Assembly: GCF_004364325.1 (NCBI RefSeq)
Contig: NZ_SOCP01000002.1
Location: forward strand, 682,001-746,000
Direction: 5' to 3'
Source of the DNA: Actinophytocola oryzae
GTDB lineage: Bacteria; Actinomycetota; Actinomycetes; Mycobacteriales; Pseudonocardiaceae
Length of the DNA: 64,000 bases
This document shows, in pieces, positions 1-64,000 of the stretch. Numbering within the stretch: position 1 is the stretch's first letter; every line of letters begins with the position of its first letter. The position numbers were made by a program, and so were the translations under genes. The notes beneath the pieces were generated by a model. That model had not been told where the DNA came from. It did no database searches and was given only the letters and a program-made list of their open reading frames with translations.

Positions 1-2
1 CG

Positions 3-317
3 CTGTCGGCGGCCAACGAGCTGGACCGGGCGGAGGTGCTGGAACAGCTCAGGATGCGGGTGGTCGACCTCCGTGCGCGGATCGCCGCCGAACAGGTGGT
101 CCTCGACCACCTGTCAGCCGAGCGGCTTCCCAGGATGTACTGGATCGAGTACGACTACATGCACCACCAGCGTCAGTCCGAACTGGACTGGACGGAGCGG
201 CTGATCGAGGATCTGGACTCCGGCCGGATCTCCTGGCCGGACGCGAAACCGGACCCGATGCCCGAACTGTCCGTTGTGGACGGTGGTAGAGGAAGAGACG
301 ATGACAAAGCGAGCTAA
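3..317 (+). CDS. C-terminal part of a PadR-like transcriptional regulator (partial)
   Basis: The frame is open from the left edge of the window, so only the C-terminal ~104 residues are visible. They are charged and helical, with a pattern ending in LDWTERLIEDLDSGRISW that resembles the dimerisation helices of PadR-family regulators. The DNA-binding part would lie outside the window. The stop codon (315-317) overlaps the start of the downstream exporter gene by 17 bases, the usual arrangement of a regulator translationally coupled to the drug pump it controls. The family call rests on the C-terminal pattern and context only. Confidence 0.5.
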   Translation: MSAANELDRAEVLEQLRMRVVDLRARIAAEQVVLDHLSAERLPRMYWIEYDYMHHQRQSELDWTERLIEDLDSGRISWPDAKPDPMPELSVVDGGRGRDDDKAS

Positions 318-1932
318 CCCGTGGGCGGCGCTCATCGCCCTGTGTGTCGGGTTCTTCATGATCCTGCTCGACACCACGATCGTGACCATCGCGATTCCGT
401 CGATGGTGCGCGGCCTGGACACGGACCTGAACTCCGTGGTCTGGGTGATCAGCATCTACCTGCTGGTCTACGCGGTGCTGATGCTGTTCACCAGCAGGCT
501 CGGCGACCGGTTCGGGCCCAAACGGGTCTACCTGGCCGGAATGGTCGTGTTCACCGCGGCGTCACTGTGGTGCGGTCTGTCCGGCACGGCCGAGACGCTC
601 ATCGCCGCCCGCGGCCTCCAGGGCCTCGGTGCCGCGCTGATGACGCCGCAGACGCTCTCGTTCATCACCCACCTGTTCCCGCCTGCCAAACGCGGCCCGG
701 CGATGGGCATGTGGGGTGGGATCGCCGGTCTCGCCACGATCACCGGCCCACTGCTCGGCGGCGTGCTGGTCGACTCCCTCGGCTGGGAGTGGATCTTCTT
801 CGTCAACGTGCCGATCGGCGTGGTCGGGATCGTGCTGGCCGTGGTCCTGGTGCCGGACTGGAAACCGGGGCGGCTGCGCTCGTTCGACGTCCCCGGCATC
901 CTGCTGTCGGTCGCCGGGCTGGGGCTGCTGGTCTTCGGCATCCAGAACGGCCAGCACTTCGACTGGGGGCAGGTCCGCGACTGGATCAGCATCCCGGAGA
1001 TCATCGCCGCCGGGGTCGTACTGCTGATCGCGTTCGTCTTCTGGCAGCGGTACAACCGCGGCGAGCCCCTCGTGCCGCTGCGGGTGTTCGGCAACAGGAA
1101 CTTCTCGACCGGCACGGCCACCGCGACGGCCATCGGTTTCGCCATGACCGGGATGTTCGTCCCGTTGGTCCTGTACACCCAGAGCGTGCTCGGCCTGAGC
1201 CCGACCAAGGCAGGACTGCTGACCGCGCCGATGTCGCTGCTGTCGGGGATGATCGCGCCGTTCATCGGGCGCCTCTCCGACCGCGGCAACGCGAAGTACC
1301 TGGTGATGACCGGCTTCCTCGCGCTGGCGACCGGGCTCGGGCTCGTCGCGCTCATCAGCAGGCCGGACACGAACCCGTGGACGCTGGTCCCGGCGTTGCT
1401 GGTGGCGGGCGTGGGCACCGGTTTCGTCTTCGCGCCGATGAGCAACATCACGATGCGTTCGGTCGAGCCCGCGCTCGCCGGCACCGCCTCCGGCATCTTC
1501 AACACGTCGCGGCAGGTGGGTGGCGTGCTGGGCAGCGCGGCGATCGGCGTGCTGCTCCAGGCGCGGATCAGCGCGTCGATGACCGACGAGGCGACCGAGG
1601 CGGCCAGGTCGCTGCCGCCGGAGTACCGGGAGACCTTCGTCAACGGCGTCTCCCAAGCGGCGAGCTCGGCCAACGAGCTGGGCCCGGCAGCGGGCGGCGG
1701 CGTGCCGTCGAACCTGCCGTCCGAGGTCGCCGACCAGATCCAGCGGCTCGCCACCCAGGTTGTCCACAATGGACTCACCGACGCCACGCGCGAGTCCATG
1801 ATCCTGCCCATCGCCGTGCTGCTCATCGGCGCACTCACCGCGACGCTGATGCGGCGCAACCCCGCCCCGGAACCACCGCGTGCGCCGGAGCCGACTCCGG
1901 ACACCGCACCGACCGAGGGCGAGCGGGTCTGA
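301..1932 (+). CDS. DHA2-family (EmrB/QacA-like) MFS drug exporter
   Basis: A 543-residue integral membrane protein of the 14-helix drug:H+ antiporter type, expected to export a hydrophobic drug or metabolite using the proton gradient. Seen: motif A between helices 2 and 3 (SRLGDRFGPKR, ~residue 65), motif C in helix 5 (ITGPLLGG, ~residue 150), and many strongly hydrophobic segments. The tail is Pro/Glu-rich and hydrophilic. ATG 301 is chosen because AGAGGAAGAG (288-297) precedes it; an in-frame GTG at 274 lacks such a site. It overlaps the regulator gene upstream by 17 bases. The substrate cannot be told. Confidence 0.9.
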   Translation: MTKRANPWAALIALCVGFFMILLDTTIVTIAIPSMVRGLDTDLNSVVWVISIYLLVYAVLMLFTSRLGDRFGPKRVYLAGMVVFTAASLWCGLSGTAETLIAARGLQGLGAALMTPQTLSFITHLFPPAKRGPAMGMWGGIAGLATITGPLLGGVLVDSLGWEWIFFVNVPIGVVGIVLAVVLVPDWKPGRLRSFDVPGILLSVAGLGLLVFGIQNGQHFDWGQVRDWISIPEIIAAGVVLLIAFVFWQRYNRGEPLVPLRVFGNRNFSTGTATATAIGFAMTGMFVPLVLYTQSVLGLSPTKAGLLTAPMSLLSGMIAPFIGRLSDRGNAKYLVMTGFLALATGLGLVALISRPDTNPWTLVPALLVAGVGTGFVFAPMSNITMRSVEPALAGTASGIFNTSRQVGGVLGSAAIGVLLQARISASMTDEATEAARSLPPEYRETFVNGVSQAASSANELGPAAGGGVPSNLPSEVADQIQRLATQVVHNGLTDATRESMILPIAVLLIGALTATLMRRNPAPEPPRAPEPTPDTAPTEGERV

Positions 1933-1961
1933 TCGGCGGGGGCCCTCGCCCGACCGCGCAG

Positions 1962-2012
1962 CGCACTGAAGGACGCCTTCGTAACGCTGGGTGTACTGAA
2001 GGCGTCCTTCAT
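1962..2012. repeat. Dispersed palindromic element, copy 1 (likely bidirectional terminator)
   Basis: Contains two near-palindromic modules of the AAGGACGCCTT type in opposite orientation (ACTGAAGGACGCCTTC ... GAAGGCGTCCTTCATGACAG), able to form a long hairpin. A second copy with almost the same first 27 bases lies at 34915-34975. Here it sits between two convergent genes, which fits transcription termination. Confidence 0.75.
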
Positions 2013-2043
2013 GACAGTGGTGGGGACCCGACCACTTATCCCG

Positions 2044-5000
2044 TCACGAGTTCCAGACCTGGAACTCGGACAGCTGACCGGCGGGCCACCCGGTGTTGCC
2101 GGTGAAGTTCAGCCTGAGGTAGCGCTGGCTCGTCGCGGCGAACGTGATGGTCACGGTGTTGGTGTTGGGGGAGAAGGTGTAGGACGCCTGCCCCACGACC
2201 GTGGTGAAGGACGAGCCGTTGGTGCTGCCCTGCACGGACAGCGTCTGGCTGCGCGCCTCCCACGACGCGGGCAGCTGCAGCACGATCCGGCTCGCGCTCT
2301 GCGCCGACCCCAGGTCCACCTGGACCCACTGCGGGAAGGCGTTGTTGGCGCTCTCCCAGTAGGTGTTCTGGTTGCTGTCGGTGGTGTTGCCCGACGCGTA
2401 GGTCTGCGAGTGGCTCGACTCGCTCGTCGGCCTGCCCGCCGCGAGGTTGGTGCTCGTGCCACCCGCACCCGTGCCGGACAGCGCGACGGTCGTCGGGCTG
2501 TTGGCGGCGTTGCTGGTGATCGTCAGCGTGCCCGCGCGGGTGCCGGACGCCGTCGGCCGGAAGCTGACGTTGACCGTGCAGGACCCCCCGACCGCGATGG
2601 TGCCGCAGTTGTTGGTCTGCGTGTAGTCACCCGAGACCGTGACGCCCGAGACCGACGCGGTCGCGGTGCCCGTGTTCGACACCGTCACCGCCCGGCTGCC
2701 GCTCGTCGTGTTGAGCGGCTGCGACGGGAAGGTGAGCGACGACGGGTTGGTGCTCAGCGTGGGCGAGTTCGGCGACGTGCCACCGCTCGGGTAGACCTCG
2801 AGCTCGGAGACCTGCCCTGCGGGCCAGCCGCTGTTGGCGGTGATGTTCACCCGCACATAACGTGCGCCGACCGACGGCACGGTGATGTTCACGACGTTGG
2901 TCGGCGAGGTGAAGGTGTAGGTCGCGGACCCGACGGCCGTGGTGAAGCTCGAACCGTTGGTGCTCGTCTGCACCGACAGGGTCTGTGTGCGCGTGCCCCA
3001 CGCCGACGACGGTGGCAGCCTGAGCGTCACCCTGCCGACCGTGTTCGTCGCCCCGAGATCCACCTGCACCCACTGCGGGAACGCGTTGTTGGCGCTCTCC
3101 CAGTAGGTGTTCGCGTTGCCGTCGGTCGTCGTGGCAGCGCTCTGCGTGCCGTTGACCTCGCTGCTCGCCGACGCCGTCTTGTTGAGCGCGATGTTGGTGT
3201 CGCTGCCGATGCCGCTACCCGTCAGCGAGATCGTCGTCGGACTGTTGTTGGCGTTGCTGGTGAGCGTCACGGTGCCCGCACGCGTACCGGACGCGGTGGG
3301 CCGGAATGTGACGGTCACGGTGCAGGACGCCCCGACCGACAGGGTGCCGCAGTTGTTCGCCTGGCTGTAATCCCCGGAGGCGCTGACACCGGAGACCGTC
3401 GCCGACGTGGTGCCGGTGTTGGTCACGGTGACCGTCTGCGCCGACGTGCCGCCGACGACCGTGCCCGCGAACGACACGCTCGACGGGTTCGGGCTCAGGA
3501 TCGGCCCGGGCGCCACCCCCGTGCCCGACAGCGGCACGGTCGAGGTGACACCGGCGGCGGTGACGGTCAGGGTGCCGCTGCGGGAACCCGCCGCGCTCGG
3601 CCGGAAGGTGACGTTGACCGTGCACGACGAGCCCGCGGCGATGCTGCTGCCGCAGTTGTTGGTCTGGCTGAAGTCACCGCCCGCGGTGACCGAGCCGACC
3701 GACGCGGCCGAGGTGCCGCTGTTGGTGACGGTGACCGCCTGGGCAGGGCTCGACGACCCGGTGGCGACGGACCCGAAGCCGAGTGCGGTCGGGCTGACGG
3801 AGATCTGCGAGCCGTTGTCCGGCAGGTAGGGCGGGAACGTCGGCCTGGTGATGTTCTGGCACTGCGGCGTCGCGAAGATGCCCGAGTTGCCGCCACCGTC
3901 GGTCAGCGTGAAGCCGACACCGCAGTTGTAGATCGGGCCGGGCGCCTGCGTGCCCGTCGCGGTGCTGTTGGTGATCGTGGCCGAGCCGCCGACCTGCTCC
4001 TGGACCACCCAGGTGCCGGTGTTCTGGATCGTGGCGTTGTTGATCTTCACGTTGGTGATGTTGGAGCCGGACACGAACTGGATGGCCTCGTACGGGCTCT
4101 GCTGGATCAGGATGTTGTCGACGTTGGTCAGCCCGGTCATGGCCCCGTCGCGTGCGTCGAACCACAGCGCGCCGACGCCGAAGTTCCAGTTGGGGTCGAG
4201 ACTGCCGGAGCGGATGATCGTGTTGCGCAGCACGTCCGTGCGGCCCAGCTGGGTCGACGCGAACCGTTGTGCCACATGGATTCCGCCGCCCTGTGTCAGC
4301 CCGGAGTCGATGACCCTGTTGTCGGTGACGAAATTGTCGTGCCCGCCGTAGATGGCGATGCCGTTGGCGAGGATCGGGTACTGGATGGTGTTGTGGTCGA
4401 ACGAGTCGTTGACGTCCGCGTTCTGTTCCGCCCAGGTGGCGAGGGCGTCGTCACCGGTGTTGCGGATGTCCGAGTTGGTGACCTTGGAGTTGGTGACGCC
4501 GTTGTGGAAGTTGACGCCGTCCGCCGTGACGTTGCGGATCCGCATGCCGCTGAACACGAGGTTCGTGAACGGCCCGTCCATCCAGGCGCCGACCTTCATG
4601 TGCTCGATCCACACCCGGTCCACGGTGGAGTTCGACATCGCGCCGCCGATGCCGTTGACCTGCGCGCCGTCGTTGCGTTCCTGGACGTCGCCGAAGATCG
4701 CGAAGTCGGCGAGGTGGATGCCGCTGCTGCCGTTCGGCGCGTAGTTGCCGTAGAAGCCCGGCGCGCTGCCGACGACCGTCGACCGCCACATGCCCGCGCC
4801 CCTGATGGTGACGTTGTTGAGGATCAGGTGGCCGGGGATCCTGAACGTGCCCTCCGGGATCCACACCGTGCCGCCCGCGCCCGCCGAGGAGATCGCCGAG
4901 TTGAACGCGGCGGTCGAGTCTGCGGCGCCGGTCGGGTCGGCGCCCTTGCTGGTCACCGAGACCGAGCCGGACGGCTGCCCGATGGCACCCGCGACGTTCT

Positions 5001-5595
5001 CGAAGTCGGCGAGGTCGATCGTGTACGACGACGCGGTGGAGTCGGCGTCGACCTGCAGGCGGAACTTCGTGCCCTGCGGGTAGGTGGTGCCGAAGAGCCG
5101 GTGGGCCTCGTCGTAGAAGTGGTGCGGGTTGCTGCCCGGCGAGTTGGTGAAGGGGTAGCCGCCGTAGTACCAGCTGTAGGCGTTGGTGAGGGTGAAGTTC
5201 GGCTGCTTCGTCCCGTTGATGTAGAGCGAGAGCGGCGCGGTGTAGACCGACCCGTTGCCGCTGTCCGGGATGCTGTACCGGAAGACGAACGAGTTGGTCG
5301 CCGACGGGGCCGTGAACTCGACGTACTTGCCGCTGCCCTGGAGCGTGACCGCCTTGCGGTAGGACGCCTCCGCGGGGAGCGTGTTGTAGTCGGTGCTCGG
5401 GCCGATGACCGTGCCGTTGGTGGCGGCGTTCTCCGCCTGCACCTCGACGTAGGGCAGGGTGGCGCCGACGCCGCCGGTCGCGGCCGCCGACGCCGGCTGG
5501 GCCGCGAGGACGACGAGACCGGCGGCGGCGAGGGTGCCGGCCGCGAGCGCGCTGACACGGGCCCGCCAGGTCGATGACGTCGGTGATGGGGTCAT
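2044..5595 (-). CDS. Secreted modular GH87 alpha-1,3-glucanase (mutanase/mycodextranase type)
   Basis: A 1183-residue secreted enzyme predicted to hydrolyse alpha-1,3-glucan of fungal walls or mutan. Order of parts: signal peptide (1-~38, ending in Ala-rich QPASAAA), a CBM35/CBM6-like beta-sandwich (~48-195), a right-handed beta-helix with the GH87 signature DGVNFHNG (~358) and NTGDDALA (~378, with the conserved Asp pair), then three ASH/choice-of-anchor-D modules (each with a TNNCG or ANNCG motif) alternating with two discoidin-like F5/8C modules whose WESANNAFPQWVQVDLG segments are nearly identical. The C-terminal modules probably bind polysaccharide. Family assignment rests on motif recall. 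ATG 5595 has GAGAAGAGAG upstream. Confidence 0.82.
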   Translation of the reverse strand: MTPSPTSSTWRARVSALAAGTLAAAGLVVLAAQPASAAATGGVGATLPYVEVQAENAATNGTVIGPSTDYNTLPAEASYRKAVTLQGSGKYVEFTAPSATNSFVFRYSIPDSGNGSVYTAPLSLYINGTKQPNFTLTNAYSWYYGGYPFTNSPGSNPHHFYDEAHRLFGTTYPQGTKFRLQVDADSTASSYTIDLADFENVAGAIGQPSGSVSVTSKGADPTGAADSTAAFNSAISSAGAGGTVWIPEGTFRIPGHLILNNVTIRGAGMWRSTVVGSAPGFYGNYAPNGSSGIHLADFAIFGDVQERNDGAQVNGIGGAMSNSTVDRVWIEHMKVGAWMDGPFTNLVFSGMRIRNVTADGVNFHNGVTNSKVTNSDIRNTGDDALATWAEQNADVNDSFDHNTIQYPILANGIAIYGGHDNFVTDNRVIDSGLTQGGGIHVAQRFASTQLGRTDVLRNTIIRSGSLDPNWNFGVGALWFDARDGAMTGLTNVDNILIQQSPYEAIQFVSGSNITNVKINNATIQNTGTWVVQEQVGGSATITNSTATGTQAPGPIYNCGVGFTLTDGGGNSGIFATPQCQNITRPTFPPYLPDNGSQISVSPTALGFGSVATGSSSPAQAVTVTNSGTSAASVGSVTAGGDFSQTNNCGSSIAAGSSCTVNVTFRPSAAGSRSGTLTVTAAGVTSTVPLSGTGVAPGPILSPNPSSVSFAGTVVGGTSAQTVTVTNTGTTSATVSGVSASGDYSQANNCGTLSVGASCTVTVTFRPTASGTRAGTVTLTSNANNSPTTISLTGSGIGSDTNIALNKTASASSEVNGTQSAATTTDGNANTYWESANNAFPQWVQVDLGATNTVGRVTLRLPPSSAWGTRTQTLSVQTSTNGSSFTTAVGSATYTFTSPTNVVNITVPSVGARYVRVNITANSGWPAGQVSELEVYPSGGTSPNSPTLSTNPSSLTFPSQPLNTTSGSRAVTVSNTGTATASVSGVTVSGDYTQTNNCGTIAVGGSCTVNVSFRPTASGTRAGTLTITSNAANSPTTVALSGTGAGGTSTNLAAGRPTSESSHSQTYASGNTTDSNQNTYWESANNAFPQWVQVDLGSAQSASRIVLQLPASWEARSQTLSVQGSTNGSSFTTVVGQASYTFSPNTNTVTITFAATSQRYLRLNFTGNTGWPAGQLSEFQVWNS

Positions 5596-5778
5596 TCGCT
5601 GCTCTCTTCTCGGCAGGGGGCGAGTAGTCGGCGCGGCGGGCCAGATGGTCGCCTGCTCGACAGCAGGGGTAGAGACAGTGCTGGGGAGACCGTAACTCGC
5701 GGATCACCTGCACGCAATTACTAGACGCAGATCTGCAAGATTCCGACAGCGTTGGTCGGGTGGACCCAGGAGAAAACG

Positions 5779-5810
5779 GACAGGCGGCTCCCTCGCGGGA
5801 ACCGCCTGTC
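5779..5810 (-). terminator. Rho-independent terminator of the M4 protease gene
   Basis: Perfect 9-bp arms GACAGGCGG / CCGCCTGTC with further pairing (TCCC/GGGA) inside. On the minus strand the stem is followed by CGTTTTC, a short U tract. It lies 42 bases past the protease stop codon. Confidence 0.85.
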
Positions 5811-5852
5811 GGGTGGGGGGTCGCGGCGGTCAGTCCGCCGCGCCCGGTCGGG

Positions 5853-7397
5853 TCAGCAGGTGGGTTCGCCGGACTGGGCCGGGACGCTGACGGCGTTCCA
5901 GGCCGCCCGGACGGTGTTGAACTCGGTGCAGCTGCCCGGGAACAACGCCAGCGCCGCCTGCAGGGTGGCGACCCGGACCCGGCCGTGGGTCCACGTCGTG
6001 GTCTTGCGCAGCAGGCCGTTGTAGAAGATCTGTGCGGCCTTCTGCACACCGACACCGGTCACCGCGGTGCTGTTGCAGGTCGGGCTGGACGGCTTGCCGC
6101 CGCCGGGGTTGCTGCCCTCGGCGAGCAGGTAGAACCAGTGATTCTGCACGCCTGCCCCGGCGTGCACCTCCAGGTTGGGCACCGACGAGCTGTAGCAGTT
6201 CGGGTGCCCGCTGCGCAGCGACGGCTGGTACATGTACCGGATCGGGCCGCTGCCCGACAGGTTGACCTCCTCGCCGACCTGGTAGTCGGGCGGGTCGTTG
6301 GGGTTGTTGGCGAACGCCTCGGTGACCGCGCCGAAGATGTCGCCCGTCGACTCGTTGAGCCCGCCCTTCTCGTTGCTGCCGCCGGAACCACCCGGTGTGA
6401 ACTGGAAGATGCCGTGGCCCAGCTCGTGTGCGACCACGTCGACCGGGGTCGCCTGGCGCTGGCCGTCCGAGGAGCGGCCGAAGCTCGCCGAGCTGCCGTT
6501 CCAGAACGCGTTGACCGCGGAAAGACCGACGTAGGCCGGATAGCCGGTGCCCGAGCCGTTGATCCCGCTGCGGCCCAACCAGGTGCGCAGCATGTCCCAC
6601 TCACGCTGGGCCGCGTAGAGGGCGTCGACGCACGCCGTCTCCAGGTTGGTGCCCGACCCGTTGCCCCACACGTCGTCCGGGCCGGTGAACACCTGCTGGT
6701 TGCTGGACTGCCCGCACCGCACGCCCGAACGCGTCGGGTCGGTCATCGAGAACGTGCTGCCGCTCTGCTGGGTGTTGATGGACACCGTGCCGTTGTAGAA
6801 GCCCGTGCCCGTGCCCGCCCGCACGTCATCCCAGGAGTCCAGCACCGCGCCGTTCGCGGCGTCCACGAACACGTGCGGCCGACTCGGCACACCCTCGGCC
6901 GTCCGGCCCTCGAGTACCACCTCGTGGGCGAGCCTCGGCGTGCCCACCGCGAACACCACCAGCCGGGTGCTCACCACCGTGTCCACTGTGGACAGTGTCT
7001 TGGTCGCGGTCCTCTCCGCCGCCTCCCCGGTCAGGGACGGGGTCGTGTCGAGCGCGACCGCCGTGGTGTCGGCGGTGACGGTGCCGTGCACGCGCCCCCG
7101 GCCGTCGGTGACGACCACCGCGTCGCCACCGACCACCTCGAGCCCTCGGTAGGTGCGTTGGTAGGCCGCGTAGAACAACCCGCCGCCGCCGGGAGTGAAG
7201 CTGGAGCGCAGGAAGACGTCCTCGGCGCCCTTGGCGAGCCCGACACCGCTCGCCGCGGCGGCGTCCGCGGCCTGTGCGGCGACGACGTCGGGGCTCCGCG
7301 GCTGGGGAGCCGACTGTGCGGGCGCCGGCAGGGCCAGCGTCAGCGCGAACCCGGCGACCGCGGCCATGCTCGCACGTATCCCATGTCTGGGTCTCAT
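5853..7397 (-). CDS. Secreted thermolysin-family (M4) zinc metalloprotease
   Basis: A 514-residue preproprotease. Signal peptide ~1-32 (ends in PAPAQSA), FTP-type propeptide with the YRGLEVVGGDAVV pattern, then the M4 catalytic domain with the zinc site HELGH (H324, E325, H328) and the third ligand E349 in GGLNESTGD. Length is normal for secreted actinobacterial M4 enzymes that lack an extra C-terminal domain. The reading frame extends far upstream, but the gene clearly starts at ATG 7397, just before the signal peptide and after an excellent GGAGGAAGGA. It is presumably exported and self-activated, and belongs with the exoenzyme genes on both sides. Confidence 0.93.
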   Translation of the reverse strand: MRPRHGIRASMAAVAGFALTLALPAPAQSAPQPRSPDVVAAQAADAAAASGVGLAKGAEDVFLRSSFTPGGGGLFYAAYQRTYRGLEVVGGDAVVVTDGRGRVHGTVTADTTAVALDTTPSLTGEAAERTATKTLSTVDTVVSTRLVVFAVGTPRLAHEVVLEGRTAEGVPSRPHVFVDAANGAVLDSWDDVRAGTGTGFYNGTVSINTQQSGSTFSMTDPTRSGVRCGQSSNQQVFTGPDDVWGNGSGTNLETACVDALYAAQREWDMLRTWLGRSGINGSGTGYPAYVGLSAVNAFWNGSSASFGRSSDGQRQATPVDVVAHELGHGIFQFTPGGSGGSNEKGGLNESTGDIFGAVTEAFANNPNDPPDYQVGEEVNLSGSGPIRYMYQPSLRSGHPNCYSSSVPNLEVHAGAGVQNHWFYLLAEGSNPGGGKPSSPTCNSTAVTGVGVQKAAQIFYNGLLRKTTTWTHGRVRVATLQAALALFPGSCTEFNTVRAAWNAVSVPAQSGEPTC

Positions 7398-7480
7398 GAA
7401 TGTCCTTCCTCCGGGTGCACGCGCCGTCGAGCGGCGGCGTGCCGAGTCAGCAGAGGTGCAGGGGGACGGTGCACGGCCGG

Positions 7481-8347
7481 TCAGGAGTGCGGGCAGGTGT
7501 CCCGGTACTCCTGGATCAGCGTGCTCGGACTCGGGGCGGGGCAGAGGAACTGGTCGTACCTGGTGTCGTTGTCGATGAACCGCTTGAGCCACGAGATGCT
7601 GTACTGCGCCACGGTCGTGTTGGCGCTCGTCGGTGCGGAGTGGCTCGCGTTGTTCAGCTCCAGGTACGCCTTGTCCGGGGCGGCGGTCAGGCTCGTGTAG
7701 AACGGCTCGGCGTGCGAGGACACCGGGGCGACCGTGTCGTTCTCGGCGCCGATGATCATCGTGGGCACGCGGTCGGTCGTCCAGGACTTGGTGCCGTGCC
7801 AGGGAGTCATCGGGATCGCGGCCTGCAGCGTCGGGCGGGTGCGGGACGCGGAGAGGCTGCCGCCGCCACCCATCGAGTGGCCCATCACGCCGAGCCGCGT
7901 GGCGTCGACACGGGTTCGCACGGAGCTGGAGTTGGTCACGTAGTCGAGCGCGGCCAGCAGCTGGGTGCCCCGGCTGTCGGGCTGGTCGAGCGTCGAGAGG
8001 GTGTCGATGGTGATCACCACGAAACCCTGGGACGCCACGCGCGGCCCGAGCCACGACACGCTCGACTGCGACGCCGTGAAGCCGGGGGAGATGGCGACCG
8101 CGCCGAACGTGCCCTCCGCCGTGCTGGTGGGGTAGTAGATCGTGCCGCCGCCGAAGCCGGACACCGACGATCTGGCGACGGTGACACTGGCGGTGGCGAA
8201 CGGACCTCGGGACGCCTGGATGCTCGAGATCGTCGGCGCCGGACCGCGTTCGTAGGGGTTGGCCGCGGCCTGTGCGGCAGGCGCGGTAGCGCCCACCAGA
8301 AGCAATGCCGACGTGGACAGCGCGCAGAAGATACTGCGGATTCGCAT
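7481..8347 (-). CDS. Secreted cutinase/PETase-type polyester hydrolase
   Basis: A 288-residue alpha/beta-hydrolase with a signal peptide (~1-28, mature start near ANPYERGP). It matches the Thermobifida cutinase family (TfCut2) through its whole length. Catalytic Ser158 in GHSMGG, Asp204 in ENDT and His236 in ASHSAP are spaced +46 and +78, the same as S130/D176/H208 of TfCut2. The oxyanion residues F88 and M159, the WH of TPWH, and the C-terminal disulfide pair C269/C285 are kept. The expected role is hydrolysis of cutin or other polyesters; PET activity is possible but untested. Two pocket positions differ notably from TfCut2: A90 (Gly62 there) and S237 (Phe209 there). ATG 8347 is preceded by GCGAGG. 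Confidence 0.92.
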   Translation of the reverse strand: MRIRSIFCALSTSALLLVGATAPAAQAAANPYERGPAPTISSIQASRGPFATASVTVARSSVSGFGGGTIYYPTSTAEGTFGAVAISPGFTASQSSVSWLGPRVASQGFVVITIDTLSTLDQPDSRGTQLLAALDYVTNSSSVRTRVDATRLGVMGHSMGGGGSLSASRTRPTLQAAIPMTPWHGTKSWTTDRVPTMIIGAENDTVAPVSSHAEPFYTSLTAAPDKAYLELNNASHSAPTSANTTVAQYSISWLKRFIDNDTRYDQFLCPAPSPSTLIQEYRDTCPHS

Positions 8348-8510
8348 GAATGCCTCGCTGGTACAGGGATGGGGTACGCCTATGACCCTCGGACACCCGC
8401 CGGATCGCGCGCATCGGCGGACCTACTGGTCTGTCGCCAACTGGGATCGGTAAAACTACCGTTCGGATGGCGTCTTCCGGTCGCGGTGTGCCGTGTGGCA
8501 GAAAGGTTCC

Positions 8511-10946
8511 ATGCTGCGGGGACGCGACCGGCAGCGCGTCGCCGTCGACGCGTTGCTCGAACGAGCCCGCGACGGCCGCGGCGGTGCGCTGGTGCTGCGT
8601 GGCGAGCCGGGTTCCGGCAAGACCTCGCTGCTGCGTGCGGCACGGCTGACCGCCGCCGACTTCGACCACCACCCGCGGCGGGTACTGCTGTGCGTCGACG
8701 ACGCACACGACCTGGACCTCGCCTGGCTCCTCGACGCGCTGTCCGACCTCGCCGACCAGCCGGTCGCGGTGCTCATCGCGACCGAGGGCACCGCGCACGG
8801 GCTGCCGTGCGTCGAGCTGGACCCGCTGGACCACGCGACGAGCGTCCAGGTGCTCCGCGAGCTGTTGCCGGGCCTGTCCACCGGGCTCGCCGACGAGGTG
8901 GCCCGCGTCGCGTGCGGCAACCCCCTCGCCCTGGTGGAGCTGGCGCGGTCGCTGACCAGTGCCCAGCTCGGTGGCGCGGAACCACCGCCGGACGTGTTGC
9001 CACCGAACAGCTCGCTGCGTGCGCGGCTCCGCGAGCGGCTCGCCGCGCTGTCCCCGCACGCGCGGCACGCCCTCGCGATGACCCTCGTCGACGACGAGGT
9101 CGACGTGGACACCCTCGCGCGGACGCCGGGACTGGACCTCGCCGCCGTGGACGAGGCCGCCGCCCTCATGGACCCCAGACCCCTGGTGCGGGCGACGCTG
9201 CGCGCGGAGCTGCCCGTGACCGCCCGCTACAGCGCGCACGCGACGCTCGCCGACACCCTGTCCGACGGGCCGCGCCGCACCTGGCACGAGGCCGCCGGGC
9301 TGCCCGGCCCGAGGGACTGCCACGCCGACGTGCTCCGCGCCGCCGCCGTCGAGGCACGGAAGCGGGGCGACTTCGCGGCGGCCGCCCGCGACCACGGCCG
9401 GGCCGCCGCCCTGACGACCTCGCCCGACCTGCGGGCCCAGCGGCTGCTGTCCGCGGCGGCCGACCACTGGCGGTGCGGCCTGCCGCACCGGGCTCGTGCC
9501 ACGCTGCGTGCGGTCGTGCCGCTGTCGGCGCGGCACGAGGTGCGGATGCCGGCCGCGCTGGTGGAGAGCGGCATAGAGGTCGGCACGGGCGTGCCCGCCG
9601 TGGCCGCGCGGCGCCTGTCCCGTGTCGCCGAGCAGCTCCTCGCGGGCAACCGCGCGCTGGCGGTGACGGCGCTGGGGTTCGCGGGCGAGGCCGCGGCCGT
9701 CGCGGGTGACCACGTGTCGCACGGCCGGATCGCCCGCACGGCGGCGGGCTGGCGCACCCCCGACGAGGCGGCCGAGTCGGCGTTGGTGCTCGACCACCTG
9801 ATCGGCACGGCCGCGAGCTTCGCGGGGCGGCACGACGCGGCGTTGCCCGCCCTGCGTTCGGTCGTCGAGCTGGCCGACCGGCTGCCCGACGCGACGTCCG
9901 CGATCTGGGGCGGCCACGCGGCGTTCGTGCTCGGCGACGTGACAACGGCGCTGCGGCTGACCGAGCGCGGAGTCGCCGCGGCCCGGGACAGCGGCCTGAC
10001 CACGCTCGTGCCGTGGGCGTTGACCTACCGCGCGATGGCGACCCTGCTCGCGGACCAGCTCGACCTCGCCCGCGAGGCCGCGTTCGAGGGCGCGCACGCG
10101 GCGGTCGCGGCGGGACAGCCCAACGTCATGACCGACCACCTCATGTTCCTGGCGTTGCTGGCGGCGCTGCTCGGTGACACCGACACCGCACTGCACCGGA
10201 TCGGCGCGGCGGCGGAAGGCGTGCGTGACCGTGGCCTCGGCCGGTCGGGCACACTCGGCGCCTGGGCGTTGACGTGCGTGGACCTGGTCCGCGACCGGCC
10301 GGCCGACGCGTTGGGGCGCATGGGGAACGTCACCGCGGGCGCACTGCACGCCGGGGTTCGTGCGCTGGCGGCGCCGGACATCGTCGAGGCTGCCGTCCGC
10401 TGCGGCGAACCGTCCACAGCGGACTCCGCGCTGCGCGGGTACACGCGCTGGGTGCACAGCACCGGACCACCGTCGCGGCTCGCCGTGTCACACCGCTGCC
10501 TGGCCATGGTCTCCGACGGGCCGGCCGCGGAGGACCACTTCACCGAGGCCATCCGCCTGCACCTGGTCAGCGGCACGACGATGGAGCTGGCGAAGACCGA
10601 GCTGTTCTACGCGGGCCGCCTGCGCCGCAACCGAAAGCCGCGACAGGCCCGCGAGCTGCTGCACGACTCGATCGGGCACTTCGAGCGGCACGAGGCCGAT
10701 CACTGGGTGAACCGGGCCCGCGCCGAACTGCACGCGGTCGGTGAGCCGCCACAGCCCGGTGACGGGGCGTCCGCACTGACCCCGCAGCAGGACAAGATCG
10801 CGCGCCTGGTCGCGGAGGGGGCGACCAACCGTGAGGTGGCCGCCCGCCTGTTCCTGAGCCAGCGCACGGTGGAACACCACCTGCGCAACATCTTCACGCG
10901 CCTTGGCGTGCGTTCCCGCGTCGAGCTGGCACGCGTGCTCGACTGA
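8511..10946 (+). CDS. LAL-type LuxR regulator (AAA ATPase plus C-terminal HTH)
   Basis: An 811-residue large ATP-binding LuxR-family regulator. Walker A GEPGSGKTSLL (~32) and Walker B VLLCVDDAHD (~60) are near the N-terminus. A long alpha-helical, TPR-like middle follows, then a LuxR helix-turn-helix at the C-terminus (LTPQQDKIARLVAEGATNRE to the end). The distance between Walker A and B is shorter than usual for the family, so part of the ATPase may be trimmed. ATG 8511 with AGAAAGG upstream is preferred over GTG 8493. It is divergent from the cutinase gene (163 bases between starts), so it may control that gene or the neighbouring exoenzymes; this is inference. Confidence 0.88.
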   Translation: MLRGRDRQRVAVDALLERARDGRGGALVLRGEPGSGKTSLLRAARLTAADFDHHPRRVLLCVDDAHDLDLAWLLDALSDLADQPVAVLIATEGTAHGLPCVELDPLDHATSVQVLRELLPGLSTGLADEVARVACGNPLALVELARSLTSAQLGGAEPPPDVLPPNSSLRARLRERLAALSPHARHALAMTLVDDEVDVDTLARTPGLDLAAVDEAAALMDPRPLVRATLRAELPVTARYSAHATLADTLSDGPRRTWHEAAGLPGPRDCHADVLRAAAVEARKRGDFAAAARDHGRAAALTTSPDLRAQRLLSAAADHWRCGLPHRARATLRAVVPLSARHEVRMPAALVESGIEVGTGVPAVAARRLSRVAEQLLAGNRALAVTALGFAGEAAAVAGDHVSHGRIARTAAGWRTPDEAAESALVLDHLIGTAASFAGRHDAALPALRSVVELADRLPDATSAIWGGHAAFVLGDVTTALRLTERGVAAARDSGLTTLVPWALTYRAMATLLADQLDLAREAAFEGAHAAVAAGQPNVMTDHLMFLALLAALLGDTDTALHRIGAAAEGVRDRGLGRSGTLGAWALTCVDLVRDRPADALGRMGNVTAGALHAGVRALAAPDIVEAAVRCGEPSTADSALRGYTRWVHSTGPPSRLAVSHRCLAMVSDGPAAEDHFTEAIRLHLVSGTTMELAKTELFYAGRLRRNRKPRQARELLHDSIGHFERHEADHWVNRARAELHAVGEPPQPGDGASALTPQQDKIARLVAEGATNREVAARLFLSQRTVEHHLRNIFTRLGVRSRVELARVLD

Positions 10947-10962
10947 GCGCCGCTGACCGGGC

Positions 10963-10999
10963 CGACCGGGCCGCGGCGTGGTGGTGGGCGACCCGGTCG
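10963..10999. terminator. Hairpin between convergent genes
   Basis: Arms CGACCGGG (10963-10970) and CCCGGTCG (10992-10999) form an 8-bp GC stem between the stop of the LuxR gene and the stop of the opposite gene at 11007. There is no U tract. Confidence 0.45.
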
Positions 11000-11006
11000 G
11001 TGTCGA

Positions 11007-12029
11007 CTAGCGGATGGTGACCTGGTACTCGACGCCACCCACGTCGGCCAGCTTGTTCTCACCGAGCGGGGCGAACTGGTTCACCCGGATCACGTGCGAT
11101 CCCTTGCGGGGACTGGCTCCCACGCCGAACTGGAGTTCGAGCTCCGGTCTCGACTTCGGCGACAGCAGCACCCCGAAGAACCTGGCCTGCTTGAAGTCGC
11201 TGATCTCGAAGCTGTACTCGCCGACCTGTTTGACGCCGGTCGCCCGGCCGCCGCCCTCACGCCAGCGGGCGTACAGGTCGGGGCCGAGGTCGACGGTGAG
11301 CCTGCCGCCCGAGGCCAGGAAGCCGTTGCGCACGTCGGAGAAGGCCAGGTCGGTCGCGATGGTCTCCCTGCCCGGGTTGCCCAACGCGTACGGCCGCTTC
11401 TCGACCCTGCCGGAGAACAGGTCGACCGAGTCGACGTTGCGCCACGCGATGTTGTTGTTCCGCTGGGTGTTGAGCACGGTGTCCGGGCCCTCCACCGACG
11501 ACATCGTGTCGTTGGCCGACTCCCAGCGGGCCAGCAGGCAGAAGTGGCCGGGACCGGGCACATCCGGCCACGGGATCACCGCGGTCGTGACGCCGGACGC
11601 GGCGACCGACAGCCCGAGGACACCACCGATGCTGGTCCAGTCCGCGCTCCAGCCGGTGCCGCCACCCGGCGAGGAGCGGTAGACGTCCAGGTTGCCGATG
11701 TCGGCGCCGGAGCCGTAGGGGCCCGGGTTGTTCAACTTGACGAAGATGTAGTTGACCGAGCCGACCTCGGGGTTCTCGCTGACGGCGCACTCCGTCGGCG
11801 TCGGGCACACCTTGATGTCCGGGCTGGTCCACACCGCGTTCGAGTGCGGTTCGACGCCGGCATCGCCGACGTAGTCGCGGATGTAGACGTCGGTGTCGGC
11901 TCGGACGCCCGCGTTCGTCGCGACCGCCGTCACCGCCGACGAGGTAGAGAGCAACGCGGCGACGAGTGCCGCCACCGCGGTGACCATCATGCCGCGGGAG
12001 CGACGCGGCCGCCTTTGGCTGCGTGTCAT
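11007..12029 (-). CDS. Secreted protein of unknown function
   Basis: 340 residues beginning with a clear signal peptide (basic start MTRSQRRPRRSRG, hydrophobic core, cleavage near residue 40). I do not recognise a family. The middle (about 80-190) has a beta-rich pattern (GSVNYIFVKLNNPGPYGSG, then PGPGHFCLLARWES) like an Ig/CARDB-type adhesive or carbohydrate-binding fold, and two cysteines near CPTPTEC could pair. The C-terminal half is also beta-rich, with no visible catalytic motif. ATG 12029 has GGAAGGAA upstream. It lies 68 bases downstream of the serine protease gene on the same strand and may be cotranscribed with it. Confidence 0.85.
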   Translation of the reverse strand: MTRSQRRPRRSRGMMVTAVAALVAALLSTSSAVTAVATNAGVRADTDVYIRDYVGDAGVEPHSNAVWTSPDIKVCPTPTECAVSENPEVGSVNYIFVKLNNPGPYGSGADIGNLDVYRSSPGGGTGWSADWTSIGGVLGLSVAASGVTTAVIPWPDVPGPGHFCLLARWESANDTMSSVEGPDTVLNTQRNNNIAWRNVDSVDLFSGRVEKRPYALGNPGRETIATDLAFSDVRNGFLASGGRLTVDLGPDLYARWREGGGRATGVKQVGEYSFEISDFKQARFFGVLLSPKSRPELELQFGVGASPRKGSHVIRVNQFAPLGENKLADVGGVEYQVTIR

Positions 12030-12097
12030 GGGATTCCTTCCGTGCACTGCGGGTTCGCCAGGTGCGGCGAACGACGGGGGTCGACTCGACGAGCGGG

Positions 12098-12874
12098 TCA
12101 GAGGGGAAGTCCTGTCACGCCCTGGATCCACGGGCGCAGCGACGGCACGTCGACGTAGATCGACGGGCTCACCGCGCAGTTGGAGCCGCCGCCGGAGCGG
12201 CTGGTGGCGCCGATCAGCTGCCACGCGCCGTTGACCGTCTTGACCTGCGGGCCGCCCGAGTCGCCGTAGCACGCACCCGCGACGCCGCCGGGGTTGCTGG
12301 TGCAGATCTCGGTCGCGCTCAGGATCCCCCCGCAGGAGCCGTCGGCCACGATCGAGGTGTTCAGCTGTTGCAGCTGGACCGGTGCGCCGCAGCCACCCGG
12401 GGTCGGGCAGGTCTGGCCCCATCCCATGATCCGCGTGAAGGTGCCGACCGGGCCGGAGCTCGCCGCGATCACGATCGGCAGGTAGGCGGCCGGTACGGTG
12501 CTCAGCCCGATCATCGCCAGGTCCTGGGACGGATGGGTGGACACCGAGGTGACCGAGACCAGCACGCCGCCGGAGGTGCGGTTGTTGCTGCCCACGCGCA
12601 GCCGCATGCTCGCGGCCGGGGTGCCCACCACGCAGTGCCGCGCGGTGACGGCCCAGTTCGGGTGCACGACCGTGGCGCCGCAGAAGTGGTTGCCGCCGAG
12701 GTCCTGCAGGGAACCCGCGAACGAGTAGGCGGGCGCCGGGCTGCCGCCGACGACGTTCGGCTGCGCACCGCCGCCCGTGGGTGGACCCGCGGCGGCCGCC
12801 GCGGGCACGGCCATCGAGGCGAACCCGAGTGCGATGGCCGTGATCAGGGCAGCGGCCAGTGAACGCAACCTCAT
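12098..12874 (-). CDS. Secreted S1-family (chymotrypsin-fold) serine protease
   Basis: 258 residues: signal peptide (~1-29), a short propeptide, then a mature chain that probably starts at VVGG (~41). The triad is His80 (TARHC), Asp118 (SQDLA) and Ser206 (GDSGGP), with several paired cysteines. The residue six before the nucleophile, which sets trypsin specificity, is Gly200 rather than Asp, so cleavage after Arg/Lys is unlikely and a chymotrypsin- or elastase-like pocket is expected. The usual TAAHC is TARHC here. ATG 12874 follows AAAGGAA. Extracellular protein digestion is the likely role. Confidence 0.93.
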   Translation of the reverse strand: MRLRSLAAALITAIALGFASMAVPAAAAAGPPTGGGAQPNVVGGSPAPAYSFAGSLQDLGGNHFCGATVVHPNWAVTARHCVVGTPAASMRLRVGSNNRTSGGVLVSVTSVSTHPSQDLAMIGLSTVPAAYLPIVIAASSGPVGTFTRIMGWGQTCPTPGGCGAPVQLQQLNTSIVADGSCGGILSATEICTSNPGGVAGACYGDSGGPQVKTVNGAWQLIGATSRSGGGSNCAVSPSIYVDVPSLRPWIQGVTGLPL

Positions 12875-13743
12875 TGTTGCCGATTCCTTTCGTGGGAGAC
12901 GGACCCCAGACAGATACAGGGCCGGTCACGAAAAGTAGCTCGCCCGTCTCGGCGCGCACAAGCGTTGGCCGGGAAATTGCATCATTCGGCAGATGGCGGG
13001 GCCGACCGACGGCACTGGTTGGCCGATGACGGTCGCGTTCGGCGGATTCCTGACGCGCCCGAAGGAATGACTTCCGGCAATCCGGAATGGTGCGGCCCGG
13101 CTCGGCATTCGCGGTTGTGGATCAATTCCGCCACCGGGTGTACGACGCTCACCCACACGGCAGAGCGGGTGTGTACGGCTCGACGGAACGCGATCCGACC
13201 GCCGTTTGGGTGTATTGATCGGGTCGAGGAGCGTCCCGCGGTTCACATCTGCACCATGTGGCGGCCATTCCCCGAGTAATTACCGAAAATTGCCGCACCT
13301 TCGCTTGGTGGCGATTTCCAACGAGGTAGTGTGAACACGTGGCGGTGTCAGCCGTGGGAAATGGTTGTCCGTCGAAACGCCTTTGGCGTGTCGGCCGGGA
13401 AGTGTGCGGGATGATCGCCTGTCGGTACTCGTTCCGGTGTGAACTCGGCGGTTCTGTCCGGGTCAGCGTGGTGTCGGCGCCGCCGTGTCGACCGCCCGGC
13501 CGCCCGCACCGCGATTCGGTGGGGTTCCCCGAAGTCGTGTTCGCTTGTCGGTACTGGTCAGTCCTCTGGGTTTCTTCCGACTGTGAATCTGGGCCGGAAG
13601 TCGAGGTGACCTTTGTGAGTATTATTCGCTTTCGCTGGGCCTGCCCGGCAGTGGCATTCGTGCGGTCGGCACCGCGATGAGGGGGGCGCAGGCAGGTGTC
13701 GAGCGTGCCGCCGTGGTCGGCCGGGGAGCGTGCCGACGTATGA
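12875..13743. other. Intergenic stretch without a supported gene
   Basis: About 870 bases, visibly less GC-biased than its surroundings. Open frames of about 100 codons exist on both strands (e.g. 13339-13680), but their third codon positions are not GC-rich and they lack a good ribosome site and recognisable protein. The right end of the stretch leads into the stem-loop beyond the small peptide gene. The left end holds the promoter of the serine protease. Confidence 0.6.
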
Positions 13744-13792
13744 CAGCTCGGTAGGCCTCGGCGTCGGGTCCGACGCGCGGCCTACCGAGCTG
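13744..13792 (-). terminator. Long stem-loop just downstream of the precursor peptide gene
   Basis: Perfect 13-bp outer arms CAGCTCGGTAGGC (13744-13756) and GCCTACCGAGCTG (13780-13792), plus an inner perfect GCGTCG/CGACGC stem (13761-13776). It starts 17 bases after the TAG of the 20-codon peptide gene on the minus strand. No clear U tract follows, so it could terminate transcription or protect the 3' end of the mRNA. Confidence 0.8.
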
Positions 13793-13809
13793 GGTGCGGC
13801 AGTCAGTTC

Positions 13810-13872
13810 CTAGTACCAGTACCACATTCGAGCCGGCCTGTCACTGAAGACGCGGCGCAGCATCGCGGTCAT
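13810..13872 (-). CDS. 20-residue candidate RiPP precursor peptide (P450-crosslinked type)
   Basis: The gene reads MTAMLRRVFSDRPARMWYWY followed by TAG. Initiation signals are excellent: AAGGAGGTGA ends six bases before the ATG at 13872. The start lies inside the last 15 codons of the P450 gene, in another frame, so translation is probably coupled. The peptide has a basic amphipathic leader and a C-terminus made only of Met, Trp and Tyr. Established comparison: tryptorubin-type atropopeptides (core Ala-Trp-Tyr-Ile-Trp-Tyr) and biarylitides come from similarly tiny precursors whose C-terminal aromatic core is crosslinked by one adjacent P450. By inference the core is about (Met-)Trp-Tyr-Trp-Tyr and the product is a crosslinked aromatic peptide. 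Unusually, the precursor gene follows the P450. Core boundaries and the leader protease are unknown. Confidence 0.85.
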   Translation of the reverse strand: MTAMLRRVFSDRPARMWYWY

Positions 13873-15016
13873 GGCGGTCACCTCCTTCGGGTGTCGAGTC
13901 GGTCCTCGGTCGACGGTGCAGGGTGAAGGGCCGGGGCACGGCACCTTCGGCCGTCAGGGCGCAGGCGTCACCTCCCGTCACGGTCAGGTGGGCGTCGCGG
14001 GTGAGGGCGGTCAGCGCCTCACTGACCAGCCCCAGTGCCACCGACGCGCCCGCGCACGTGAACGGGCCCGCGCCGAACGGCACCCAGGACCCGCGCTCGC
14101 CCAGCTCGTTCCAACGACCCGGCCGGAACGCGCCGGGCTCGGTCCAGTGGCGTTCGTCGTGGTGCAGCAGGTACGGACTGACCGACACGACGTCACCGGC
14201 GCGGAAGGACGTGCCTGCGAGGACGGCGGGACGGGAGAGGGTGCGGCCGAGCATCCACGGCACCGGCCGATGCCTGAGCGCCTCGCGCACGACCTGTTCG
14301 GCAGGCCACGGCCACGGATCCGCCCCAGACCCACAGCCGAGCAGCACCGACCACGCCAGCGTGGTGCCGACCGGCGCCACGATCGCCCGGAACATCATCA
14401 GATGCACCTCGGCCACGCGGCGATCCGTCTGGTCCCGACACGCGCCGAGAACGGCGTCGAGGAGGTCACGTGGCTCGCCGGTGCGTTGCGCCCTGCGCCG
14501 CGCGACTTCCTCGGCCACGGCCGCGACCAGCCTGCCGCGCAGTATCTCCGCCCGCGCACGCCGCCACATCCTCGGCGCGGTGAACATCACGTCGCCGTCC
14601 AGTGTCCGGTTGGCCAGCCGCCGGGTCCCGGCGGGAACCTCGGTACACAGCAGCAGCTCCGCCAGACAGCGGTACACCAGTCGGCTTCCCGCCGACGGCC
14701 ACCGGTCGGTCGCGGGCAGCTGCGCCACCGCCGTCGGCAGAGCGGCGCGGTAGCGTGGCATGCCGTCCCGCACGAAGTTACGCACCGCGTGGCCGACCTC
14801 GATCTGCGCCGCCCGTGTCGGCAGCAGGTCCCCGAAGAACCCCGACCTGTCGGCGTTGAACTCCGGGTCACGCAGCACGACCTGCGCGAGAGCAGCGTCG
14901 CCGACGCAGTGGCCGCCGCCCGGCAGCCGGATCACGTCCGTCGCGGCGTGTCGACGAAGGTCTTCGACGTATTCCAGTGGATCGCGCCGCAGCCGGCGCC
15001 TGTTCCCGAGCCCCAT
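13841..15016 (-). CDS. Cytochrome P450, candidate crosslinking enzyme for the adjacent peptide
   Basis: 391 residues, soluble bacterial P450. Heme-thiolate motif FGAGPFTCAG with Cys ~321; ExxR as EALR in the K helix; I-helix segment IVAPVGTTLAWS, which keeps the Thr but has Pro-Val in place of the usual Ala-Gly before Gly-Thr. ATG 15016 (MGLGNRRRLRRDPLEY) has a good GGAGGGGA upstream; the frame is open further up but without signals. It probably catalyses C-C, C-N or C-O coupling of the Trp/Tyr side chains in the peptide encoded by the overlapping gene; electrons must come from a ferredoxin elsewhere. The last 15 codons overlap the peptide gene. P450 identity is certain; the substrate is inferred. 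Confidence 0.92.
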   Translation of the reverse strand: MGLGNRRRLRRDPLEYVEDLRRHAATDVIRLPGGGHCVGDAALAQVVLRDPEFNADRSGFFGDLLPTRAAQIEVGHAVRNFVRDGMPRYRAALPTAVAQLPATDRWPSAGSRLVYRCLAELLLCTEVPAGTRRLANRTLDGDVMFTAPRMWRRARAEILRGRLVAAVAEEVARRRAQRTGEPRDLLDAVLGACRDQTDRRVAEVHLMMFRAIVAPVGTTLAWSVLLGCGSGADPWPWPAEQVVREALRHRPVPWMLGRTLSRPAVLAGTSFRAGDVVSVSPYLLHHDERHWTEPGAFRPGRWNELGERGSWVPFGAGPFTCAGASVALGLVSEALTALTRDAHLTVTGGDACALTAEGAVPRPFTLHRRPRTDSTPEGGDRHDRDAAPRLQ

Positions 15017-15168
15017 CGAGGATCCCCTCCGGCTCCCAACGGAGTCAGCTCTCCGCCATGAAGCTAGAAGGTTTTCCGCCGCAGCGGCATCCCCCGCCGG
15101 TTCCTTCAGCCGTCCGAGGGCCGATACCCACCCGATCCAGCGTCCACAGTGCACCCACAGTGACGCAG

Positions 15169-15196
15169 GTAGGGCCGGCGTCGCGGCCGGCCCTAC
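15169..15196 (-). terminator. Terminator hairpin after the GH43 pair
   Basis: Arms GTAGGGCCGGC (15169-15179) and GCCGGCCCTAC (15186-15196) are perfectly complementary. They sit 13 bases beyond the stop of the minus-strand GH43 gene and separate that operon from the P450/peptide genes, which therefore probably have their own promoter in 15017-15168. Confidence 0.75.
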
Positions 15197-15209
15197 CGGT
15201 GAAGGAAGT

Positions 15210-16286
15210 TCAGGGTGCGGGTTCGCCCGACGGGGCGGCGAGCGCGGTGCCCAGTCGGACCGGGGTGCCGAAGTTGGGTGTGCCGTCGGCGTTCCAGGTG
15301 AACTTCTGCGCCCGGGTCGACCGGTTCATGTCGCACCCGCCGGACGCGGAGCTGTTGGCGTGGTACACGATCCAGTCCTCGGTGCCGTCCGGAGACCGGA
15401 AGAAACCGTTGTGCCCCGGTGCGTACACACCGTTCCCGTCGCTGCGCTGGAACACCGGGTCGGCGGACTTCGTCCAGTGCGCCCGGTTGAGCGGGTCCGT
15501 GCCGGTGAGGGTGAGCAGCCCCAGCTTGTAGTCCGGTCCCCAGCACGCGCTGGCGGAGTACACGATCATGGTTCTTCCGTTGTGGTACAGCGGTTCCGCG
15601 CCTTCGTTGACCGGCGCCGTCTGCCGTTCCCACGACAGCGTCGGCTGGCTGATCGTGCGGCGCGTGCCGCTGATCGTGTACGGGTTGGACAGTGGGGTGA
15701 TGGTCAGGCTCTGGGTGCCGTCCATGGCGCTGCCCATGAGGTAGAGCCGGCCGTTGTGCTGGAGGATGCTCGGGTCCAGCTCCCACGTGCTGCCGAGGTC
15801 GGCCTTGAAGCTGTACGGTCCCATCGGGTCGCTGCCCGCGCTCTCCAGCACGTGCAGTCGCTGCGTCGGGTTGTAGTCCGACACGTTCTGCCCCGCCACG
15901 TAGTACAGGTACCAGCGGCCGTTGAGCAGGTGGAACTCCGGCGCCCACATGTTGCAGCACCCGTTGGGCCTGCCGGAGAGGGTGAACAGCACCGTGTCCG
16001 CCGCGGTGGAAAGGCCCGCCAGCGTCCGGGACCGGCGCATGGTGATCGTGGAGTTCCACGTGGTGGTGGCCAGGTAGTAGTAGCCGTTGTGGTACTGGAG
16101 CCAGGGGTCGGGGCCGTTGCGCTTGACCGGGTTGGTGAACGTGCCCGCCGCGACGTGGCTCGTCCGGTCGGGCGCGGTGGCCGAGGCCGGGGTCGCCGTC
16201 ACGGTCCCGCACAGCACGGCGGCGGTCACGGCCAGGACCAGGCCGATGCGTCCGGGCCTGCGCGGACTTCGGGTGTTCGAGGTCAT
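15210..16286 (-). CDS. Secreted GH43 alpha-L-arabinofuranosidase-like enzyme
   Basis: 358 residues: signal peptide (~1-38), then one five-bladed beta-propeller. GH43 landmarks: GPDPWLQYHNGYYYLATT near the N-terminus (base Asp), ELDPSILQHNG in the middle (pKa-modulating Asp) and VNEGAEPLYHNG (acid Glu). The overall pattern resembles secreted Streptomyces exo-1,5-alpha-L-arabinofuranosidases, so it probably trims arabinan or arabino-oligosaccharides outside the cell. ATG 16286 with GGGAGA upstream is chosen, since the signal peptide starts there. It lies 42 bases after a second GH43 gene on the same strand and shares its promoter and terminator. Confidence 0.87.
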   Translation of the reverse strand: MTSNTRSPRRPGRIGLVLAVTAAVLCGTVTATPASATAPDRTSHVAAGTFTNPVKRNGPDPWLQYHNGYYYLATTTWNSTITMRRSRTLAGLSTAADTVLFTLSGRPNGCCNMWAPEFHLLNGRWYLYYVAGQNVSDYNPTQRLHVLESAGSDPMGPYSFKADLGSTWELDPSILQHNGRLYLMGSAMDGTQSLTITPLSNPYTISGTRRTISQPTLSWERQTAPVNEGAEPLYHNGRTMIVYSASACWGPDYKLGLLTLTGTDPLNRAHWTKSADPVFQRSDGNGVYAPGHNGFFRSPDGTEDWIVYHANSSASGGCDMNRSTRAQKFTWNADGTPNFGTPVRLGTALAAPSGEPAP

Positions 16287-16328
16287 GTTCTCTCCCTTGC
16301 GACGCTGCACGGGGTCGACGATTCGTCC

Positions 16329-17288
16329 TCAGTGGAGGTAGGGCCAGCCCGCCGAGTCGATGGCGAGCAGGTTGATGCCGAGCAGTGAGGTCCCGTTGTC
16401 GGCGTAGTAGTGGTAGAACAGGACGTCACCGTCGCTGTCGGCCAGCACTTCCTGGTGGCCGGGTCCGTGGACGCTGCCCTGGCCCGCGAGGATCTCGGTG
16501 CCGCCGCCGGAGGTCATGGCGACGCCGTTGCGGTCGGTGTAGGGGCCGGTGACGCTGGTGGACCTGCCGACCATCACGCGGTAGGTACTGGCCGCGCCCT
16601 GACAGCACCGGTCGAACGAGACGAACAGGTAGTAGTAGCTGCCCCGTTTGACGATGTTCGGCGCCTCGATCGCGCCGCCGTTGCGCCCCGCGATGGCGCG
16701 GATGGTGCTGTCGGAGCGCAGGCCCGTGCTCGGGTTGAGCGCGATCATCTTGATACCAGACCAGAACGAGCCGAAGGACAGCCACCAGCGGCCCTGGTCG
16801 TCCACGACGAGGTCGGGGTCGATCGCGTTGAAGTTGTCCGACGTGCGGGACTCGATCACCAGGCCGCGGTTGGTCCAGGTGCCCGAGTTCCCGCTGCTGC
16901 TCGTGGCGAGGAAGATCGCCGAACGGTTCGAGCCGAACGTCGAGGCCGAGTAGTACAGGTAGTACTGGCCGTTGCGGTAGGACAGGTCGGGCGCCCACAG
17001 GTTGCGGCTGCCGCCCGTGTAGGTGGTCGTCCACGACGCGCCGCCGGGGAACACCGACCCGGCGTTGCGGAACGCGATGCGGTCGGTGGAGGTCTTCAGC
17101 GCGATGTCGTTGCCGGTGTGCGCCACGAGGTAGCTGCCGTCCGAGCGTCTGACCACGGTCGGGTCGTGCACGCCGACGTCGCCGGTCACCCGGCCGGGCA
17201 GGGGATAGGCCGACGCCGCGGGTGCCAGCACGACGGTCAGTGCCACCGCGCCCACCACGGCCAGGGCATGTCTTCTCAGTGAGACCAC
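16329..17288 (-). CDS. Secreted GH43 endo-1,5-alpha-L-arabinanase-like enzyme
   Basis: 319 residues with a signal peptide (~1-28, ending APAASA) and a single GH43 propeller. Motifs: GVHDPTVVRRSDGSYLVAHT (base Asp), NAIDPDLVVDDQGRWWLSFGS (second Asp), IEAPNIVKRGSYYYLF, and a late Glu in HGPGHQEV. This is the layout of bacterial endo-arabinanases. GTG 17288, preceded by GAGGGA, is preferred because upstream in-frame sequence would precede the signal peptide. With the downstream arabinofuranosidase it forms a two-gene arabinan-degrading operon, likely repressed through the LacI-type sites upstream. Confidence 0.88.
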   Translation of the reverse strand: MVSLRRHALAVVGAVALTVVLAPAASAYPLPGRVTGDVGVHDPTVVRRSDGSYLVAHTGNDIALKTSTDRIAFRNAGSVFPGGASWTTTYTGGSRNLWAPDLSYRNGQYYLYYSASTFGSNRSAIFLATSSSGNSGTWTNRGLVIESRTSDNFNAIDPDLVVDDQGRWWLSFGSFWSGIKMIALNPSTGLRSDSTIRAIAGRNGGAIEAPNIVKRGSYYYLFVSFDRCCQGAASTYRVMVGRSTSVTGPYTDRNGVAMTSGGGTEILAGQGSVHGPGHQEVLADSDGDVLFYHYYADNGTSLLGINLLAIDSAGWPYLH

Positions 17289-17398
17289 GGGATCCCTCGA
17301 CTTCCTGGACAGGAGCACCCGAACGGTGCCCGCCTCGCCACCTTGCGAGCAGGAGTCATGACGCGTCACGACGAGTCGCGAGTCCGACTCGAGTCGCC

Positions 17399-17412
17399 TG
17401 GGAGCGCTCCCA
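17399..17412. promoter_or_regulatory. Perfect LacI/CebR-type operator
   Basis: TGGGAGCGCTCCCA, a perfect 14-bp palindrome identical to the CebR-box consensus known from Streptomyces cellulose/cello-oligosaccharide genes. It lies 110 bases upstream of the GH43 operon start, suggesting control by a LacI-family sugar repressor encoded elsewhere. Confidence 0.75.
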
Positions 17413-17451
17413 AGGAGCGTAACGCGGCACACTCGTTAAAACAAGAGTAAA

Positions 17452-17465
17452 TGTTATCGCTAACA
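17452..17465. promoter_or_regulatory. Second LacI-type operator-like palindrome
   Basis: TGTTATCGCTAACA: perfect TGTTA/TAACA arms around TCGC, one base off the TGTTAGCGCTAACA pattern of LacI-family sugar repressors. A weaker relative (TGTTATCGCTCACT) lies at 17561-17574, nearer the rightward gene. Confidence 0.6.
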
Positions 17466-17803
17466 ACGAGCTGGTGTAGCGCAGGTCTGGCCAGTAGTGC
17501 CCGTGATCCACGGGATACCGGGTGCGAGGGAAGGTCGAGGTGTCGAGTCTGGCTCGATGATGTTATCGCTCACTTCACGGTGTCGCCGTAGGTGGATGAT
17601 TCACCAGAAGGTTTTGTCGAGCGACTCGAACTTCTTTTTCGGACTGATTTCTGGACAGATCAAGGACAATTCGCGTACAGGTCCGATCGGGCAACCGATG
17701 GTGCGAAGCCCCGTGGTCCGCTTCGCTGCCCGTGCCGCCGTCTCCCACGCGGCTTCGGCTGAGCACAGTGAAAAGGAAACAGAACACGACTGGGAGGTCG
17801 GCA
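17466..17803. other. Intergenic region before the orphan gene
   Basis: About 340 bases of lower GC with no supported gene. It holds the half-conserved operator-like site at 17561-17574 and, presumably, the promoter of the gene at 17804. No other structure was seen. Confidence 0.5.
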
Positions 17804-18403
17804 ATGACGGACTTCGAGGACCTGGGCATCCCGGGCGACACCACCGGTGTCGGCACCATGCTGGACAACATCGACGGCTACTCGACCACCGTGATCTACA
17901 ACGCCGTCATGAACGCGTCCGACGACGTGCTGCTCGCGTACTTCGGGTCCTACCCCGACGCTCGTGACGTCCTCACGGCCCGGCTCGACACCCTGCTGGG
18001 GACGGGTGGCACCGTGCTGGACAGCGACCTGGTCCAGCAGTACTGCATGGTGTTGCTCCCGCTGCTCAACGACATCAACGACGCCAACCACGTCAACGGT
18101 GTCGCCGTCGAGGCCGCGGATCTCGCTCCGCAACAGCAGCAGCTGCTCGACCAGGCCGAGGACAACTTCCGCACCTACGTCAACGACAACATCGAGGCCT
18201 ACAACTCGATCCTGGTCAACCAGGAGAACGCCGAGTGGGGCCTTGCCGACTACCTGCTCCACACGCTCGACACCGGCGGCTGCAACAACGTCTTCGCCAG
18301 CTGGGCGATCCTCGTCGTCACACCGTACGCGGAGCACGGTTTCGTCCGCCTCGAGGAGCAGATCCGCGACCATCTGATGACCCGCGTCGGAATTCCGGTC
18401 TAG
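17804..18403 (+). CDS. Orphan acidic protein of unknown function
   Basis: 199 residues, no family recognised. It is acidic, rich in Asp and Asn, has no signal peptide or membrane segment, and looks mostly alpha-helical (e.g. around AAQLAPQQQQLLDQAEDNFRTY-like stretches at ~105-130). Only two cysteines are seen. ATG 17804 follows a good GGGAGGT; upstream in-frame sequence has no ribosome site. It stands alone, with about 370 bases before it and about 110 after it, and the next genes seem unrelated. Confidence 0.8.
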   Translation: MTDFEDLGIPGDTTGVGTMLDNIDGYSTTVIYNAVMNASDDVLLAYFGSYPDARDVLTARLDTLLGTGGTVLDSDLVQQYCMVLLPLLNDINDANHVNGVAVEAADLAPQQQQLLDQAEDNFRTYVNDNIEAYNSILVNQENAEWGLADYLLHTLDTGGCNNVFASWAILVVTPYAEHGFVRLEEQIRDHLMTRVGIPV

Positions 18404-18511
18404 TTCGTCAATTCGCGCCACAGCATTTCATACTCCGTTTGGGTGATCCCCAGTGGACCCGGTATCAGTTACACCTGCACGGTGAATTCTGGTTCTCTGC
18501 GAGGGGGCACG

Positions 18512-19006
18512 ATGGATGTCGACAGCCGGGTGACGGGCGTGGCGAAAGCCGTGGTCGCGGAACTGGCTCCGGACGAGTTGGTGTTCTTCGACACCGCGAC
18601 CGAGATGTTCTTCCGCGACAGGAGCAAGCCGGCCCGCAGGCAGGGGAGGGACCCACTCTCCTTCGGGATCACCGAGGTGGTGGACGTGGTGACCCCCGCA
18701 GCCCTGTACGTGGCCGCGGTCGTGGTCGACGAGGTGCTGGGCAGGGCTGCGTCGAAGACCGTGGACAAGGTGGGCGGACGGTGGCTGCGCAGGAAACGGG
18801 TCGAGGGCCGCCCGGACGAGGCGCCGCTGCTCGTGTCCGACCCGGAACAGCTCGCCGCGATCTGCGTCGAGGTCCGGCGCCTCCTGCGTGCGCTGCACTT
18901 CCCGGAGGACAGGATCGAGGTGTTCGTCCGTGCCCTCGTCGGGGCTCTGACCGTCCCACGTGGCGTCTTCGAGCACGACGAGCGCGGACCTGACGCGAAT
19001 GAGTGA
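18512..19006 (+). CDS. Small protein of unknown function coupled to an M48 peptidase
   Basis: 164 residues, no family recognised. The start (MDVDSRVTGVAKAVVAELAP) is helical. A hydrophobic segment ITEVVDVVTPAALYVAAVVVDEVLG (~50-75) could be membrane-associated, followed by a basic stretch and a helical C-terminal part. ATG 18512 follows GAGGGGG. Its stop overlaps the ATG of the membrane peptidase gene by eight bases, so the two are almost certainly cotranslated and probably act together. It could be a regulator, adaptor or substrate of the peptidase. Confidence 0.8.
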   Translation: MDVDSRVTGVAKAVVAELAPDELVFFDTATEMFFRDRSKPARRQGRDPLSFGITEVVDVVTPAALYVAAVVVDEVLGRAASKTVDKVGGRWLRRKRVEGRPDEAPLLVSDPEQLAAICVEVRRLLRALHFPEDRIEVFVRALVGALTVPRGVFEHDERGPDANE

Positions 19007-21644
19007 CAGACCCGGCGGGGCGACGCTCACGGAGTCCCCGTCGGCGACGGCGCCCCGGCGTCCCCCGTCCGGCATGACCGTGCTGTTCTCGCTCCTTGTC
19101 TCCGTCGTCGTGGTCACCGTCGGGGTCGTCGGCGCGCTCCTCTGGACCGTGACGGGGGACAACGCCCGGCGCTGGGCCGAGGCGTGGCAGCGGTGCGGCC
19201 CGGGGTGGCTCGCCGGGCCGGACGCGTCCACAGCCGGCGCCAACGAGGACATGCACCGTTTCGTGCGCTGTGTCGCACCGGTGAGCAGGGAACAGGCATC
19301 GTGGTCGCTGTACGCGGTCGGGCTGCTGGTCCTGGTCGCGCTGCTGTGCTACGCCGCCTACCCGGCCGTCATCACCAGACGGCGGGGGCTCGGACGGTTC
19401 CGGCCGGAAGGCGAGCTCGCCGAGGTCCTCGAGGGACTGCGTCGCGTGGCCGGTCTCCGAACGCCGCCGACGTACCTGTTGCGACCGAGCGAGGAGACCC
19501 GGGTCACCAGGGACGCGATGACCTTCGGCGCGTTCCGTGCCCGCCACATCGCGCTGGACATGGGGCTGGTGAAGGACTTCGGCCACGACCGGGACCGCTT
19601 CCGCGCGGTGGTGCTGCACGAGCTGGCACACGCACGCGGCCGTGACGTGCACATCACCTACCTCACCAAGGCCGTGTGGGCCGCGTTCGTCGCGCTCGCC
19701 TGGGTGCCCGCCGCGATCGGACTGCTCCTCCGGCACGACGCCTCGGCGTGGCTGTTCGCCGCGGGGCTCCTCGTGCTGACCGCGCTCGTCCTGTCGATCC
19801 GCAACGCGATCCTGCGGGAGCGTGAGCTGCACGCCGACGGGGTGGCCGCCGCCGTCGTCGGCCGGGAGGACGCCCTGCGCGTGCTGCACGGCGAGGAGCG
19901 GCCGGGACTCTGGCGGCGGTTCACCCACCACCATCCGAGTGCGGCCAGGCGACGGCGGTTCGTCACCGAGCCGGCCCTGCTGGACACGCCCCGCTGGTGG
20001 GAGCTGCCCGTGGTCGGGGTGGTCGTCGGGATGGTGGGGAGCAACGTCTGGTACGTCGCCACCATCGCGTTGGTCACGCTGCCGGGGACGAACGGCCTGC
20101 TGGTCGGCCTGCTCGTCGCACCCGCGCTGACCGCTCCGGTCGTGGTGGCCGTCTGGCGGGTCGTGCGACTGGACCCGGACGGCACCCACGTCCCGCGGTG
20201 GCTGGTGTTCGCCGGAGGACTGGCGCTCGGCTGCCTGGTCGGCAGACAGCTGTCGCTGACCTCGGTTCTCGTCGGCGCCTCCGGCGGCAGCGCGTTCGGG
20301 TCCGACCTTGTCGCCGTTCCCGGCCTGGTGGTGGCGACACTCGCCGTCGCACTGTGGACGGCGTCGGTGGCCAGGGAGGCGTCGCTGTCCGCCGTGGTCG
20401 TCGCCGTCACGGCCGCCGTAGGTCTCCTGACGGCGGTGTGGTGGCTCCACAGCACCGTCGGATCATTGTGGTCGTGGGACTTCTACGACAAGGGACCGGA
20501 GTTCCCCGACCCCGTGGGCCGGGCCGCCGGCTGGCTCGACGAGGCCACGCACTGGCTGACCCTGCGCAACCTGCCCCTGACGACGCTGGTCTACGTCCCG
20601 ATCGTCGTGCCGTTGCTGAGTCTGCTCTGGCTCGTTCCGGCACTGGTGGCACCACGCGTGTTCGACCTGCGGCGGGCGTTGCGCGCCGGACTGGTCGGCG
20701 CGGCGACCGTCATGGTCCTCACCTGCGCGGCGGTGCTGGTGGCCCGGTGGTCGATCCCGTCGGAGATCAGGGCGAACGACCGGTTCGCGATCGTCTTCCA
20801 CTTCTCGGCGATCGTGCTGTGCGTCGTCGTGCAGGCCGTGGTGGCGTTCCTGCTGCGGGGGCCGCACCGGGCCGTCCTGGTGCCGTTGGCGGCCACCACG
20901 ACCGCGCTGTTGTCCTCCGCGGCCTTCTTCCTCGTCGTGGAACCGCTCTACCGCGCGGTCGACCTGAGGGCGTCCGATCCGGAGTCGCTGTACCCCGCGC
21001 CGGACTTCCAGATCATCGCCGACTTCGGGCAGTACAGCGTGCTGCTCGGCCTGCTCGTCTCCTCGGTCGCCGCCACCCTCGGCGCGCTGCTTCGCCCGAG
21101 GCCTGCGGCCGGTCCGGCACCGGGCGGGATGCGGGGGACCGTCGCGGTGACCATCGGCACGGTCGTGCTGGCGGCGGCAACCGTCCCGCCCGCCATCGAC
21201 TACTGGAAGGCGGCCGGCCCCTCGACCACGCCCGCGGAATGTCTGGTGGGAACGTGGACGGAGCGGTCGAGGACCTCGTTCGTGCCTGCGGATCCCGACG
21301 AGGAGCCGCTGCGTTTCACGGGTTCCGGCTCCGTCCTGGTCTACACGGGCGACGGCCGTTTCCGCGCGGCCTTCAGCCCCGCCTCGGCCGACCACAGTGG
21401 ACAGCGGTACGTCCTCGCGTACTCCGGTGTCGTCTCGGGCACCTATCGCGTCGACGGCGACCACATCGTCTACAGCTCGGTGGCTCCAGGCGTCGAGGTC
21501 TCGTTCTCCGTCGACGGCACGCCCGTGGACACCCGACCGGTGACGGGCTTCGCCGACGACGCGTTCACCTGCACGGGCGACACCATGACCCAGAAGGGAC
21601 CGTCCTACTCGATCACGCTCGTCCGCGTCGAGGCCGGCCGCTGA
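18999..21644 (+). CDS. Multi-pass membrane M48-type metallopeptidase with lipocalin-like C-terminal domain
   Basis: 881 residues. Two N-terminal membrane segments, then an M48 (HtpX/Ste24-like) domain with the zinc motif HELAH (H207) and a second motif ERELHADG, giving the third-ligand Glu and the conserved Asp. Numerous further membrane helices follow (~240-690). The last ~130 residues form a soluble domain beginning CLVGTWTERS, with repeated beta-strand patterns like a small lipocalin-type barrel. That tail is not part of standard M48 enzymes. The likely role is membrane-protein or peptide cleavage with an outward sensing or binding domain; substrate unknown. It ends exactly one base before the opposite tetR stop. 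Confidence 0.82.
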   Translation: MSDRPGGATLTESPSATAPRRPPSGMTVLFSLLVSVVVVTVGVVGALLWTVTGDNARRWAEAWQRCGPGWLAGPDASTAGANEDMHRFVRCVAPVSREQASWSLYAVGLLVLVALLCYAAYPAVITRRRGLGRFRPEGELAEVLEGLRRVAGLRTPPTYLLRPSEETRVTRDAMTFGAFRARHIALDMGLVKDFGHDRDRFRAVVLHELAHARGRDVHITYLTKAVWAAFVALAWVPAAIGLLLRHDASAWLFAAGLLVLTALVLSIRNAILRERELHADGVAAAVVGREDALRVLHGEERPGLWRRFTHHHPSAARRRRFVTEPALLDTPRWWELPVVGVVVGMVGSNVWYVATIALVTLPGTNGLLVGLLVAPALTAPVVVAVWRVVRLDPDGTHVPRWLVFAGGLALGCLVGRQLSLTSVLVGASGGSAFGSDLVAVPGLVVATLAVALWTASVAREASLSAVVVAVTAAVGLLTAVWWLHSTVGSLWSWDFYDKGPEFPDPVGRAAGWLDEATHWLTLRNLPLTTLVYVPIVVPLLSLLWLVPALVAPRVFDLRRALRAGLVGAATVMVLTCAAVLVARWSIPSEIRANDRFAIVFHFSAIVLCVVVQAVVAFLLRGPHRAVLVPLAATTTALLSSAAFFLVVEPLYRAVDLRASDPESLYPAPDFQIIADFGQYSVLLGLLVSSVAATLGALLRPRPAAGPAPGGMRGTVAVTIGTVVLAAATVPPAIDYWKAAGPSTTPAECLVGTWTERSRTSFVPADPDEEPLRFTGSGSVLVYTGDGRFRAAFSPASADHSGQRYVLAYSGVVSGTYRVDGDHIVYSSVAPGVEVSFSVDGTPVDTRPVTGFADDAFTCTGDTMTQKGPSYSITLVRVEAGR

Positions 21645-22841
21645 TCACAGGCCCAGCGCGCCGACGAGCAGCGCGGCGACCGCGTCGCGGTGCTCCGGGC
21701 TGTCGTGCCAGCGCAGTCGGCGACCTGCCTCCACCACCACGCCGAACCCGGCGTGCACCAGCACCCTGGCCTGGCGCGAGTCGAGTTCCGGGCGCGCAGA
21801 CCGGAGCTGCTGCTCCCACACGGCGATGTGTTCACGCTGCGCGACGACCACGGGCCGCTGCAGGGTGGCGGGCAACCCGACCAGCTCGGCGTTCGCGACG
21901 CTCGTGAGGGCCGTGTGCTCGAAGCTGTAGGCCACATACGTCGCGGCCAGCGCGACGACGGCGTCGTGCGGGTCGGTCACCCCGCAAAGGTTCTGTTCCA
22001 CCGCCTGAGTGAGGAGCCCGGCGGCCTGGAGGCAGGCCGCGGCGAGGATGTCGGCCTTGCCGGGGAAGTAGCGGTAGAGCGCGGAGGGGACGAGCCCGAC
22101 GGCCTCGGCGATCCTGCCGTTCGTGACGGTGGCGAAGCCGTCCCGTTCGAACAGGGGGATCGCCGCCGCGAGGATCTCCGAGCGCCGGGTGCGTGGCACG
22201 GGCGGGGTCGGCAGTTCGACGAGGCGCGCGGTGCCCGCCGCCGGGTCGGTCGCGACCACACGCAGGGCGGCCGCCAGCAGCACGTCCTCGACGCGGCGCT
22301 GCGCGATCGAGGTGTGGTGCATCGTGATGGACCCGATCACGCCCAGCGCCGCGGCGGCACGCAGGTGCTCGTCGGGTAGCGGGTGCTCGCGCCGCACCAC
22401 GTCGGTCACCCGCCCGACGACGTGCGCGAACTTGGCCCTGAGCACCCCGCGGTCCGCGCGGTCGAGGTAGCGGGCCTCCCACCGGTACACCCCGCCGGAC
22501 GCGCGATGGGCGACGGTGACGCGGGTGACGGCGGTGAGGACGTCCACAAGGGACGCATCGGCCGGCACGTCGTCGAGCGCGGCGACGAGCCGGTCCACCA
22601 TGACGTTCGCGCACTCGGCGAACAGCGCGTACTTGTTGGGGAAGTGCCGGTACAGGGCAGCCGCCGTGATGCCGACGCCCGCCGCGATCTCCTCCATGGA
22701 CGCCGCGTGGTAGCCGCGCTCGCTGAACACCCGGCCTGCCGCCCCGACGATGAGCTGCCTGCGGTTACGCGGCCGGACGGCCGCGGCCGACTCGGTCGTC
22801 ACCGCGGCGCGCGGGGGAGGGGAGCCATAAGAGCCAGTCAA
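21645..22841 (-). CDS. Double TetR-family regulator, possible regulator of lcp
   Basis: 398 residues containing two complete TetR modules. The first helix-turn-helix is at ~40-75 (MEEIAAGVGITAAALYRHFPNKYALF), the second at ~235-275 (NGRIAEAVGLVPSALYRYFPGKADIL), each with its own ligand-binding part. Such tandem forms occur in mycobacteria and relatives. It is divergent from the latex-clearing protein gene 188 bases away; in Gordonia and Rhodococcus, lcp is controlled by a TetR-type LcpR, so a similar role is plausible. The start is uncertain: TTG 22841 gives the longest form, and GTG 22802 is possible; neither has a Shine-Dalgarno. Confidence 0.85.
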   Translation of the reverse strand: MTGSYGSPPPRAAVTTESAAAVRPRNRRQLIVGAAGRVFSERGYHAASMEEIAAGVGITAAALYRHFPNKYALFAECANVMVDRLVAALDDVPADASLVDVLTAVTRVTVAHRASGGVYRWEARYLDRADRGVLRAKFAHVVGRVTDVVRREHPLPDEHLRAAAALGVIGSITMHHTSIAQRRVEDVLLAAALRVVATDPAAGTARLVELPTPPVPRTRRSEILAAAIPLFERDGFATVTNGRIAEAVGLVPSALYRYFPGKADILAAACLQAAGLLTQAVEQNLCGVTDPHDAVVALAATYVAYSFEHTALTSVANAELVGLPATLQRPVVVAQREHIAVWEQQLRSARPELDSRQARVLVHAGFGVVVEAGRRLRWHDSPEHRDAVAALLVGALGL

Positions 22842-23029
22842 CCACGAAAGGGACCGCGTCTCCGAGACCAGCGGACCGATTCAGTCGGCGATGCCCTTGC
22901 CGCCGAACGACCCGCTTCGATATGTTAATGGAGAATCTCACGGTTGATCACGTGGGACCTGGGCTGACTTGCTTCCGCGGATCCCTGCAAGAGCGGCGCC
23001 GATGCCTATCAAGGAAGCTGGGTATGTAA
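22842..23029. promoter_or_regulatory. Divergent promoter region between tetR and lcp
   Basis: 188 bases separating the two starts. The most promoter-like part is the AT-rich TATGTTAATGGAG around 22921-22934, which includes a short symmetric GAGAATCTC just downstream that could be part of an operator. AAGGAAG (23011-23017) is the probable ribosome site of lcp. A binding site cannot be fixed from one sequence. Confidence 0.4.
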
Positions 23030-24205
23030 ATGAGCAGTCTCAGCAGAAGGAACGTCCTCTCGCTCGGCGTGGCCCTGGGGCTGGTGAGCGCCGTGGGCGC
23101 CGTCCCGGCCTGGGCGGCGGAAACCGACCCCTGGTGGACGTGGGACGACGAGGTGGACCGCCTGATGGCGGGGTTCCTGGACGGCGGTCAGGTTCCGGCG
23201 ATCAACACCGCGATGCGGTCGTGGGTGGACAACGACGACCCGCTGCCCGGTGGTCTGCCCGCCACGCTCGCGGCGTATCTCCAGCAGGTCAACAGGCTCC
23301 CGTCGTGGGCGGACCGAACCAAGCTGCGCCTCGCGGCCGACTTCAACCGCCGCAAGGACACGTACCTGTTCATGCTGTACGGGCTGGGCAGCGGCATCAT
23401 GAGCACGGTGATCCCGCGCGAGGCGAAGTCGGTGTACTGGTCCGCGGGCGGTGCCGACATGCAGGACCGCGCGGCGAAGACGTTCACGTTCGGCTACGAC
23501 CTGAGCGACCGCAACGCCTTCGAACCGACGGGCCAGTTCGTGGTCACGGCCAACAAGACCCGCCTGGTGCACGCGGCGGTGCGTCACCTGCTGCCGAGGT
23601 CGTCGCACTGGCAGGCGGTGGCGGACGAGCAGGTCCCGATCAGCAACGGCGACATCCTGGTCACGTTCCACAGCCTGGGGACGTTCGTGCACAGGAAGCT
23701 GATCGAGTGGCACGTCCCGATGTCGGCGGCGGACGAGGAGGCATTCCTGCACTCGTGGCAGGTCGCGATCCACCTGCTCGGCGTGCGGGACGAGTTCATC
23801 CCGAAGACGTGGGCGGCGGCGGACGCGCAGTCGGCGCAGGTGCTCACGCCGATCCTCAGCCCGTCGTTCGAGGGCAAGGAACTGGCCGAGGACCTGCTGG
23901 GGCTGACCGCACAGATCGACCTGGGCGTAACCCGGGGTTTCCTCAACGAGTTCGTGCGGTACGTGCTGAGCGACCAGGTGGGCGACTGGCTACAGCTGCC
24001 ACGCGACTACGCGGCGGCGGCGCTCATCCGCACGGGGTGGCCCGCGTACATCGCGTTCCGGGAGGGCCTGCTGCCGGTGATGCCGGTCGGTTTCTCCATG
24101 TTCGATCAGTTCATCCGCGCAATGGCGATGCTGTTCCTCAACAAGGCCACCTCCCCGACCGCGACCCTGATCACGATCCCCACCGGCAACCGCCCGGAAG
24201 CCTGA
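23030..24205 (+). CDS. lcp: Latex-clearing protein, rubber oxygenase (Lcp)
   Basis: 391 residues with a twin-arginine signal (SRRNVLSLG, cleavage near AWAA, ~30), so it is exported folded with its heme b. The fold is DUF2236/MpaB-like. The catalytic set of Streptomyces K30 Lcp is kept with one constant offset of 17: E131 (E148), R147 (R164), K150 (K167), T151 (T168) and the proximal heme ligand H181 (H198, in TRLVHAAVRH). Lcp cleaves cis-1,4-polyisoprene endo-wise, giving oligoisoprenoids with aldehyde and ketone ends. The start is the ATG directly before the Tat motif. It is monocistronic and divergent from a double-TetR gene. Confidence 0.93.
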   Translation: MSSLSRRNVLSLGVALGLVSAVGAVPAWAAETDPWWTWDDEVDRLMAGFLDGGQVPAINTAMRSWVDNDDPLPGGLPATLAAYLQQVNRLPSWADRTKLRLAADFNRRKDTYLFMLYGLGSGIMSTVIPREAKSVYWSAGGADMQDRAAKTFTFGYDLSDRNAFEPTGQFVVTANKTRLVHAAVRHLLPRSSHWQAVADEQVPISNGDILVTFHSLGTFVHRKLIEWHVPMSAADEEAFLHSWQVAIHLLGVRDEFIPKTWAAADAQSAQVLTPILSPSFEGKELAEDLLGLTAQIDLGVTRGFLNEFVRYVLSDQVGDWLQLPRDYAAAALIRTGWPAYIAFREGLLPVMPVGFSMFDQFIRAMAMLFLNKATSPTATLITIPTGNRPEA

Positions 24206-24310
24206 CCAACTACGTGCCAACGCTGTTACGTGCGTGAGTCCGTCGCCAGGGACACTCCGAGTGCACTGGCCACGACTCCAACCAAAGGACGGGCTGTGCT
24301 CGGCGAGCTG

Positions 24311-24326
24311 GGTGAGCGCGCTCACC
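24311..24326. promoter_or_regulatory. Perfect 16-bp palindrome (possible operator)
   Basis: GGTGAGCGCGCTCACC, fully symmetric, 95 bases upstream of the DinB-like gene and about 105 bases after lcp. It could be an operator for either a local or a distant regulator. A weaker GGGAA/TTCCC hairpin lies at 24369-24382. Confidence 0.4.
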
Positions 24327-24420
24327 GGAATCGCGAGAATGCTGACGGCACAGAGGCTTCGAGCCTACGGGAATTGTTTCCCAGCCACCCGCATGGCCGG
24401 CGCCGTGATGTGATGGGTCG

Positions 24421-25020
24421 ATGGCTGATGACCTGGGTGACGTGCGTGAGCTGGACCGGCGGGCGCTGGCCCTCACCGGGGAGGTCGTCGCCGCGGTGAC
24501 GGCTGCTGACCTCGACCGGCCGACGCCCTGTGCCGAGTGGTCGATCCGTGCGGTGTCGGAGCACCTGGTGAGCGAGAACCGCGGCTACGCCGCCAGTTCG
24601 ATGGGTGCACCCGCGATCGTGTCCATCTGGTACTCGGGAGACCTCAGACCCGACCCGCCCCGCGCCTACCACGACTCCGCCGCCATGGTCACGAACGCCT
24701 TCACCGCCCCAGGCCTCCACGAAAGCTCCTTCGAGGTGCGCGAGTTCGGCTACTTCCCCGCACCAACCGCGATCGCCATGCACTTCGTCGACGTCCTCGT
24801 CCACGGGTGGGACCTGGCCGTGAGCCTCGACGTCCCCTACCGCCCCGACGACGACCTGGCATCCGCCGCGCTCCACATCGTCGCCAGGTGGCCGCGCACC
24901 GGCAGGCGCACGCGGGAGTTCGCGCGACCGGTGACAGTACCCGCGACCGCCCCGGACTTCGCCCGGCTGCTCGGAACGCTCGGCCGGTCACCGTCGTGGA
25001 CACCACCCGCGAAGGGTTGA
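24421..25020 (+). CDS. TIGR03086/DinB-like metal-binding protein
   Basis: 199 residues of the mycothiol-dependent maleylpyruvate isomerase/DinB superfamily as found in TIGR03086-type proteins. Seen: the N-terminal helix with TPCAEWSIRAVSEHLVSEN (metal His) and the paired motif AMHFVDVLVHGWDLA with further His residues; together these make the usual three-His metal site of a four-helix bundle. Members bind divalent metal and use mycothiol or act in detoxification; the substrate of this one cannot be told. The C-terminal region is the normal short extension. It is a single gene. Confidence 0.8.
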   Translation: MADDLGDVRELDRRALALTGEVVAAVTAADLDRPTPCAEWSIRAVSEHLVSENRGYAASSMGAPAIVSIWYSGDLRPDPPRAYHDSAAMVTNAFTAPGLHESSFEVREFGYFPAPTAIAMHFVDVLVHGWDLAVSLDVPYRPDDDLASAALHIVARWPRTGRRTREFARPVTVPATAPDFARLLGTLGRSPSWTPPAKG

Positions 25021-25033
25021 CCAGCCCAGTACG

Positions 25034-25051
25034 TTTAGCGAAATCGCTAAA
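25034..25051. promoter_or_regulatory. Operator-like palindrome of the VOC-arsR operon
   Basis: TTTAGCGA and TCGCTAAA, perfect 8-bp arms with AA between, in an AT-rich patch 21 bases before the VOC gene. Its place just ahead of an operon ending in an ArsR-type regulator suggests autoregulation. The AT content also makes it a likely core promoter. Confidence 0.65.
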
Positions 25052-25072
25052 TATTGGGCAGGAGGCAATGCG

Positions 25073-25444
25073 GTGATCACGGGCGTTCATGCGATCATCA
25101 ACACCGGGGAGGCGGAGGCGTCGCGGGCGTTCTTCCGCGACGTGCTCGAGTTCGACTCGGTCGACACCGGGGGCGGCTGGCTGGTCTTCGCGCTCCCGCC
25201 CGCCGAGTTGGGTGTCCACCCGACGGAAGGCACGGGCGGAGGGCACGAGCTGTATCTCATGTGCGACGACATCAACGCGACCGTCAAGGAGCTCGAGGGC
25301 AAGGGCGTCGAGTTCGTCCGTCCCGTCGAGGACGCCGGCTGGGGACTGCTGACGGCGATGCGTGTTCCCGGCGGCGGTGAGCTCGGGATCTACGAGCCGA
25401 GGCACGCCTCACCCGACCGGGACCCGAGTGCGACGAACGGGTAG
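25073..25444 (+). CDS. VOC-family (glyoxalase/dioxygenase superfamily) protein
   Basis: 123 residues, one vicinal-oxygen-chelate domain built of two beta-alpha-beta-beta-beta units (VHAIINTGEAEASRAFFRDVLEF ... GHELYLMCDDINATVKELEGKG ... GGGELGIYEPRH). Candidate metal-binding His and Glu residues are at the strand ends. Members range from glyoxalases to antibiotic-binding proteins; this one cannot be assigned. The start is GTG 25073, because GGAGG (25061-25065) is well placed and a nearby ATG leads directly to a stop. An arsR-type gene follows with no gap. Confidence 0.82.
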   Translation: MITGVHAIINTGEAEASRAFFRDVLEFDSVDTGGGWLVFALPPAELGVHPTEGTGGGHELYLMCDDINATVKELEGKGVEFVRPVEDAGWGLLTAMRVPGGGELGIYEPRHASPDRDPSATNG

Positions 25445-25780
25445 ATGAACCGGCCGCGGATCGTCCGCAACCTCGGTGACCTCGACGTCGTGTTCGGCGC
25501 GCTCGCGCATCCGACCCGGCGGGAGATCGTGCTGGTCCTGCACGATCGTGGGGGAGAGGTCACGGCGGGCGATCTCGCGGCCAGGTTCGAGCAGAGCTGG
25601 CCCACCACGACCCGTCACCTCACCGTCCTCGTCGACTCCGGGCTGGTCACCGTGCGCAAGTCCGGCCGCGAACGCCTCTACCGGCTGGACCGCGACAAGC
25701 TCGTCGGCGGGCTCGGCCTGTGGCTGCACAAGGTGGAGATCGGCGTCGTCGACCACCGCCGCCGCGAGTCGGGACAGTGA
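25445..25780 (+). CDS. ArsR-family transcriptional regulator
   Basis: 111 residues, a single winged helix-turn-helix (FGALAHPTRREIVLVLHDRGGEVTAGDLAARF then SWPTTTRHLTVLVDSGLVTVRKSGRERLYRL), the typical ArsR length. No Cys pair of the metal-sensing type is visible, so it probably senses a small molecule or acts constitutively. The ATG follows the VOC stop codon directly (TAGATG), and the perfect palindrome at 25034-25051 is the probable site of action. Confidence 0.88.
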   Translation: MNRPRIVRNLGDLDVVFGALAHPTRREIVLVLHDRGGEVTAGDLAARFEQSWPTTTRHLTVLVDSGLVTVRKSGRERLYRLDRDKLVGGLGLWLHKVEIGVVDHRRRESGQ

Positions 25781-25799
25781 GCTGAGGCAGAGTAGGGCC

Positions 25800-26573
25800 G
25801 TGAACAACGTGTTCGACTACGACGCCGAGCTGCGTCGCTACCAGGAGCGGTTGCGTCACGCCGCCGACGTGAGCGCTGGCGACCGGGTACTGGACATCGG
25901 CTGCGGTGCCGGACAGACCACTCGCCAGGCCGCGGGCGCGGCGAGCGAGGGGAGTGCCCTGGGCGTGGACACCTCCGCCGAGATGCTGGCGCGAGCGCGT
26001 GCCCTCGCCGCGGCGGAGGAGCTGGCCAACGTGCGCTTCGAACAGGCGGACGCCCAGGTCCACCCGTTCCCGCCCGAGACGTTCACCCTCGGGATCAGCC
26101 GGTTCGGCACGATGTTCTTCCCCGACCCCGTCGCGGCGTTCACGAACATCGCGCGTGCGTTGCGGCCCGGCGCGCGGCTGGTGCAGCTGGTGTGGCAGGC
26201 CCGTGACCGCCAGGAATGGGTGGCCGCCATCCAGGGCGCCCTCGCCGGTGACGACCCGCCGCCGGTCCCCGCAGCCAGGGTCGACGCGTTCTCCCTCGCC
26301 GACCCTGCGGTGGTGGACGCCGTCCTGACCTCGGCGGGACTCACCGAAGTGGCCGTCACCGACGTACGCGAACCCGTCTACTACGGCGCGGATCCCGACG
26401 CCGCCGTCGCCGCGGTCCGCTCGCTGCACGTCGCGAGCGACCCACTCGCGGGGCGAAGCGCCGAGGAGACCGCGCGGGCACTCGACCGGCTGCGTTGCGT
26501 CATGGCCGCGCACGACACCGCCGACGGCGTGTGGTTCGACTCGAGCGCCTGGCTCGTCACGGCCCGCCGCTAG
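25800..26573 (+). CDS. Class I SAM-dependent methyltransferase
   Basis: 257 residues with the Rossmann-type SAM fold: motif I VLDIGCGAGQTTRQAA (~30), acidic motif II GVDTSAEMLARA (~58), motif for the adenine side EQADAQVHPFP (~82), then GISRFGTMFFPDP. This is the pattern of UbiE/Trm-like small-molecule methyltransferases; the substrate is not evident. GTG 25800 starts the protein 19 bases after the arsR stop, so it may be cotranscribed with the VOC-arsR pair. Confidence 0.87.
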   Translation: MNNVFDYDAELRRYQERLRHAADVSAGDRVLDIGCGAGQTTRQAAGAASEGSALGVDTSAEMLARARALAAAEELANVRFEQADAQVHPFPPETFTLGISRFGTMFFPDPVAAFTNIARALRPGARLVQLVWQARDRQEWVAAIQGALAGDDPPPVPAARVDAFSLADPAVVDAVLTSAGLTEVAVTDVREPVYYGADPDAAVAAVRSLHVASDPLAGRSAEETARALDRLRCVMAAHDTADGVWFDSSAWLVTARR

Positions 26574-26656
26574 ACCACCGGCGACCGACTCGGTCACTGC
26601 GATGCCGCTGGTCGCCGCCACCGAGAACGTCGTCGGCGTCCGGACCGCGCCGAGGT

Positions 26657-27238
26657 TCAGAGATCGGGCCAGCCGCGTTCGAGGTGGGTGAAGGCGGTGG
26701 CCAGGGCGGCACGCGGGTCGGGCTCGGTGCCTGCCAGGTCGGGGATCTCCAGGACGAAGCGGGCGAGGAGCCGCAGCGAGAGGTCGTCCGCATCACGGGC
26801 GGCCTCCTCGGCGATGACCCTGGTCAGCGTGGTCTCGCAGTCGGTCCACAGCCTCCTGGCGTAGGCCCGCAGCGCAGGCGTGGCGACCACGAGTTCGGTC
26901 AGGCACCGGTACTTCGGCCCCGGGTCGGGATCGAACGGGCCGCGCGTGGCCAGGAAGTCGTGCAGTGCCCGCAGGATCGAGACGCCCTCGGCCCGCTCCC
27001 GCACCGCAGCGGCCAGAGCCTGCTCCCGCTCGTCACTGTCGCCGAGGACGAGCGCCTCCTTGCCGCCGGGGAAGTGCGCGAACAGCGTCGACACCGCCGT
27101 GTCCGCGGCCTCGGCGATCTCGGCGACGGTGACCCGGTCGAACCCGCGCTCCAGGAACAGTCGCTGCGCCGCGGTCGCCAGAGCGTGCCGGGTGGCGGCC
27201 TTCTTGCGCTCACGCCGCCCAATGGTGCCCGGTGTCAT
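26657..27238 (-). CDS. TetR-family transcriptional regulator
   Basis: 193 residues; N-terminal helix-turn-helix (TVAEIAEAADTAVSTLFAHFPGGKEAL, ~37-63) followed by an all-helical ligand-binding domain with a PKYRCLTELV segment. It is divergent from a short-chain dehydrogenase gene, with 78 bases between starts that hold two palindromes, so it very likely represses that gene and itself. Confidence 0.9.
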   Translation of the reverse strand: MTPGTIGRRERKKAATRHALATAAQRLFLERGFDRVTVAEIAEAADTAVSTLFAHFPGGKEALVLGDSDEREQALAAAVRERAEGVSILRALHDFLATRGPFDPDPGPKYRCLTELVVATPALRAYARRLWTDCETTLTRVIAEEAARDADDLSLRLLARFVLEIPDLAGTEPDPRAALATAFTHLERGWPDL

Positions 27239-27249
27239 GCCGCCAGCAT

Positions 27250-27268
27250 ACTCGAAGTCGATTCGAGT
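27250..27268. promoter_or_regulatory. TetR operator candidate 1
   Basis: ACTCGAA and TTCGAGT, perfect 7-bp arms with a 5-bp spacer GTCGA, between the divergent tetR and SDR starts. It lies closer to tetR. Confidence 0.6.
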
Positions 27269-27282
27269 TCGTAGTCACGCTA

Positions 27283-27297
27283 AAGTCAGAGTGACTT
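27283..27297. promoter_or_regulatory. TetR operator candidate 2
   Basis: AAGTC and GACTT arms with a 5-bp spacer AGAGT, 15 bases from candidate 1 and with the same arm-spacer design, just upstream of the SDR ribosome site (GGGAGG). Confidence 0.5.
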
Positions 27298-27316
27298 CGA
27301 CTTTCTGGGAGGCGCC

Positions 27317-28228
27317 ATGCGCTGGGACGTTCGACGGCTGCCGCGTGCCGACGGCAGAACCTTCCTGGTCACCGGCGGCAACGCGGGTGTCGGTTACTTC
27401 GTCGCCGAGCAGCTGGCCGGCACGGGGGCGACGGTCGTCCTCGGCAGCCGGGACATCGCCAGGGCCGACGCCGCGATGGCGTCGATCCGGTCCCGCGTCC
27501 CCGGCGCGCTGGTGCGCCACGTGCGGCTGGACCTTGCCGACCACGCCTCCCTCGAGTCCACCGCGGGCCAGCTGGGGAGCCTCGACGCGGTCGTGTGCAA
27601 CGCCGGCGTCATGCTCGACCACCCGCCGCGACGCGAGACCGCGGCCGGCCACGAGCTGATGTTCGCCACCAACCACCTCGGGCACTTCCTGCTGGTCCGG
27701 TGGCTGTTGCCGCTGCTCACCGCGTCGGCGGCGGGACGTGTCGTGACGACCGGCAGCTTCGTCGCGAGGTCCGCCCGGTTCGACCTGACCGACCCGCAGA
27801 GCACCAGGGACTACGCGCCCAAGCGTGCCTACGCCCGGTCGAAGCTCGCCCAGATGCTGTTCGCGTTCGAGCTGGACCGGCGGCTGCGTGCCGAGGGCAG
27901 CCCGGTGCGCAGCGTGGTCAACCACCCCGGCGGCGCGCTCGACTCGCTCACCCCGGACCGCCCGCCGGTGCACGCCAGGACCGCGGGCCAGCGGCTGCGC
28001 GGCCTGCCCGCGGGGCTCGTCGTACAGGGCAAGGAAGCCGGCGCGTGGCCCGCGGTCCGCGCGGTCCTCGACCCGTCCGTGGCGGGCGGCGGGCTGTGCG
28101 GTCCCCGCGTGTTCGGCATGCGCGGCGAACCCGGGCTCGAAACCGTGCGAGGCAGGCTCGCCGATCCCGAGCTCGCCGCCGGCCTGTGGGCCGCCACCGT
28201 CGACCTGACCGGCGTCGAGCCCGGCTGA
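27317..28228 (+). CDS. Short-chain dehydrogenase/reductase (retinol-dehydrogenase-like)
   Basis: 303 residues, longer than classical SDRs and similar to the retinol dehydrogenase/protochlorophyllide reductase-like branch. Cofactor loop TGGNAGVGYFVAE (~20), NAG motif CNAGVM (~95), and catalytic YARSK (~172) with an upstream Ser. It probably acts on a lipophilic alcohol or ketone with NADP(H). The gene is divergent from a tetR gene and is likely induced by its own substrate through that repressor. Confidence 0.87.
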   Translation: MRWDVRRLPRADGRTFLVTGGNAGVGYFVAEQLAGTGATVVLGSRDIARADAAMASIRSRVPGALVRHVRLDLADHASLESTAGQLGSLDAVVCNAGVMLDHPPRRETAAGHELMFATNHLGHFLLVRWLLPLLTASAAGRVVTTGSFVARSARFDLTDPQSTRDYAPKRAYARSKLAQMLFAFELDRRLRAEGSPVRSVVNHPGGALDSLTPDRPPVHARTAGQRLRGLPAGLVVQGKEAGAWPAVRAVLDPSVAGGGLCGPRVFGMRGEPGLETVRGRLADPELAAGLWAATVDLTGVEPG

Positions 28229-28238
28229 CCGGGCGAGG

Positions 28239-28500
28239 TCAGTGGACGACGTCGTAGACCAGCTTCTGGACGCCGTTCCGGTAGGTCTCGCTCTCGACGA
28301 CCCTGAGGTTCTGCCTGTCCTTGTCGGTGGCGCTGAACAGCCGCTTGCCCGCGCCGAGCAGGACCGGGAACACCAGCAGGTGGTAGCGGTCGATCAGGCC
28401 CGCGTCGGACAGGTGCTGGTCGAGCGTGGCGCTGCCGTGGATGATGATCGGCCCGCCCTCGGTCCGCCTGAGCGCGGCGACGTCGTCCAGGGCTACCCCC
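28239..28500 (-). pseudogene. C-terminal remnant of a RibD/dihydrofolate-reductase-like gene
   Basis: The minus strand encodes about 86 residues (starting LDDVAALRRTEGGPIIIHGS) that match the C-terminal half of the dihydrofolate reductase/RibD C-terminal family (GSATLDQHLSDAGLIDRYHL then a PVLLGAGKRLF motif). The stop is intact, but the N-terminal half with the cofactor-entry strand is missing, and no start codon or ribosome site precedes the remnant. The roughly 190 bases beyond it up to the next gene show nothing recognisable. A deletion or old insertion probably removed the front of the gene. Confidence 0.75.
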
Positions 28501-28692
28501 GGGACAGAGTGTTCCCCGCCTGCGAGCAGGAGCAGATCCGCGCGTGCTTCTCGCTGCCGCGCACTGGCATGACCGGTGACCCGGGCATGCCATGGACCGC
28601 AACGCGGTCAACAGCACGAGTGAGCACTGTCGGCTACCTGTGCCCTCGCGCCGACAACGATCACAGGCGCGCAACCCTTTCGCGACTGTCCG

Positions 28693-29460
28693 TCAGCGGG
28701 GAGCCATGCGGATGGCGCCGTCCAGGCGGATGGTCTCGCCGTTGAGCATGGGGTTGTCGATGATGGACATGGCTAGCTTGGCGAACTCGTCGGGGTGGCC
28801 TAGGCGGCTGGGGTGGGGAACGGTCTTGGCGAGGCTCTCGCGGACCTCGTCGGACAGGCGGGCCAGCAGTGGCGTGTCGAAGGTGCCTGGCGCGATCGTG
28901 CACACGCGGATCGCTCGGCTCGCCAGGTCGCGAGCGGCCACGATGGTCATGCCGACGATGCCCGCCTTCGACGACGCGTACGGGATCTGGCCGATCTGTC
29001 CCTCGTAGGCCGCGACCGACGCGGTCAGTACGCACACGCCCCGGTCGCCGTCCAGCGGCTCGTTCGCCGCCATCCGGGCCGCTGCCAGTCGCAGCACGTT
29101 GAAGCTGCCGATCAGGTTGATGCCGATGATCTCCGTGTAGGTCTCCAACGAGCCCGGTCGTCCGTCCCGGTTCACCAGGCGGACCGGGCCGCCCCGGCCC
29201 GCACAGTGCACGACCGCGCGCAGCGGACCCGCCTCGGCCGCGGCGTCGAACACCGCGTTCATGCCGGCCTCGTCGCGCACGTCGGCCGGTACGAACCGGA
29301 CCCGGTCGCCCAGTTCCTTCGCGACGGTCTCGCCCGAGGAGGTCTCCAGGTCGGCGATGACGACCGCCTCGGCGCCGCCGTCGAGCAGACGGCGCGCGGT
29401 CGCGAGGCCCAGTCCGGACGCCCCGCCGGTGACCACGGCGCTGATGCCGGTGATGTCCAT
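28693..29460 (-). CDS. 3-hydroxyacyl-CoA dehydrogenase, SDR type
   Basis: 255 residues, close in pattern to type-2 3-hydroxyacyl-CoA dehydrogenases (HSD17B10-like). TGGASGLGLAT cofactor loop, an Asp after strand 2 (VIADLE) indicating NAD preference, HCAGRGG, catalytic YASSK, and the typical end GETIRLDGAIRM. It would oxidise the 3-hydroxyacyl-CoA made by the hydratase of the same operon. It is the last gene of the leftward five-gene operon, ten bases after the thiolase gene. Confidence 0.9.
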   Translation of the reverse strand: MDITGISAVVTGGASGLGLATARRLLDGGAEAVVIADLETSSGETVAKELGDRVRFVPADVRDEAGMNAVFDAAAEAGPLRAVVHCAGRGGPVRLVNRDGRPGSLETYTEIIGINLIGSFNVLRLAAARMAANEPLDGDRGVCVLTASVAAYEGQIGQIPYASSKAGIVGMTIVAARDLASRAIRVCTIAPGTFDTPLLARLSDEVRESLAKTVPHPSRLGHPDEFAKLAMSIIDNPMLNGETIRLDGAIRMAPR

Positions 29461-29470
29461 GAGAAGTCCT

Positions 29471-30661
29471 TCAGAGTCGTTCGATGATCGTCGCGTTGGC
29501 CATGCCGCCTGCCTCGCACATGGTCTGCAGGCCGTAGCGGCCGCCCGTGGCCTCCAGGCCGTTGAGCATGGTGGTCAGCAGCCGCGCGCCCGACGCGCCC
29601 AGCGGGTGGCCGAGTGCGATGGCGCCGCCGCGTGGGTTGAGCCGGTCGGGGTCGGCGCCGAAGTGCTGTGCCCAGGCCAGCGGCACCGGGGCGAACGCCT
29701 CGTTCACCTCGTAGTGGTCGAGCTGGTCGAGCGTCAGACCGCTGCGGCGCAACACCTTCTCCGTCGCCGGGATCGGGCCGGTCAGCATCGTGATCGGGTC
29801 GTCGGCGGCCAGGGCGAAGGAGTGGAACCTGGCGCGCGGGGTCATCCCCAGCTCCTGCGCCTTCTCCTCCGACATGATCAGCACCGCGCCCGCGCCGTCG
29901 GTCAGCTGCGACGAGTTGCCCGGCGTGATGTGCCAGTTCGCCTCGGGGAAGCGGGCGGCCAGCTCGTCGGTGCGGAAGGCCGGCTTCAGCGCGCCGAGCT
30001 TCTCGGCCGTGGTGTCCGGGCGGATCGTCTCGTCCTGGTCGACCACCGTCCCGTCCGGGACGGTCACCTGCACGATCTCGCCGCTGCGGTCCGCCGCCGC
30101 GGCGCGGGTGTGGGAGCCTGCCGCGAACTCGTCGAGGGTCTCCCGGTCGAGCTTCCAGCGGGCGGCGATCAGCTCGGCCGACACGCCCTGCGGGACCAGC
30201 CCCGGCTCGTAGCGCTTCGCGACCGACGGGCCGAACGGGTCCATCCCGATCCGGGCGGTGAACATCGGGATGCGGCTCATCGACTCCACCCCGCACGCCA
30301 CCACCACGTCGTAGGCCCCGGCGAGCACCCCCTGTGCCGCGAAGTCCGCGGCCTGCTGGCTCGACCCGCACGCCCGGTGCACCGCGACCGACGGCACCTC
30401 CTCGGGTAACCCGGCCGCGAGCCACGCCCACCGCCCGACCGGGCCGGACTGCTCGCCGACCTGGCTCACGCAGCCGGTGATCACGTCCTCGACCAGCGCC
30501 GGGTCTACGCCCGTGCGGTCGATCAGCTGCCGCAGCACCTGACCGAGCAACTCGACCGGGTGCAGCGACGACAGTGCGCCACCCGCCCTGCCCTCCCTGG
30601 GCGCCCTGCCCTTCGCCATCGGCGACCGAATGGCGTCCACGATCACGGCACTACGCGACAT
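29471..30661 (-). CDS. Acetyl-CoA acyltransferase (thiolase)
   Basis: 396 residues with all catalytic features of a degradative thiolase: nucleophile Cys in VHRACGSSQQA (~90), GGAIALGHPLGASG with the catalytic His (~350) and the C-terminal Cys in MCEAGGMANA (~385). It cleaves the 3-ketoacyl-CoA from the SDR-type dehydrogenase to acetyl- or propionyl-CoA and a shorter acyl-CoA. ATG 30661 has a strong GAGGAGGA upstream. It lies in the leftward beta-oxidation operon between the acyl-CoA dehydrogenase pair and the SDR gene. Confidence 0.93.
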   Translation of the reverse strand: MSRSAVIVDAIRSPMAKGRAPREGRAGGALSSLHPVELLGQVLRQLIDRTGVDPALVEDVITGCVSQVGEQSGPVGRWAWLAAGLPEEVPSVAVHRACGSSQQAADFAAQGVLAGAYDVVVACGVESMSRIPMFTARIGMDPFGPSVAKRYEPGLVPQGVSAELIAARWKLDRETLDEFAAGSHTRAAAADRSGEIVQVTVPDGTVVDQDETIRPDTTAEKLGALKPAFRTDELAARFPEANWHITPGNSSQLTDGAGAVLIMSEEKAQELGMTPRARFHSFALAADDPITMLTGPIPATEKVLRRSGLTLDQLDHYEVNEAFAPVPLAWAQHFGADPDRLNPRGGAIALGHPLGASGARLLTTMLNGLEATGGRYGLQTMCEAGGMANATIIERL

Positions 30662-30682
30662 CGTCGTCCTCCTCGTCCGAAG

Positions 30683-31711
30683 TCATCCCACGTCGGTCAG
30701 GGTCGGCCACAGGCCGGCAGGTGCCGTCGCGACGGCCTCGCCCAACGTCCTCGCCCAGGCCAGCTCGCTGCCTGCCTCGTCCCGCCACGCCCACAGGCGC
30801 CGGGTGAGGTGGTGGAGCCGGTGCTCCTGGGTGAAGCCGATCGCGCCGTGGAGCTGGTGCGCGGCTCTCGCCACCGGCGCGACCGCGGCTCCAGCGCGGA
30901 TCTTCGCGGCAGCCGCGGCGAGCACGAGCCCGTCGGTGTCCGCGACCCGGACCGCGGCGTCGGCGAGCGCGGTCGCCGCACCGACCTCGCCCGCCATCCG
31001 CGCGATCTCCATCTGCACCGCCTGGAACTTGGCCAGCGGGCGGCCGAACTGCTCGCGCTCACCCGCGTAGGCCACCGTCCAGTCCAGCACCTTGCCCAGG
31101 GCTCCGGCCAGCTGCACGGCTCTGGCCAGGGCGAACCTGGCCCGGACCGTCTCGGCGTCGACCGGCGCCGCAACGGCGGGCACGTCGTCGAACGTCACGT
31201 CGCCGCGCGGCTCACCGGCCAGGTTCGCCCCCACCGCGCCGTCCGGCAGGTCGGCGAGCGCGAGAACGGCCGAGTCGGGTCCCGTCGCGAGCACCGCGGC
31301 CCGGCGGGCGACCCCCACCCACGGGACGGCGGTCGCGGTGCCGGTGAGCCCGAAGCGGCCCTTGTCCAGCGGTCGCGCGAGCACCGTCCCCGCGACGGCG
31401 ATGGTCAGCGGCTCGGTGACGATCGGCAGGTCGAGGCCCGCTGCCAGCAGGGCGGGCCCGGCGACCAGCAGCTGCTCGGCCACCGGCACCGCGGCGGCCC
31501 CCGCCGCGAGCGTCGTCACGACGGCCGCCGCGTCGTCCAGGGCGCCGCCCGAGCCACCCGCCTCCTCCGACAGACCGACGCCGGTCATGCCGGCCTCGGC
31601 GAGCACCGACCACAGGCCGGCGTCCCACGACCGGTCCGGCGTGAGGACGAACGGCTCGTGGGCGGCGAGGATGTCCCGCACCGTCTCGACCACCAGGTCC
31701 CTGGTGCTCAT
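30683..31711 (-). CDS. Acyl-CoA dehydrogenase-like subunit, probably non-catalytic partner
   Basis: 342 residues, shorter than a standard acyl-CoA dehydrogenase (~380-400). The C-terminal FAD/tetramer part is clear (REQFGRPLAKFQAVQ, QLHGAIGFTQEH). The place where catalytic subunits carry a Glu-Arg at the start of the helical domain reads ARFALARAVQLAG, with no Glu. Actinobacterial steroid catabolism uses alpha2beta2 dehydrogenases in which only one chain carries the base. The gene overlaps the next dehydrogenase gene by four bases, so the two likely form one enzyme. Confidence 0.82.
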   Translation of the reverse strand: MSTRDLVVETVRDILAAHEPFVLTPDRSWDAGLWSVLAEAGMTGVGLSEEAGGSGGALDDAAAVVTTLAAGAAAVPVAEQLLVAGPALLAAGLDLPIVTEPLTIAVAGTVLARPLDKGRFGLTGTATAVPWVGVARRAAVLATGPDSAVLALADLPDGAVGANLAGEPRGDVTFDDVPAVAAPVDAETVRARFALARAVQLAGALGKVLDWTVAYAGEREQFGRPLAKFQAVQMEIARMAGEVGAATALADAAVRVADTDGLVLAAAAAKIRAGAAVAPVARAAHQLHGAIGFTQEHRLHHLTRRLWAWRDEAGSELAWARTLGEAVATAPAGLWPTLTDVG

Positions 31712-32865
31712 CGCAGCCCCAGACCGCGGGCGACGATGCCGCGCAGGATCTCGTTGGTGCCGCCGCGGAGCGTGAAGCCCGGCGCGTGCAGCTGTGCCTC
31801 CGCGAGTGTCCGGCCCAGCGGGTCGTCCGGGTCCAGCTCGACGACCCGGCGGATCTCGTCGATCACGTCCGTCTCGAAGGTCGTGCCCAGGTCCTTCACC
31901 AGCGCCGCCTGGATGTCCGGCAGCTCGCCACGGTCCAGTGCGGCGGCGATCCTCCTCGACAGCTGGCGCAGCGCGAGCAGCCGGGCCGAGAGGGTGCCGA
32001 GCGTCGCCAGCTGTGCCGGGTCCCGGGTCCGCGCCGCGTGCCTGGCGAACGCGTCGAGCAGGCCGAACGTCGAGAGCCAGCGCTCCGGGCCGGACCGTTC
32101 GTACGCCAGCTCCGCCGTGACCTGGCGCCAGCCGTCACCCTCGGTGCCCAGCAGCATCCCGGCCGGCACGACCACGTCCTCGAACACCATCTCGTTGAAG
32201 TGGTGGCCGCCGTCCAGGATCCGGATCGGGTTGATCGTCAGGCCGGGGCTCGCGAGGTCCACCAGCAGCTGCGACAGCCCGTCGTGCCGCCCTGGCCCGG
32301 TGCGCACCAGCACGATCCCGTAGTGGGCCAGGTGCGCGCCCGAGGTCCAGATCTTGGCGCCGTTGACCAACCAGTCCCCGTTGGCGTCGCGCTCGGCGCG
32401 GGTGCGGATCGACGCCAGGTCCGAGCCCGAGTCCGGTTCGGACATCCCGATCACGAAATAGCACTCGCCTGCGGCGATCCTCGGCAGCAGGGCGGTGCGC
32501 TGCTCCTCGGTGCCGTAACGCAGCAGGCTCGGCCCGGACTGGCGGTCGGCGATCCAGTGCGCCGCCACGGGCGCACCCGCGGCGAGCAGCTCCTCGGTCA
32601 CGGCGAAACGCTCCATCGCCGAGCGTTCGTGGCCGCCGTAGCGCCTCGGCCACGTCATGCCGAGCCAGCCCCGCGCGCCGAGCCTGCGGGAGAACTCGGC
32701 GTCGAAGCCGCTGAGCCAGGAGTCGACGCGCGGGGTGAACGTCTCGGCCGCCAGGAACTCCCGCACCTCGGCGCGTACCGCTTCGGCGGCGGGCACGGCC
32801 TCGGCGGGGGAGAGGGCCAGTCCTCCCGGGTCGCCCGCGCGCGCGGTTGCGTCCACAGTGGTCAC
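31708..32865 (-). CDS. Acyl-CoA dehydrogenase, probably catalytic partner
   Basis: 385 residues. Substrate/FAD motifs MSEPDSGSDLASIRTRAER (~130) and WLVNGAKIWTSGAH are typical, and a Glu-Arg is present at ELAYERSGPER, the position of the catalytic base in isovaleryl-/long-chain-type enzymes. The C-terminus carries RGGTNEILRGIVARGLGL. It introduces the alpha,beta double bond in an acyl-CoA, probably with the 342-residue subunit encoded next to it. The start is taken as GTG 32865, close to the stop of the hydratase gene; GTG 32856 is also possible. Confidence 0.87.
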   Translation of the reverse strand: MTTVDATARAGDPGGLALSPAEAVPAAEAVRAEVREFLAAETFTPRVDSWLSGFDAEFSRRLGARGWLGMTWPRRYGGHERSAMERFAVTEELLAAGAPVAAHWIADRQSGPSLLRYGTEEQRTALLPRIAAGECYFVIGMSEPDSGSDLASIRTRAERDANGDWLVNGAKIWTSGAHLAHYGIVLVRTGPGRHDGLSQLLVDLASPGLTINPIRILDGGHHFNEMVFEDVVVPAGMLLGTEGDGWRQVTAELAYERSGPERWLSTFGLLDAFARHAARTRDPAQLATLGTLSARLLALRQLSRRIAAALDRGELPDIQAALVKDLGTTFETDVIDEIRRVVELDPDDPLGRTLAEAQLHAPGFTLRGGTNEILRGIVARGLGLR

Positions 32866-32870
32866 TGTGA

Positions 32871-33629
32871 CTACCGGCCCGCCCACTGTGGACTCCGCCG
32901 TTCCACGAACGCCCGCGCGCCCTCGCGTGCGTCCTCGGAGGACCGGACCGCTTCCGCGAGAGGGGCCTGCCGGTCGAAGAACTCCGCCTCCGGCCAGTCC
33001 CGCGACTCGGCGATGACCTGCTTGCAGGCACGCGTCGCCAGCGGCCCGTTGCGGCCGATGGCCGCGGCCAGCTCGAGCGCGCCTGCCAGTGCCGACCCCG
33101 GCGCGGTGAGCCGGTTGACCAGGTGCACCTCGTGGGCCGTGGCGGCCGGGATTCGGGCGCCGGTGAGGATCCACTCCATCGCCAGGTTCGCGGGCACCTT
33201 CGCGGGCAGGCGCAGCAGCCCGCCGCCCGCCGGGACCAGCCCCCTGGTGACCTCCGGCAGCCCGAAGACCGCGTCCTCCGCCGCGACGACCAGGTCGCAC
33301 GCCAGGGCGATCTCGAAGCCGCCGCCCAGCGCGTACCCCTCGACCGCGGCCACGATCGGCTTGGCGGGCGGGCGTCGCACGATGCCGGCGAACCCCCTGC
33401 CGGGTACCGACGGCCGCTCCCCGGCCAGGAACGCCTTGAGGTCCATCCCGGCGCAGAACGTCCCGCCCGCGCCGGTGATGACCCCGGCCACCGCGTCGTC
33501 GCGGGCGTCGAGGTCGTCCAGTGCCTCGGCGATCGCCTCGGCGGTGGCCAGGTCGATGGCGTTGCGGAGGTCCGGACGGTCGATCGTGATGACGAACGTG
33601 GTCCCGTTCAGTTCCGTGTGGACGGTCAT
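32871..33629 (-). CDS. Enoyl-CoA hydratase (crotonase family)
   Basis: 252 residues. Oxyanion hole segment GGTFCAGMDLKAF (~58) and EGYALGGGFEIALACD (~100), with both catalytic Glu positions of true hydratases kept: PEVTRGLVPAGGG (~122) and AMEWILTG (~148). It hydrates enoyl-CoA from the adjacent dehydrogenases. It is the first gene of the leftward operon; ATG 33629 has GGAGGA upstream, and the promoter region with the palindromic sites at 33701 and 33742 is shared with the rightward operon. Confidence 0.92.
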   Translation of the reverse strand: MTVHTELNGTTFVITIDRPDLRNAIDLATAEAIAEALDDLDARDDAVAGVITGAGGTFCAGMDLKAFLAGERPSVPGRGFAGIVRRPPAKPIVAAVEGYALGGGFEIALACDLVVAAEDAVFGLPEVTRGLVPAGGGLLRLPAKVPANLAMEWILTGARIPAATAHEVHLVNRLTAPGSALAGALELAAAIGRNGPLATRACKQVIAESRDWPEAEFFDRQAPLAEAVRSSEDAREGARAFVERRSPQWAGR

Positions 33630-33700
33630 CGGGTGGGTCCTCCGGGGCGTCGGTGGTGACCTCCGCAGGATAACCCCGGGTTTCTATCAGTGGAACGGCT

Positions 33701-33715
33701 TTCGACTCAGTCGAA
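33701..33715. promoter_or_regulatory. IclR-type operator candidate A in divergent promoter
   Basis: TTCGACTCAGTCGAA, a perfect 15-bp palindrome centred on ACTCAGT, 72 bases upstream of the enoyl-CoA hydratase start. The same core recurs at 33742 and at the iclR start (56221). A weaker relative, TTTCTATCAGTGGAA, lies at 33681-33695. Confidence 0.7.
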
Positions 33716-33741
33716 CCGAATATCGGAGACCGCTCATCAAA

Positions 33742-33755
33742 TTCGACTGAGTGAA
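33742..33755. promoter_or_regulatory. IclR-type operator candidate B in divergent promoter
   Basis: TTCGACTGAGTGAA, the same core read on the opposite strand (ACTGAGT), about 70 bases upstream of the alcohol dehydrogenase start. With site A it could let one regulator control both operons. Confidence 0.65.
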
Positions 33756-33824
33756 ATTCTCTTCCAAAGACTCGAATTCTGGATTAACGTCCCGTTTCCA
33801 ACGCGGTGACGTGCAGGAGGCCAC

Positions 33825-34907
33825 ATGGAAGCCCTGGTGTGGACCGGTTCCCGGCTCGAGGCGGTCGACGACCTCGAGGTGCGCGACCCACTGCCCGGTG
33901 AGGTCACCGTGCGGGTCGACGCGGCCGGGCTGTGTCACAGCGACCTCAAACCGGTCGACGGCGACATCGCCCAGGCGGTGCCCGTCGTACTCGGGCACGA
34001 GGCCGCCGGTGTCGTGGTCGACCGGGGCGCGGGCGTCGACCTGCCGATCGGCCAGAAGGTCGTGCTGTCCGTCCTGCGCAACTGCGGCCACTGCGCCGCC
34101 TGCCTCGCCGGCCTGCCGACGCTGTGCCGGGGCACGACGGAGAGCCCGCCGACCGTCTTCACCAGATACGGGGCCCCGGTCGCGCAGTTCGTCCGGGTCG
34201 GCGCGTTCGCCCGGCACACCGTCGTGGGACAACAGCAGGTGGTCCCGGTTCCCGACGGCATTCCGGACACGGTGGCCGCGCTGCTTGGCTGTGCGGTGGT
34301 CACCGGCTTCGGCGCGGTGTGGGAGCGGGCCCGGCTGCGTGCCGGCGAGAGCGCACTGATCATCGGCGCGGGCGGCATCGGGCTGAACGTGGTGCAGGCC
34401 GCGAAGGTGGCGGGCGCGAGCAGGGTCGTCGTGTGCGACACCAACCCGCGCAAGGAGGCGATCGCGCGGCGGCTCGGCGCCACGGAGTTCCTCGTGGTCG
34501 GTGGCGCCGACGACGTGGTGGCGACGGCGGCCTCGGTCTCGCCGGAGGGGTTCGACGCCGTCCTCGAGTGCGTCGGGCGTGCCGACCTGCTGACCGCCGC
34601 GGTCGGCGCCCTCGCGTGGGGCGGCCGGGCCGTGATGGTCGGCCTGCCGCCCGCCGACACCACGGTCACCTTCGGCATGCGGCAGCTCTTCCAGGACAAG
34701 GCCCTGCTGGGCTGTCGGATGGGCTCGGTCGACCCGCACCGGTTCATCCCCGACCTCGCCCGCCGCTACCTCGCAGGCGAGATCGTGATCGACCCGCTGG
34801 TCACCACCGTCGTGCCGCTCACGGAAGCCGAGGACCTCGTCGCCCGCCTGCGTTCCGGCGACCTCGACCGCGGCGTGTTCGACCTGGCCGGCCGGAGCCC
34901 ACGATGA
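33825..34907 (+). CDS. Zinc-dependent alcohol dehydrogenase (MDR superfamily)
   Basis: 360 residues. Catalytic zinc site GLCHSD (~37) and GHEAAG (~64); structural zinc Cys cluster in RNCGHCAACLAGLPTLC (~86-102); NAD Rossmann motif IIGAGGIGLNVVQAAK (~180) with a following Asp (VCDTN), so NAD(H) is likely. It would oxidise a primary alcohol to the aldehyde used by the aldehyde dehydrogenase encoded next. ATG 33825 has CAGGAGG upstream. It is the first gene of the ~21.5-kb rightward operon. Confidence 0.92.
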   Translation: MEALVWTGSRLEAVDDLEVRDPLPGEVTVRVDAAGLCHSDLKPVDGDIAQAVPVVLGHEAAGVVVDRGAGVDLPIGQKVVLSVLRNCGHCAACLAGLPTLCRGTTESPPTVFTRYGAPVAQFVRVGAFARHTVVGQQQVVPVPDGIPDTVAALLGCAVVTGFGAVWERARLRAGESALIIGAGGIGLNVVQAAKVAGASRVVVCDTNPRKEAIARRLGATEFLVVGGADDVVATAASVSPEGFDAVLECVGRADLLTAAVGALAWGGRAVMVGLPPADTTVTFGMRQLFQDKALLGCRMGSVDPHRFIPDLARRYLAGEIVIDPLVTTVVPLTEAEDLVARLRSGDLDRGVFDLAGRSPR

Positions 34908-34914
34908 GCCCGAT

Positions 34915-34975
34915 CAACGCACTGAAGGACGCCTTCGTAACGCTGGGCGCACCGAAGGACGCCTTCAGTGCGTTG
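34915..34975. repeat. Dispersed palindromic element, copy 2
   Basis: An almost perfect inverted repeat: the left arm starts CAACGCACTGAAGGACGCCT and the right arm is its mirror apart from the central AC/GT of each module; the loop is about 17 bases. The first 27 bases are nearly the same as in copy 1 (1966-1992). It fills the gap between the alcohol and aldehyde dehydrogenase genes, where it could cause partial termination or stabilise mRNA. Confidence 0.8.
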
Positions 34976-34986
34976 GGGTGCGGCCG

Positions 34987-36435
34987 ATGACCACCGTGAC
35001 CGTGCCCGCGATGATCGGCGGCGAGCCCCACACCACCGGCCGCTGGTACGACACCGTCGACCCGGCCACCGAACAGGTGCTCGCGGCCGTCGCGGACTGC
35101 TCGGCCGCCGACGCCGACACCGCCGTGCACGCGGCCGCCGACGCGTTCCCCACCTGGTCCGCGCTGCCACTCGACCGCCGCCGCGCCGTGCTCGCGGGCA
35201 CCGCGGCCCGGCTGGCCGGGCGCCGCGCGGAGCTGGTCGACCTCGCTGTCGCCGACACGGGCGCCCTCCCGTCCGTGGCGGAGAAGACCCAGGTCGGCGC
35301 CGCGATCGCACGCCTCGAGCAGTGGGCCGCCGCCCCGGACGACCTGCTCGCCGTCCCGTCCCCGGCCGACCGCGCCGGGCTCACCAGCGTGGTGCGCAGG
35401 ACACCGGTCGGCGTGGTCGCCTGCATCAGCCCGTACAACTTCCCGCTGCTGGCCATGGTCGGCAAGATCGTGCCCGCGCTGTTCGCGGGCGACACCGTGG
35501 TGCTCAAGCCTGCCCCGCAGGACCCCCTGCTCGTCGTCGCACTGGCCGAGGCGCTGCGTGACGCGCTCGCCGAGAACAACGCACCGGCCGGCGCGGTCAA
35601 CCTCCTCACCGGTGCCGACGGTGACCTCGGCGCGGCGCTCGTGCGGCACCCGCTCGTCCGCGCCGTCAGCTTCACCGGGAGCACGGCCGTCGGCATCAGG
35701 ATCCACCAGGACGCGGCACCGACGATGAAGCGCCTGCTGCTGGAGCTGGGCGGCAAGGGCGCGGTCATCGTCAGGGCCGACGCCGACCCCACGAAGGTCG
35801 TCGCGGCGATCACCCGCACCTGGACCGTCCAGTCCGGCCAGGTGTGCCTCACCCCGGCGCGGATCATCGCCGACGCCGCCGTGCACGACGACGTCGTCGC
35901 CGGCCTCCGCGCGGCACTCGCGGACCTGGGGATCGGCGACCCGCGCGACCCGTCCACCACGGTGGGCCCGGTGATCTCGGCCGCCCAGCGCGCCAGGGTC
36001 GAGGAGCTGACGGCGTCGGCGGAGGACGAGGGATGCGCCGTCGAGCGCAGGGACGACCTGCCCGCCAGGGGCTTCTACGCCGCGCCCGCACTGATCACCG
36101 GCGCCGCACCCGAGCACACCGTGATGCAGGAGGAGGTCTTCGGGCCGGTCCTGACCGTCATGCGCGCGGTCGGCGACGACGAGGCCGTGGCCGCCGCCAA
36201 CAGCACCCGCTACGCGCTGTCCGACTACGTGTTCTCGCCCGACCTCGACGCGGCCCACGCGATCGCCGCCCGCCTGCACTCCGCCCAGGTCGGGATCAAC
36301 ACCACCGCCAGGCACCCCGACGCGCCCTTCGGCGGCAACCGCGCCAGCGGCATCGGCCGCTCCGGCGGCGCCTGGTCACTCGACGCCTGCACCGACATCC
36401 AGACGACGACAGAGCAGGGAGGGACGAATGCTTGA
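34987..36435 (+). CDS. Aldehyde dehydrogenase
   Basis: 482 residues of the NAD(P)-dependent aldehyde dehydrogenase superfamily. Cofactor motif SFTGSTAVG (~228), general base Glu in LLELGGKGA (~252), catalytic Cys in QSGQVCLTPARI (~286), and QEEVFGPVLTV (~385). It converts the aldehyde from the upstream dehydrogenase, or an externally formed one, to an acid that the ligases of the operon can activate. ATG 34987 is used; GTG 34978 is nine bases upstream in frame. The end overlaps the ABC ATPase start. Confidence 0.92.
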   Translation: MTTVTVPAMIGGEPHTTGRWYDTVDPATEQVLAAVADCSAADADTAVHAAADAFPTWSALPLDRRRAVLAGTAARLAGRRAELVDLAVADTGALPSVAEKTQVGAAIARLEQWAAAPDDLLAVPSPADRAGLTSVVRRTPVGVVACISPYNFPLLAMVGKIVPALFAGDTVVLKPAPQDPLLVVALAEALRDALAENNAPAGAVNLLTGADGDLGAALVRHPLVRAVSFTGSTAVGIRIHQDAAPTMKRLLLELGGKGAVIVRADADPTKVVAAITRTWTVQSGQVCLTPARIIADAAVHDDVVAGLRAALADLGIGDPRDPSTTVGPVISAAQRARVEELTASAEDEGCAVERRDDLPARGFYAAPALITGAAPEHTVMQEEVFGPVLTVMRAVGDDEAVAAANSTRYALSDYVFSPDLDAAHAIAARLHSAQVGINTTARHPDAPFGGNRASGIGRSGGAWSLDACTDIQTTTEQGGTNA

Positions 36436-37186
36436 GGTCCGCGACCTGACCGTCCACTTCGGTGGCGTCAAGGCACTCGACGGCGCCCACCTCACCGCGC
36501 AACGCGGGTCGATCACCGCGCTGATCGGGCCCAACGGCGCGGGCAAGACCACGTTCTTCAACTGCGTCACCGGCCTCTACCGCACCGGCGCGGGCAGCGT
36601 GACCTGGGCAGGCACCGACCTCACTGGCCTGCCGCCACACAAGGTCGCCGAGGCGGGACTGAGCAGGACCTTCCAGAACCTCGCGCTGTTCCGGACGCTC
36701 TCGGTCCGGGAGAACGTGCTGACCGGCGCACACCGGCTGGGCAGGGCCGGGTTCACCGCCGGGGTCCTGCGCTGGCCCGCCGTGCGCAGGGAGGAACGCC
36801 GGATGCGCGACGCCGTCGACGAGGTGCTCGACGAGGTCGGCCTCACCGACGTGCGGGACAAGCCGGTCAACGGCCTGCCCTACGGCACCCTCAAGCGGGT
36901 CGAGCTGGCCCGCGCCCTCGCGTCGCGACCGGAGCTGCTGCTGCTCGACGAGCCGGCAGGCGGCCTGTCCCACGGCGAGGTCGACGAGCTGCGGACGCTC
37001 ATCCTCGACGTCCGCGAGCGGCGCGACCTCACCGTCCTCCTCGTCGAGCACCACATGAGCCTGGTGATGAGCATGTCGCACCACATCACGGTGATGAACT
37101 TCGGCCGCACCATCGCCGAGGGCACCCCGGCCGAGGTCCAGGCCGATCCAGGAGTCGTCGAGGCCTACCTGGGAGCGCCGGCATGA
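36428..37186 (+). CDS. livG: ABC transporter ATPase, LivG type
   Basis: 252 residues of the branched-chain-amino-acid/HAAT transporter ATPase family. Walker A GPNGAGKTTFF (~38), the LivG-specific LSRTFQNLALFRTLSVRENV (~78), signature region with PYGTLKRVELARALA (~152; LSGG is replaced by LPYGT-L, as is common in LivG), Walker B LLLLDEPAGGL. It energises import together with LivF, H, M and K encoded next. The gene overlaps the aldehyde dehydrogenase gene by eight bases and has GGGAGGG upstream. Confidence 0.92.
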   Translation: MLEVRDLTVHFGGVKALDGAHLTAQRGSITALIGPNGAGKTTFFNCVTGLYRTGAGSVTWAGTDLTGLPPHKVAEAGLSRTFQNLALFRTLSVRENVLTGAHRLGRAGFTAGVLRWPAVRREERRMRDAVDEVLDEVGLTDVRDKPVNGLPYGTLKRVELARALASRPELLLLDEPAGGLSHGEVDELRTLILDVRERRDLTVLLVEHHMSLVMSMSHHITVMNFGRTIAEGTPAEVQADPGVVEAYLGAPA

Positions 37187-37301
37187 GCGGAGCTAGCGGA
37201 GCGAATCGTCGATGTTCAGGGCGTCACCTCGGCCGCGGAGGGCGCCGGTGTAGCGGAGCCTGCGGAGCGTTCCGGGGCCGCGGAGCGGGCGAGGGGGCGG
37301 C
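37187..37301. repeat. Intergenic spacer with repeated CGGAGC words
   Basis: 115 bases between livG and livF containing about five copies of CGGAGC in irregular order (e.g. GAGCGGAGCTAGCGGAGCG and CGGAGCCTGCGGAGCG). The only longer gap inside the rightward operon apart from the palindromic element. No coding evidence was seen; GAGGGGGCGGC at its end serves livF. Confidence 0.6.
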
Positions 37302-38015
37302 ATGAGCGTTCTCGAGGTGAAGGACCTGACCGCGGGCTACGGGCCGGTGCGGGTGCTGCACGACGTCACGTTCTCCATCGACACCGGCACGGTCGCCGCC
37401 GTGCTCGGCGCCAACGGGGCGGGCAAGACCACCCTGCTGCGCGCGCTGTCCGGGATGCTCCCCGGCACGAAGGGCACGGTCACCTTCGACGGCAGGAAGC
37501 TCGTCGGCATGCGCACCGAGCGCATCGCCCGGCTCGGCCTGTCCCACGTGCCGGAGGGCCGCGGCACCTTCCCCGACCTCACCGTCGAGGAGAACCTCGC
37601 GGTCGGCGCCCTGCTCAGCCCGGCGGGCCGACCGTCCAGGGCGGACCTCGACCGGATGTACGAGCTGTTCCCGCCCCTCGCCAGACGCGAGCACGCCCAG
37701 GCCGGGCTGCTGTCCGGCGGCGAGCAGCAGATGCTCGCGCTCGCCAGGGCACTCCTGGGCCGCCCGAAGCTGCTCCTGCTCGACGAGCCGTCCATGGGCC
37801 TCGCCCCGCTGGTGGTCAGGCAGATCTTCGAGGTGCTCCGCACGGTCGTCGCGGACGAGGGCCTGACCTGCCTGCTCGTCGAGCAGAACGCCCAGCTCGC
37901 GCTCGGCATGGCCGACTACGCCTACGTGCTGACCGTCGGCGAGATCACGGCCGAGGGGCCGGCAGCCGAGCTGGCCGACGACCAGGCCATCCGCAACTCC
38001 TACCTGGCGCTGTAG
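37302..38015 (+). CDS. livF: ABC transporter ATPase, LivF type
   Basis: 237 residues. Walker A GANGAGKTTLL (~35), LSHVPEGRGTFPDLTVEENL (LivF hallmark, ~80), signature LSGGEQQMLALARAL (~135), Walker B LLLLDEPSMGLAP. It is the second ATPase of the HAAT importer. It starts at an ATG after the repeat-rich spacer, and its stop is 12 bases before livH. Confidence 0.93.
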   Translation: MSVLEVKDLTAGYGPVRVLHDVTFSIDTGTVAAVLGANGAGKTTLLRALSGMLPGTKGTVTFDGRKLVGMRTERIARLGLSHVPEGRGTFPDLTVEENLAVGALLSPAGRPSRADLDRMYELFPPLARREHAQAGLLSGGEQQMLALARALLGRPKLLLLDEPSMGLAPLVVRQIFEVLRTVVADEGLTCLLVEQNAQLALGMADYAYVLTVGEITAEGPAAELADDQAIRNSYLAL

Positions 38016-38027
38016 GGAGCGAGTGAG

Positions 38028-38909
38028 ATGCAGCAACTCATCCAGACGCTCTTGGACGGCGCGGCCAGCGGCCTGATCTACGGCAGCCTCGCGCTCGCAC
38101 TGGTGCTCATCCACCGGGCCACCAAGATCCCCAACTTCGCGCAGGGCGAGATGGCGATGCTCGCCACGTTCATCGCCTGGCAGCTCATGTCGGTCGGACT
38201 GCCGTGGGGTGTCGCGGTCGCGATCACCGTCGTGTGCTGCCTCGTCGGCGGGTACGGGCTGCAGCGCGGCCTGATCCGCTGGGTGGAGCGCTCGCCGCAC
38301 CTGACCCAGACCATGGTCACCCTCGGCCTGTTCATGGTGATCAACGCCGCGGTCGGGTTGATCTGGGGCAACCTCGCCAAGACCGTCGAGAGCCCGCTGC
38401 CGTCCGGCCCGATCAGGATCGCGGGAGTCGTCACCTCGTGGCAGGTCGTCGGCATGTTCGGTGCGGTCGCGATCCTGTTGATCCTGCTCTTCCTGCTGTT
38501 CAACCGCTCCAGGCTCGGCCTGAGGCTGCGGGCCGCCGCGCAGAACCCGGACTCGGCGCGGCTCGCCGGCATCGACGTCGGCCGCGCGTACGGGATCGGC
38601 TGGGGCCTGTCCGCGGTGATCGGCGGCGTGGTCGGGGTCATGATCGCCCCGCAGACCGGGCTGGAACCCAACTTCATGTTCCCGGTCCTGCTCTACGCGT
38701 TCGCCGCGGCGACCGTCGGCGGGTTCGACTCCCCGGTCGGTGCCGTCGTCGGCGGCCTGCTCGTCGGCGTCATCGAGGCGGTCACCGCGACCTATGTGGA
38801 CTTCATCGGCACCGAGCTGTCCCTGACGGTCGCACTGGTCGTGATCGTCGTGGTCCTGATCGTGCGACCCCACGGTCTCTTCGGCAAGAAGGAGGTCGCG
38901 CGGGTATGA
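38028..38909 (+). CDS. livH: ABC transporter permease, LivH type
   Basis: 293 residues, about eight membrane segments, with the LivH pattern GLIYGSLALALVLIHRATKIPNFAQGEM at the N-terminus and NPDSARLAGIDVGRAYGIGWGLSA (ATPase-contact EAA-like loop, ~180). Inner-membrane channel subunit of the importer. The stop overlaps the livM start by four bases. Confidence 0.92.
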   Translation: MQQLIQTLLDGAASGLIYGSLALALVLIHRATKIPNFAQGEMAMLATFIAWQLMSVGLPWGVAVAITVVCCLVGGYGLQRGLIRWVERSPHLTQTMVTLGLFMVINAAVGLIWGNLAKTVESPLPSGPIRIAGVVTSWQVVGMFGAVAILLILLFLLFNRSRLGLRLRAAAQNPDSARLAGIDVGRAYGIGWGLSAVIGGVVGVMIAPQTGLEPNFMFPVLLYAFAAATVGGFDSPVGAVVGGLLVGVIEAVTATYVDFIGTELSLTVALVVIVVVLIVRPHGLFGKKEVARV

Positions 38910-39922
38910 AGTCCGGCCTCGTCACCGCACTCGGCGTCGTCGCGCTCGTCGTGCTGGTGTTGCTGACGTTCAACGTCGAGGACTACGGCCTGAGCCAGCT
39001 CGCCCAGGTCGCGCTGACCACCGTCGCGCTGCTCGGGCTCAACCTGCTCGTCGGCTACGGCGGCCAGACCTCGCTGGGGCACGGGGCTTTCTACGCCATC
39101 GGCGCGTACACCACGGCGGTCCTCGTGACCAAGGCCGGGATGCCGCACCTGTGGACGCTGCCGATCGCCGCCGTGCTCACCTTCGCGGTCGGCGTCGTGT
39201 TCGGCATCCCGTCGGTGCGGTTGCGCGGGTTCAGCCTCGCGCTGGTCACGCTGGCACTCGCGATAGCGTTGCCCCAGCTGCTCAAGCACTTCGAGGGACT
39301 GACCGGCGGACAGCTCGGGATCACCGTGTCCCGGCCGGACCTGCCCGGCACGCTCACCGCCGACCAGTTCGTCTACCTCGTCACGGTCGTCGTCGGCTTC
39401 GCGGTGTTCCTCGGGGTGCGCAACCTCGCGAAGAGCCGCACCGGCCTCGCGATGGTCGCCACCCGCGACAACGAGGCGGCGGCCGGGGCGATGGGCGTCC
39501 CGGTGGCCCGCACCAGGGTCGTCATGTTCGCGCTGAGCGCCGCCCTCGTCGGCCTCGCGGGCTCGCTCTCCGTACTGCTCACCGGCTACGTCAGCCCGGA
39601 CAACTTCGGGCTGACACTGTCGATCAACCTGGTCGCCGGCATCGTCCTCGGCGGTCTGGGCACGGTGTGGGGCGCCCTGATCGGCGCCGTCTACATCACC
39701 TACATGCCGGTGTACGCCACCGACATCTCGCAGTCCGCCCCCGGCATCGTCAACGGCCTGATCATCATCGTCTTCATGCTGTTCCTCCCCAACGGGGTGG
39801 TCGGCCTGCTGAGACCGGTGCTGCGCCGTCTGCGCTCCCGCAGACCCTCGTCCGCTCCCACCTCCCGGCCCCCGCACACGGCGGCCACCAGCACTCTTCC
39901 CGAGAAGGAGACAACCCCGTGA
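38906..39922 (+). CDS. livM: ABC transporter permease, LivM type
   Basis: 338 residues with LivM hallmarks GYGGQTSLGHGAFYAIGAYT (~48) and AMVATRDNEAAAGAMGVPVARTR (~188), and about ten membrane segments. ATG 38906 overlaps livH by four bases; AAGGAGGT lies at 38889-38896. The C-terminal 35 residues are an unusual Ser/Pro/Thr/Arg-rich tail. It completes the membrane channel with LivH. Confidence 0.92.
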   Translation: MKSGLVTALGVVALVVLVLLTFNVEDYGLSQLAQVALTTVALLGLNLLVGYGGQTSLGHGAFYAIGAYTTAVLVTKAGMPHLWTLPIAAVLTFAVGVVFGIPSVRLRGFSLALVTLALAIALPQLLKHFEGLTGGQLGITVSRPDLPGTLTADQFVYLVTVVVGFAVFLGVRNLAKSRTGLAMVATRDNEAAAGAMGVPVARTRVVMFALSAALVGLAGSLSVLLTGYVSPDNFGLTLSINLVAGIVLGGLGTVWGALIGAVYITYMPVYATDISQSAPGIVNGLIIIVFMLFLPNGVVGLLRPVLRRLRSRRPSSAPTSRPPHTAATSTLPEKETTP

Positions 39923-41172
39923 GAAGGCTTCGCAACGGCGCGATCCTCGTGATCGCAGCCGCACTCACCCTGACCGCGTGCGGTCGCAGCGACGACTCGG
40001 ACAGCGGCGCCGGCAGTGGTGGCGGTGGCACGGTCAAGGCCGACCCCGGCATCACCGACACCACCGTCAAGCTCGGCGCGTTCACGCCGCTGTCCGGCTC
40101 CGGCACGGTCGCGAGTGCCGCCACCAAGGGCAGCGCCGCCTACTTCGACTACCTCAACGCGGAGAAGGGCGGCGTCAAGTTCGGCGACGGCAAGACCCGC
40201 AAGATCGAGTACACCACCTACGACAGCCAGGCCAACCCGGCGACCGCGCTGCAGCTGACGCGCAAGCTCGTCGAGGAGGACAAGGTCTTCGCCCTCTACG
40301 GCAGCAACGGCACCACGCCGAACCTGGCCGTCCGCGAGTACCTCAACCAGAAGAAGGTGCCACAGCTGTTCCTCGTCGGCGGCGCCAGCGCGTTCGGCAC
40401 CGAGCACGACAAGTACCCGTGGACGATGCCGTGGCAGCTCGACTACATCTCGCAGGGCAAGGCCATGGCCCAGTACCTGATCAAGCAGAAGCCCGACGCG
40501 AAGATCGCCGTGATCTTCCAGAACGACGACTACGGCAAGGACTACTACGCCGGGTTCAAGCAGGGGCTCGGTGACAAGGCCGACCAGATCGTGAAGGACG
40601 CCAGCTACGAGGCGACCGACGCGACGGTCAACCGCCAGGTGTCGATCCTCAAGGACTCCGGCGCCGACACCCTCGCCGACTTCAGCATCGACAAGTTCAC
40701 CACGCAGATCATCACCCAGATCACCCAGCTCGGCTGGGCCCCGACGCACCTGCTCGGCAGCTCGGGCACCGCGGTCGTGCCGGCGAGCGGTGACGCGGGC
40801 AAGGGCATCATCAGCACCGCCTACCTGAAGGTGACCACCGACCCGGCCGAGGCGAACGACCCGGCCGTGCTGTCCTACAAGGACATCATCGGCAAGTACG
40901 GCGAGGCCGGGATCAAGGCCGACGACCAGGGGGTGGTGTACGGCGTGGCCGCGGCGCAGAGCCTGGTCTCCGTGCTGCAGCACACGAAGGCCCCGACACG
41001 GCAGGCGCTGATGGACGCGGCGAAGTCGATCGACGGCTTCGCCCCGCCGATGCTGATCAAGGGCATCACGCTCAAGACGGGGCCGGACGACTACTTCCCC
41101 ATCCAGCAGAGCCAGATCCGCGTGTTCGACGGCAAGACCTGGCAGTTCCAGGGCTCCGTGCTCGGAGACTGA
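39919..41172 (+). CDS. livK: Substrate-binding lipoprotein of the HAAT/Liv-type importer
   Basis: 417 residues. Lipoprotein signal peptide with lipobox LTAC (Cys ~20), then a Gly/Ser linker and a periplasmic-binding fold type I (KLGAFTPLSGSGTVASAATKG; ALYGSNGTTPNLAVREY; AVIFQNDDYGKDYYAGFKQG). These domains bind amino acids, aromatic or other carboxylates. In this operon the ligand is more likely a carboxylic acid to be degraded than leucine; that is inference. GTG 39919 has GAGAAGGAG upstream and overlaps livM by four bases. Confidence 0.9.
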   Translation: MRRLRNGAILVIAAALTLTACGRSDDSDSGAGSGGGGTVKADPGITDTTVKLGAFTPLSGSGTVASAATKGSAAYFDYLNAEKGGVKFGDGKTRKIEYTTYDSQANPATALQLTRKLVEEDKVFALYGSNGTTPNLAVREYLNQKKVPQLFLVGGASAFGTEHDKYPWTMPWQLDYISQGKAMAQYLIKQKPDAKIAVIFQNDDYGKDYYAGFKQGLGDKADQIVKDASYEATDATVNRQVSILKDSGADTLADFSIDKFTTQIITQITQLGWAPTHLLGSSGTAVVPASGDAGKGIISTAYLKVTTDPAEANDPAVLSYKDIIGKYGEAGIKADDQGVVYGVAAAQSLVSVLQHTKAPTRQALMDAAKSIDGFAPPMLIKGITLKTGPDDYFPIQQSQIRVFDGKTWQFQGSVLGD

Positions 41173-41173
41173 G

Positions 41174-42088
41174 ATGACCGCGGAGATGTCCACACAGGAC
41201 GAGTGCGCCGACCGGGTGTGCGTCGTGACCGGTGCGGGCCGGGGCCTCGGGCGGGAGTACGCGTTGCGTCTCGCCGCCCAGGGCGCCGCCGTGGTGGTCA
41301 ACGACATCGGCACCGGCCTCGACGGGGCAGGCCGTTCCGGCGCGCCGGGTGCGGCCGTGGTCGAGGAGATCACGGCGGCAGGCGGCCGGGCGGTGCTGAA
41401 CACCGACGACGTGGCCGACTTCGCGGGCGCGCAGGCGCTCGTGGGCCAGGCCGTCGCCGAGTTCGGCAGGCTCGACGTGCTCGTCAACAACGCGGGCATC
41501 CTGCGGGACCGCACGATCGCCAGGATGACCGAGGACGAGTGGGACTCGGTGATCCGGGTGCACCTGAAGGGCACCTTCGCCACCGCGCACTGGGCACTGC
41601 GGCACTGGCGCGAGCGCGCCGGCGCGGGGCCGGTGCACGGCAGGCTGATCAACACCACCTCGGTGTCCGGCCTGTTCGGCAACCCCGGCCAGGCCAACTA
41701 CGGGGCGGCGAAGGCGGGCATCGCGGCGTTCACCACGATCGCGTCGCTGGAGGCGGAGCGGTACGGGGTCACGGTGAACGCCGTGTCCCCGGGCGCGGCC
41801 ACCAGGATGACCGACAGCATCCCCGGCCGTGCGTCCACGGTGGACGACTCGCGGTCGCCGCGCTGGGTGGCCGCCGTCGTGTGCTGGCTCGCGTCGCGCC
41901 GCTCGGACGGGGTGACCGGGCGGGTGTTCCTGTCCTCCGGCAAGCGGCTCGCGGTCGCCGAGGGCTGGCACCCCGGGCCGGTCGCCACGCCGGTCGACGA
42001 CCCGGCGGAGGTCGACAGCGTGCTGCGGGCACTGGTCGGCAAGGCCAGGGCCGAGGCCGACCTCACCGGCGCGGACCGGGTGCGCTGA
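41174..42088 (+). CDS. 3-hydroxyacyl-CoA dehydrogenase, MFE-2-like SDR
   Basis: 304 residues, resembling the dehydrogenase part of peroxisomal multifunctional enzyme 2 (D-specific): TGAGRGLGREYALRLAAQGAAVVVNDIGTGLDG with Asp marking NAD preference, NNAGILRDRTIARMTEDEWD, catalytic Ser in TSVSG and NYGAAKAG. The MFE-2 type works with (3R)-hydroxyacyl-CoA, which suits the MaoC-like hydratase encoded next (overlap TGATG). In MFE-2 the two activities are fused; here they are separate proteins. Confidence 0.9.
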   Translation: MTAEMSTQDECADRVCVVTGAGRGLGREYALRLAAQGAAVVVNDIGTGLDGAGRSGAPGAAVVEEITAAGGRAVLNTDDVADFAGAQALVGQAVAEFGRLDVLVNNAGILRDRTIARMTEDEWDSVIRVHLKGTFATAHWALRHWRERAGAGPVHGRLINTTSVSGLFGNPGQANYGAAKAGIAAFTTIASLEAERYGVTVNAVSPGAATRMTDSIPGRASTVDDSRSPRWVAAVVCWLASRRSDGVTGRVFLSSGKRLAVAEGWHPGPVATPVDDPAEVDSVLRALVGKARAEADLTGADRVR

Positions 42089-42930
42089 TGCCTCTCGACC
42101 TCGACGCCGTCGGCGCGACCACGGACCCGTGGACGCGCACGTGGACCTCGGCCGACTCGCTGCTCTACGCGGTGGCGGTCGGCGCGGAGTCGCTCGCGTT
42201 CACCACGGAGAACAGCGAAGGCGTCGCACAGCGAGCGGTGCCGACGTACGCGGCGCTGATCGCCGGTGGGTCCGCGCCGATCAGGGACCGGCTCGGCGGC
42301 TGGGACCCGGCCGCGATGGTGCACGCGGGGCAGCACCTGACCTGGCACCGGGAGCTGCCGTCCGAGGGTGCCGCGACCCTGCGCACCACGGTCGCCGACA
42401 TCACCGACAAGGGCAGCGGAGCGCTCGTCGGGCTGATCACCACGGCGTCCACTGCGGACGGTCCCTTGTTCGAGGCCCGCTCGACGCTGTTCATCCGGGG
42501 CGAGGGCGGCTTCGGTCGCACGGCGGGCACCCGCGCCGAACCCGCCGCCCTCGGCGACCCGGACGGCGAGATCGTCGTCAGGACCGCCGAGAACCAGGCC
42601 TTGCTCTACCGGCTCTGCGGCGACCGCAACCCACTGCACTCCGACCCGGCGTTCGCGCGCCGAGCCGGCTTCGAGCGGCCTATCCTGCACGGGCTCTGCA
42701 CGTTCGGCATGACCGCGCGGGTACTGCTGCGCCGGCTGCTCGGCGACGACCCGGCCAGGCTGACCTCGTTCGGCGGTCGCTTCCGCACCCCGGTACTGCC
42801 TGGCGACGTGCTCCGGATCCGTTACTGGCGCAGGGAAAGCGGCCGCGTCGTGTTCCAGACCCGCCGCTTCGGCGCTGACCGGCCCGCCATCGACGACGGC
42901 GTCCTGGACTACGCACCGGAGGCGTCATGA
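42088..42930 (+). CDS. MaoC-like enoyl-CoA hydratase (double hot-dog)
   Basis: 280 residues with two hot-dog halves. The C-terminal half bears the hydratase-2 motif LYRLCGDRNPLHSDPAFARRAGFERPILHG (~168-197), in which Asp and His are catalytic. It forms (3R)-hydroxyacyl-CoA for the MFE-2-like dehydrogenase upstream. The next two genes encode a DUF35 protein and a thiolase-like protein. In steroid side-chain degradation a MaoC-DUF35 protein works with the Ltp2 aldolase, so this enzyme may instead feed a retro-aldol step. Confidence 0.88.
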   Translation: MPLDLDAVGATTDPWTRTWTSADSLLYAVAVGAESLAFTTENSEGVAQRAVPTYAALIAGGSAPIRDRLGGWDPAAMVHAGQHLTWHRELPSEGAATLRTTVADITDKGSGALVGLITTASTADGPLFEARSTLFIRGEGGFGRTAGTRAEPAALGDPDGEIVVRTAENQALLYRLCGDRNPLHSDPAFARRAGFERPILHGLCTFGMTARVLLRRLLGDDPARLTSFGGRFRTPVLPGDVLRIRYWRRESGRVVFQTRRFGADRPAIDDGVLDYAPEAS

Positions 42931-43322
42931 ACGTCCCCGCGCCGCGCCCGACGCCGGAGACCGCTCCCCACTGGGCAGCAGCCAACGAGGGAACCCTGGT
43001 ACTGCAACGGTGTGCCGACTGCGGGTTCGTCGGCCACCGCGGCAGACTCGTGTGCCCTCGGTGCACGTCCGGGGCACTGTCCTGGTTCCCGGCGTCCGGT
43101 GCGGCCACCCTGTGGTCGTACGTGATCGTGCACCGTGGCGAGGTGCCCTACACGGTCGCGATCGTCGAGCTGGCCGAGGGCCCGCGCATGACCACGAACA
43201 TCGTCGGCGTGGCGCAGACCCCCGAGGCGCTGGTGTTGGACATGCCCTTGCGGGTCGTCTTCGAGCCGCGTGGCGAGCAGCTCGTGCCGGTGTTCGAACC
43301 CGCCCGGGGCGGTGCGTCATGA
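42927..43322 (+). CDS. Zinc-ribbon OB-fold (DUF35) protein
   Basis: 131 residues. A rubredoxin-like zinc ribbon with CADCG and CPRC pairs (~29 and ~44), then an OB fold (WSYVIVHRGEVPYTVAIVELAEG). DUF35 proteins are obligatory partners of thiolase-like enzymes: in the steroid pathway the DUF35 part of ChsH2 activates the Ltp2 aldolase. It overlaps both neighbours by four bases (ATGA), so equal production with the thiolase-like protein is likely. Confidence 0.9.
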   Translation: MNVPAPRPTPETAPHWAAANEGTLVLQRCADCGFVGHRGRLVCPRCTSGALSWFPASGAATLWSYVIVHRGEVPYTVAIVELAEGPRMTTNIVGVAQTPEALVLDMPLRVVFEPRGEQLVPVFEPARGGAS

Positions 43323-44437
43323 CCGGTGCGGCGATCATCGGCGCGGCGGAGACGGCGCGGGTCGGCCGGATCCCGGACCAGTCGGTGCTCGGGCTCAACG
43401 TCGAGGCGGGTGTTCGTGCGCTGGCCGACGCCCTCGTTTCCGTGTCCGAGGTGGACGGCATCGCCGGGGCGTTCGACCCACGACAGGTCGCGCACGAGCT
43501 GGGCATCCGCCCCCGCTGGGTCGACGGCACCAACGTCGGCGGCTGCTCGTTCCTGCTGCACGTCCGGCACGCCGCCGCGGCCATCCGCGCCGGGTACGCG
43601 AACACCGTGCTGATCACACACGGGGAGTCCGGCCGGTCCCGCGTCGGCACCCCGCCACGACCACCGGACCCGGCCTCGCTCACCGGCCAGTTCGAGGAGC
43701 CCTACGGCGCCCGCGCGCCGTTCACGCGGTTCACGCTGCCGGCCTTGCGGTACATGAAGACCTACGGCCTGAGCCACGAGGAGCTGGCGTCGGTCCCGGT
43801 GGCGCAGCGGCAGTGGGCCTCCCGCAACCCGAGGGCGTTGCTGCGTGACCCGCTGACCGTCGAGGACGTGCTCGCCGCGCCGCTCGTGGCCTACCCGTTC
43901 CACAAGCCCGAGGTCTGCGTGGTGACCGACGGCGGCGGCGCGCTGGTGGTCACCTCGGCGCGGCGGGCAGGCGACCGCGCGGTCCGGGTGCTGGGCGCGG
44001 GGGAGAGCGTCGACTCGCCGCTGGTCGCGGAGCTGGCCGAACCGCTGGGTTCCGCCGCCGCCCGGCGTGCGGCCGACGACGCCTTCGCCGAGGCCGGGGT
44101 CGACCGGTCCGATGTGGACCACGTGATGTGCTACGACGCCTTCGCGCACCTGCCGATCATCGGCCTGGAGGCGCTCGGTCTGCTGAAGCCGGGGGAGGCG
44201 GGTGGTTTCGTCGCGGCCGGGCACACCGCGCCCGGCGGCCGGCTTCCGGTCAACACCAACGGTGGCGGGCTGTCCTACACGCACACCGGGATGTACGGGA
44301 TGTTCGCGATCCAGGAGTCGGTGCGGCAGCTGCGTGGCGAGGCCGCCGCGCAGGTGTCCGATGTGGAGCTGAGTGCCGTGCTCGGGTTCGGCGGCATGTA
44401 CACGGCGGCGGCGGTGCTCGTGTTGGGCCGCCAGTGA
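43319..44437 (+). CDS. Thiolase-like protein of the SCP-x/Ltp2 type (thiolase or retro-aldolase)
   Basis: 372 residues. The general fold of SCP-x-type thiolases is clear (GTNVGGCSFLLHVRHAAAAI ~75; NTNGGGLSYTHTGMYG ~310; a C-terminal GFGGMY where thiolases have a Cys-x-Gly). The missing C-terminal Cys means it is not a classical thiolase. The pattern and its DUF35 partner point to the Ltp2-type aldolases that split 3-hydroxyacyl-CoA with a tertiary alcohol, though the Cys in GGCSF leaves a thiolytic role open. It is translationally coupled to the DUF35 gene. Confidence 0.82.
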   Translation: MTGAAIIGAAETARVGRIPDQSVLGLNVEAGVRALADALVSVSEVDGIAGAFDPRQVAHELGIRPRWVDGTNVGGCSFLLHVRHAAAAIRAGYANTVLITHGESGRSRVGTPPRPPDPASLTGQFEEPYGARAPFTRFTLPALRYMKTYGLSHEELASVPVAQRQWASRNPRALLRDPLTVEDVLAAPLVAYPFHKPEVCVVTDGGGALVVTSARRAGDRAVRVLGAGESVDSPLVAELAEPLGSAAARRAADDAFAEAGVDRSDVDHVMCYDAFAHLPIIGLEALGLLKPGEAGGFVAAGHTAPGGRLPVNTNGGGLSYTHTGMYGMFAIQESVRQLRGEAAAQVSDVELSAVLGFGGMYTAAAVLVLGRQ

Positions 44438-44446
44438 GGGGAGATC

Positions 44447-45259
44447 ATGGCTGAGACACAGGACATCACGGTCGAGGTGGACGGCCCGGTCGCGATCGTC
44501 CGGCTCGACCGGCCCGCGCGGCGCAACGCCTACACCCCGCGCATGGGCGCGGAGCTGACCGAGGAGCTGGTGCGGCTCGACGCGCTGCCGGAGGTGCGGG
44601 CGATCGTCGTCACCGGGGCGGGTGAGCACTTCGGCGTCGGCGCCGACCTCGACCAGGTGGACTGGCGCGACCGCGAGGCACACGACGTGGAGTCGTTGCG
44701 GGAGCCGGAGAAGGCGCCGTGGAACCTGTCCACGCCGATCATCGCCGCGATCAACGGCGACGCGATCGGGGTGTCGCTCACCTGGGCCATGCAGTGGGAC
44801 ATCCGGGTCGTGGCCGACACCGCGCGGCTGGCGTTCTCGTTCAACCGCATCGGGATCATCCCGGACCGCAACTCGACCTGGCTCCTGCCCCGGCTCGTCG
44901 GCTTCTCCACCGCGATGGACCTGCTGCTGACCGGCCGCACGATCACCGGCACCGAGGGACATCGGCTCGGCCTCGCCTCCCGCTGCGTGCCGGCGGCCGA
45001 CGTGCTGACCGAGGCCGTCTCCGTCGCGCACGACCTCGCGGAGCGGTGTGCGCCCGCGTCGGTCACCGCCACCAAGCGGCTCATGTACGAGTTCCTGGAG
45101 GAGACCGATCGCCTGCGCGCCTACAACTACGAGCGGCGCACCCTGAACTGGATCCGCACGCTCGGCGAGACCCTGCGCGGGATCGCGGCCTTCAAGACCC
45201 GCAGGCCGCCGGAGTGGGGCACCACGAAACACGTCACGATCCCGGCGGACCTGCGATGA
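44447..45259 (+). CDS. Crotonase-family protein, PaaG-like isomerase/hydratase
   Basis: 270 residues. The oxyanion pattern EHFGVGADLDQ (~65) and NGDAIGVSLTWAMQWDIRVVAD (~103) are kept. The active-site segment reads FNRIGIIPDRNSTWLLPRLVG, with Asp in the place typical of PaaG and enoyl-CoA isomerases rather than the two Glu of true hydratases. So it more likely shifts a double bond or opens an unusual intermediate than simply hydrates. ATG 44447 lies nine bases after the thiolase-like gene, with GGGGAG upstream. Confidence 0.87.
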   Translation: MAETQDITVEVDGPVAIVRLDRPARRNAYTPRMGAELTEELVRLDALPEVRAIVVTGAGEHFGVGADLDQVDWRDREAHDVESLREPEKAPWNLSTPIIAAINGDAIGVSLTWAMQWDIRVVADTARLAFSFNRIGIIPDRNSTWLLPRLVGFSTAMDLLLTGRTITGTEGHRLGLASRCVPAADVLTEAVSVAHDLAERCAPASVTATKRLMYEFLEETDRLRAYNYERRTLNWIRTLGETLRGIAAFKTRRPPEWGTTKHVTIPADLR

Positions 45260-47160
45260 TCGAGACCCTGCTGAGCCCGTCGCGGATCGCGATCGTCGGC
45301 TCGCTGTCCAAGGAGACCGGCCTCGGTGCGCGAACCCTGCGCCACCTCACCGAGGCGAGGTGTCCTGCGGAGATCGTGACAGGCGCGGTGTCCGAAGTGG
45401 ACGTCGCGGTGGTCGCGGTCCCGGCCGCCGCCGTGCCCGAGGTCCTCACCGGGCTCGACGGCCGCGCGGCGCACATCATCGTGGTGTCATCGGGTTTCGA
45501 CGAGGCGGGCGACGCCACGACGCTGCGTGCGGAGCACAGCCGGATCCTGGGGCCCAACACGGTCGGCCTGCACTACGCACCGTCGCGGTCGATGCTCACC
45601 TTCGCGGCGGCGTTCGACGACATGACGGACTGCCGCCACGGCAGCGGAGTCGTGCTGCTGTCCCAGAGCGGCGCGTTCGGCGCCCGGCTGCTCCGGTCGG
45701 CCCGGCGGCACGGCGTCGACTACGACGGGTTCATCGCCACCGGCAACGAACACGACTACTCGGCGGTCGAACTGGCCATCGAGCTGGTCGCCTCGGACAC
45801 CCACCGGCCACGCACGATCGCCCTCTACCTGGAAAGCGTCCGCGACGTGGATGCACTCGACCGGATGCTCGCCGCCGCCCGGGCGGCCGAGGTGCGGGTC
45901 GTCGCGCTGCTGGGCGGCGCCTCGGAGTCGGGTGCGGGGGCGGCCCGCTCCCACACCGCGGCGGTCTCGCCCGACCACGCGGTGCTCACCGAGCTGTGCC
46001 TCATGCACGGCGCCGTGGTCGTCGGGTCGGATCGGGAGCTGGTCGACGCGACGGTCGCCCTGTCGGTGCTGCCGTCCGCGCGAGGTGGCCGGATCGGGGT
46101 GGTCACCGGTTCCGGCGGGGCCGGGGTGGTCGCCGCGGACATGCTCGCCGCGCGAGGCCTGGCCCTCACGCCGCTGAGCCCCGGCGCGCAGGCGTCGATC
46201 GGGGCACTGTTGCCGACCTACGCGTCGGCCACCAACCCGGTGGACGTCACGGCCCAGGTCATCGGGGACACCGGGGCGGTCGCGAACGTGCGAGCCGCGC
46301 TGGTCGACACCGGCGAGGTGGATGCCGTCCTGGTGATCGGCCGCGCCGAACAGGCGGCGGCCGTCGCCGGGGACCACGGGGTGCCCGTGGTGCTGGCCGT
46401 GCTCGACGGGGACGCGACCTCCGTCGCCGACCACGTCCGGCGCGGCGAACCGGTCCTGCCCAGCCTCGAGGCCGCCTGCAACGCGGTGCGGGCACTCGTC
46501 ACCGGTGGCGTCGACAAGCCCGCCACCCTCCCAGAACCCGGGACCGGCGCGATGTTCGCGGCCGAGGACACCGCGTCCAGTGCGCGGTTCCTCGCCGAGG
46601 CAGGCGTGCCCGTCGCGCCGTGGCAGGAGGTCCACGACGTCGACGCGGCCGTCGCGGCGGGTACCGAGCTGGGCTGGCCCGTAGTAGTGAAGGCGAACCT
46701 GCCGACGCTGGCGCACAAGGCCGCGAGCGGGGGCGTCCGGCTCGACGTCGGCCCGGACGGCATCGCCGAGGTGGCCACCGCCCTGCTCGCACTCGCGCCA
46801 TCGGTCATCGTCGCGACACAGCTGCGTGCCGGACCGGAGCTGTTCGTCGGCGTGCGCCGCGACCCGCTGCTCGGCCTCGTCACCGCCGCCGGGCTCGGCG
46901 GTGGCCACCTCGAACTCATCGGGCGCACCGTCACCGTGCCTGCCACCGCGCCGCCGGAATGGCTCGCGGAGCGGCTGCGTGCCGTCGTCTTCGCCCGGGC
47001 AGGCGACCGGTACGCCCACCTGCCCGACCTGCTCGCGGCCACCGCCGCGACGCTCACCGGCCTCGCCGTACGCCACGACCTCGCACTCGTGGAGTGCAAC
47101 CCGTTGGTGGAGGTCGACTCCGGACTCATCGCACTCGACGCAAGGGTGGTCGCCGCATGA
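45256..47160 (+). CDS. NDP-forming acyl-CoA synthetase family protein
   Basis: 634 residues with the order CoA-binding Rossmann domain, succinyl-CoA-synthetase-like ligase domains (LLSQSGAFGARLL; ARSHTAAVSPDHAV with the phospho-His region), then an ATP-grasp domain (FLAEAGVPVAP, GWPVVVKANLPTLAHKAASGGV). It forms acyl-CoA from acid, ATP and CoA, giving ADP and phosphate, or runs in reverse to harvest ATP. The N-terminal Rossmann part is shorter than usual. Four-base overlaps on both sides place it firmly in the operon. Confidence 0.87.
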   Translation: MIETLLSPSRIAIVGSLSKETGLGARTLRHLTEARCPAEIVTGAVSEVDVAVVAVPAAAVPEVLTGLDGRAAHIIVVSSGFDEAGDATTLRAEHSRILGPNTVGLHYAPSRSMLTFAAAFDDMTDCRHGSGVVLLSQSGAFGARLLRSARRHGVDYDGFIATGNEHDYSAVELAIELVASDTHRPRTIALYLESVRDVDALDRMLAAARAAEVRVVALLGGASESGAGAARSHTAAVSPDHAVLTELCLMHGAVVVGSDRELVDATVALSVLPSARGGRIGVVTGSGGAGVVAADMLAARGLALTPLSPGAQASIGALLPTYASATNPVDVTAQVIGDTGAVANVRAALVDTGEVDAVLVIGRAEQAAAVAGDHGVPVVLAVLDGDATSVADHVRRGEPVLPSLEAACNAVRALVTGGVDKPATLPEPGTGAMFAAEDTASSARFLAEAGVPVAPWQEVHDVDAAVAAGTELGWPVVVKANLPTLAHKAASGGVRLDVGPDGIAEVATALLALAPSVIVATQLRAGPELFVGVRRDPLLGLVTAAGLGGGHLELIGRTVTVPATAPPEWLAERLRAVVFARAGDRYAHLPDLLAATAATLTGLAVRHDLALVECNPLVEVDSGLIALDARVVAA

Positions 47161-48455
47161 ACACCGATCCCTATCTCGACTCCCGGCTCGACGTCTGGGA
47201 GCCGGTCGACCCCGACCCCCGCTCCGCCGACCCGACCGTCGGCTCGTGGTCGGAGCTGACCGAGCAGGAGCGGGCGATCCGCACGTTGGCCCGCGAGGTC
47301 GCCGACACCGAGCTGCGGCCGTGGGCACAGCACTGGGACGAGACCGAGGAGTTCCCGCGCCGCTCGCTCGACGCGGTCCGCGAGGCGGGCCTGCTCGACG
47401 TCACGCTCCCGACCGAGTACGGCGGGCGCGGCATGGGCCTGCTCACCGGCTGCCTCGTCGTCGAGGAGCTGGCCACCGCCTGCCTGTCCAGCGCGATGGC
47501 CGTGCAGCCGTTCCTGAACGGACCGTGGCGCGCGGTCTACGTGCTCGGCGACGCCGACCAGCGGCGGCGCTGGCTGCCCGGCATCGCGACCGGCGAGCGG
47601 CACTACGCGATCGCCATGAGCGAGCCGGGTGCCGGGACCGCCGGCACCGACCTGCGGGCCGAGATGGTCGCGGACGGCGACGGCTACCGGCTCCACGGGC
47701 TGAAGAGCTGGATCACCGGCGGCCGCGAGGCGGACACGATCATCGTGTTCTGCCGGCTGCCCGGCACCGTCGGCCCGTACGGCATCGGCGCGGTCGTGAT
47801 CGAGGGCAGGCCCGAGGGCATGTCCGAGCCGATGGTCGACCCGAAGATGGGCATCCGGGGCGTCGCGGAGTGCGCCTACCGGTTCGACGGCGTGCGCATC
47901 GAGCCGCGTGACGTCCTCATCGCACCGGACCCGGAGTCCAAGCGGGGCGCGGAGATCCTGGTCAACCAGTTCAACCCGGAGCGGTGCGGCAACTCGGCCA
48001 TGTGCACCGGGCTCGCACAGGGCGCGCTCGACGCGAGCATCGCGCACCTCAAGGCACGCAGGCAGTTCGACCGTCCGCTCGCCGACTTCCAGGGCCTGCA
48101 GTGGAAGGTCGCCGACATGGCGTTGGACGTGGACCTCGCCCGCATGCTCACCTGGCGGGCCGCACGGGCGGCGGGCGACGGGTTCCCGCCGCAGCGCGAG
48201 ACCGTGATGGCCAAGCTCTTCTCCAGCGAGATGGTGCAGCGGGTCACCAACGACGCCATCCAGATCCACGGCGCCCGCGGCTACTCCCGCCGCTGGCCGC
48301 TCGAGCGGCTGTTCCGCGACGGCCGCGGCCTCTCGATCGGCGGCGGCACCGCCGAGGTGATGCGCAACCTGCTCGCAGGCCTCGTCCTCGACCGCCGGAC
48401 CAGCCAGCGCGTGCCGGTGTCCACCACGAACGGCGTCCGCCCGGAGCAGGCGTGA
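47157..48455 (+). CDS. Acyl-CoA dehydrogenase
   Basis: 432 residues. MSEPGAGTAGTDLRAEMVADGDGYRLHGLKSWITGG (FAD/substrate site), a Glu-Arg at NPERCGN in the position of the catalytic base, RRQFDRPLADFQGLQWKVADM, and IQIHGARGYSRRWPLERLFRDGR near the end. The N-terminus has about 30 extra residues and the C-terminus about 20. It is one of five dehydrogenase-type genes in the two operons and probably acts alone, since it carries the base. Coupled by ATGA and GTGA overlaps. Confidence 0.9.
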   Translation: MNTDPYLDSRLDVWEPVDPDPRSADPTVGSWSELTEQERAIRTLAREVADTELRPWAQHWDETEEFPRRSLDAVREAGLLDVTLPTEYGGRGMGLLTGCLVVEELATACLSSAMAVQPFLNGPWRAVYVLGDADQRRRWLPGIATGERHYAIAMSEPGAGTAGTDLRAEMVADGDGYRLHGLKSWITGGREADTIIVFCRLPGTVGPYGIGAVVIEGRPEGMSEPMVDPKMGIRGVAECAYRFDGVRIEPRDVLIAPDPESKRGAEILVNQFNPERCGNSAMCTGLAQGALDASIAHLKARRQFDRPLADFQGLQWKVADMALDVDLARMLTWRAARAAGDGFPPQRETVMAKLFSSEMVQRVTNDAIQIHGARGYSRRWPLERLFRDGRGLSIGGGTAEVMRNLLAGLVLDRRTSQRVPVSTTNGVRPEQA

Positions 48456-49651
48456 CCGCTCTGGAGGAGTTCCGCGCGCTGCTCACCGACCGGCTCCCGG
48501 CCGAGTGGGTCATGGCCGCGGCGGACGAGGACGTCGGCGCGTTGGAGGAGTGCGGCTCCTCGTCCGCCGCCGACGAGGTGGTCCGTCTCGTGGCCGCCGA
48601 CGGCTGGCTCACCCCGGAGTGGCCTCCTGCCTACGGTGGCCGGGGCCTCGGCCCCGACGAGGCCGTCGCCGTGCGGACCGAGCTGCGCCGCTGGCGGATC
48701 GGCAACGTCGCCAGCGCCATCGGCACCTCCTGGGTCGGCCCGGCCATCCTGCGCTTCGGCGAGGACGCCGCGAAGGCCCGGCTGCTGCCGCCGATCGCCC
48801 GCAACGAGGCGCTGTGGTGCCAGCTGTTCAGCGAACCCGAGGCAGGCTCGGACCTCGCCGCGGTGCGCACGCGTGCCCGTCGCGACGGGGACCACTGGGT
48901 GCTCGACGGCACGAAGATCTGGACGAGCCGAGCGGACATCGCGCAGTGGGGCCTCGCACTGGCACGCACGGACGGCTCGGTGCCCAAACACGCGGGCCTC
49001 ACGACGTTCTGCGTGGACATGTCGGCCCCCGGCGTGAGGATCCGCCCGATCCGCCAGCTGACCGGCGACTCGGAGTTCTTCGAGGTGGTCCTCGACGGCG
49101 TGGTCGTGGCCGACACGCTGCGCCTCGGCGAGCCCGGCAGTGGCTGGGAGGTCGTGCGCGGGGTGCTGGCGTTCGAGCGTTCGGCCGGTTCCGGCACGGG
49201 CGCCGCACCGCCGGGATCCGTGGTGGGGCGGGGCATCGACGAGCTGACGGGGCACTTCGGCGAGCTCTCGCCGACCCAGCGCGACGAGGTCGTCCGGGTG
49301 TGGATGGAGAGCAGGGTGATCGCGCTCAACAACCTGCGCGGCGCGGTCGAACGGGCGTCCGGCCGTGGCCCGATCCGGGCGGGGGCGCCGTACAACAAGA
49401 TCCTCCAGGCCGAACACACGAAGCGGTTGCAGGAGCTGTTCGTCGACCTGGCAGGCATGGCGGCCGTGGCACGGGACCCGGCCGACGCGTGGACCGCGGC
49501 GAACGTGTGGGCCTACCTGCGGGTGCAGGCCAAGACCATCGCGGGCGGCACGTCGGAGGTGCTGCGCAACCAGGTGGCCGAGCGCGCGCTCGGCCTGCCC
49601 CGCGAACCGGACCCGACCAGGAAGACGCCGTGGCAGGAGGTCGTCGGATGA
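48452..49651 (+). CDS. Acyl-CoA dehydrogenase, catalytic partner of a likely heteromer
   Basis: 399 residues. Motifs LFSEPEAGSDLAAVRTRARRDGDHWVLDGTKIWTSRAD and base region LAFERSAGSG with Glu-Arg; C-terminal IAGGTSEVLRNQVAERALGLPRE. The 361-residue dehydrogenase-like protein encoded two genes downstream lacks this Glu-Arg, so the two may form an alpha2beta2 enzyme like FadE26-FadE27 or ChsE1-ChsE2 of steroid catabolism. GTG 48452 overlaps the previous stop by four bases. Confidence 0.88.
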   Translation: MTALEEFRALLTDRLPAEWVMAAADEDVGALEECGSSSAADEVVRLVAADGWLTPEWPPAYGGRGLGPDEAVAVRTELRRWRIGNVASAIGTSWVGPAILRFGEDAAKARLLPPIARNEALWCQLFSEPEAGSDLAAVRTRARRDGDHWVLDGTKIWTSRADIAQWGLALARTDGSVPKHAGLTTFCVDMSAPGVRIRPIRQLTGDSEFFEVVLDGVVVADTLRLGEPGSGWEVVRGVLAFERSAGSGTGAAPPGSVVGRGIDELTGHFGELSPTQRDEVVRVWMESRVIALNNLRGAVERASGRGPIRAGAPYNKILQAEHTKRLQELFVDLAGMAAVARDPADAWTAANVWAYLRVQAKTIAGGTSEVLRNQVAERALGLPREPDPTRKTPWQEVVG

Positions 49652-50571
49652 GGCTCGCCGCCAACTGGCTGCCGATCAGCCCCGAGCTGACCCGCGAGGT
49701 CGCCCGCCGCGCGGAACGTGCCGGCCTGTGGGGCCTGGGGATCGGCGACTCGCCGCACTACGGCGAGCTGTACGCGGCATGCGCCGACGCACTCGCGGTG
49801 ACGTCGACGCTGACCGTGCTCACCAGCGTCACCAATCCGGTGACCCGACACGTGTCCGTCCACGCCAGTGCCGCCCGCACGTTCGGCTCCGAGCGGTTCG
49901 TGGTCGGGATGGGCCGGGGTGACTCGGCCGTGCGGACCTTCGGGCTCGACCCCGCGCCGCTGCCGGTCCTCGAGGCGGCACTGACCGAGCTGCGTGCCGC
50001 GGTTCCGGACGTCCGGCTGCAGGTCGCCGCGAGCGGGCCGCGTGCCACCGCGTTGGCCGGCCGGTGCGCCGACGGCGTCATCGGCGGCGCCGGTCGTGAT
50101 CTCCCCGCCCTGCGTGGACTCCGGGACACCGCTGCCGCCGCGCACGGCGGGCCGGTTGAGCTGTGGGCGTCGGTGCGCCTCGCGGTCGCCGGTGACGAGT
50201 CGGACGTGCCTGCCCTGCGCACGCGGATGCTGCCGCGCGCCATCAGCGCCTCCCGGTTCAACTTCGCGGGCACGTTCGACGGCAAGAACGTGCCCGCCGC
50301 GATGCGGGAGACTCTCACCGAGCGCTACGCCGGCTACGACTTCGCCTGGCACGGCAGGTCCGGTGCCAACCCGGTGGCGACGATGTTCGCCGACCGTCCC
50401 GACATCGAGGACTACCTCCTCGACCGGTTCGCCGTCGTCGGCACCGTCGACACCTGCCGCGACCGCCTCGCCGAGCTGGACCCGGTCGTCGACGGCGTGT
50501 TCCTGTCCCTGCTGTTCGAGGACGCCGTCGAGCAGCTGGACATGATCGGCGACCTGGCAGGTGCCCTGTGA
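49648..50571 (+). CDS. LLM-class (F420-dependent-type) oxidoreductase
   Basis: 307 residues of the luciferase-like TIM-barrel family: RLAANWLPISPELTREVARRAERAGLWGLGIGDSPHYGELY at the N-terminus, RFVVGMGRGDSA (~88) and LQVAASGPRATALAGRCADGVIGG (~130). Relatives use F420 or FMN for hydride transfer or oxygenation of a hydrophobic substrate. Its place between two dehydrogenase genes, with overlaps on both sides, makes it part of the pathway; the reaction is unknown. Confidence 0.88.
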   Translation: MRLAANWLPISPELTREVARRAERAGLWGLGIGDSPHYGELYAACADALAVTSTLTVLTSVTNPVTRHVSVHASAARTFGSERFVVGMGRGDSAVRTFGLDPAPLPVLEAALTELRAAVPDVRLQVAASGPRATALAGRCADGVIGGAGRDLPALRGLRDTAAAAHGGPVELWASVRLAVAGDESDVPALRTRMLPRAISASRFNFAGTFDGKNVPAAMRETLTERYAGYDFAWHGRSGANPVATMFADRPDIEDYLLDRFAVVGTVDTCRDRLAELDPVVDGVFLSLLFEDAVEQLDMIGDLAGAL

Positions 50572-51656
50572 TGCTCGAACCCACCGACGAGCAGCTGGCC
50601 TTCAAGGCCGAGGTGCGCCGCTACCTGGAACGGGCCTGGCCGACGACCGTCAGCAGGGTCGCCGTCGAGGGCGGCCCGCCGTTCGACACCACGGCGTGGG
50701 CCGGGCTGGCCCGCATGGGCGCGACCGGACTGCTGGTACCCGCCGAGTACGGCGGAGCGGGCGCCTCGGTCGTCGAGGCCGCGTTCGTGTGCGAGGAACT
50801 GGGCAGGCTCGTGGTCGCGGCGCCGTACCTGTCGTCGGCCGTGCTCGCCGCGCGCCTGCTGACCGGGCTCGGCGGCGAGGTCGCCGAACGGTACCTGCCG
50901 GGCATCGCGGACGGGACGACCGTCGCCACCGTCGCCTTCCTCGACGACCACGGCCGGTGGAACCCCGACGGACTCGGCGTACACGCCGAGAACGGCCGGC
51001 TCACCGGGCGGGTCGCCTACGTCACCGACCTGCCGTCCGCCGACCTCGTCCTGGTCGTCGCCCCAGGCCGGGACGGGCTCGGCGTGTACCCGGTCGCCCC
51101 GGACGCGCCCGGCGTCACGGTCGGGACGCTCGACTGCCTCGACCGGACCCAGCCCGTCGGCGCGTTGCGCCTCGACGACGTCGTCGTCGAAGGTGCCGCG
51201 ATCGAGGCCGAGGTGGTGGCGGAGGTGGTCGGGGTCGCCATCGCCTGCCTCGCGGCGAGCCAGGTCGGGGGAGCGGAACGCTGCCTCGACCTCTCGGTCT
51301 CCTACGCCACCCAGCGCGTCCAGTTCGGCCGGATCATCGGCTCCTACCAGGCGATCAAGCACCGCTGCGCGGACATGCTCGCCCGCGTCGAGTCCGCCCG
51401 GTCCGCCGCACACCACCTGATCGACGCGGTCGCCACCGGTGAGGACGTCCCGGTGGCGGCGAGCCTCGCGAAGGCCTTCTGCTCCGACGCGTACGTGGCG
51501 TGTGCCGGCGACCTGGTCCAGATCCACGGCGGCATCGGTTTCACCTGGGAGCACGACGCGCACCTGTACCTCAAGCGCGCCAAGGCGTCGGCGCACCTGT
51601 TCGGCGACCCCACACACCACCGCGACCTGCTGGCGCGACACCTGTCGGGACGGTGA
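50571..51656 (+). CDS. Acyl-CoA dehydrogenase-like subunit, probably non-catalytic partner
   Basis: 361 residues. N-terminal part MLEPTDEQLAFKAEVRRYLERAWP and the C-terminal QRVQFGRIIGSYQAIKHRCADM and QIHGGIGFTWEHDAHLYLKR are typical. The expected Glu-Arg base region reads VVAEVVGVAIACLAASQ and has no base. It therefore probably pairs with the 399-residue dehydrogenase. ATG 50571 overlaps the previous stop by one base (TGATG); an in-frame GTG lies three bases before it. Confidence 0.85.
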   Translation: MLEPTDEQLAFKAEVRRYLERAWPTTVSRVAVEGGPPFDTTAWAGLARMGATGLLVPAEYGGAGASVVEAAFVCEELGRLVVAAPYLSSAVLAARLLTGLGGEVAERYLPGIADGTTVATVAFLDDHGRWNPDGLGVHAENGRLTGRVAYVTDLPSADLVLVVAPGRDGLGVYPVAPDAPGVTVGTLDCLDRTQPVGALRLDDVVVEGAAIEAEVVAEVVGVAIACLAASQVGGAERCLDLSVSYATQRVQFGRIIGSYQAIKHRCADMLARVESARSAAHHLIDAVATGEDVPVAASLAKAFCSDAYVACAGDLVQIHGGIGFTWEHDAHLYLKRAKASAHLFGDPTHHRDLLARHLSGR

Positions 51657-51660
51657 GGAC

Positions 51661-53172
51661 GTGCGGACCTTCTCCCACTACGCCGCGGTCGACCCCGATC
51701 GCGTCGCGATCGTCGACGAGGCAGGCGAGATCACCTACGGCGCACTGAAAGCCGAGGCCAACCGACTGTCCGGTGGGCTGCTCTCGGCAGGCGTCCAGCC
51801 GGGGGAGAGCATCGCGGGTCTCCTGCCCAACGGCAGGCACATCGTGCTCGCCGAGCGCGCGGTGACCCAGCTGCCGCTGTACTTCACCCCGCTCAACTGG
51901 CACCTCACCGCGCCGGAACTCGCCTACGTCCTGCGCGACGCGAACGCCACGGTGCTGCTGACCGTCGAGGCGTTCCGCCCCCTCGCACTGGCCGCCGCGG
52001 CGGAGGCGGGCCTCGCACCCGACCGGGTCGTCGTACTCGACGGGACGCCGACGCTGACCGCCGGGATCGGCACCGACGAGCCGGCAGGCCGTGGTGCGGG
52101 ACAGCGGATGCTCTACACCTCGGGCACGACCGGCAGGCCCAAGGGCGTGCGGCGTCCGCTGCCGGGCGGCACGCCGGAGGAGGCGGCCGCCGTGGTCGTC
52201 GCACGCGCCCGGCTCTACCACGCCGACCACGAGGACGGCCGGTACCTGTCCGTGGCGCCGATGTACCACGCCGCACCGCTCGCCTACGCCGTGCAGGCAC
52301 TGGAGGTCGGCCACACGGTACGGATCCTGTCCAGGTGGGACGCGCGGACCGCGCTGAGGGCGATCGAGGACGACAGGATCACCTGGACCTACGTGGTGCC
52401 GCTGATGTTCGGCCAGTGGCTCGCCGTCGACCCGGCGGAACGCGGCGCCGCCGACGTCTCGTCGCTGCGGTCGGTCGTGCACACGGCCGCTCCCTGCCCG
52501 GTCCCGGTCAAGCGCGCGATGATCGAGTGGCTCGGCCCGATCATCCACGAGATCTACGGCGGCACCGAGGGAAGCGCCACGTTCATCGACGCGGAGGACT
52601 GGCTGACCCACCCCGGCAGCGTCGGCAGGGCACGCAAGGGCGTCGCGCTGCGGATCGTCGACCAGGACGGGCGTGACCTGCCGTCCGGCGAGATCGGCCA
52701 GGTCTACTTCGCCAACGCCGCCATGGCCTTCGAGTACCACCGCGACCCGGCCAAGACGGCGGCGAGCACGGACGCCGGCTACACCAGCCTCGGCGACATC
52801 GGCTACCTGGACGCGGACGGGTACCTGTTCCTGTGCGACCGGGGCGCCGACACGATCATCTCCGGCGGGGTGAACATCTACCCGGCAGAGATCGAGCAGG
52901 CCCTCGCCGGTCACCCCGACGTGCTCGACGCCTGCGTCGTCGGCGCCCCCGATCCCGAATGGGGCGAACGGGTTCACGCCGTCGTCGTGCTCCGCGACGG
53001 CGCAGTGACGGACGCCGAGGCGATCCGTGAGTACCTGCGCGACCACCTCGCCGGCTTCAAGGTGCCGCGCACCATCGAGTTCCGGGACGCGGTGCCGCGT
53101 TCCGACGTCGGCAAGCTGCTGCGCCGGGTGCTGCGCGAGGAGCTGTGGGAGGGCAGGGTGGAACGGATATGA
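51661..53172 (+). CDS. AMP-forming acyl-CoA synthetase (acid-CoA ligase)
   Basis: 503 residues of the ANL superfamily. P-loop LYTSGTTGRPKGV (~157), YGGTEG (~299), the hinge region LGDIGYLDADGYLFLCDRGADTIISGGVNIYP (~378-409) and the C-terminal catalytic Lys in DVGKLLRR (~487). It activates a carboxylic acid, such as one made by the operon's aldehyde dehydrogenase, to its CoA ester. GTG 51661 sits four bases after the preceding stop, and the gene ends with a four-base overlap. Confidence 0.93.
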   Translation: MRTFSHYAAVDPDRVAIVDEAGEITYGALKAEANRLSGGLLSAGVQPGESIAGLLPNGRHIVLAERAVTQLPLYFTPLNWHLTAPELAYVLRDANATVLLTVEAFRPLALAAAAEAGLAPDRVVVLDGTPTLTAGIGTDEPAGRGAGQRMLYTSGTTGRPKGVRRPLPGGTPEEAAAVVVARARLYHADHEDGRYLSVAPMYHAAPLAYAVQALEVGHTVRILSRWDARTALRAIEDDRITWTYVVPLMFGQWLAVDPAERGAADVSSLRSVVHTAAPCPVPVKRAMIEWLGPIIHEIYGGTEGSATFIDAEDWLTHPGSVGRARKGVALRIVDQDGRDLPSGEIGQVYFANAAMAFEYHRDPAKTAASTDAGYTSLGDIGYLDADGYLFLCDRGADTIISGGVNIYPAEIEQALAGHPDVLDACVVGAPDPEWGERVHAVVVLRDGAVTDAEAIREYLRDHLAGFKVPRTIEFRDAVPRSDVGKLLRRVLREELWEGRVERI

Positions 53173-54200
53173 CCATGGAACTCTCCGTCAACGTCGACCT
53201 CACCGCGGGAACCGCCGCGCTGCCCGCCTTCCTGCGTGACGTCGAAGCCGCCGGTGCGGACATGGTGTGGGTACCGGAGGCCTACGGCCGCGATGCCGTG
53301 TCGGTGCTCGGGTTCTGCGCCGCCGCCACCTCGCGGGTACGGCTCGGCGCAGGCGTGCTCAACGTCTTCAGCCGTAGCCCCGCGTTGCTCGCGCAGTCCG
53401 CGGCGGCCCTCGACGAGCTCTGCGGCGGCCGGTTCGAGCTGGGCCTCGGCACGTCGGGACCGCAGGTCGTCGAGGGGTGGCACGGTGTCGCGTTCGACCG
53501 TCCACTGCGCCGCACCCGCGAGGTCGTCGAGGTGTGCAGGAGCGTGTGGCGACGCGAGGTCCTGCGCTACGACGGGAGGACCGTCACGCTCCCGCTGGAA
53601 GGGAGCAAGCCGCTCAAGCTCATGACCCGCCCCGTGCGTGCCGACATCCCGGTGTGGCTCGCGAGCCTCGGCCCACGCAACGTCCGGCTCGCCGCCGAGA
53701 TAGCCCACGGCTGGCTGCCAACCCTGTTCGTGCCGGAACTGGCGGACAGAGTGTGGGGCGAGGACCTCCGAGCCGGTGCGGCACAACGGGATCCGGCGCT
53801 GCCGCCGCTGCGCATCGCCGCGGGCGCACACGTCGAGGTCACCACCGGCGACCCGGCCGCCGTGAGAACCGCACGCGACAGGGCACGCCCGTCGATCGCC
53901 CGCTACGTCGGCGGCATGGGCTCGGCGAACGCCAACTTCTACAACGACCTCGTCCGCCGCTACGGCTTCACCGAGGACGCCGACCGGGTGCGGCGGCTCT
54001 ACCTCGACCACCAACCCGGTGCCGCGGCGGACGCGTTGTCCGACGAGCTGGTCGAGGCGCTCACCGTGTGCGGGCCGCCGTCGTACGTGGCCGACCGCCT
54101 CGCCGCCTACCGGGCCGCGGGCGTCACCGACTTCCGCGTGAACGTGAACGCCGGCTCCGACGGACCGCGCGCACTCGAGGCGCTCCGCGAACTGTGTTAG
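53169..54200 (+). CDS. LLM-class (F420-dependent-type) oxidoreductase
   Basis: 343 residues, a second luciferase-like TIM barrel, more like the N5,N10-methylene-H4MPT-reductase type: AAGADMVWVPEAYGRDAVSVLGFCAAATSRVRLGAGVLNVFSRSPALLAQSAAALDELCGGRFELGLGTSG, then VWLASLGPRNVRLAAEIAHGWLP. It probably binds F420 or FMN and acts on an intermediate. Overlaps the ligase gene by four bases; a second ATG lies six bases into the gene. Confidence 0.9.
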   Translation: MTMELSVNVDLTAGTAALPAFLRDVEAAGADMVWVPEAYGRDAVSVLGFCAAATSRVRLGAGVLNVFSRSPALLAQSAAALDELCGGRFELGLGTSGPQVVEGWHGVAFDRPLRRTREVVEVCRSVWRREVLRYDGRTVTLPLEGSKPLKLMTRPVRADIPVWLASLGPRNVRLAAEIAHGWLPTLFVPELADRVWGEDLRAGAAQRDPALPPLRIAAGAHVEVTTGDPAAVRTARDRARPSIARYVGGMGSANANFYNDLVRRYGFTEDADRVRRLYLDHQPGAAADALSDELVEALTVCGPPSYVADRLAAYRAAGVTDFRVNVNAGSDGPRALEALRELC

Positions 54201-54216
54201 CACGAAAGGGAAACCG

Positions 54217-55362
54217 ATGCAGAGGACGATCTACGGCCCCGAACACGACGCGTTCGCCGCTTCGCTGCGTTCGTTCCTCACCAACGAGGTCGTGCCGAAC
54301 CTGGCCGAGTGGGAGGAGGCAGGCGCCGTGCCGCGCGACCTCTACCGCGAGGTCGGCAAGCTCGGCGTCACGGGCATCCAGGTGCCCACGAGGTTCGGCG
54401 GGGCGGGGGAGACGTCGTTCCTGTTCAACTGCGTGGTGACCGAGCAGATCGCCTACACCCGCTCGACGCTCGGCGCGCTGCGCGTGCACACGGACGTCGT
54501 GATGCCCTACGTGCTGGCCTACGCCGACGAGGAGCAGCAGGCCCGCTGGCTGCCGGGGATGGGGAGCGGTGAGCTGATGTCGGCGATCGCCATGACCGAG
54601 CCGGGTACCGGCTCCGACCTCGCGGGCATGTCCACCACGGCGCGGCGTACCGCCGACGGCTGGGTTCTCAACGGCGCCAAGACGTTCATCAGCGGCGGCA
54701 GCCAGGCCGAGCTGGTCGTGGTCGTCGCGCGCACGTCGCACGAGGAGAACCGGCGCGGTGGGCTGTCGCTGCTCGTCGTCGAGGAGGGGATGGCGGGGTT
54801 CGGCCGGGGCCGCAACCTCGAGAAGCTCGGCCTGCTCACCCAGGACACGACCGAGCTGTTCTTCGAGGATGTCCTCGTGCCGGAGGGGAACCTGCTCGGC
54901 GAGGAGGGCAGGGCCTTCGAGTACCTGACGGGGAACCTCGCGCAGGAGCGGCTGTCGATCGCGGTCAACGCGCAGGCCCAGGCGGTCGCCGCGCTGGAGG
55001 TGACGGTCGCCTACGTGAAGGACCGGTCGGTGTTCGGCAAGCCGCTGTCCGGGTTCCAGAACACCAAGTTCGTGCTCGCCGACCTGGAGACCCAGGTGAC
55101 GGTCGGCCAGCTCGCGGTGGACCGGGCGATCGCCGACCACGAGCAGGGCACGCTGTCGGCCCCCGACGCGGCGAAGGTCAAGCTGTTCTGCACCGAGATG
55201 CAGGGCCGCGTGGTCGACGCGTGCCTGCAGCTGCACGGCGGCTACGGCTACGTCCGCGAGTACGACATCTGCCGCCTCTACGCCGACGCGCGCGTCTCCC
55301 GCATCTACGGCGGCACCAGCGAGGTGATGAAGTCGATCATCGCCAAGTCGATGGGGCTGTGA
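54217..55362 (+). CDS. Acyl-CoA dehydrogenase
   Basis: 381 residues, a standard homotetrameric-type enzyme. AIAMTEPGTGSDLAGMSTTARRTADGWVLNGAKTFISGG (FAD site), catalytic base region LAQERLSIAVN with Glu-Arg as in isovaleryl- and long-chain enzymes, FGKPLSGFQNTKFVLADLE, QLHGGYGYVREYDICRLYADARVSRIYGGTSEVMK. It is the last gene of the rightward operon, after a 16-base gap containing AAAGGGAAA, and is followed by a terminator-like hairpin. Confidence 0.93.
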   Translation: MQRTIYGPEHDAFAASLRSFLTNEVVPNLAEWEEAGAVPRDLYREVGKLGVTGIQVPTRFGGAGETSFLFNCVVTEQIAYTRSTLGALRVHTDVVMPYVLAYADEEQQARWLPGMGSGELMSAIAMTEPGTGSDLAGMSTTARRTADGWVLNGAKTFISGGSQAELVVVVARTSHEENRRGGLSLLVVEEGMAGFGRGRNLEKLGLLTQDTTELFFEDVLVPEGNLLGEEGRAFEYLTGNLAQERLSIAVNAQAQAVAALEVTVAYVKDRSVFGKPLSGFQNTKFVLADLETQVTVGQLAVDRAIADHEQGTLSAPDAAKVKLFCTEMQGRVVDACLQLHGGYGYVREYDICRLYADARVSRIYGGTSEVMKSIIAKSMGL

Positions 55363-55368
55363 CCGCCT

Positions 55369-55384
55369 TCCGGAGTGCTCCGGA
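55369..55384. terminator. Hairpin between the rightward operon and iclR
   Basis: TCCGGAG and CTCCGGA arms with a TG loop, extendable with one mismatch. It lies seven bases past the dehydrogenase stop and close to the opposite iclR stop (55394), so it may stop transcription from both sides. There is no U tract. Confidence 0.5.
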
Positions 55385-55393
55385 GGACGGGAC

Positions 55394-56224
55394 CTAACGG
55401 GCGCGGGCGGGGCCGCGTCGGTGGACCGCGGCGGCGAGTAGTGGCGAGGCCGGCCGCTCGGCGGGACCGCCGAGTTCGACGGTGAGCTGTTGCGCGGCGG
55501 CGCTGACCTTGGCGGCGATCGCCTCGCCGTTGTCCGGCACCCCGCCGGTCGGGATGGACACGCCGACCGCGCCGACCGGCTGGCCACGGTGGTTGAACAC
55601 CGGCGCGGCCGCCCCCCAGACGCCTGGCCAGCGGTCACCGGTGCCGCTGGCGTAGCCGCGCAACGCGACGTCGAGCAGCTCCTGGTAGAGCGCCTTGCGT
55701 GCGTGCGGGGTGTAGGCGGTGGTCGCCTGCGCCTCGATGATCTTGTCGACCTCGGCCCTGGTCAGCCAGGCGAGCACCGCGTGCCCGGTCCGCGTCTCCA
55801 GCGGGCCGTAGTGGCCGCCGAGCGGGATGTGGGTGCGCACGGGCTTGTCCGGCTCGGCCTGCCCCGAGTAGGTCAGCCAGCCGTTCTCGAACGTGGCGTA
55901 GACGACCGTCTCGTCGATGACCTCGGCCAGCTCCCGCAGGACGCGGTCGGTGATCCGGTGCAGCCCGATGGAGTCGTTGACCGCGCAGCCGAGGCGCCAG
56001 ACGAGGATCGTGGCGTGCCACTTGCGGTCCTCGTCCTGGACGACGAACCCCTCGTCACGCATGAGCCGCAGCGTGCGCAGCAGCGTCGGCGGGGTCAGCC
56101 CGGTGGTGCCGGACAGTGCCGTCAGGGTGAGCGGACCGTCCTCGCAGACGGCGGTCAGCACCCGCAACGTCCGGTTGATGGCTCCGTCAGCCGCCGGACT
56201 TCGTTGGGCCGAATCGGATTTCAC
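55394..56224 (-). CDS. IclR-family transcriptional regulator
   Basis: 276 residues. N-terminal winged helix (RTLRVLTAVCEDGPLTLTALSGTTGLTPPTLLRTLRLMRDEGFVVQ, ~18-63) and the IclR effector domain with HIPLGGHYGPLETRTGHAVLAWLT and VSIPTGGVPDNGEAI. The start is GTG 56224, and the palindrome TCACTCAGTGA covers it, which suggests autoregulation. The same core occurs in the divergent promoter of the two catabolic operons, so this is their likely repressor or activator. It lies 18 bases after the racemase gene on the same strand. Confidence 0.9.
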   Translation of the reverse strand: MKSDSAQRSPAADGAINRTLRVLTAVCEDGPLTLTALSGTTGLTPPTLLRTLRLMRDEGFVVQDEDRKWHATILVWRLGCAVNDSIGLHRITDRVLRELAEVIDETVVYATFENGWLTYSGQAEPDKPVRTHIPLGGHYGPLETRTGHAVLAWLTRAEVDKIIEAQATTAYTPHARKALYQELLDVALRGYASGTGDRWPGVWGAAAPVFNHRGQPVGAVGVSIPTGGVPDNGEAIAAKVSAAAQQLTVELGGPAERPASPLLAAAVHRRGPARAR

Positions 56225-56231
56225 TCAGTGA
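56221..56231. promoter_or_regulatory. IclR-type operator candidate C over the iclR start
   Basis: TCACTCAGTGA, a perfect 11-bp palindrome with the ACTCAGT core seen at 33701-33715 and, inverted, at 33742-33755. It includes the GTG start of iclR and part of the 18-base gap to the racemase stop. Confidence 0.65.
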
Positions 56232-56242
56232 TAATAGCGGTC

Positions 56243-57376
56243 TCACCCGGAATCGCGGTCGTCGGTGACGAGCCACTCATCGAGTACCTCCTCGGTGTGC
56301 TCGCCCGCACGCGGCGGACGCCCGACCGGACCCTGCCGGTGGCCGGAGAACCGCGGCGCGCGAGCGGGCTGGAGTATCCCGTCCTGTTCGACGAGAGCCC
56401 CGCGCGCGGCGAGCTGGGGGTCGTCCGACGCGCCGAGCAGGCTGCGCACCGGTGAGACGCAGGCGTCGGTGTGGTCGAAGGTCGCGGCCCACTCCGCCTG
56501 GGTGCGTTCGCGGAACCTGGCGGCGATCCTCGACCGCAGCGCGGGCCAGGCCGCCCGGTCGTGCTGCCGGTCGAGCGGCTCGTCGAGCCCCAGTCCGCCG
56601 ATCAGTGCCGCGTAGAACGGCACCTCGATCGCCCCCACCGCCACGTGCTCGCCGTCCGAGGTCTCGTAGACCCCGTAGAACGGCGCCGCGCCGCCGTCGA
56701 GCATGTTGGTTCCCCGCCGGTCCGTCCAGTCACCGGTCGCGACCCTGGAGCGGGTACTGGCCAGCAGGTGTCCGACACCGTCGACGATCGCGGCGTCGAC
56801 GACCTGGCCCCGTCCGGTCCGGTCGGCCTCGCGCAGCGCCGCGAGGATCCCCACGACCAGGTACATCCCGCCGCCCGCGAAGTCGCCGAGGAGGTTCAGC
56901 GGGACCTGCGGCGGTCCGTCCTTGCCGCCGATCGCGTGCAGGGCGCCGGTGATCGCGATGTAGTTGATGTCGTGGCCCGCCGTCGTCGCCCGGGGCCCGT
57001 CCGGACCCCACCCGGTCATCCGGCCGTAGACCAGTGCCGGGTTGTCACGCCACAGGTCCTCGGGCCCGACGCCCAACCGCTCGGCCACCCCCGGGCGGAA
57101 ACCCTCCACAGCGGCGTGTGCGTGCCGCGCCAGTCGTCGCGCCACCGCGAGACCGTCCGGGTCCTTCAGGTCCAGTGCGACGGAACGCTTTCCCCGGTTG
57201 AGCAGGTTCTGGGTGTCACCGCCGGGGAAGAACGACGTCCCGCCCGGACGGTCGATCCGCACGACGTCTGCCCCGAGGTCGGCGAGCAGCATCGTGGCGA
57301 ACGGGCCGGGCCCCATGCCGCCGAGTTCCAGAACCCGCAGTCCGGCCAGTGGACCCTCGGTGGTCGGCTCGGTCAC
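56243..57376 (-). CDS. mcr: Alpha-methylacyl-CoA racemase (family III CoA-transferase fold)
   Basis: 377 residues. The family III CoA-transferase fold is plain (VLELGGMGPGPFATMLLADLGADVVRID), and the active-site segments are those of alpha-methylacyl-CoA racemase: AGHDINYIAITGALHAIG with the His of the known racemase pair, NLLGDFAGGGM with its Asp, and IEVPFYA with the third acid. It interconverts (2R)- and (2S)-methylacyl-CoA so that methyl-branched chains can enter beta-oxidation; in Gordonia polyisoprenivorans such a gene (mcr) is needed for growth on polyisoprene. GTG 57376 has GAGGAGGT upstream. An iclR gene follows. Confidence 0.88.
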   Translation of the reverse strand: MTEPTTEGPLAGLRVLELGGMGPGPFATMLLADLGADVVRIDRPGGTSFFPGGDTQNLLNRGKRSVALDLKDPDGLAVARRLARHAHAAVEGFRPGVAERLGVGPEDLWRDNPALVYGRMTGWGPDGPRATTAGHDINYIAITGALHAIGGKDGPPQVPLNLLGDFAGGGMYLVVGILAALREADRTGRGQVVDAAIVDGVGHLLASTRSRVATGDWTDRRGTNMLDGGAAPFYGVYETSDGEHVAVGAIEVPFYAALIGGLGLDEPLDRQHDRAAWPALRSRIAARFRERTQAEWAATFDHTDACVSPVRSLLGASDDPQLAARGALVEQDGILQPARAPRFSGHRQGPVGRPPRAGEHTEEVLDEWLVTDDRDSG

Positions 57377-57630
57377 GTGACCTCCTCGTCGCCGGGCAGC
57401 TGTCCCGGTCCTGCCTGCGAAGGGCTTATCTTCCGCCCCCGCAACGACTCCCGCCCTCCGGTGTGACCGACATGACGTCCGTCTCATTCGGACATCCACG
57501 CAGGCCTGCTCCGTTCTGCCTGCCTACTGCCCGGCGGATCGCCGGAGGTGTCGGTCGAGGGCCGGTGCGCCGCCACGGCACTGACCGTGGCGGCCCGCTC
57601 TCTACCGGTGACCATGGCAGGATCTGGCGG

Positions 57631-60600
57631 GTGCGGATCGGGATGCTTGGGCCGTTCGAGGTTCGTGCCGACGACGGCGTCCTCGCCGACGTGCCGGGTG
57701 CGCGGTTGCGTGGGCTGTTGGTCGCCCTCGCCCTCGAGCCGGGGCGTGTCGTCCCGAAGGCGACGCTCGTCGACTGGATCTGGGGTGAGCGCCCGCCCGC
57801 CGACGCGGCGAACGCCCTGCAGCGGTTGGTCTCCCGACTCAGGAAGCTGCTGCCGGAAGGGGTCGTCGACGGTCACACCGACGGCTACCGCCTGAAGGTG
57901 GCGCCCGACGACGTCGACGCCGTGCGGTTCGAGCGTCTCGTCGCCAGGGCCCGTGCCGACGACGACGCCGGGCTGCTGCGTGAGGCACTCGGCCTCTGGC
58001 GTGGCACCGTCATGCAGGACGTCGGCGCACAGGACAGCGAGGCGTTCGACGCGGCGGTCACCCGCCTCGAGGGGCTGCGCCTCGCCGCGATGGAGGAGCG
58101 GTTCGACGCCGAGGTCGACCATGGCCACGGGGCCGCGCTCGTCACCGAGCTGACCGACCTGGTCGCCGCGCACCCCGTGCGTGAACGGCTCGTCGCCGCG
58201 CTGATGCGTGCCCTCGTCGCGACCGGGCGCGACACCGAGGCCCTCCTCGTCTACCAGCGCACGCGGGAGGCCCTGGCCACCGAGCTGGGGGTCGACCCGT
58301 CACCGGAGCTGTCCGCACTGCACGTGGCGCTCCTGCGCGGCGAGCTGGGACAGCGCCGGGAGGAGAACCGGCGGACCAACCTGCGTGCCGAGCTGACCAG
58401 TTTCGTCGGCAAGGACGCCGATGTCGCCGCGGTCCGCGAGCTCGTCGCCGGACACCGCCTCGTCACCCTGATCGGGCCGGGCGGCTCGGGGAAGACCAGG
58501 CTGGCCACGGAGACCGCGCGCACGATGCTCGACGACCTCCCCGACGGGGCCTGGCTGGTGGAGCTGGCACCCATCGGCACCGCCGACGACGTGGCGCAGT
58601 CGACGATCACCGCGCTCGGCCTGCGGGACACCCTGCTCGGCACCCAGCCGAACGCGGAGCTGACCGACCGCGTCATCGCCGCCGTCCGCGACCGCGAGGC
58701 GCTGCTGGTCCTGGACAACTGCGAGCACGTGATCGAGGCGGCCGCGGCGTTCGCCCACCGCCTGCTCGGCGAGTGCCGGCGGCTGCGGATCCTCGCGACG
58801 AGCAGGGAACCGCTCAGCATCACCGGTGAGGCGCTGTGGCCGGTCGTGCCGCTCGCGCTGCCTTCCGGCGACGCCGACGCGAGCGAGATCGAGTCCTCCC
58901 CGGCCGTCCGGCTGCTACGGGACCGGGCGGGTGCGGTGCGCAAGGACCTCGCGGGCGACGCCGGGACGTTGTCGACGATGCTGCGCGTCTGCCGCGCGCT
59001 GGACGGGATGCCGCTGGCGATCGAGCTGGCCGCGGCCAGGCTGCGCACGATGTCCATCGACCAGCTCGCCAACCGGCTCGACGACCGGTTCCGCCTGCTG
59101 ACCGGCGGCAGCCGCACCGCGCTGCCCCGGCACAGGACGCTGCGCGCGGTGGTCGACTGGAGCTGGGAGCTGCTCTCCGACGCCGAACGGACGGTCCTGC
59201 GCAGGCTCTCGGCGTTCTCGGGCGGCGCGAGCCTCGAGGCGGCCGAGCGGGTCTGCGCGGACGAGGTCGTCGAGCCGGAGCAGGTGCTCGAACTGCTCAC
59301 CGCGCTCGCCGAGAAGTCGTTGCTGGTCACCGGGGGCGAGACCACGCAGCGTTTCCGGATGGCCGGCATCGTCAAGGAGTACGCCGCGCACCGGCTCGCG
59401 GAGTCGGGGGAGTCCGACCTGGCTCGGCACGCGCACCTCGCCTACTTCACCGAGCTGGCCGAGGCCGCGGATCCGCACCTGCGCCGCGCCGAACAACTGG
59501 ACTGGCTCGCCAGGCTCCAGGCCGAACACGACAACATCAGCTCCGCCATGCGTGGCGCGCTCGCCGCGGGCGAGGCGTACGAGGCGATGCGGCTCGCGGC
59601 GGGCGCGGGCTGGTACTGGTGGTTCGCGGGCTACAAGGCCGAGGGCTTCGAGCTGATCACCGCGGCCACGAGGACACCGGGCGAGGTGCCGGACGAGATC
59701 CAGGCCATGGTCTACGGCTACGTCGTGATGTTCGGGGTCTCGGGACGGCGCGACGAGCACCACGCCGCCGAGTGGATCCACAAGGCACACGAGTTCAGTC
59801 TGCGGAGCAAGGAGAACAACCCGCTGTTCGGGCTCGTCACCCCGCTCGTGCGCATGCTGGAGGCACCGGAGTCGCCCCTGACCGCGTGGGAGCCGCTGCT
59901 GGACGCGGAGGACCCCTGGGTACGCGCGCTGGCCCGGCTCCAGCACGGCAAGATGCGGGTCATGGTCGGGCAGGGCGGCCTGGACGCGGACGAGTACCTC
60001 GAGCTGGCCCTCACCGAGTTCCGGGCACTGGGTGAACGGTGGGGGACCTCGTTCGCCCTGACCGAGCTGGCCGCGCGGGTCGCCGTGCGTGGCGAGTTCT
60101 CCGGCGCCTGCGAGTACCTCGAACAGGCCATCTTCGTGATCGACGAGGTCGGCGCGATCGACGACGTCATCCGGCTGCGGGTGCAGCAGGCCCAGCTGTA
60201 CCGGCTGATGGGCGACGGGGACGCGAGCGCTGCCGCGCTCGCCGAGGCGGAGCGGTGCGCGCAGGGGGTCACCTGGCCGGACGCGCTGGCCGAGCTGGCT
60301 CTCGGCAAGGCACAGCTCGCCCGCTGGGACGGCAACGCCGAGGTGGCCTACGAGCAGCTCGCCATCGCCACGACCCTGCTGGGCCACGAGGCGAAGGAGC
60401 CGCACATCAGCACGTTGACCCAGGACCTGCTCGGCTACCTCGCCGACGATCCCGACCTCGCCCGCGAACACCGGGCCGCGGCCGTCGAGGCAGCGGCGGA
60501 GGCAGGCCACCCGCTCGCGATCGCGCAGGCACTGGTCGGAGTCGCGGACCTGGCGCTGCGCCGCGAACAGTACGAGCAGGCGGCGCGGCTCCTCGCGGCG

Positions 60601-60762
60601 GGCGACGCGATGCGCGGCCTGCCGGACCGCTCCCACCCGGACGCCGCCCGGATCGAGCAGGCGGCCCGGAGCCGCCTCGGCGACACGCGGTTCGCGGAGG
60701 CGGCTCGGGAGGGCACGGAGACGGTCTGGACCGAGCTGGTCGCGGTCACGCTCGCTTCGTGA
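57631..60762 (+). CDS. AfsR/SARP-type transcriptional activator with NB-ARC and TPR-like regions
   Basis: 1043 residues. Winged-helix DNA-binding domain (VRIGMLGPFEVRADDG ... LQRLVSRLRKLLPEG, ~1-90), BTAD (~95-240, VDAVRFERLVARARADDDAGLLREALGLWRG), an NTPase of the NB-ARC/STAND type with Walker A GPGGSGKTRLA (~280) and VLDNCEH, then a long helical TPR-like region to the end. Such proteins bind 11-bp-spaced direct heptamers and turn on secondary-metabolite or nearby genes. GTG 57631 fits the domain start. The 3' end overlaps the opposite permease gene by 17 bases. Confidence 0.9.
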   Translation: MRIGMLGPFEVRADDGVLADVPGARLRGLLVALALEPGRVVPKATLVDWIWGERPPADAANALQRLVSRLRKLLPEGVVDGHTDGYRLKVAPDDVDAVRFERLVARARADDDAGLLREALGLWRGTVMQDVGAQDSEAFDAAVTRLEGLRLAAMEERFDAEVDHGHGAALVTELTDLVAAHPVRERLVAALMRALVATGRDTEALLVYQRTREALATELGVDPSPELSALHVALLRGELGQRREENRRTNLRAELTSFVGKDADVAAVRELVAGHRLVTLIGPGGSGKTRLATETARTMLDDLPDGAWLVELAPIGTADDVAQSTITALGLRDTLLGTQPNAELTDRVIAAVRDREALLVLDNCEHVIEAAAAFAHRLLGECRRLRILATSREPLSITGEALWPVVPLALPSGDADASEIESSPAVRLLRDRAGAVRKDLAGDAGTLSTMLRVCRALDGMPLAIELAAARLRTMSIDQLANRLDDRFRLLTGGSRTALPRHRTLRAVVDWSWELLSDAERTVLRRLSAFSGGASLEAAERVCADEVVEPEQVLELLTALAEKSLLVTGGETTQRFRMAGIVKEYAAHRLAESGESDLARHAHLAYFTELAEAADPHLRRAEQLDWLARLQAEHDNISSAMRGALAAGEAYEAMRLAAGAGWYWWFAGYKAEGFELITAATRTPGEVPDEIQAMVYGYVVMFGVSGRRDEHHAAEWIHKAHEFSLRSKENNPLFGLVTPLVRMLEAPESPLTAWEPLLDAEDPWVRALARLQHGKMRVMVGQGGLDADEYLELALTEFRALGERWGTSFALTELAARVAVRGEFSGACEYLEQAIFVIDEVGAIDDVIRLRVQQAQLYRLMGDGDASAAALAEAERCAQGVTWPDALAELALGKAQLARWDGNAEVAYEQLAIATTLLGHEAKEPHISTLTQDLLGYLADDPDLAREHRAAAVEAAAEAGHPLAIAQALVGVADLALRREQYEQAARLLAAGDAMRGLPDRSHPDAARIEQAARSRLGDTRFAEAAREGTETVWTELVAVTLAS

Positions 60763-61498
60763 AGGTGGCGCGCGCCCACAGGTAACCGACCAGCGCGATC
60801 CCGACGCACCAGGCGAGGGCGGCGATCACGTCGCCGGTGGCCGGTCCGGCGCCGTCGAGCAACCCGCGCATGGTCTCGATGATCGGCGTGAACGGCTGGT
60901 ACTCCGCGAACTGCCGGATGACGGGGCCCATCTTGTCCGCGGGCACGATCGCGCTGCTGAAGAACGGCAGCAGGACCAGCGGCACCGCGGCCATGCCCGC
61001 CGTCTCGGGGGACTTCGCCGACATGCCCAGCGCGACGGTGAACCAGCCCGCGGCGGTGCCCAGCAGCAGGACGACGCCGAGCACGCCCAGCCAGTCGAGC
61101 AGGCTCGCCGACGGGCTGAACCCCATCAGGAACGCCACCCCGACCAGCGCCACGATGGCGATCAGGTTGGTCAGCACGCTGGTGACGACGTGCCCGGTCA
61201 GGACCGCGCCCCTGGAGACGTCCATGACCTTGAACCGGTTGATGATGCCCTTGGTCATGTCGGAGTTCACCGAGGTCGCGGTGCCGCCCAGCCCGTAGCA
61301 GACGGCCAGGAGCACCAGCCCCGGCGTCGCGTAGTCGACGTAGTCCACGCCGACGTCGAACGCGTCGCCGAGCATGTACACGAACATGAACATCATCAGG
61401 ATCGGCATGAGGACCGCGTTGAACACCGAGGTCGGGTTCCTCGCGAGGTGCTTGAAGTTGCGCCTCAGCATGACGATCGAAGGGGACTTGGCACTCAT
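60746..61498 (-). CDS. ABC-2-type exporter permease, DrrB-like
   Basis: 250 residues, six membrane segments with the ABC-2 pattern: NFKHLARNPTSVFNAVLMPILMMFMFVYMLG at the N-terminus, GIINRFKVMDVSRGAVLTGHVVTSVL, and GMAAVPLVLLPFFSSAIVPADKMGPVIRQFAEYQPFTPIIETMRGLL, which closely follows DrrB of daunorubicin self-resistance. It forms the channel for the ATPase encoded upstream (overlap of four bases). Drug or lipid export is expected. Confidence 0.9.
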   Translation of the reverse strand: MSAKSPSIVMLRRNFKHLARNPTSVFNAVLMPILMMFMFVYMLGDAFDVGVDYVDYATPGLVLLAVCYGLGGTATSVNSDMTKGIINRFKVMDVSRGAVLTGHVVTSVLTNLIAIVALVGVAFLMGFSPSASLLDWLGVLGVVLLLGTAAGWFTVALGMSAKSPETAGMAAVPLVLLPFFSSAIVPADKMGPVIRQFAEYQPFTPIIETMRGLLDGAGPATGDVIAALAWCVGIALVGYLWARATFTKRA

Positions 61499-62448
61499 TT
61501 CGCGACCGCCTCTGTGTCGTGGGCCGTGTCGTGGCCGGTCAAAGCGAGGAAGACGTCATCGAGATCGGGGGTGTGGACGGAGAACTCCTCGGCGCCGGCC
61601 GAGTACTCGTCGAGCCGGTCGAGCACGGACCGCAGCGACTTCGTGCCGCCGTCGCTCGGCACCCGCAGGGCCAGGGCCTCGTCGTCGCGCGTGGCCTCGG
61701 GGAAGATCCGCGCGGCCTCGTCCAGCTCCGCGACGGTGGTGAACCGCAGCCGCACGTGCGTGCCGGGGAGCCGGCGCTTCAGCTCGTCGGGAGTGCCCTG
61801 GGCGACCAGGCGGCCCTGGTCGAGCACCGCGATCCGGTCGGCGAGCTGGTCGGCCTCCTCGAGGTACTGGGTGGTGAGGAAGATGGTCGCGCCGTCGGCG
61901 ACCAGCTCGCGGATGATCGTCCACATCGTGCGGCGGCTGCGCGGGTCCAGCCCTGTCGTCGGCTCGTCGAGGAAGATGATGCTGGGCCTGCCGACGAGCG
62001 TCATCGCGAGGTCCAGCTTCCGGCGCATGCCCCCGGAATAGGTCGACGCGGGCTTCTGCGCCGACTCCACCAGGTCGAACCGCTCCAGCAGGTCCGCGAC
62101 GACGCGGCCGCCGTCACCGGAGCCCCTGCGGTCCAGGTCCACCATCAGCTGGAGGTTCTCCTGCCCGGTCAGCAGCTCGTCGACCGCGGCGAACTGACCG
62201 GTGACGCCGATCGCCGCACGCACCGCCCTGGCGTCGGTCGCGACGTCGTGGCCCGCGACCTGTGCCGTCCCGCCGTCGGCGCGGATCAGCGTGGTGAGCA
62301 CGTTGACCGTCGTCGTCTTGCCCGCCCCGTTCGGGCCGAGCAGGGAGAAGATCGTGCCTGCACCCACTTCGAGGTCGATGCCGTCGAGCACGATCTTGTC
62401 CCCGAATGCCTTGCGCAGTCCCGAGACCGCGATCGCTGAGGTCGTCAC
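61495..62448 (-). CDS. ABC exporter ATPase, DrrA-like
   Basis: 317 residues. Walker A LLGPNGAGKTTTV (~39), signature YSGGMRRKLDLAM (~140), Walker B IIFLDEPTTGLDPRSR (~160) and the DrrA-type C-terminal domain. GTG 62448 overlaps the stop of the P450 gene by four bases, so enzyme and exporter are translationally coupled: the P450 product, or a drug related to it, may be the exported compound. Confidence 0.92.
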   Translation of the reverse strand: MTTSAIAVSGLRKAFGDKIVLDGIDLEVGAGTIFSLLGPNGAGKTTTVNVLTTLIRADGGTAQVAGHDVATDARAVRAAIGVTGQFAAVDELLTGQENLQLMVDLDRRGSGDGGRVVADLLERFDLVESAQKPASTYSGGMRRKLDLAMTLVGRPSIIFLDEPTTGLDPRSRRTMWTIIRELVADGATIFLTTQYLEEADQLADRIAVLDQGRLVAQGTPDELKRRLPGTHVRLRFTTVAELDEAARIFPEATRDDEALALRVPSDGGTKSLRSVLDRLDEYSAGAEEFSVHTPDLDDVFLALTGHDTAHDTEAVAK

Positions 62449-63671
62449 TTGGCCGTCTCCGTCCAGGTCACCGGCAGTTCGTGCACGCCGTAGATGTTCA
62501 TGTCGGACTTGAGCCGCACCTCGCCGGCCGGGACGGCGAGCGCGAGGTCGGGGAAGCGCCGCAGCAGGCCCCCGAGACCGGCACGCATCTCGATGCGGGC
62601 CAGCTGCTGGCCGAGGCACTGGTGGATGCCGTGGCCGAAGGACAGGTGGCCGCGGGCCGTGCGGTGGATGTCGAGGGTGTCGGGGTCGTCGAAGCGCTCG
62701 GGGTCGTGGTTGGCGGCCAGCAGGGAGATCACGACGGTCGACCCCTCGGGGATCTTCTCCCCGCACAGCTCGATGTCCTCCGTGGCGTAGCGGAAGAAGA
62801 TGTCCGCGATGGACAGGTAGCGCATCAGCTCCTCGACCGCACCGGGCATCAGGTCGGCGTCGGCACGCAGCTCGGCCAGCTGCCCGGGGTTCTCCAGCAG
62901 CGCGAAGGTGCCCAGGGCCAGCACGTTGGCGGTGGTCTCGTGGCCGGCGAACAGCAGCAGGAAGGCGACGCCGGTCAGCTCCTCGATCGTGACGTCGTCG
63001 TCGCGGGCCAGGTCGGACAGGAGGTCGTCGCCCGGTTCGGCGCGCTTGCCCGTGACCAGCTCGGTCAGGTACGTGTTCAGCGCGATGTACGCGCCCATCT
63101 TCTCCTCGAGCGACTGGTCCCTGACCAGGAACTTGGCGGAGTTGACCTGGAAGTTCTCGCGGTCGGCGTAGGGGACCCCGAGCAGCTCGCAGATCACCAG
63201 TGACGGCACCGGCAGGGCGAACTCCTTGACGAGGTCGACCGGCGGGGCCATGTTCGCCAGCTTCTCCAGCTGCTGTTCGACGATCTCGACGATGTGCTCC
63301 TCGAGCGTCTTCATGCGCTTGACGGTGAAGGCGCCGGTGAGCTTCTTGCGCAGCCTGCCGTGGTCCGGCGGGTCCATCGCGACGAACATGCCCGGGATCT
63401 GGGGGGACGGTTCGGTGGGGGCGGGCATGCCGGGGGTCTCGTAGGGCATGTGGAGGATGCCGAGGTCCTGGCGGGAGCTGAACCGGGTGTCGGCCAGGAG
63501 CCTGCGGACCGCGTCGTAGCCGGTGACGAGCCAGCCCTCGTGCCCGTCGGGGAAGAGCATCGGACTGACGGGGCGGGCCCCGCGCAGCTCGGTGATCTCG
63601 CGGGGCGGGTCGAACGGGGTCACGTCACGCTGCATGGGCAGGCCGTGTGGGATGGGAACCGGCTGGCTCAT
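62445..63671 (-). CDS. Cytochrome P450, CYP105/CYP107-like
   Basis: 408 residues with classical features: substrate/heme-side MDPPDHGRLRKKLTGAFTVKRM (~95), I helix LLFAGHETTANV (~240), ExxR as EELMRYL, and heme motif FGHGIHQCLGQQLARIE (Cys ~352). This soluble type hydroxylates natural products or xenobiotics. ATG 63671 has AAAGGAAA upstream. It heads a three-gene leftward operon with the DrrAB-like exporter and has candidate SARP heptamers just upstream. Confidence 0.93.
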   Translation of the reverse strand: MSQPVPIPHGLPMQRDVTPFDPPREITELRGARPVSPMLFPDGHEGWLVTGYDAVRRLLADTRFSSRQDLGILHMPYETPGMPAPTEPSPQIPGMFVAMDPPDHGRLRKKLTGAFTVKRMKTLEEHIVEIVEQQLEKLANMAPPVDLVKEFALPVPSLVICELLGVPYADRENFQVNSAKFLVRDQSLEEKMGAYIALNTYLTELVTGKRAEPGDDLLSDLARDDDVTIEELTGVAFLLLFAGHETTANVLALGTFALLENPGQLAELRADADLMPGAVEELMRYLSIADIFFRYATEDIELCGEKIPEGSTVVISLLAANHDPERFDDPDTLDIHRTARGHLSFGHGIHQCLGQQLARIEMRAGLGGLLRRFPDLALAVPAGEVRLKSDMNIYGVHELPVTWTETAK

Positions 63672-63718
63672 CGGTTTCCTTTCGTGGTGGTTTGTTGTCA
63701 CCACGATCACCGGTCGTC

Positions 63719-63747
63719 CTGTCACCGACCTGACACGGCTCTGACAC
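63719..63747. promoter_or_regulatory. Three 11-bp-spaced heptamers, candidate SARP/AfsR binding site
   Basis: CTGTCAC (63719-63725), CTGACAC (63730-63736) and CTGACAC (63741-63747), each separated by four bases. Direct heptamers at 11-bp steps are the known design of SARP binding sites. It lies in the 119 bases between the divergent P450 and flavin reductase genes. Confidence 0.6.
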
Positions 63748-63790
63748 CGACCCGGCGTCCGCGTCCGCCCGTCCCAGTACGGTGTCGCCC

Positions 63791-64000
63791 ATGGCGGACT
63801 TCGACGACCTGGTCGGTCGGCTGGACTACCCGATGCTCATCGTGACCGCGAACGACGGTCACAGGCGGGCAGGCTGCCTGGTCGGGTTCGCGAGCCAGTG
63901 CGCGATCGACCCGCCGAGGTACATGGTGTGGCTGTCGAAGAACAACCGGACTTTTCAGGTGGCCGGGCGTTGCGACCGGCTCGGCGTGCACGTGCTGGGA
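63791..64000 (+). CDS. Flavin reductase-like protein (N-terminal part, runs off the window)
   Basis: The first 70 residues are visible: MADFDDLVGRLDYPMLIVTA, then GCLVGFASQCAIDPPRYMVWLSKNN and FQVAGRCDRLGVHVLG. This is the FMN-binding split-barrel pattern of the flavin reductase-like/DIM6 family. It may supply reduced flavin to an oxygenase or bind flavin itself. ATG 63791 is used; an in-frame GTG lies nine bases upstream. It is divergent from the P450 operon. Confidence 0.82.
   Translation, partial: MADFDDLVGRLDYPMLIVTANDGHRRAGCLVGFASQCAIDPPRYMVWLSKNNRTFQVAGRCDRLGVHVLG

Follow-up and report, generated by a model that had tools for sequence, protein, structure and literature searches.

Does a reading frame of only 20 codons, which starts inside a cytochrome P450 gene of Actinophytocola oryzae and ends in a row of aromatic residues, constitute a real gene, and what would the P450 make of its product? 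A preliminary description of the region had picked out the pair as a minimal cassette of a P450 and a precursor with an aromatic C-terminal core, and had related it to the atropopeptides and biarylitides. Here, we present a comparative analysis of this cassette. The window denotes the whole stretch of 64,000 nucleotides that was analysed, and all positions refer to it.

Organization of the locus

The cassette lies on the minus strand and comprises the following features:

13841..15016, minus strand: cytochrome P450 gene of 391 aa (ATG at 15016, TGA at 13843-13841; Pfam PF00067, E 3.7e-21)
13878..13887, minus strand: ribosome-binding site AAGGAGGTGA inside the P450 frame, read directly
13810..13872, minus strand: precursor gene of 20 codons, MTAMLRRVFSDRPARMWYWY (ATG at 13872, TAG at 13810), read directly and seen as homologous frames in relatives
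13825..13872, minus strand: predicted leader MTAMLRRVFSDRPARM, with a conserved register; Met16 may stay on the product
13813..13824, minus strand: predicted core WYWY (Trp17, Tyr18, Trp19, Tyr20), after the W-x-W pattern of the homologues
about 13744..13792, minus strand: GC-rich hairpin without a T-run, located 17 nt downstream of the small-gene stop codon and built on an outer stem of 14 bp

The frame described before, running from 13872 to 13810 and starting inside the P450 gene, was confirmed, and the two genes overlap by 32 nt. The ribosome-binding site announced in front of its ATG is present as well, but the spacer read directly from the minus strand comprises 5 bases (CCGCC) and not six. 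A purine-rich site of like kind precedes the small gene in the relatives, among those listed. The DNA word TGGNNNTGGNNNTAG occurs in 38 copies in the 10.7 Mb genome and the reversed word in 306, and TGGTACTGGTACTAG is encoded by a single one of the 38 copies of TGGNNNTGGNNNTAG, which is the one in the window. The 20-codon frame was likely overlooked by standard annotation. In a form extended to 44 aa it matched no NCBIfam model, and a protein database search, a weak test with its artificially extended query, returned no homologue of the small frame.

The strong stem-loop reported just past the small gene was also recovered, with z = -7.3 against dinucleotide shuffles. It is not reported by a consensus terminator scan, and an Rfam scan of positions 12900-16400 gave no match.

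The P450 shows the ExxR motif (E245, R248) and the heme-binding Cys321, which are invariant across 34 aligned sequences. P450s usually carry an acid-alcohol motif in the I helix. This motif is not seen in the window P450 (RAIVAPVGTTLAW); its absence would suit radical coupling more than oxygen insertion. The P450 fold is confirmed by an AlphaFold model (mean pLDDT 77.5, with the heme-loop region 282-322 below 50) and by Foldseek, where the descriptions of the best 50 matches include no cross-linker of peptides. By sequence, the closest PDB entry is 9ulw (E 1.1e-27), which has no name beyond Cytochrome P450. A paralogous P450 with 36% identity is found elsewhere in the same genome (locus L002, 1483-2589). 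A scripted frame search detected no aromatic small frame beside it, and by eye it is followed by a gene for a trypsin-like secreted protein.

Conservation of the gene pair

Whole-genome searches with the window P450 at a threshold of E <= 1e-50, in genome draws that overlap, gave matches in 18 of 390 genomes of the window's own family (its own genome included), in 3 of 394 genomes of the class (the window's own among them), in 12 of 394 genomes of the family of genome G758 and in 11 of 315 genomes of the genus of G758, which is Streptomyces by the named matches. The 191 genomes searched from another family of the order yielded none at this threshold. The distribution of the cassette is patchy, since the five other genomes listed for the window's genus showed no P450 match. 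A scan of genome contigs gave two named loci, from Amycolatopsis anabasis and Saccharothrix luteola. Altogether, 42 loci were examined, from which the duplicates L014 and L023 were dropped to leave 40 distinct ones.

Small frames were accepted as candidates when they comprised 12-40 codons near the end of the P450 gene, contained the motif R..(F/L/I) and had a Trp near the C-terminus. A homologous frame of this kind is located directly behind the related P450 in 38 of the 40 distinct loci. The motif itself was partly a selection rule, whereas its fixed spacing to the first Trp played no part in the selection: all 38 members have Arg at motif position 2 and their first core Trp at position 12, 10 residues after this invariant Arg. 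In addition, position 8 is Pro in 36 of the 38. The residue preceding Trp17 is Met in the window precursor and Arg in 24 of the 38 family members. Codon-position counts were made within clades, all-pairs statistics being uninformative. Of the base differences between pairs, 52 of 76 fall on third positions in the WYWY clade of Streptomyces, which has seven members; the values for two further small clades are 30 of 62 and 30 of 58, and the remaining three clades have no third-position bias. Loci L040 and L058, whose P450s are 36-37% identical, lack a frame of the family type. Different small frames follow their P450s at a distance of 5 nt and end in YMHWYVYHHI and AWRIW, respectively. At L040, a further gene just downstream may be a second P450, as judged by eye.

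Because the homologous frame recurs to this extent, the small frame is to be regarded as a real gene, and the minimal cassette proposed in the preliminary description gains support from the same pairs. Absence of the frame from relatives with a retained P450, which had been named there as grounds for giving the proposal up, is not the pattern found. An open frame arising by chance in DNA of high GC content would suit the 20 codons, the overlap with another gene and the lack of homologues in the weak database search. The 38 loci with their constant register, ribosome-binding site and hairpin speak against such an origin, so that its probability is negligible and we consider it refuted by conservation.

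The order of P450 and then precursor is kept in all 38 family loci. The gap between P450 stop and small-gene start ranges from -73 to +46 nt, with an outlier of +163 nt at L039, whose P450 frame is truncated. As this gap varies, the overlap is incidental in a family with a fixed gene order. The P450-first, overlapping arrangement had been seen as a departure from known clusters; the order proved to be the rule in this family, and conservation does not extend to the overlap.

The hairpin belongs to the same pattern. Folding of the 75 nt that follow the small gene gives z < -2 in 34 of 38 loci, a value which is reached by 1 of 38 controls taken inside the P450 and by 2 of 37 taken 200 nt further on, where one locus was too short. 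Likely, it acts as a terminator or as a protector of the mRNA end and closes the cassette.

For the wider surroundings, 21 neighbourhoods of 13.6-15.5 kb each were compared by frames of at least 80 codons. A GC-filtered frame set was discarded, as it recovered the P450 in 12 of the 21 neighbourhoods only, and two large groups of antisense frames were judged on the 22 members listed. Groups present in more than 5 of the 21 neighbourhoods consist of the P450 and of frames overlapping it, among the members listed. Neither a protease nor a transporter recurs beside the cassette in more than 5 of 21. The conserved unit consists of P450, precursor and hairpin, because order and hairpin are kept and no other gene recurs broadly.

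The window itself contains several further genes in this region. Downstream in the direction of the P450, a trypsin-like protease (Pfam PF00089) is encoded on the minus strand at 12098-12874. Cleavage after Arg15 would suit this enzyme, but it does not recur beside other cassettes and was rejected as the leader protease. Two tandem genes for GH43 glycosyl hydrolases are located upstream of the P450 (15210-17432, minus strand). In addition, the window encodes a PET hydrolase-like protein (7481-8347, minus strand; Pfam PF12740, 404 bits) and a protein with an MpaB/rubber oxygenase-like catalytic domain (23030-24205, plus strand; Pfam PF09995).

These data also bear on a regulatory role of the small frame, in which the Trp and Tyr codons before the hairpin would serve as an attenuator within a leader peptide. 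Such a role finds some backing in the shortness of the frame, the close Trp codons and the strong hairpin 17 nt behind them. An attenuator, however, precedes the gene that it controls; here, the one gene with broad conservation is located upstream, and none besides it is found in more than 5 of the 21 neighbourhoods. Furthermore, the leader register is kept up to the first Trp, a constancy which attenuation does not need. On gene order, neighbourhood and leader conservation, this function is very improbable and was rejected.

Relation to known P450-modified peptides

The closest relatives of the window P450 point to one class of RiPPs. The P450s of Amycolatopsis xylanica, Streptoalloteichus hindustanus and Streptomyces spectabilis are described in a review to make two C-N bonds, of which one connects Trp C2 with the backbone N of the same residue and the other Trp(i) C3 with Trp(i+2) N1; the work on this axy type is attributed there to Hu et al., JACS 2023 (PMC11002830). 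In a protein search, the window P450 was 61% identical to P0049 of A. xylanica and 65% identical to P0032 of S. hindustanus. P0049 is 99.7% identical to the P450 of L018, the A. xylanica locus with the core WNW, and P0032 is 99.7% identical to the P450 of L011, the S. hindustanus locus with the core WDW. By species, clade and W-x-W core, P0049 and P0032 are apparently the reviewed enzymes of these two species.

In the P450 tree, the family forms a single clade of 38 rows with a support of 100/100. The nearest row to the window P450 by path is L011; the support for this pairing is 87/28, and that for the enclosing set of eight rows is 99/96. The window P450 groups with the enzymes of A. xylanica and S. 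hindustanus, and its precursor has two Trp at i and i+2. Since the clade includes species with a reported Trp(i)-Trp(i+2) linkage, the window cassette is most likely a new member, with the core WYWY, of a known class of Trp-Trp cross-linking P450s. With the loci of A. xylanica and S. hindustanus it shares the P450 clade, the P450-first order, the leader motif and the W-x-W core. It differs in its core WYWY preceded by Met, whereas the precursor of A. xylanica ends in W-N-W and that of S. hindustanus in W-D-W.

The core had been called unfamiliar in the preliminary description; cores of its W-x-W type have probably been published before. The WYWY core itself may have been studied already, because all seven W-x-W members found here in Streptomyces are WYWY. 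A literature search, which left most subscription journals outside its coverage and so does not show absence from print, gave no paper on WxW together with P450s and RiPPs and no occurrence of WYWY in the 15 listed of 190 papers.

The proposed kinship with atropopeptides was not borne out. Atropopeptides are defined by a KSLK-type leader motif and a core xWxxxx, mostly with WxxW or WxxY (PMC11450843). As controls we used loci with the tryptorubin core AWYIWY from the Streptomyces genus searched above, in which 8 of 295 genomes contained this core. All eight have KSLK and a precursor located before the P450, and their P450s, one of them partial (214 aa), form a clade of their own with a support of 100/100 on a branch of length 3.36. 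The window leader MTAMLRRVFSDRPARM lacks KSLK, and the core WYWY has the spacing W-x-W and stops at its fourth residue, short of the xWxxxx pattern. What the window family has in common with the atropopeptides tryptorubin, amyxirubin and scabrirubin is the two-gene cassette of a P450 and a short precursor with an aromatic C-terminal core; the atropopeptides differ by KSLK, W-x-x-W and a precursor before the P450, in contrast to a family without KSLK, with W-x-W and with the precursor behind. On leader motif, core pattern, separate P450 clade and reversed gene order, membership was rejected. Three Streptomyces genomes (G1195, G1164 and G1175) carry a tryptorubin-type core together with a family cassette (L053/L046, L055/L041 and L056/L044, respectively).

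Cittilins have a core of the YIYY type, and that of the window is WYWY. With the biarylitides the cassette shares the character of a minimal RiPP that has a P450 as its cross-linker and a precursor gene missed by annotation. The precursor of the biarylitides is described as a pentapeptide (PMC13417212), compared with 20 residues including a leader of about 16 in the window, and membership, which had been proposed as well, was likewise rejected. ApyO, the P450 of the aminopyruvatides, is reported to cross-link aromatic residues i and i+2 of a substrate in which it needs a basic residue (PMC13192836). Both the i/i+2 cross-link, predicted for the window, and the basic residue are shared, and this need of ApyO fits the invariant leader Arg. 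In contrast, the window P450 scores 69 bits against the ApyO model NCBIfam NF050147, far below its cut-off of 525, and a Pfam scan of 16 window proteins gave no match to MNIO or B12-radical-SAM proteins.

Core types and spacing of the tryptophans

The family cores are not uniform. W-x-W is present in 28 of the 38 members, the window included; four cores are W-x4-W (WDPPVW twice, WEPNVW and WEPDVW), four are W-x5-W, such as WNPKDPW, one is W-x6-W (WSSSGSDW) and one has a single Trp (WFRAS, L057). W-x-x-W was found in none of the 38. The L057 precursor, judged from its sequence, cannot form an intramolecular Trp-Trp bond. In the 28 W-x-W cores the two Trp are constant, and x is Y, N, D, K, F or I. 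A Tyr at x is accompanied by one at +3 in 13 of 13 cases, and neither is present in the other 15 W-x-W cores (0/15). Each core Tyr changes four times on the P450 tree, with only two independent pairs on well supported branches.

The members with long spacing or a single Trp form one P450 clade (10 rows, support 99/98), which indicates that the Trp-Trp spacing tracks the enzyme. Precursors with Trp spaced by 4, 5 or 6 residues in this sister clade belong to L034, L035, L036, L037, L038, L039, L055, L056 and L030, and the sister-clade precursors keep the leader register of the family.

Proposed mechanism

Taking these comparisons together, we consider it probable that the locus is a two-gene cassette in which the small gene encodes a RiPP precursor and the P450 cross-links the core (M)WYWY between Trp17 and Trp19. 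Both genes would be transcribed as a single RNA ended by the hairpin, and the strong internal ribosome-binding site would allow separate initiation at the small gene. The Arg-rich leader may dock on the P450, so that the fixed distance of 10 residues from the second leader Arg would place Trp17 at the heme. The P450 would then make two C-N bonds, one between C2 of Trp17 and the backbone N of the same residue, the other between C3 of Trp17 and N1 of Trp19. This bond pattern is transferred from the P450s of A. xylanica and S. hindustanus, and we infer its application to WYWY. The masses given earlier for the product before crosslinking were recalculated and are correct (calculated [M+H]+ of 717.303 for WYWY and 848.344 for MWYWY). 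With a net loss of 2 H and no oxygen added, the cross-linked products are predicted at 715.288 (WYWY) and 846.328 (MWYWY). The leader would be trimmed by an enzyme encoded elsewhere.

Other bonds are possible in view of the two Tyr of the window core, which are absent from the WNW and WDW relatives. One variant, tentative and on balance unlikely, is that the products of the WYWY branch are doubly bridged, cage-like tetrapeptides in which one P450 forms both Trp17-Trp19 and Tyr18-Tyr20, while enzymes of the sister clade bridge Trp 5-7 positions apart. A Tyr18-Tyr20 bond would account for the strictly joint gain or loss of these two residues. The double bridge would correspond to a net loss of 4 H and a mass of 713.272 for WYWY, and one P450 family would serve a graded set of ring sizes.

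The same cassette might instead lead to a different linkage, such as an atropopeptide-like biaryl (Trp C7-Trp N1 or Trp-Tyr) or a Tyr-Tyr bond. Bonds of this kind are described for the P450s of other families of peptides (PMC11002830, PMC12352619), and the strict co-occurrence of the two Tyr (13/13) would agree with them. Nevertheless, the clade of the window P450 is separate from the eight tryptorubin-type P450s, W-x-x-W is absent from the 38 cores, and within the 28 W-x-W members it is the two Trp that stay constant while x varies, which makes such a linkage rather improbable.

Significance

The Trp17-Trp19 cross-link, if formed as proposed, adds the core WYWY to a class of P450 cross-linkers with an unusual Trp-Trp C-N chemistry. 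The pair of P450 and small gene recurs in dozens of related actinomycete bacteria. Genes of this type escape genome mining, as the precursor can overlap the enzyme gene and has no KSLK-type motif; the published CoreFinder rules drop frames that overlap annotated genes and require a KSLK-type motif in the second round (PMC11450843). The 38 pairs of enzyme and precursor combine a constant leader register with a variable Trp-Trp spacing and would provide a natural ruler for how one P450 scaffold sets the ring size.
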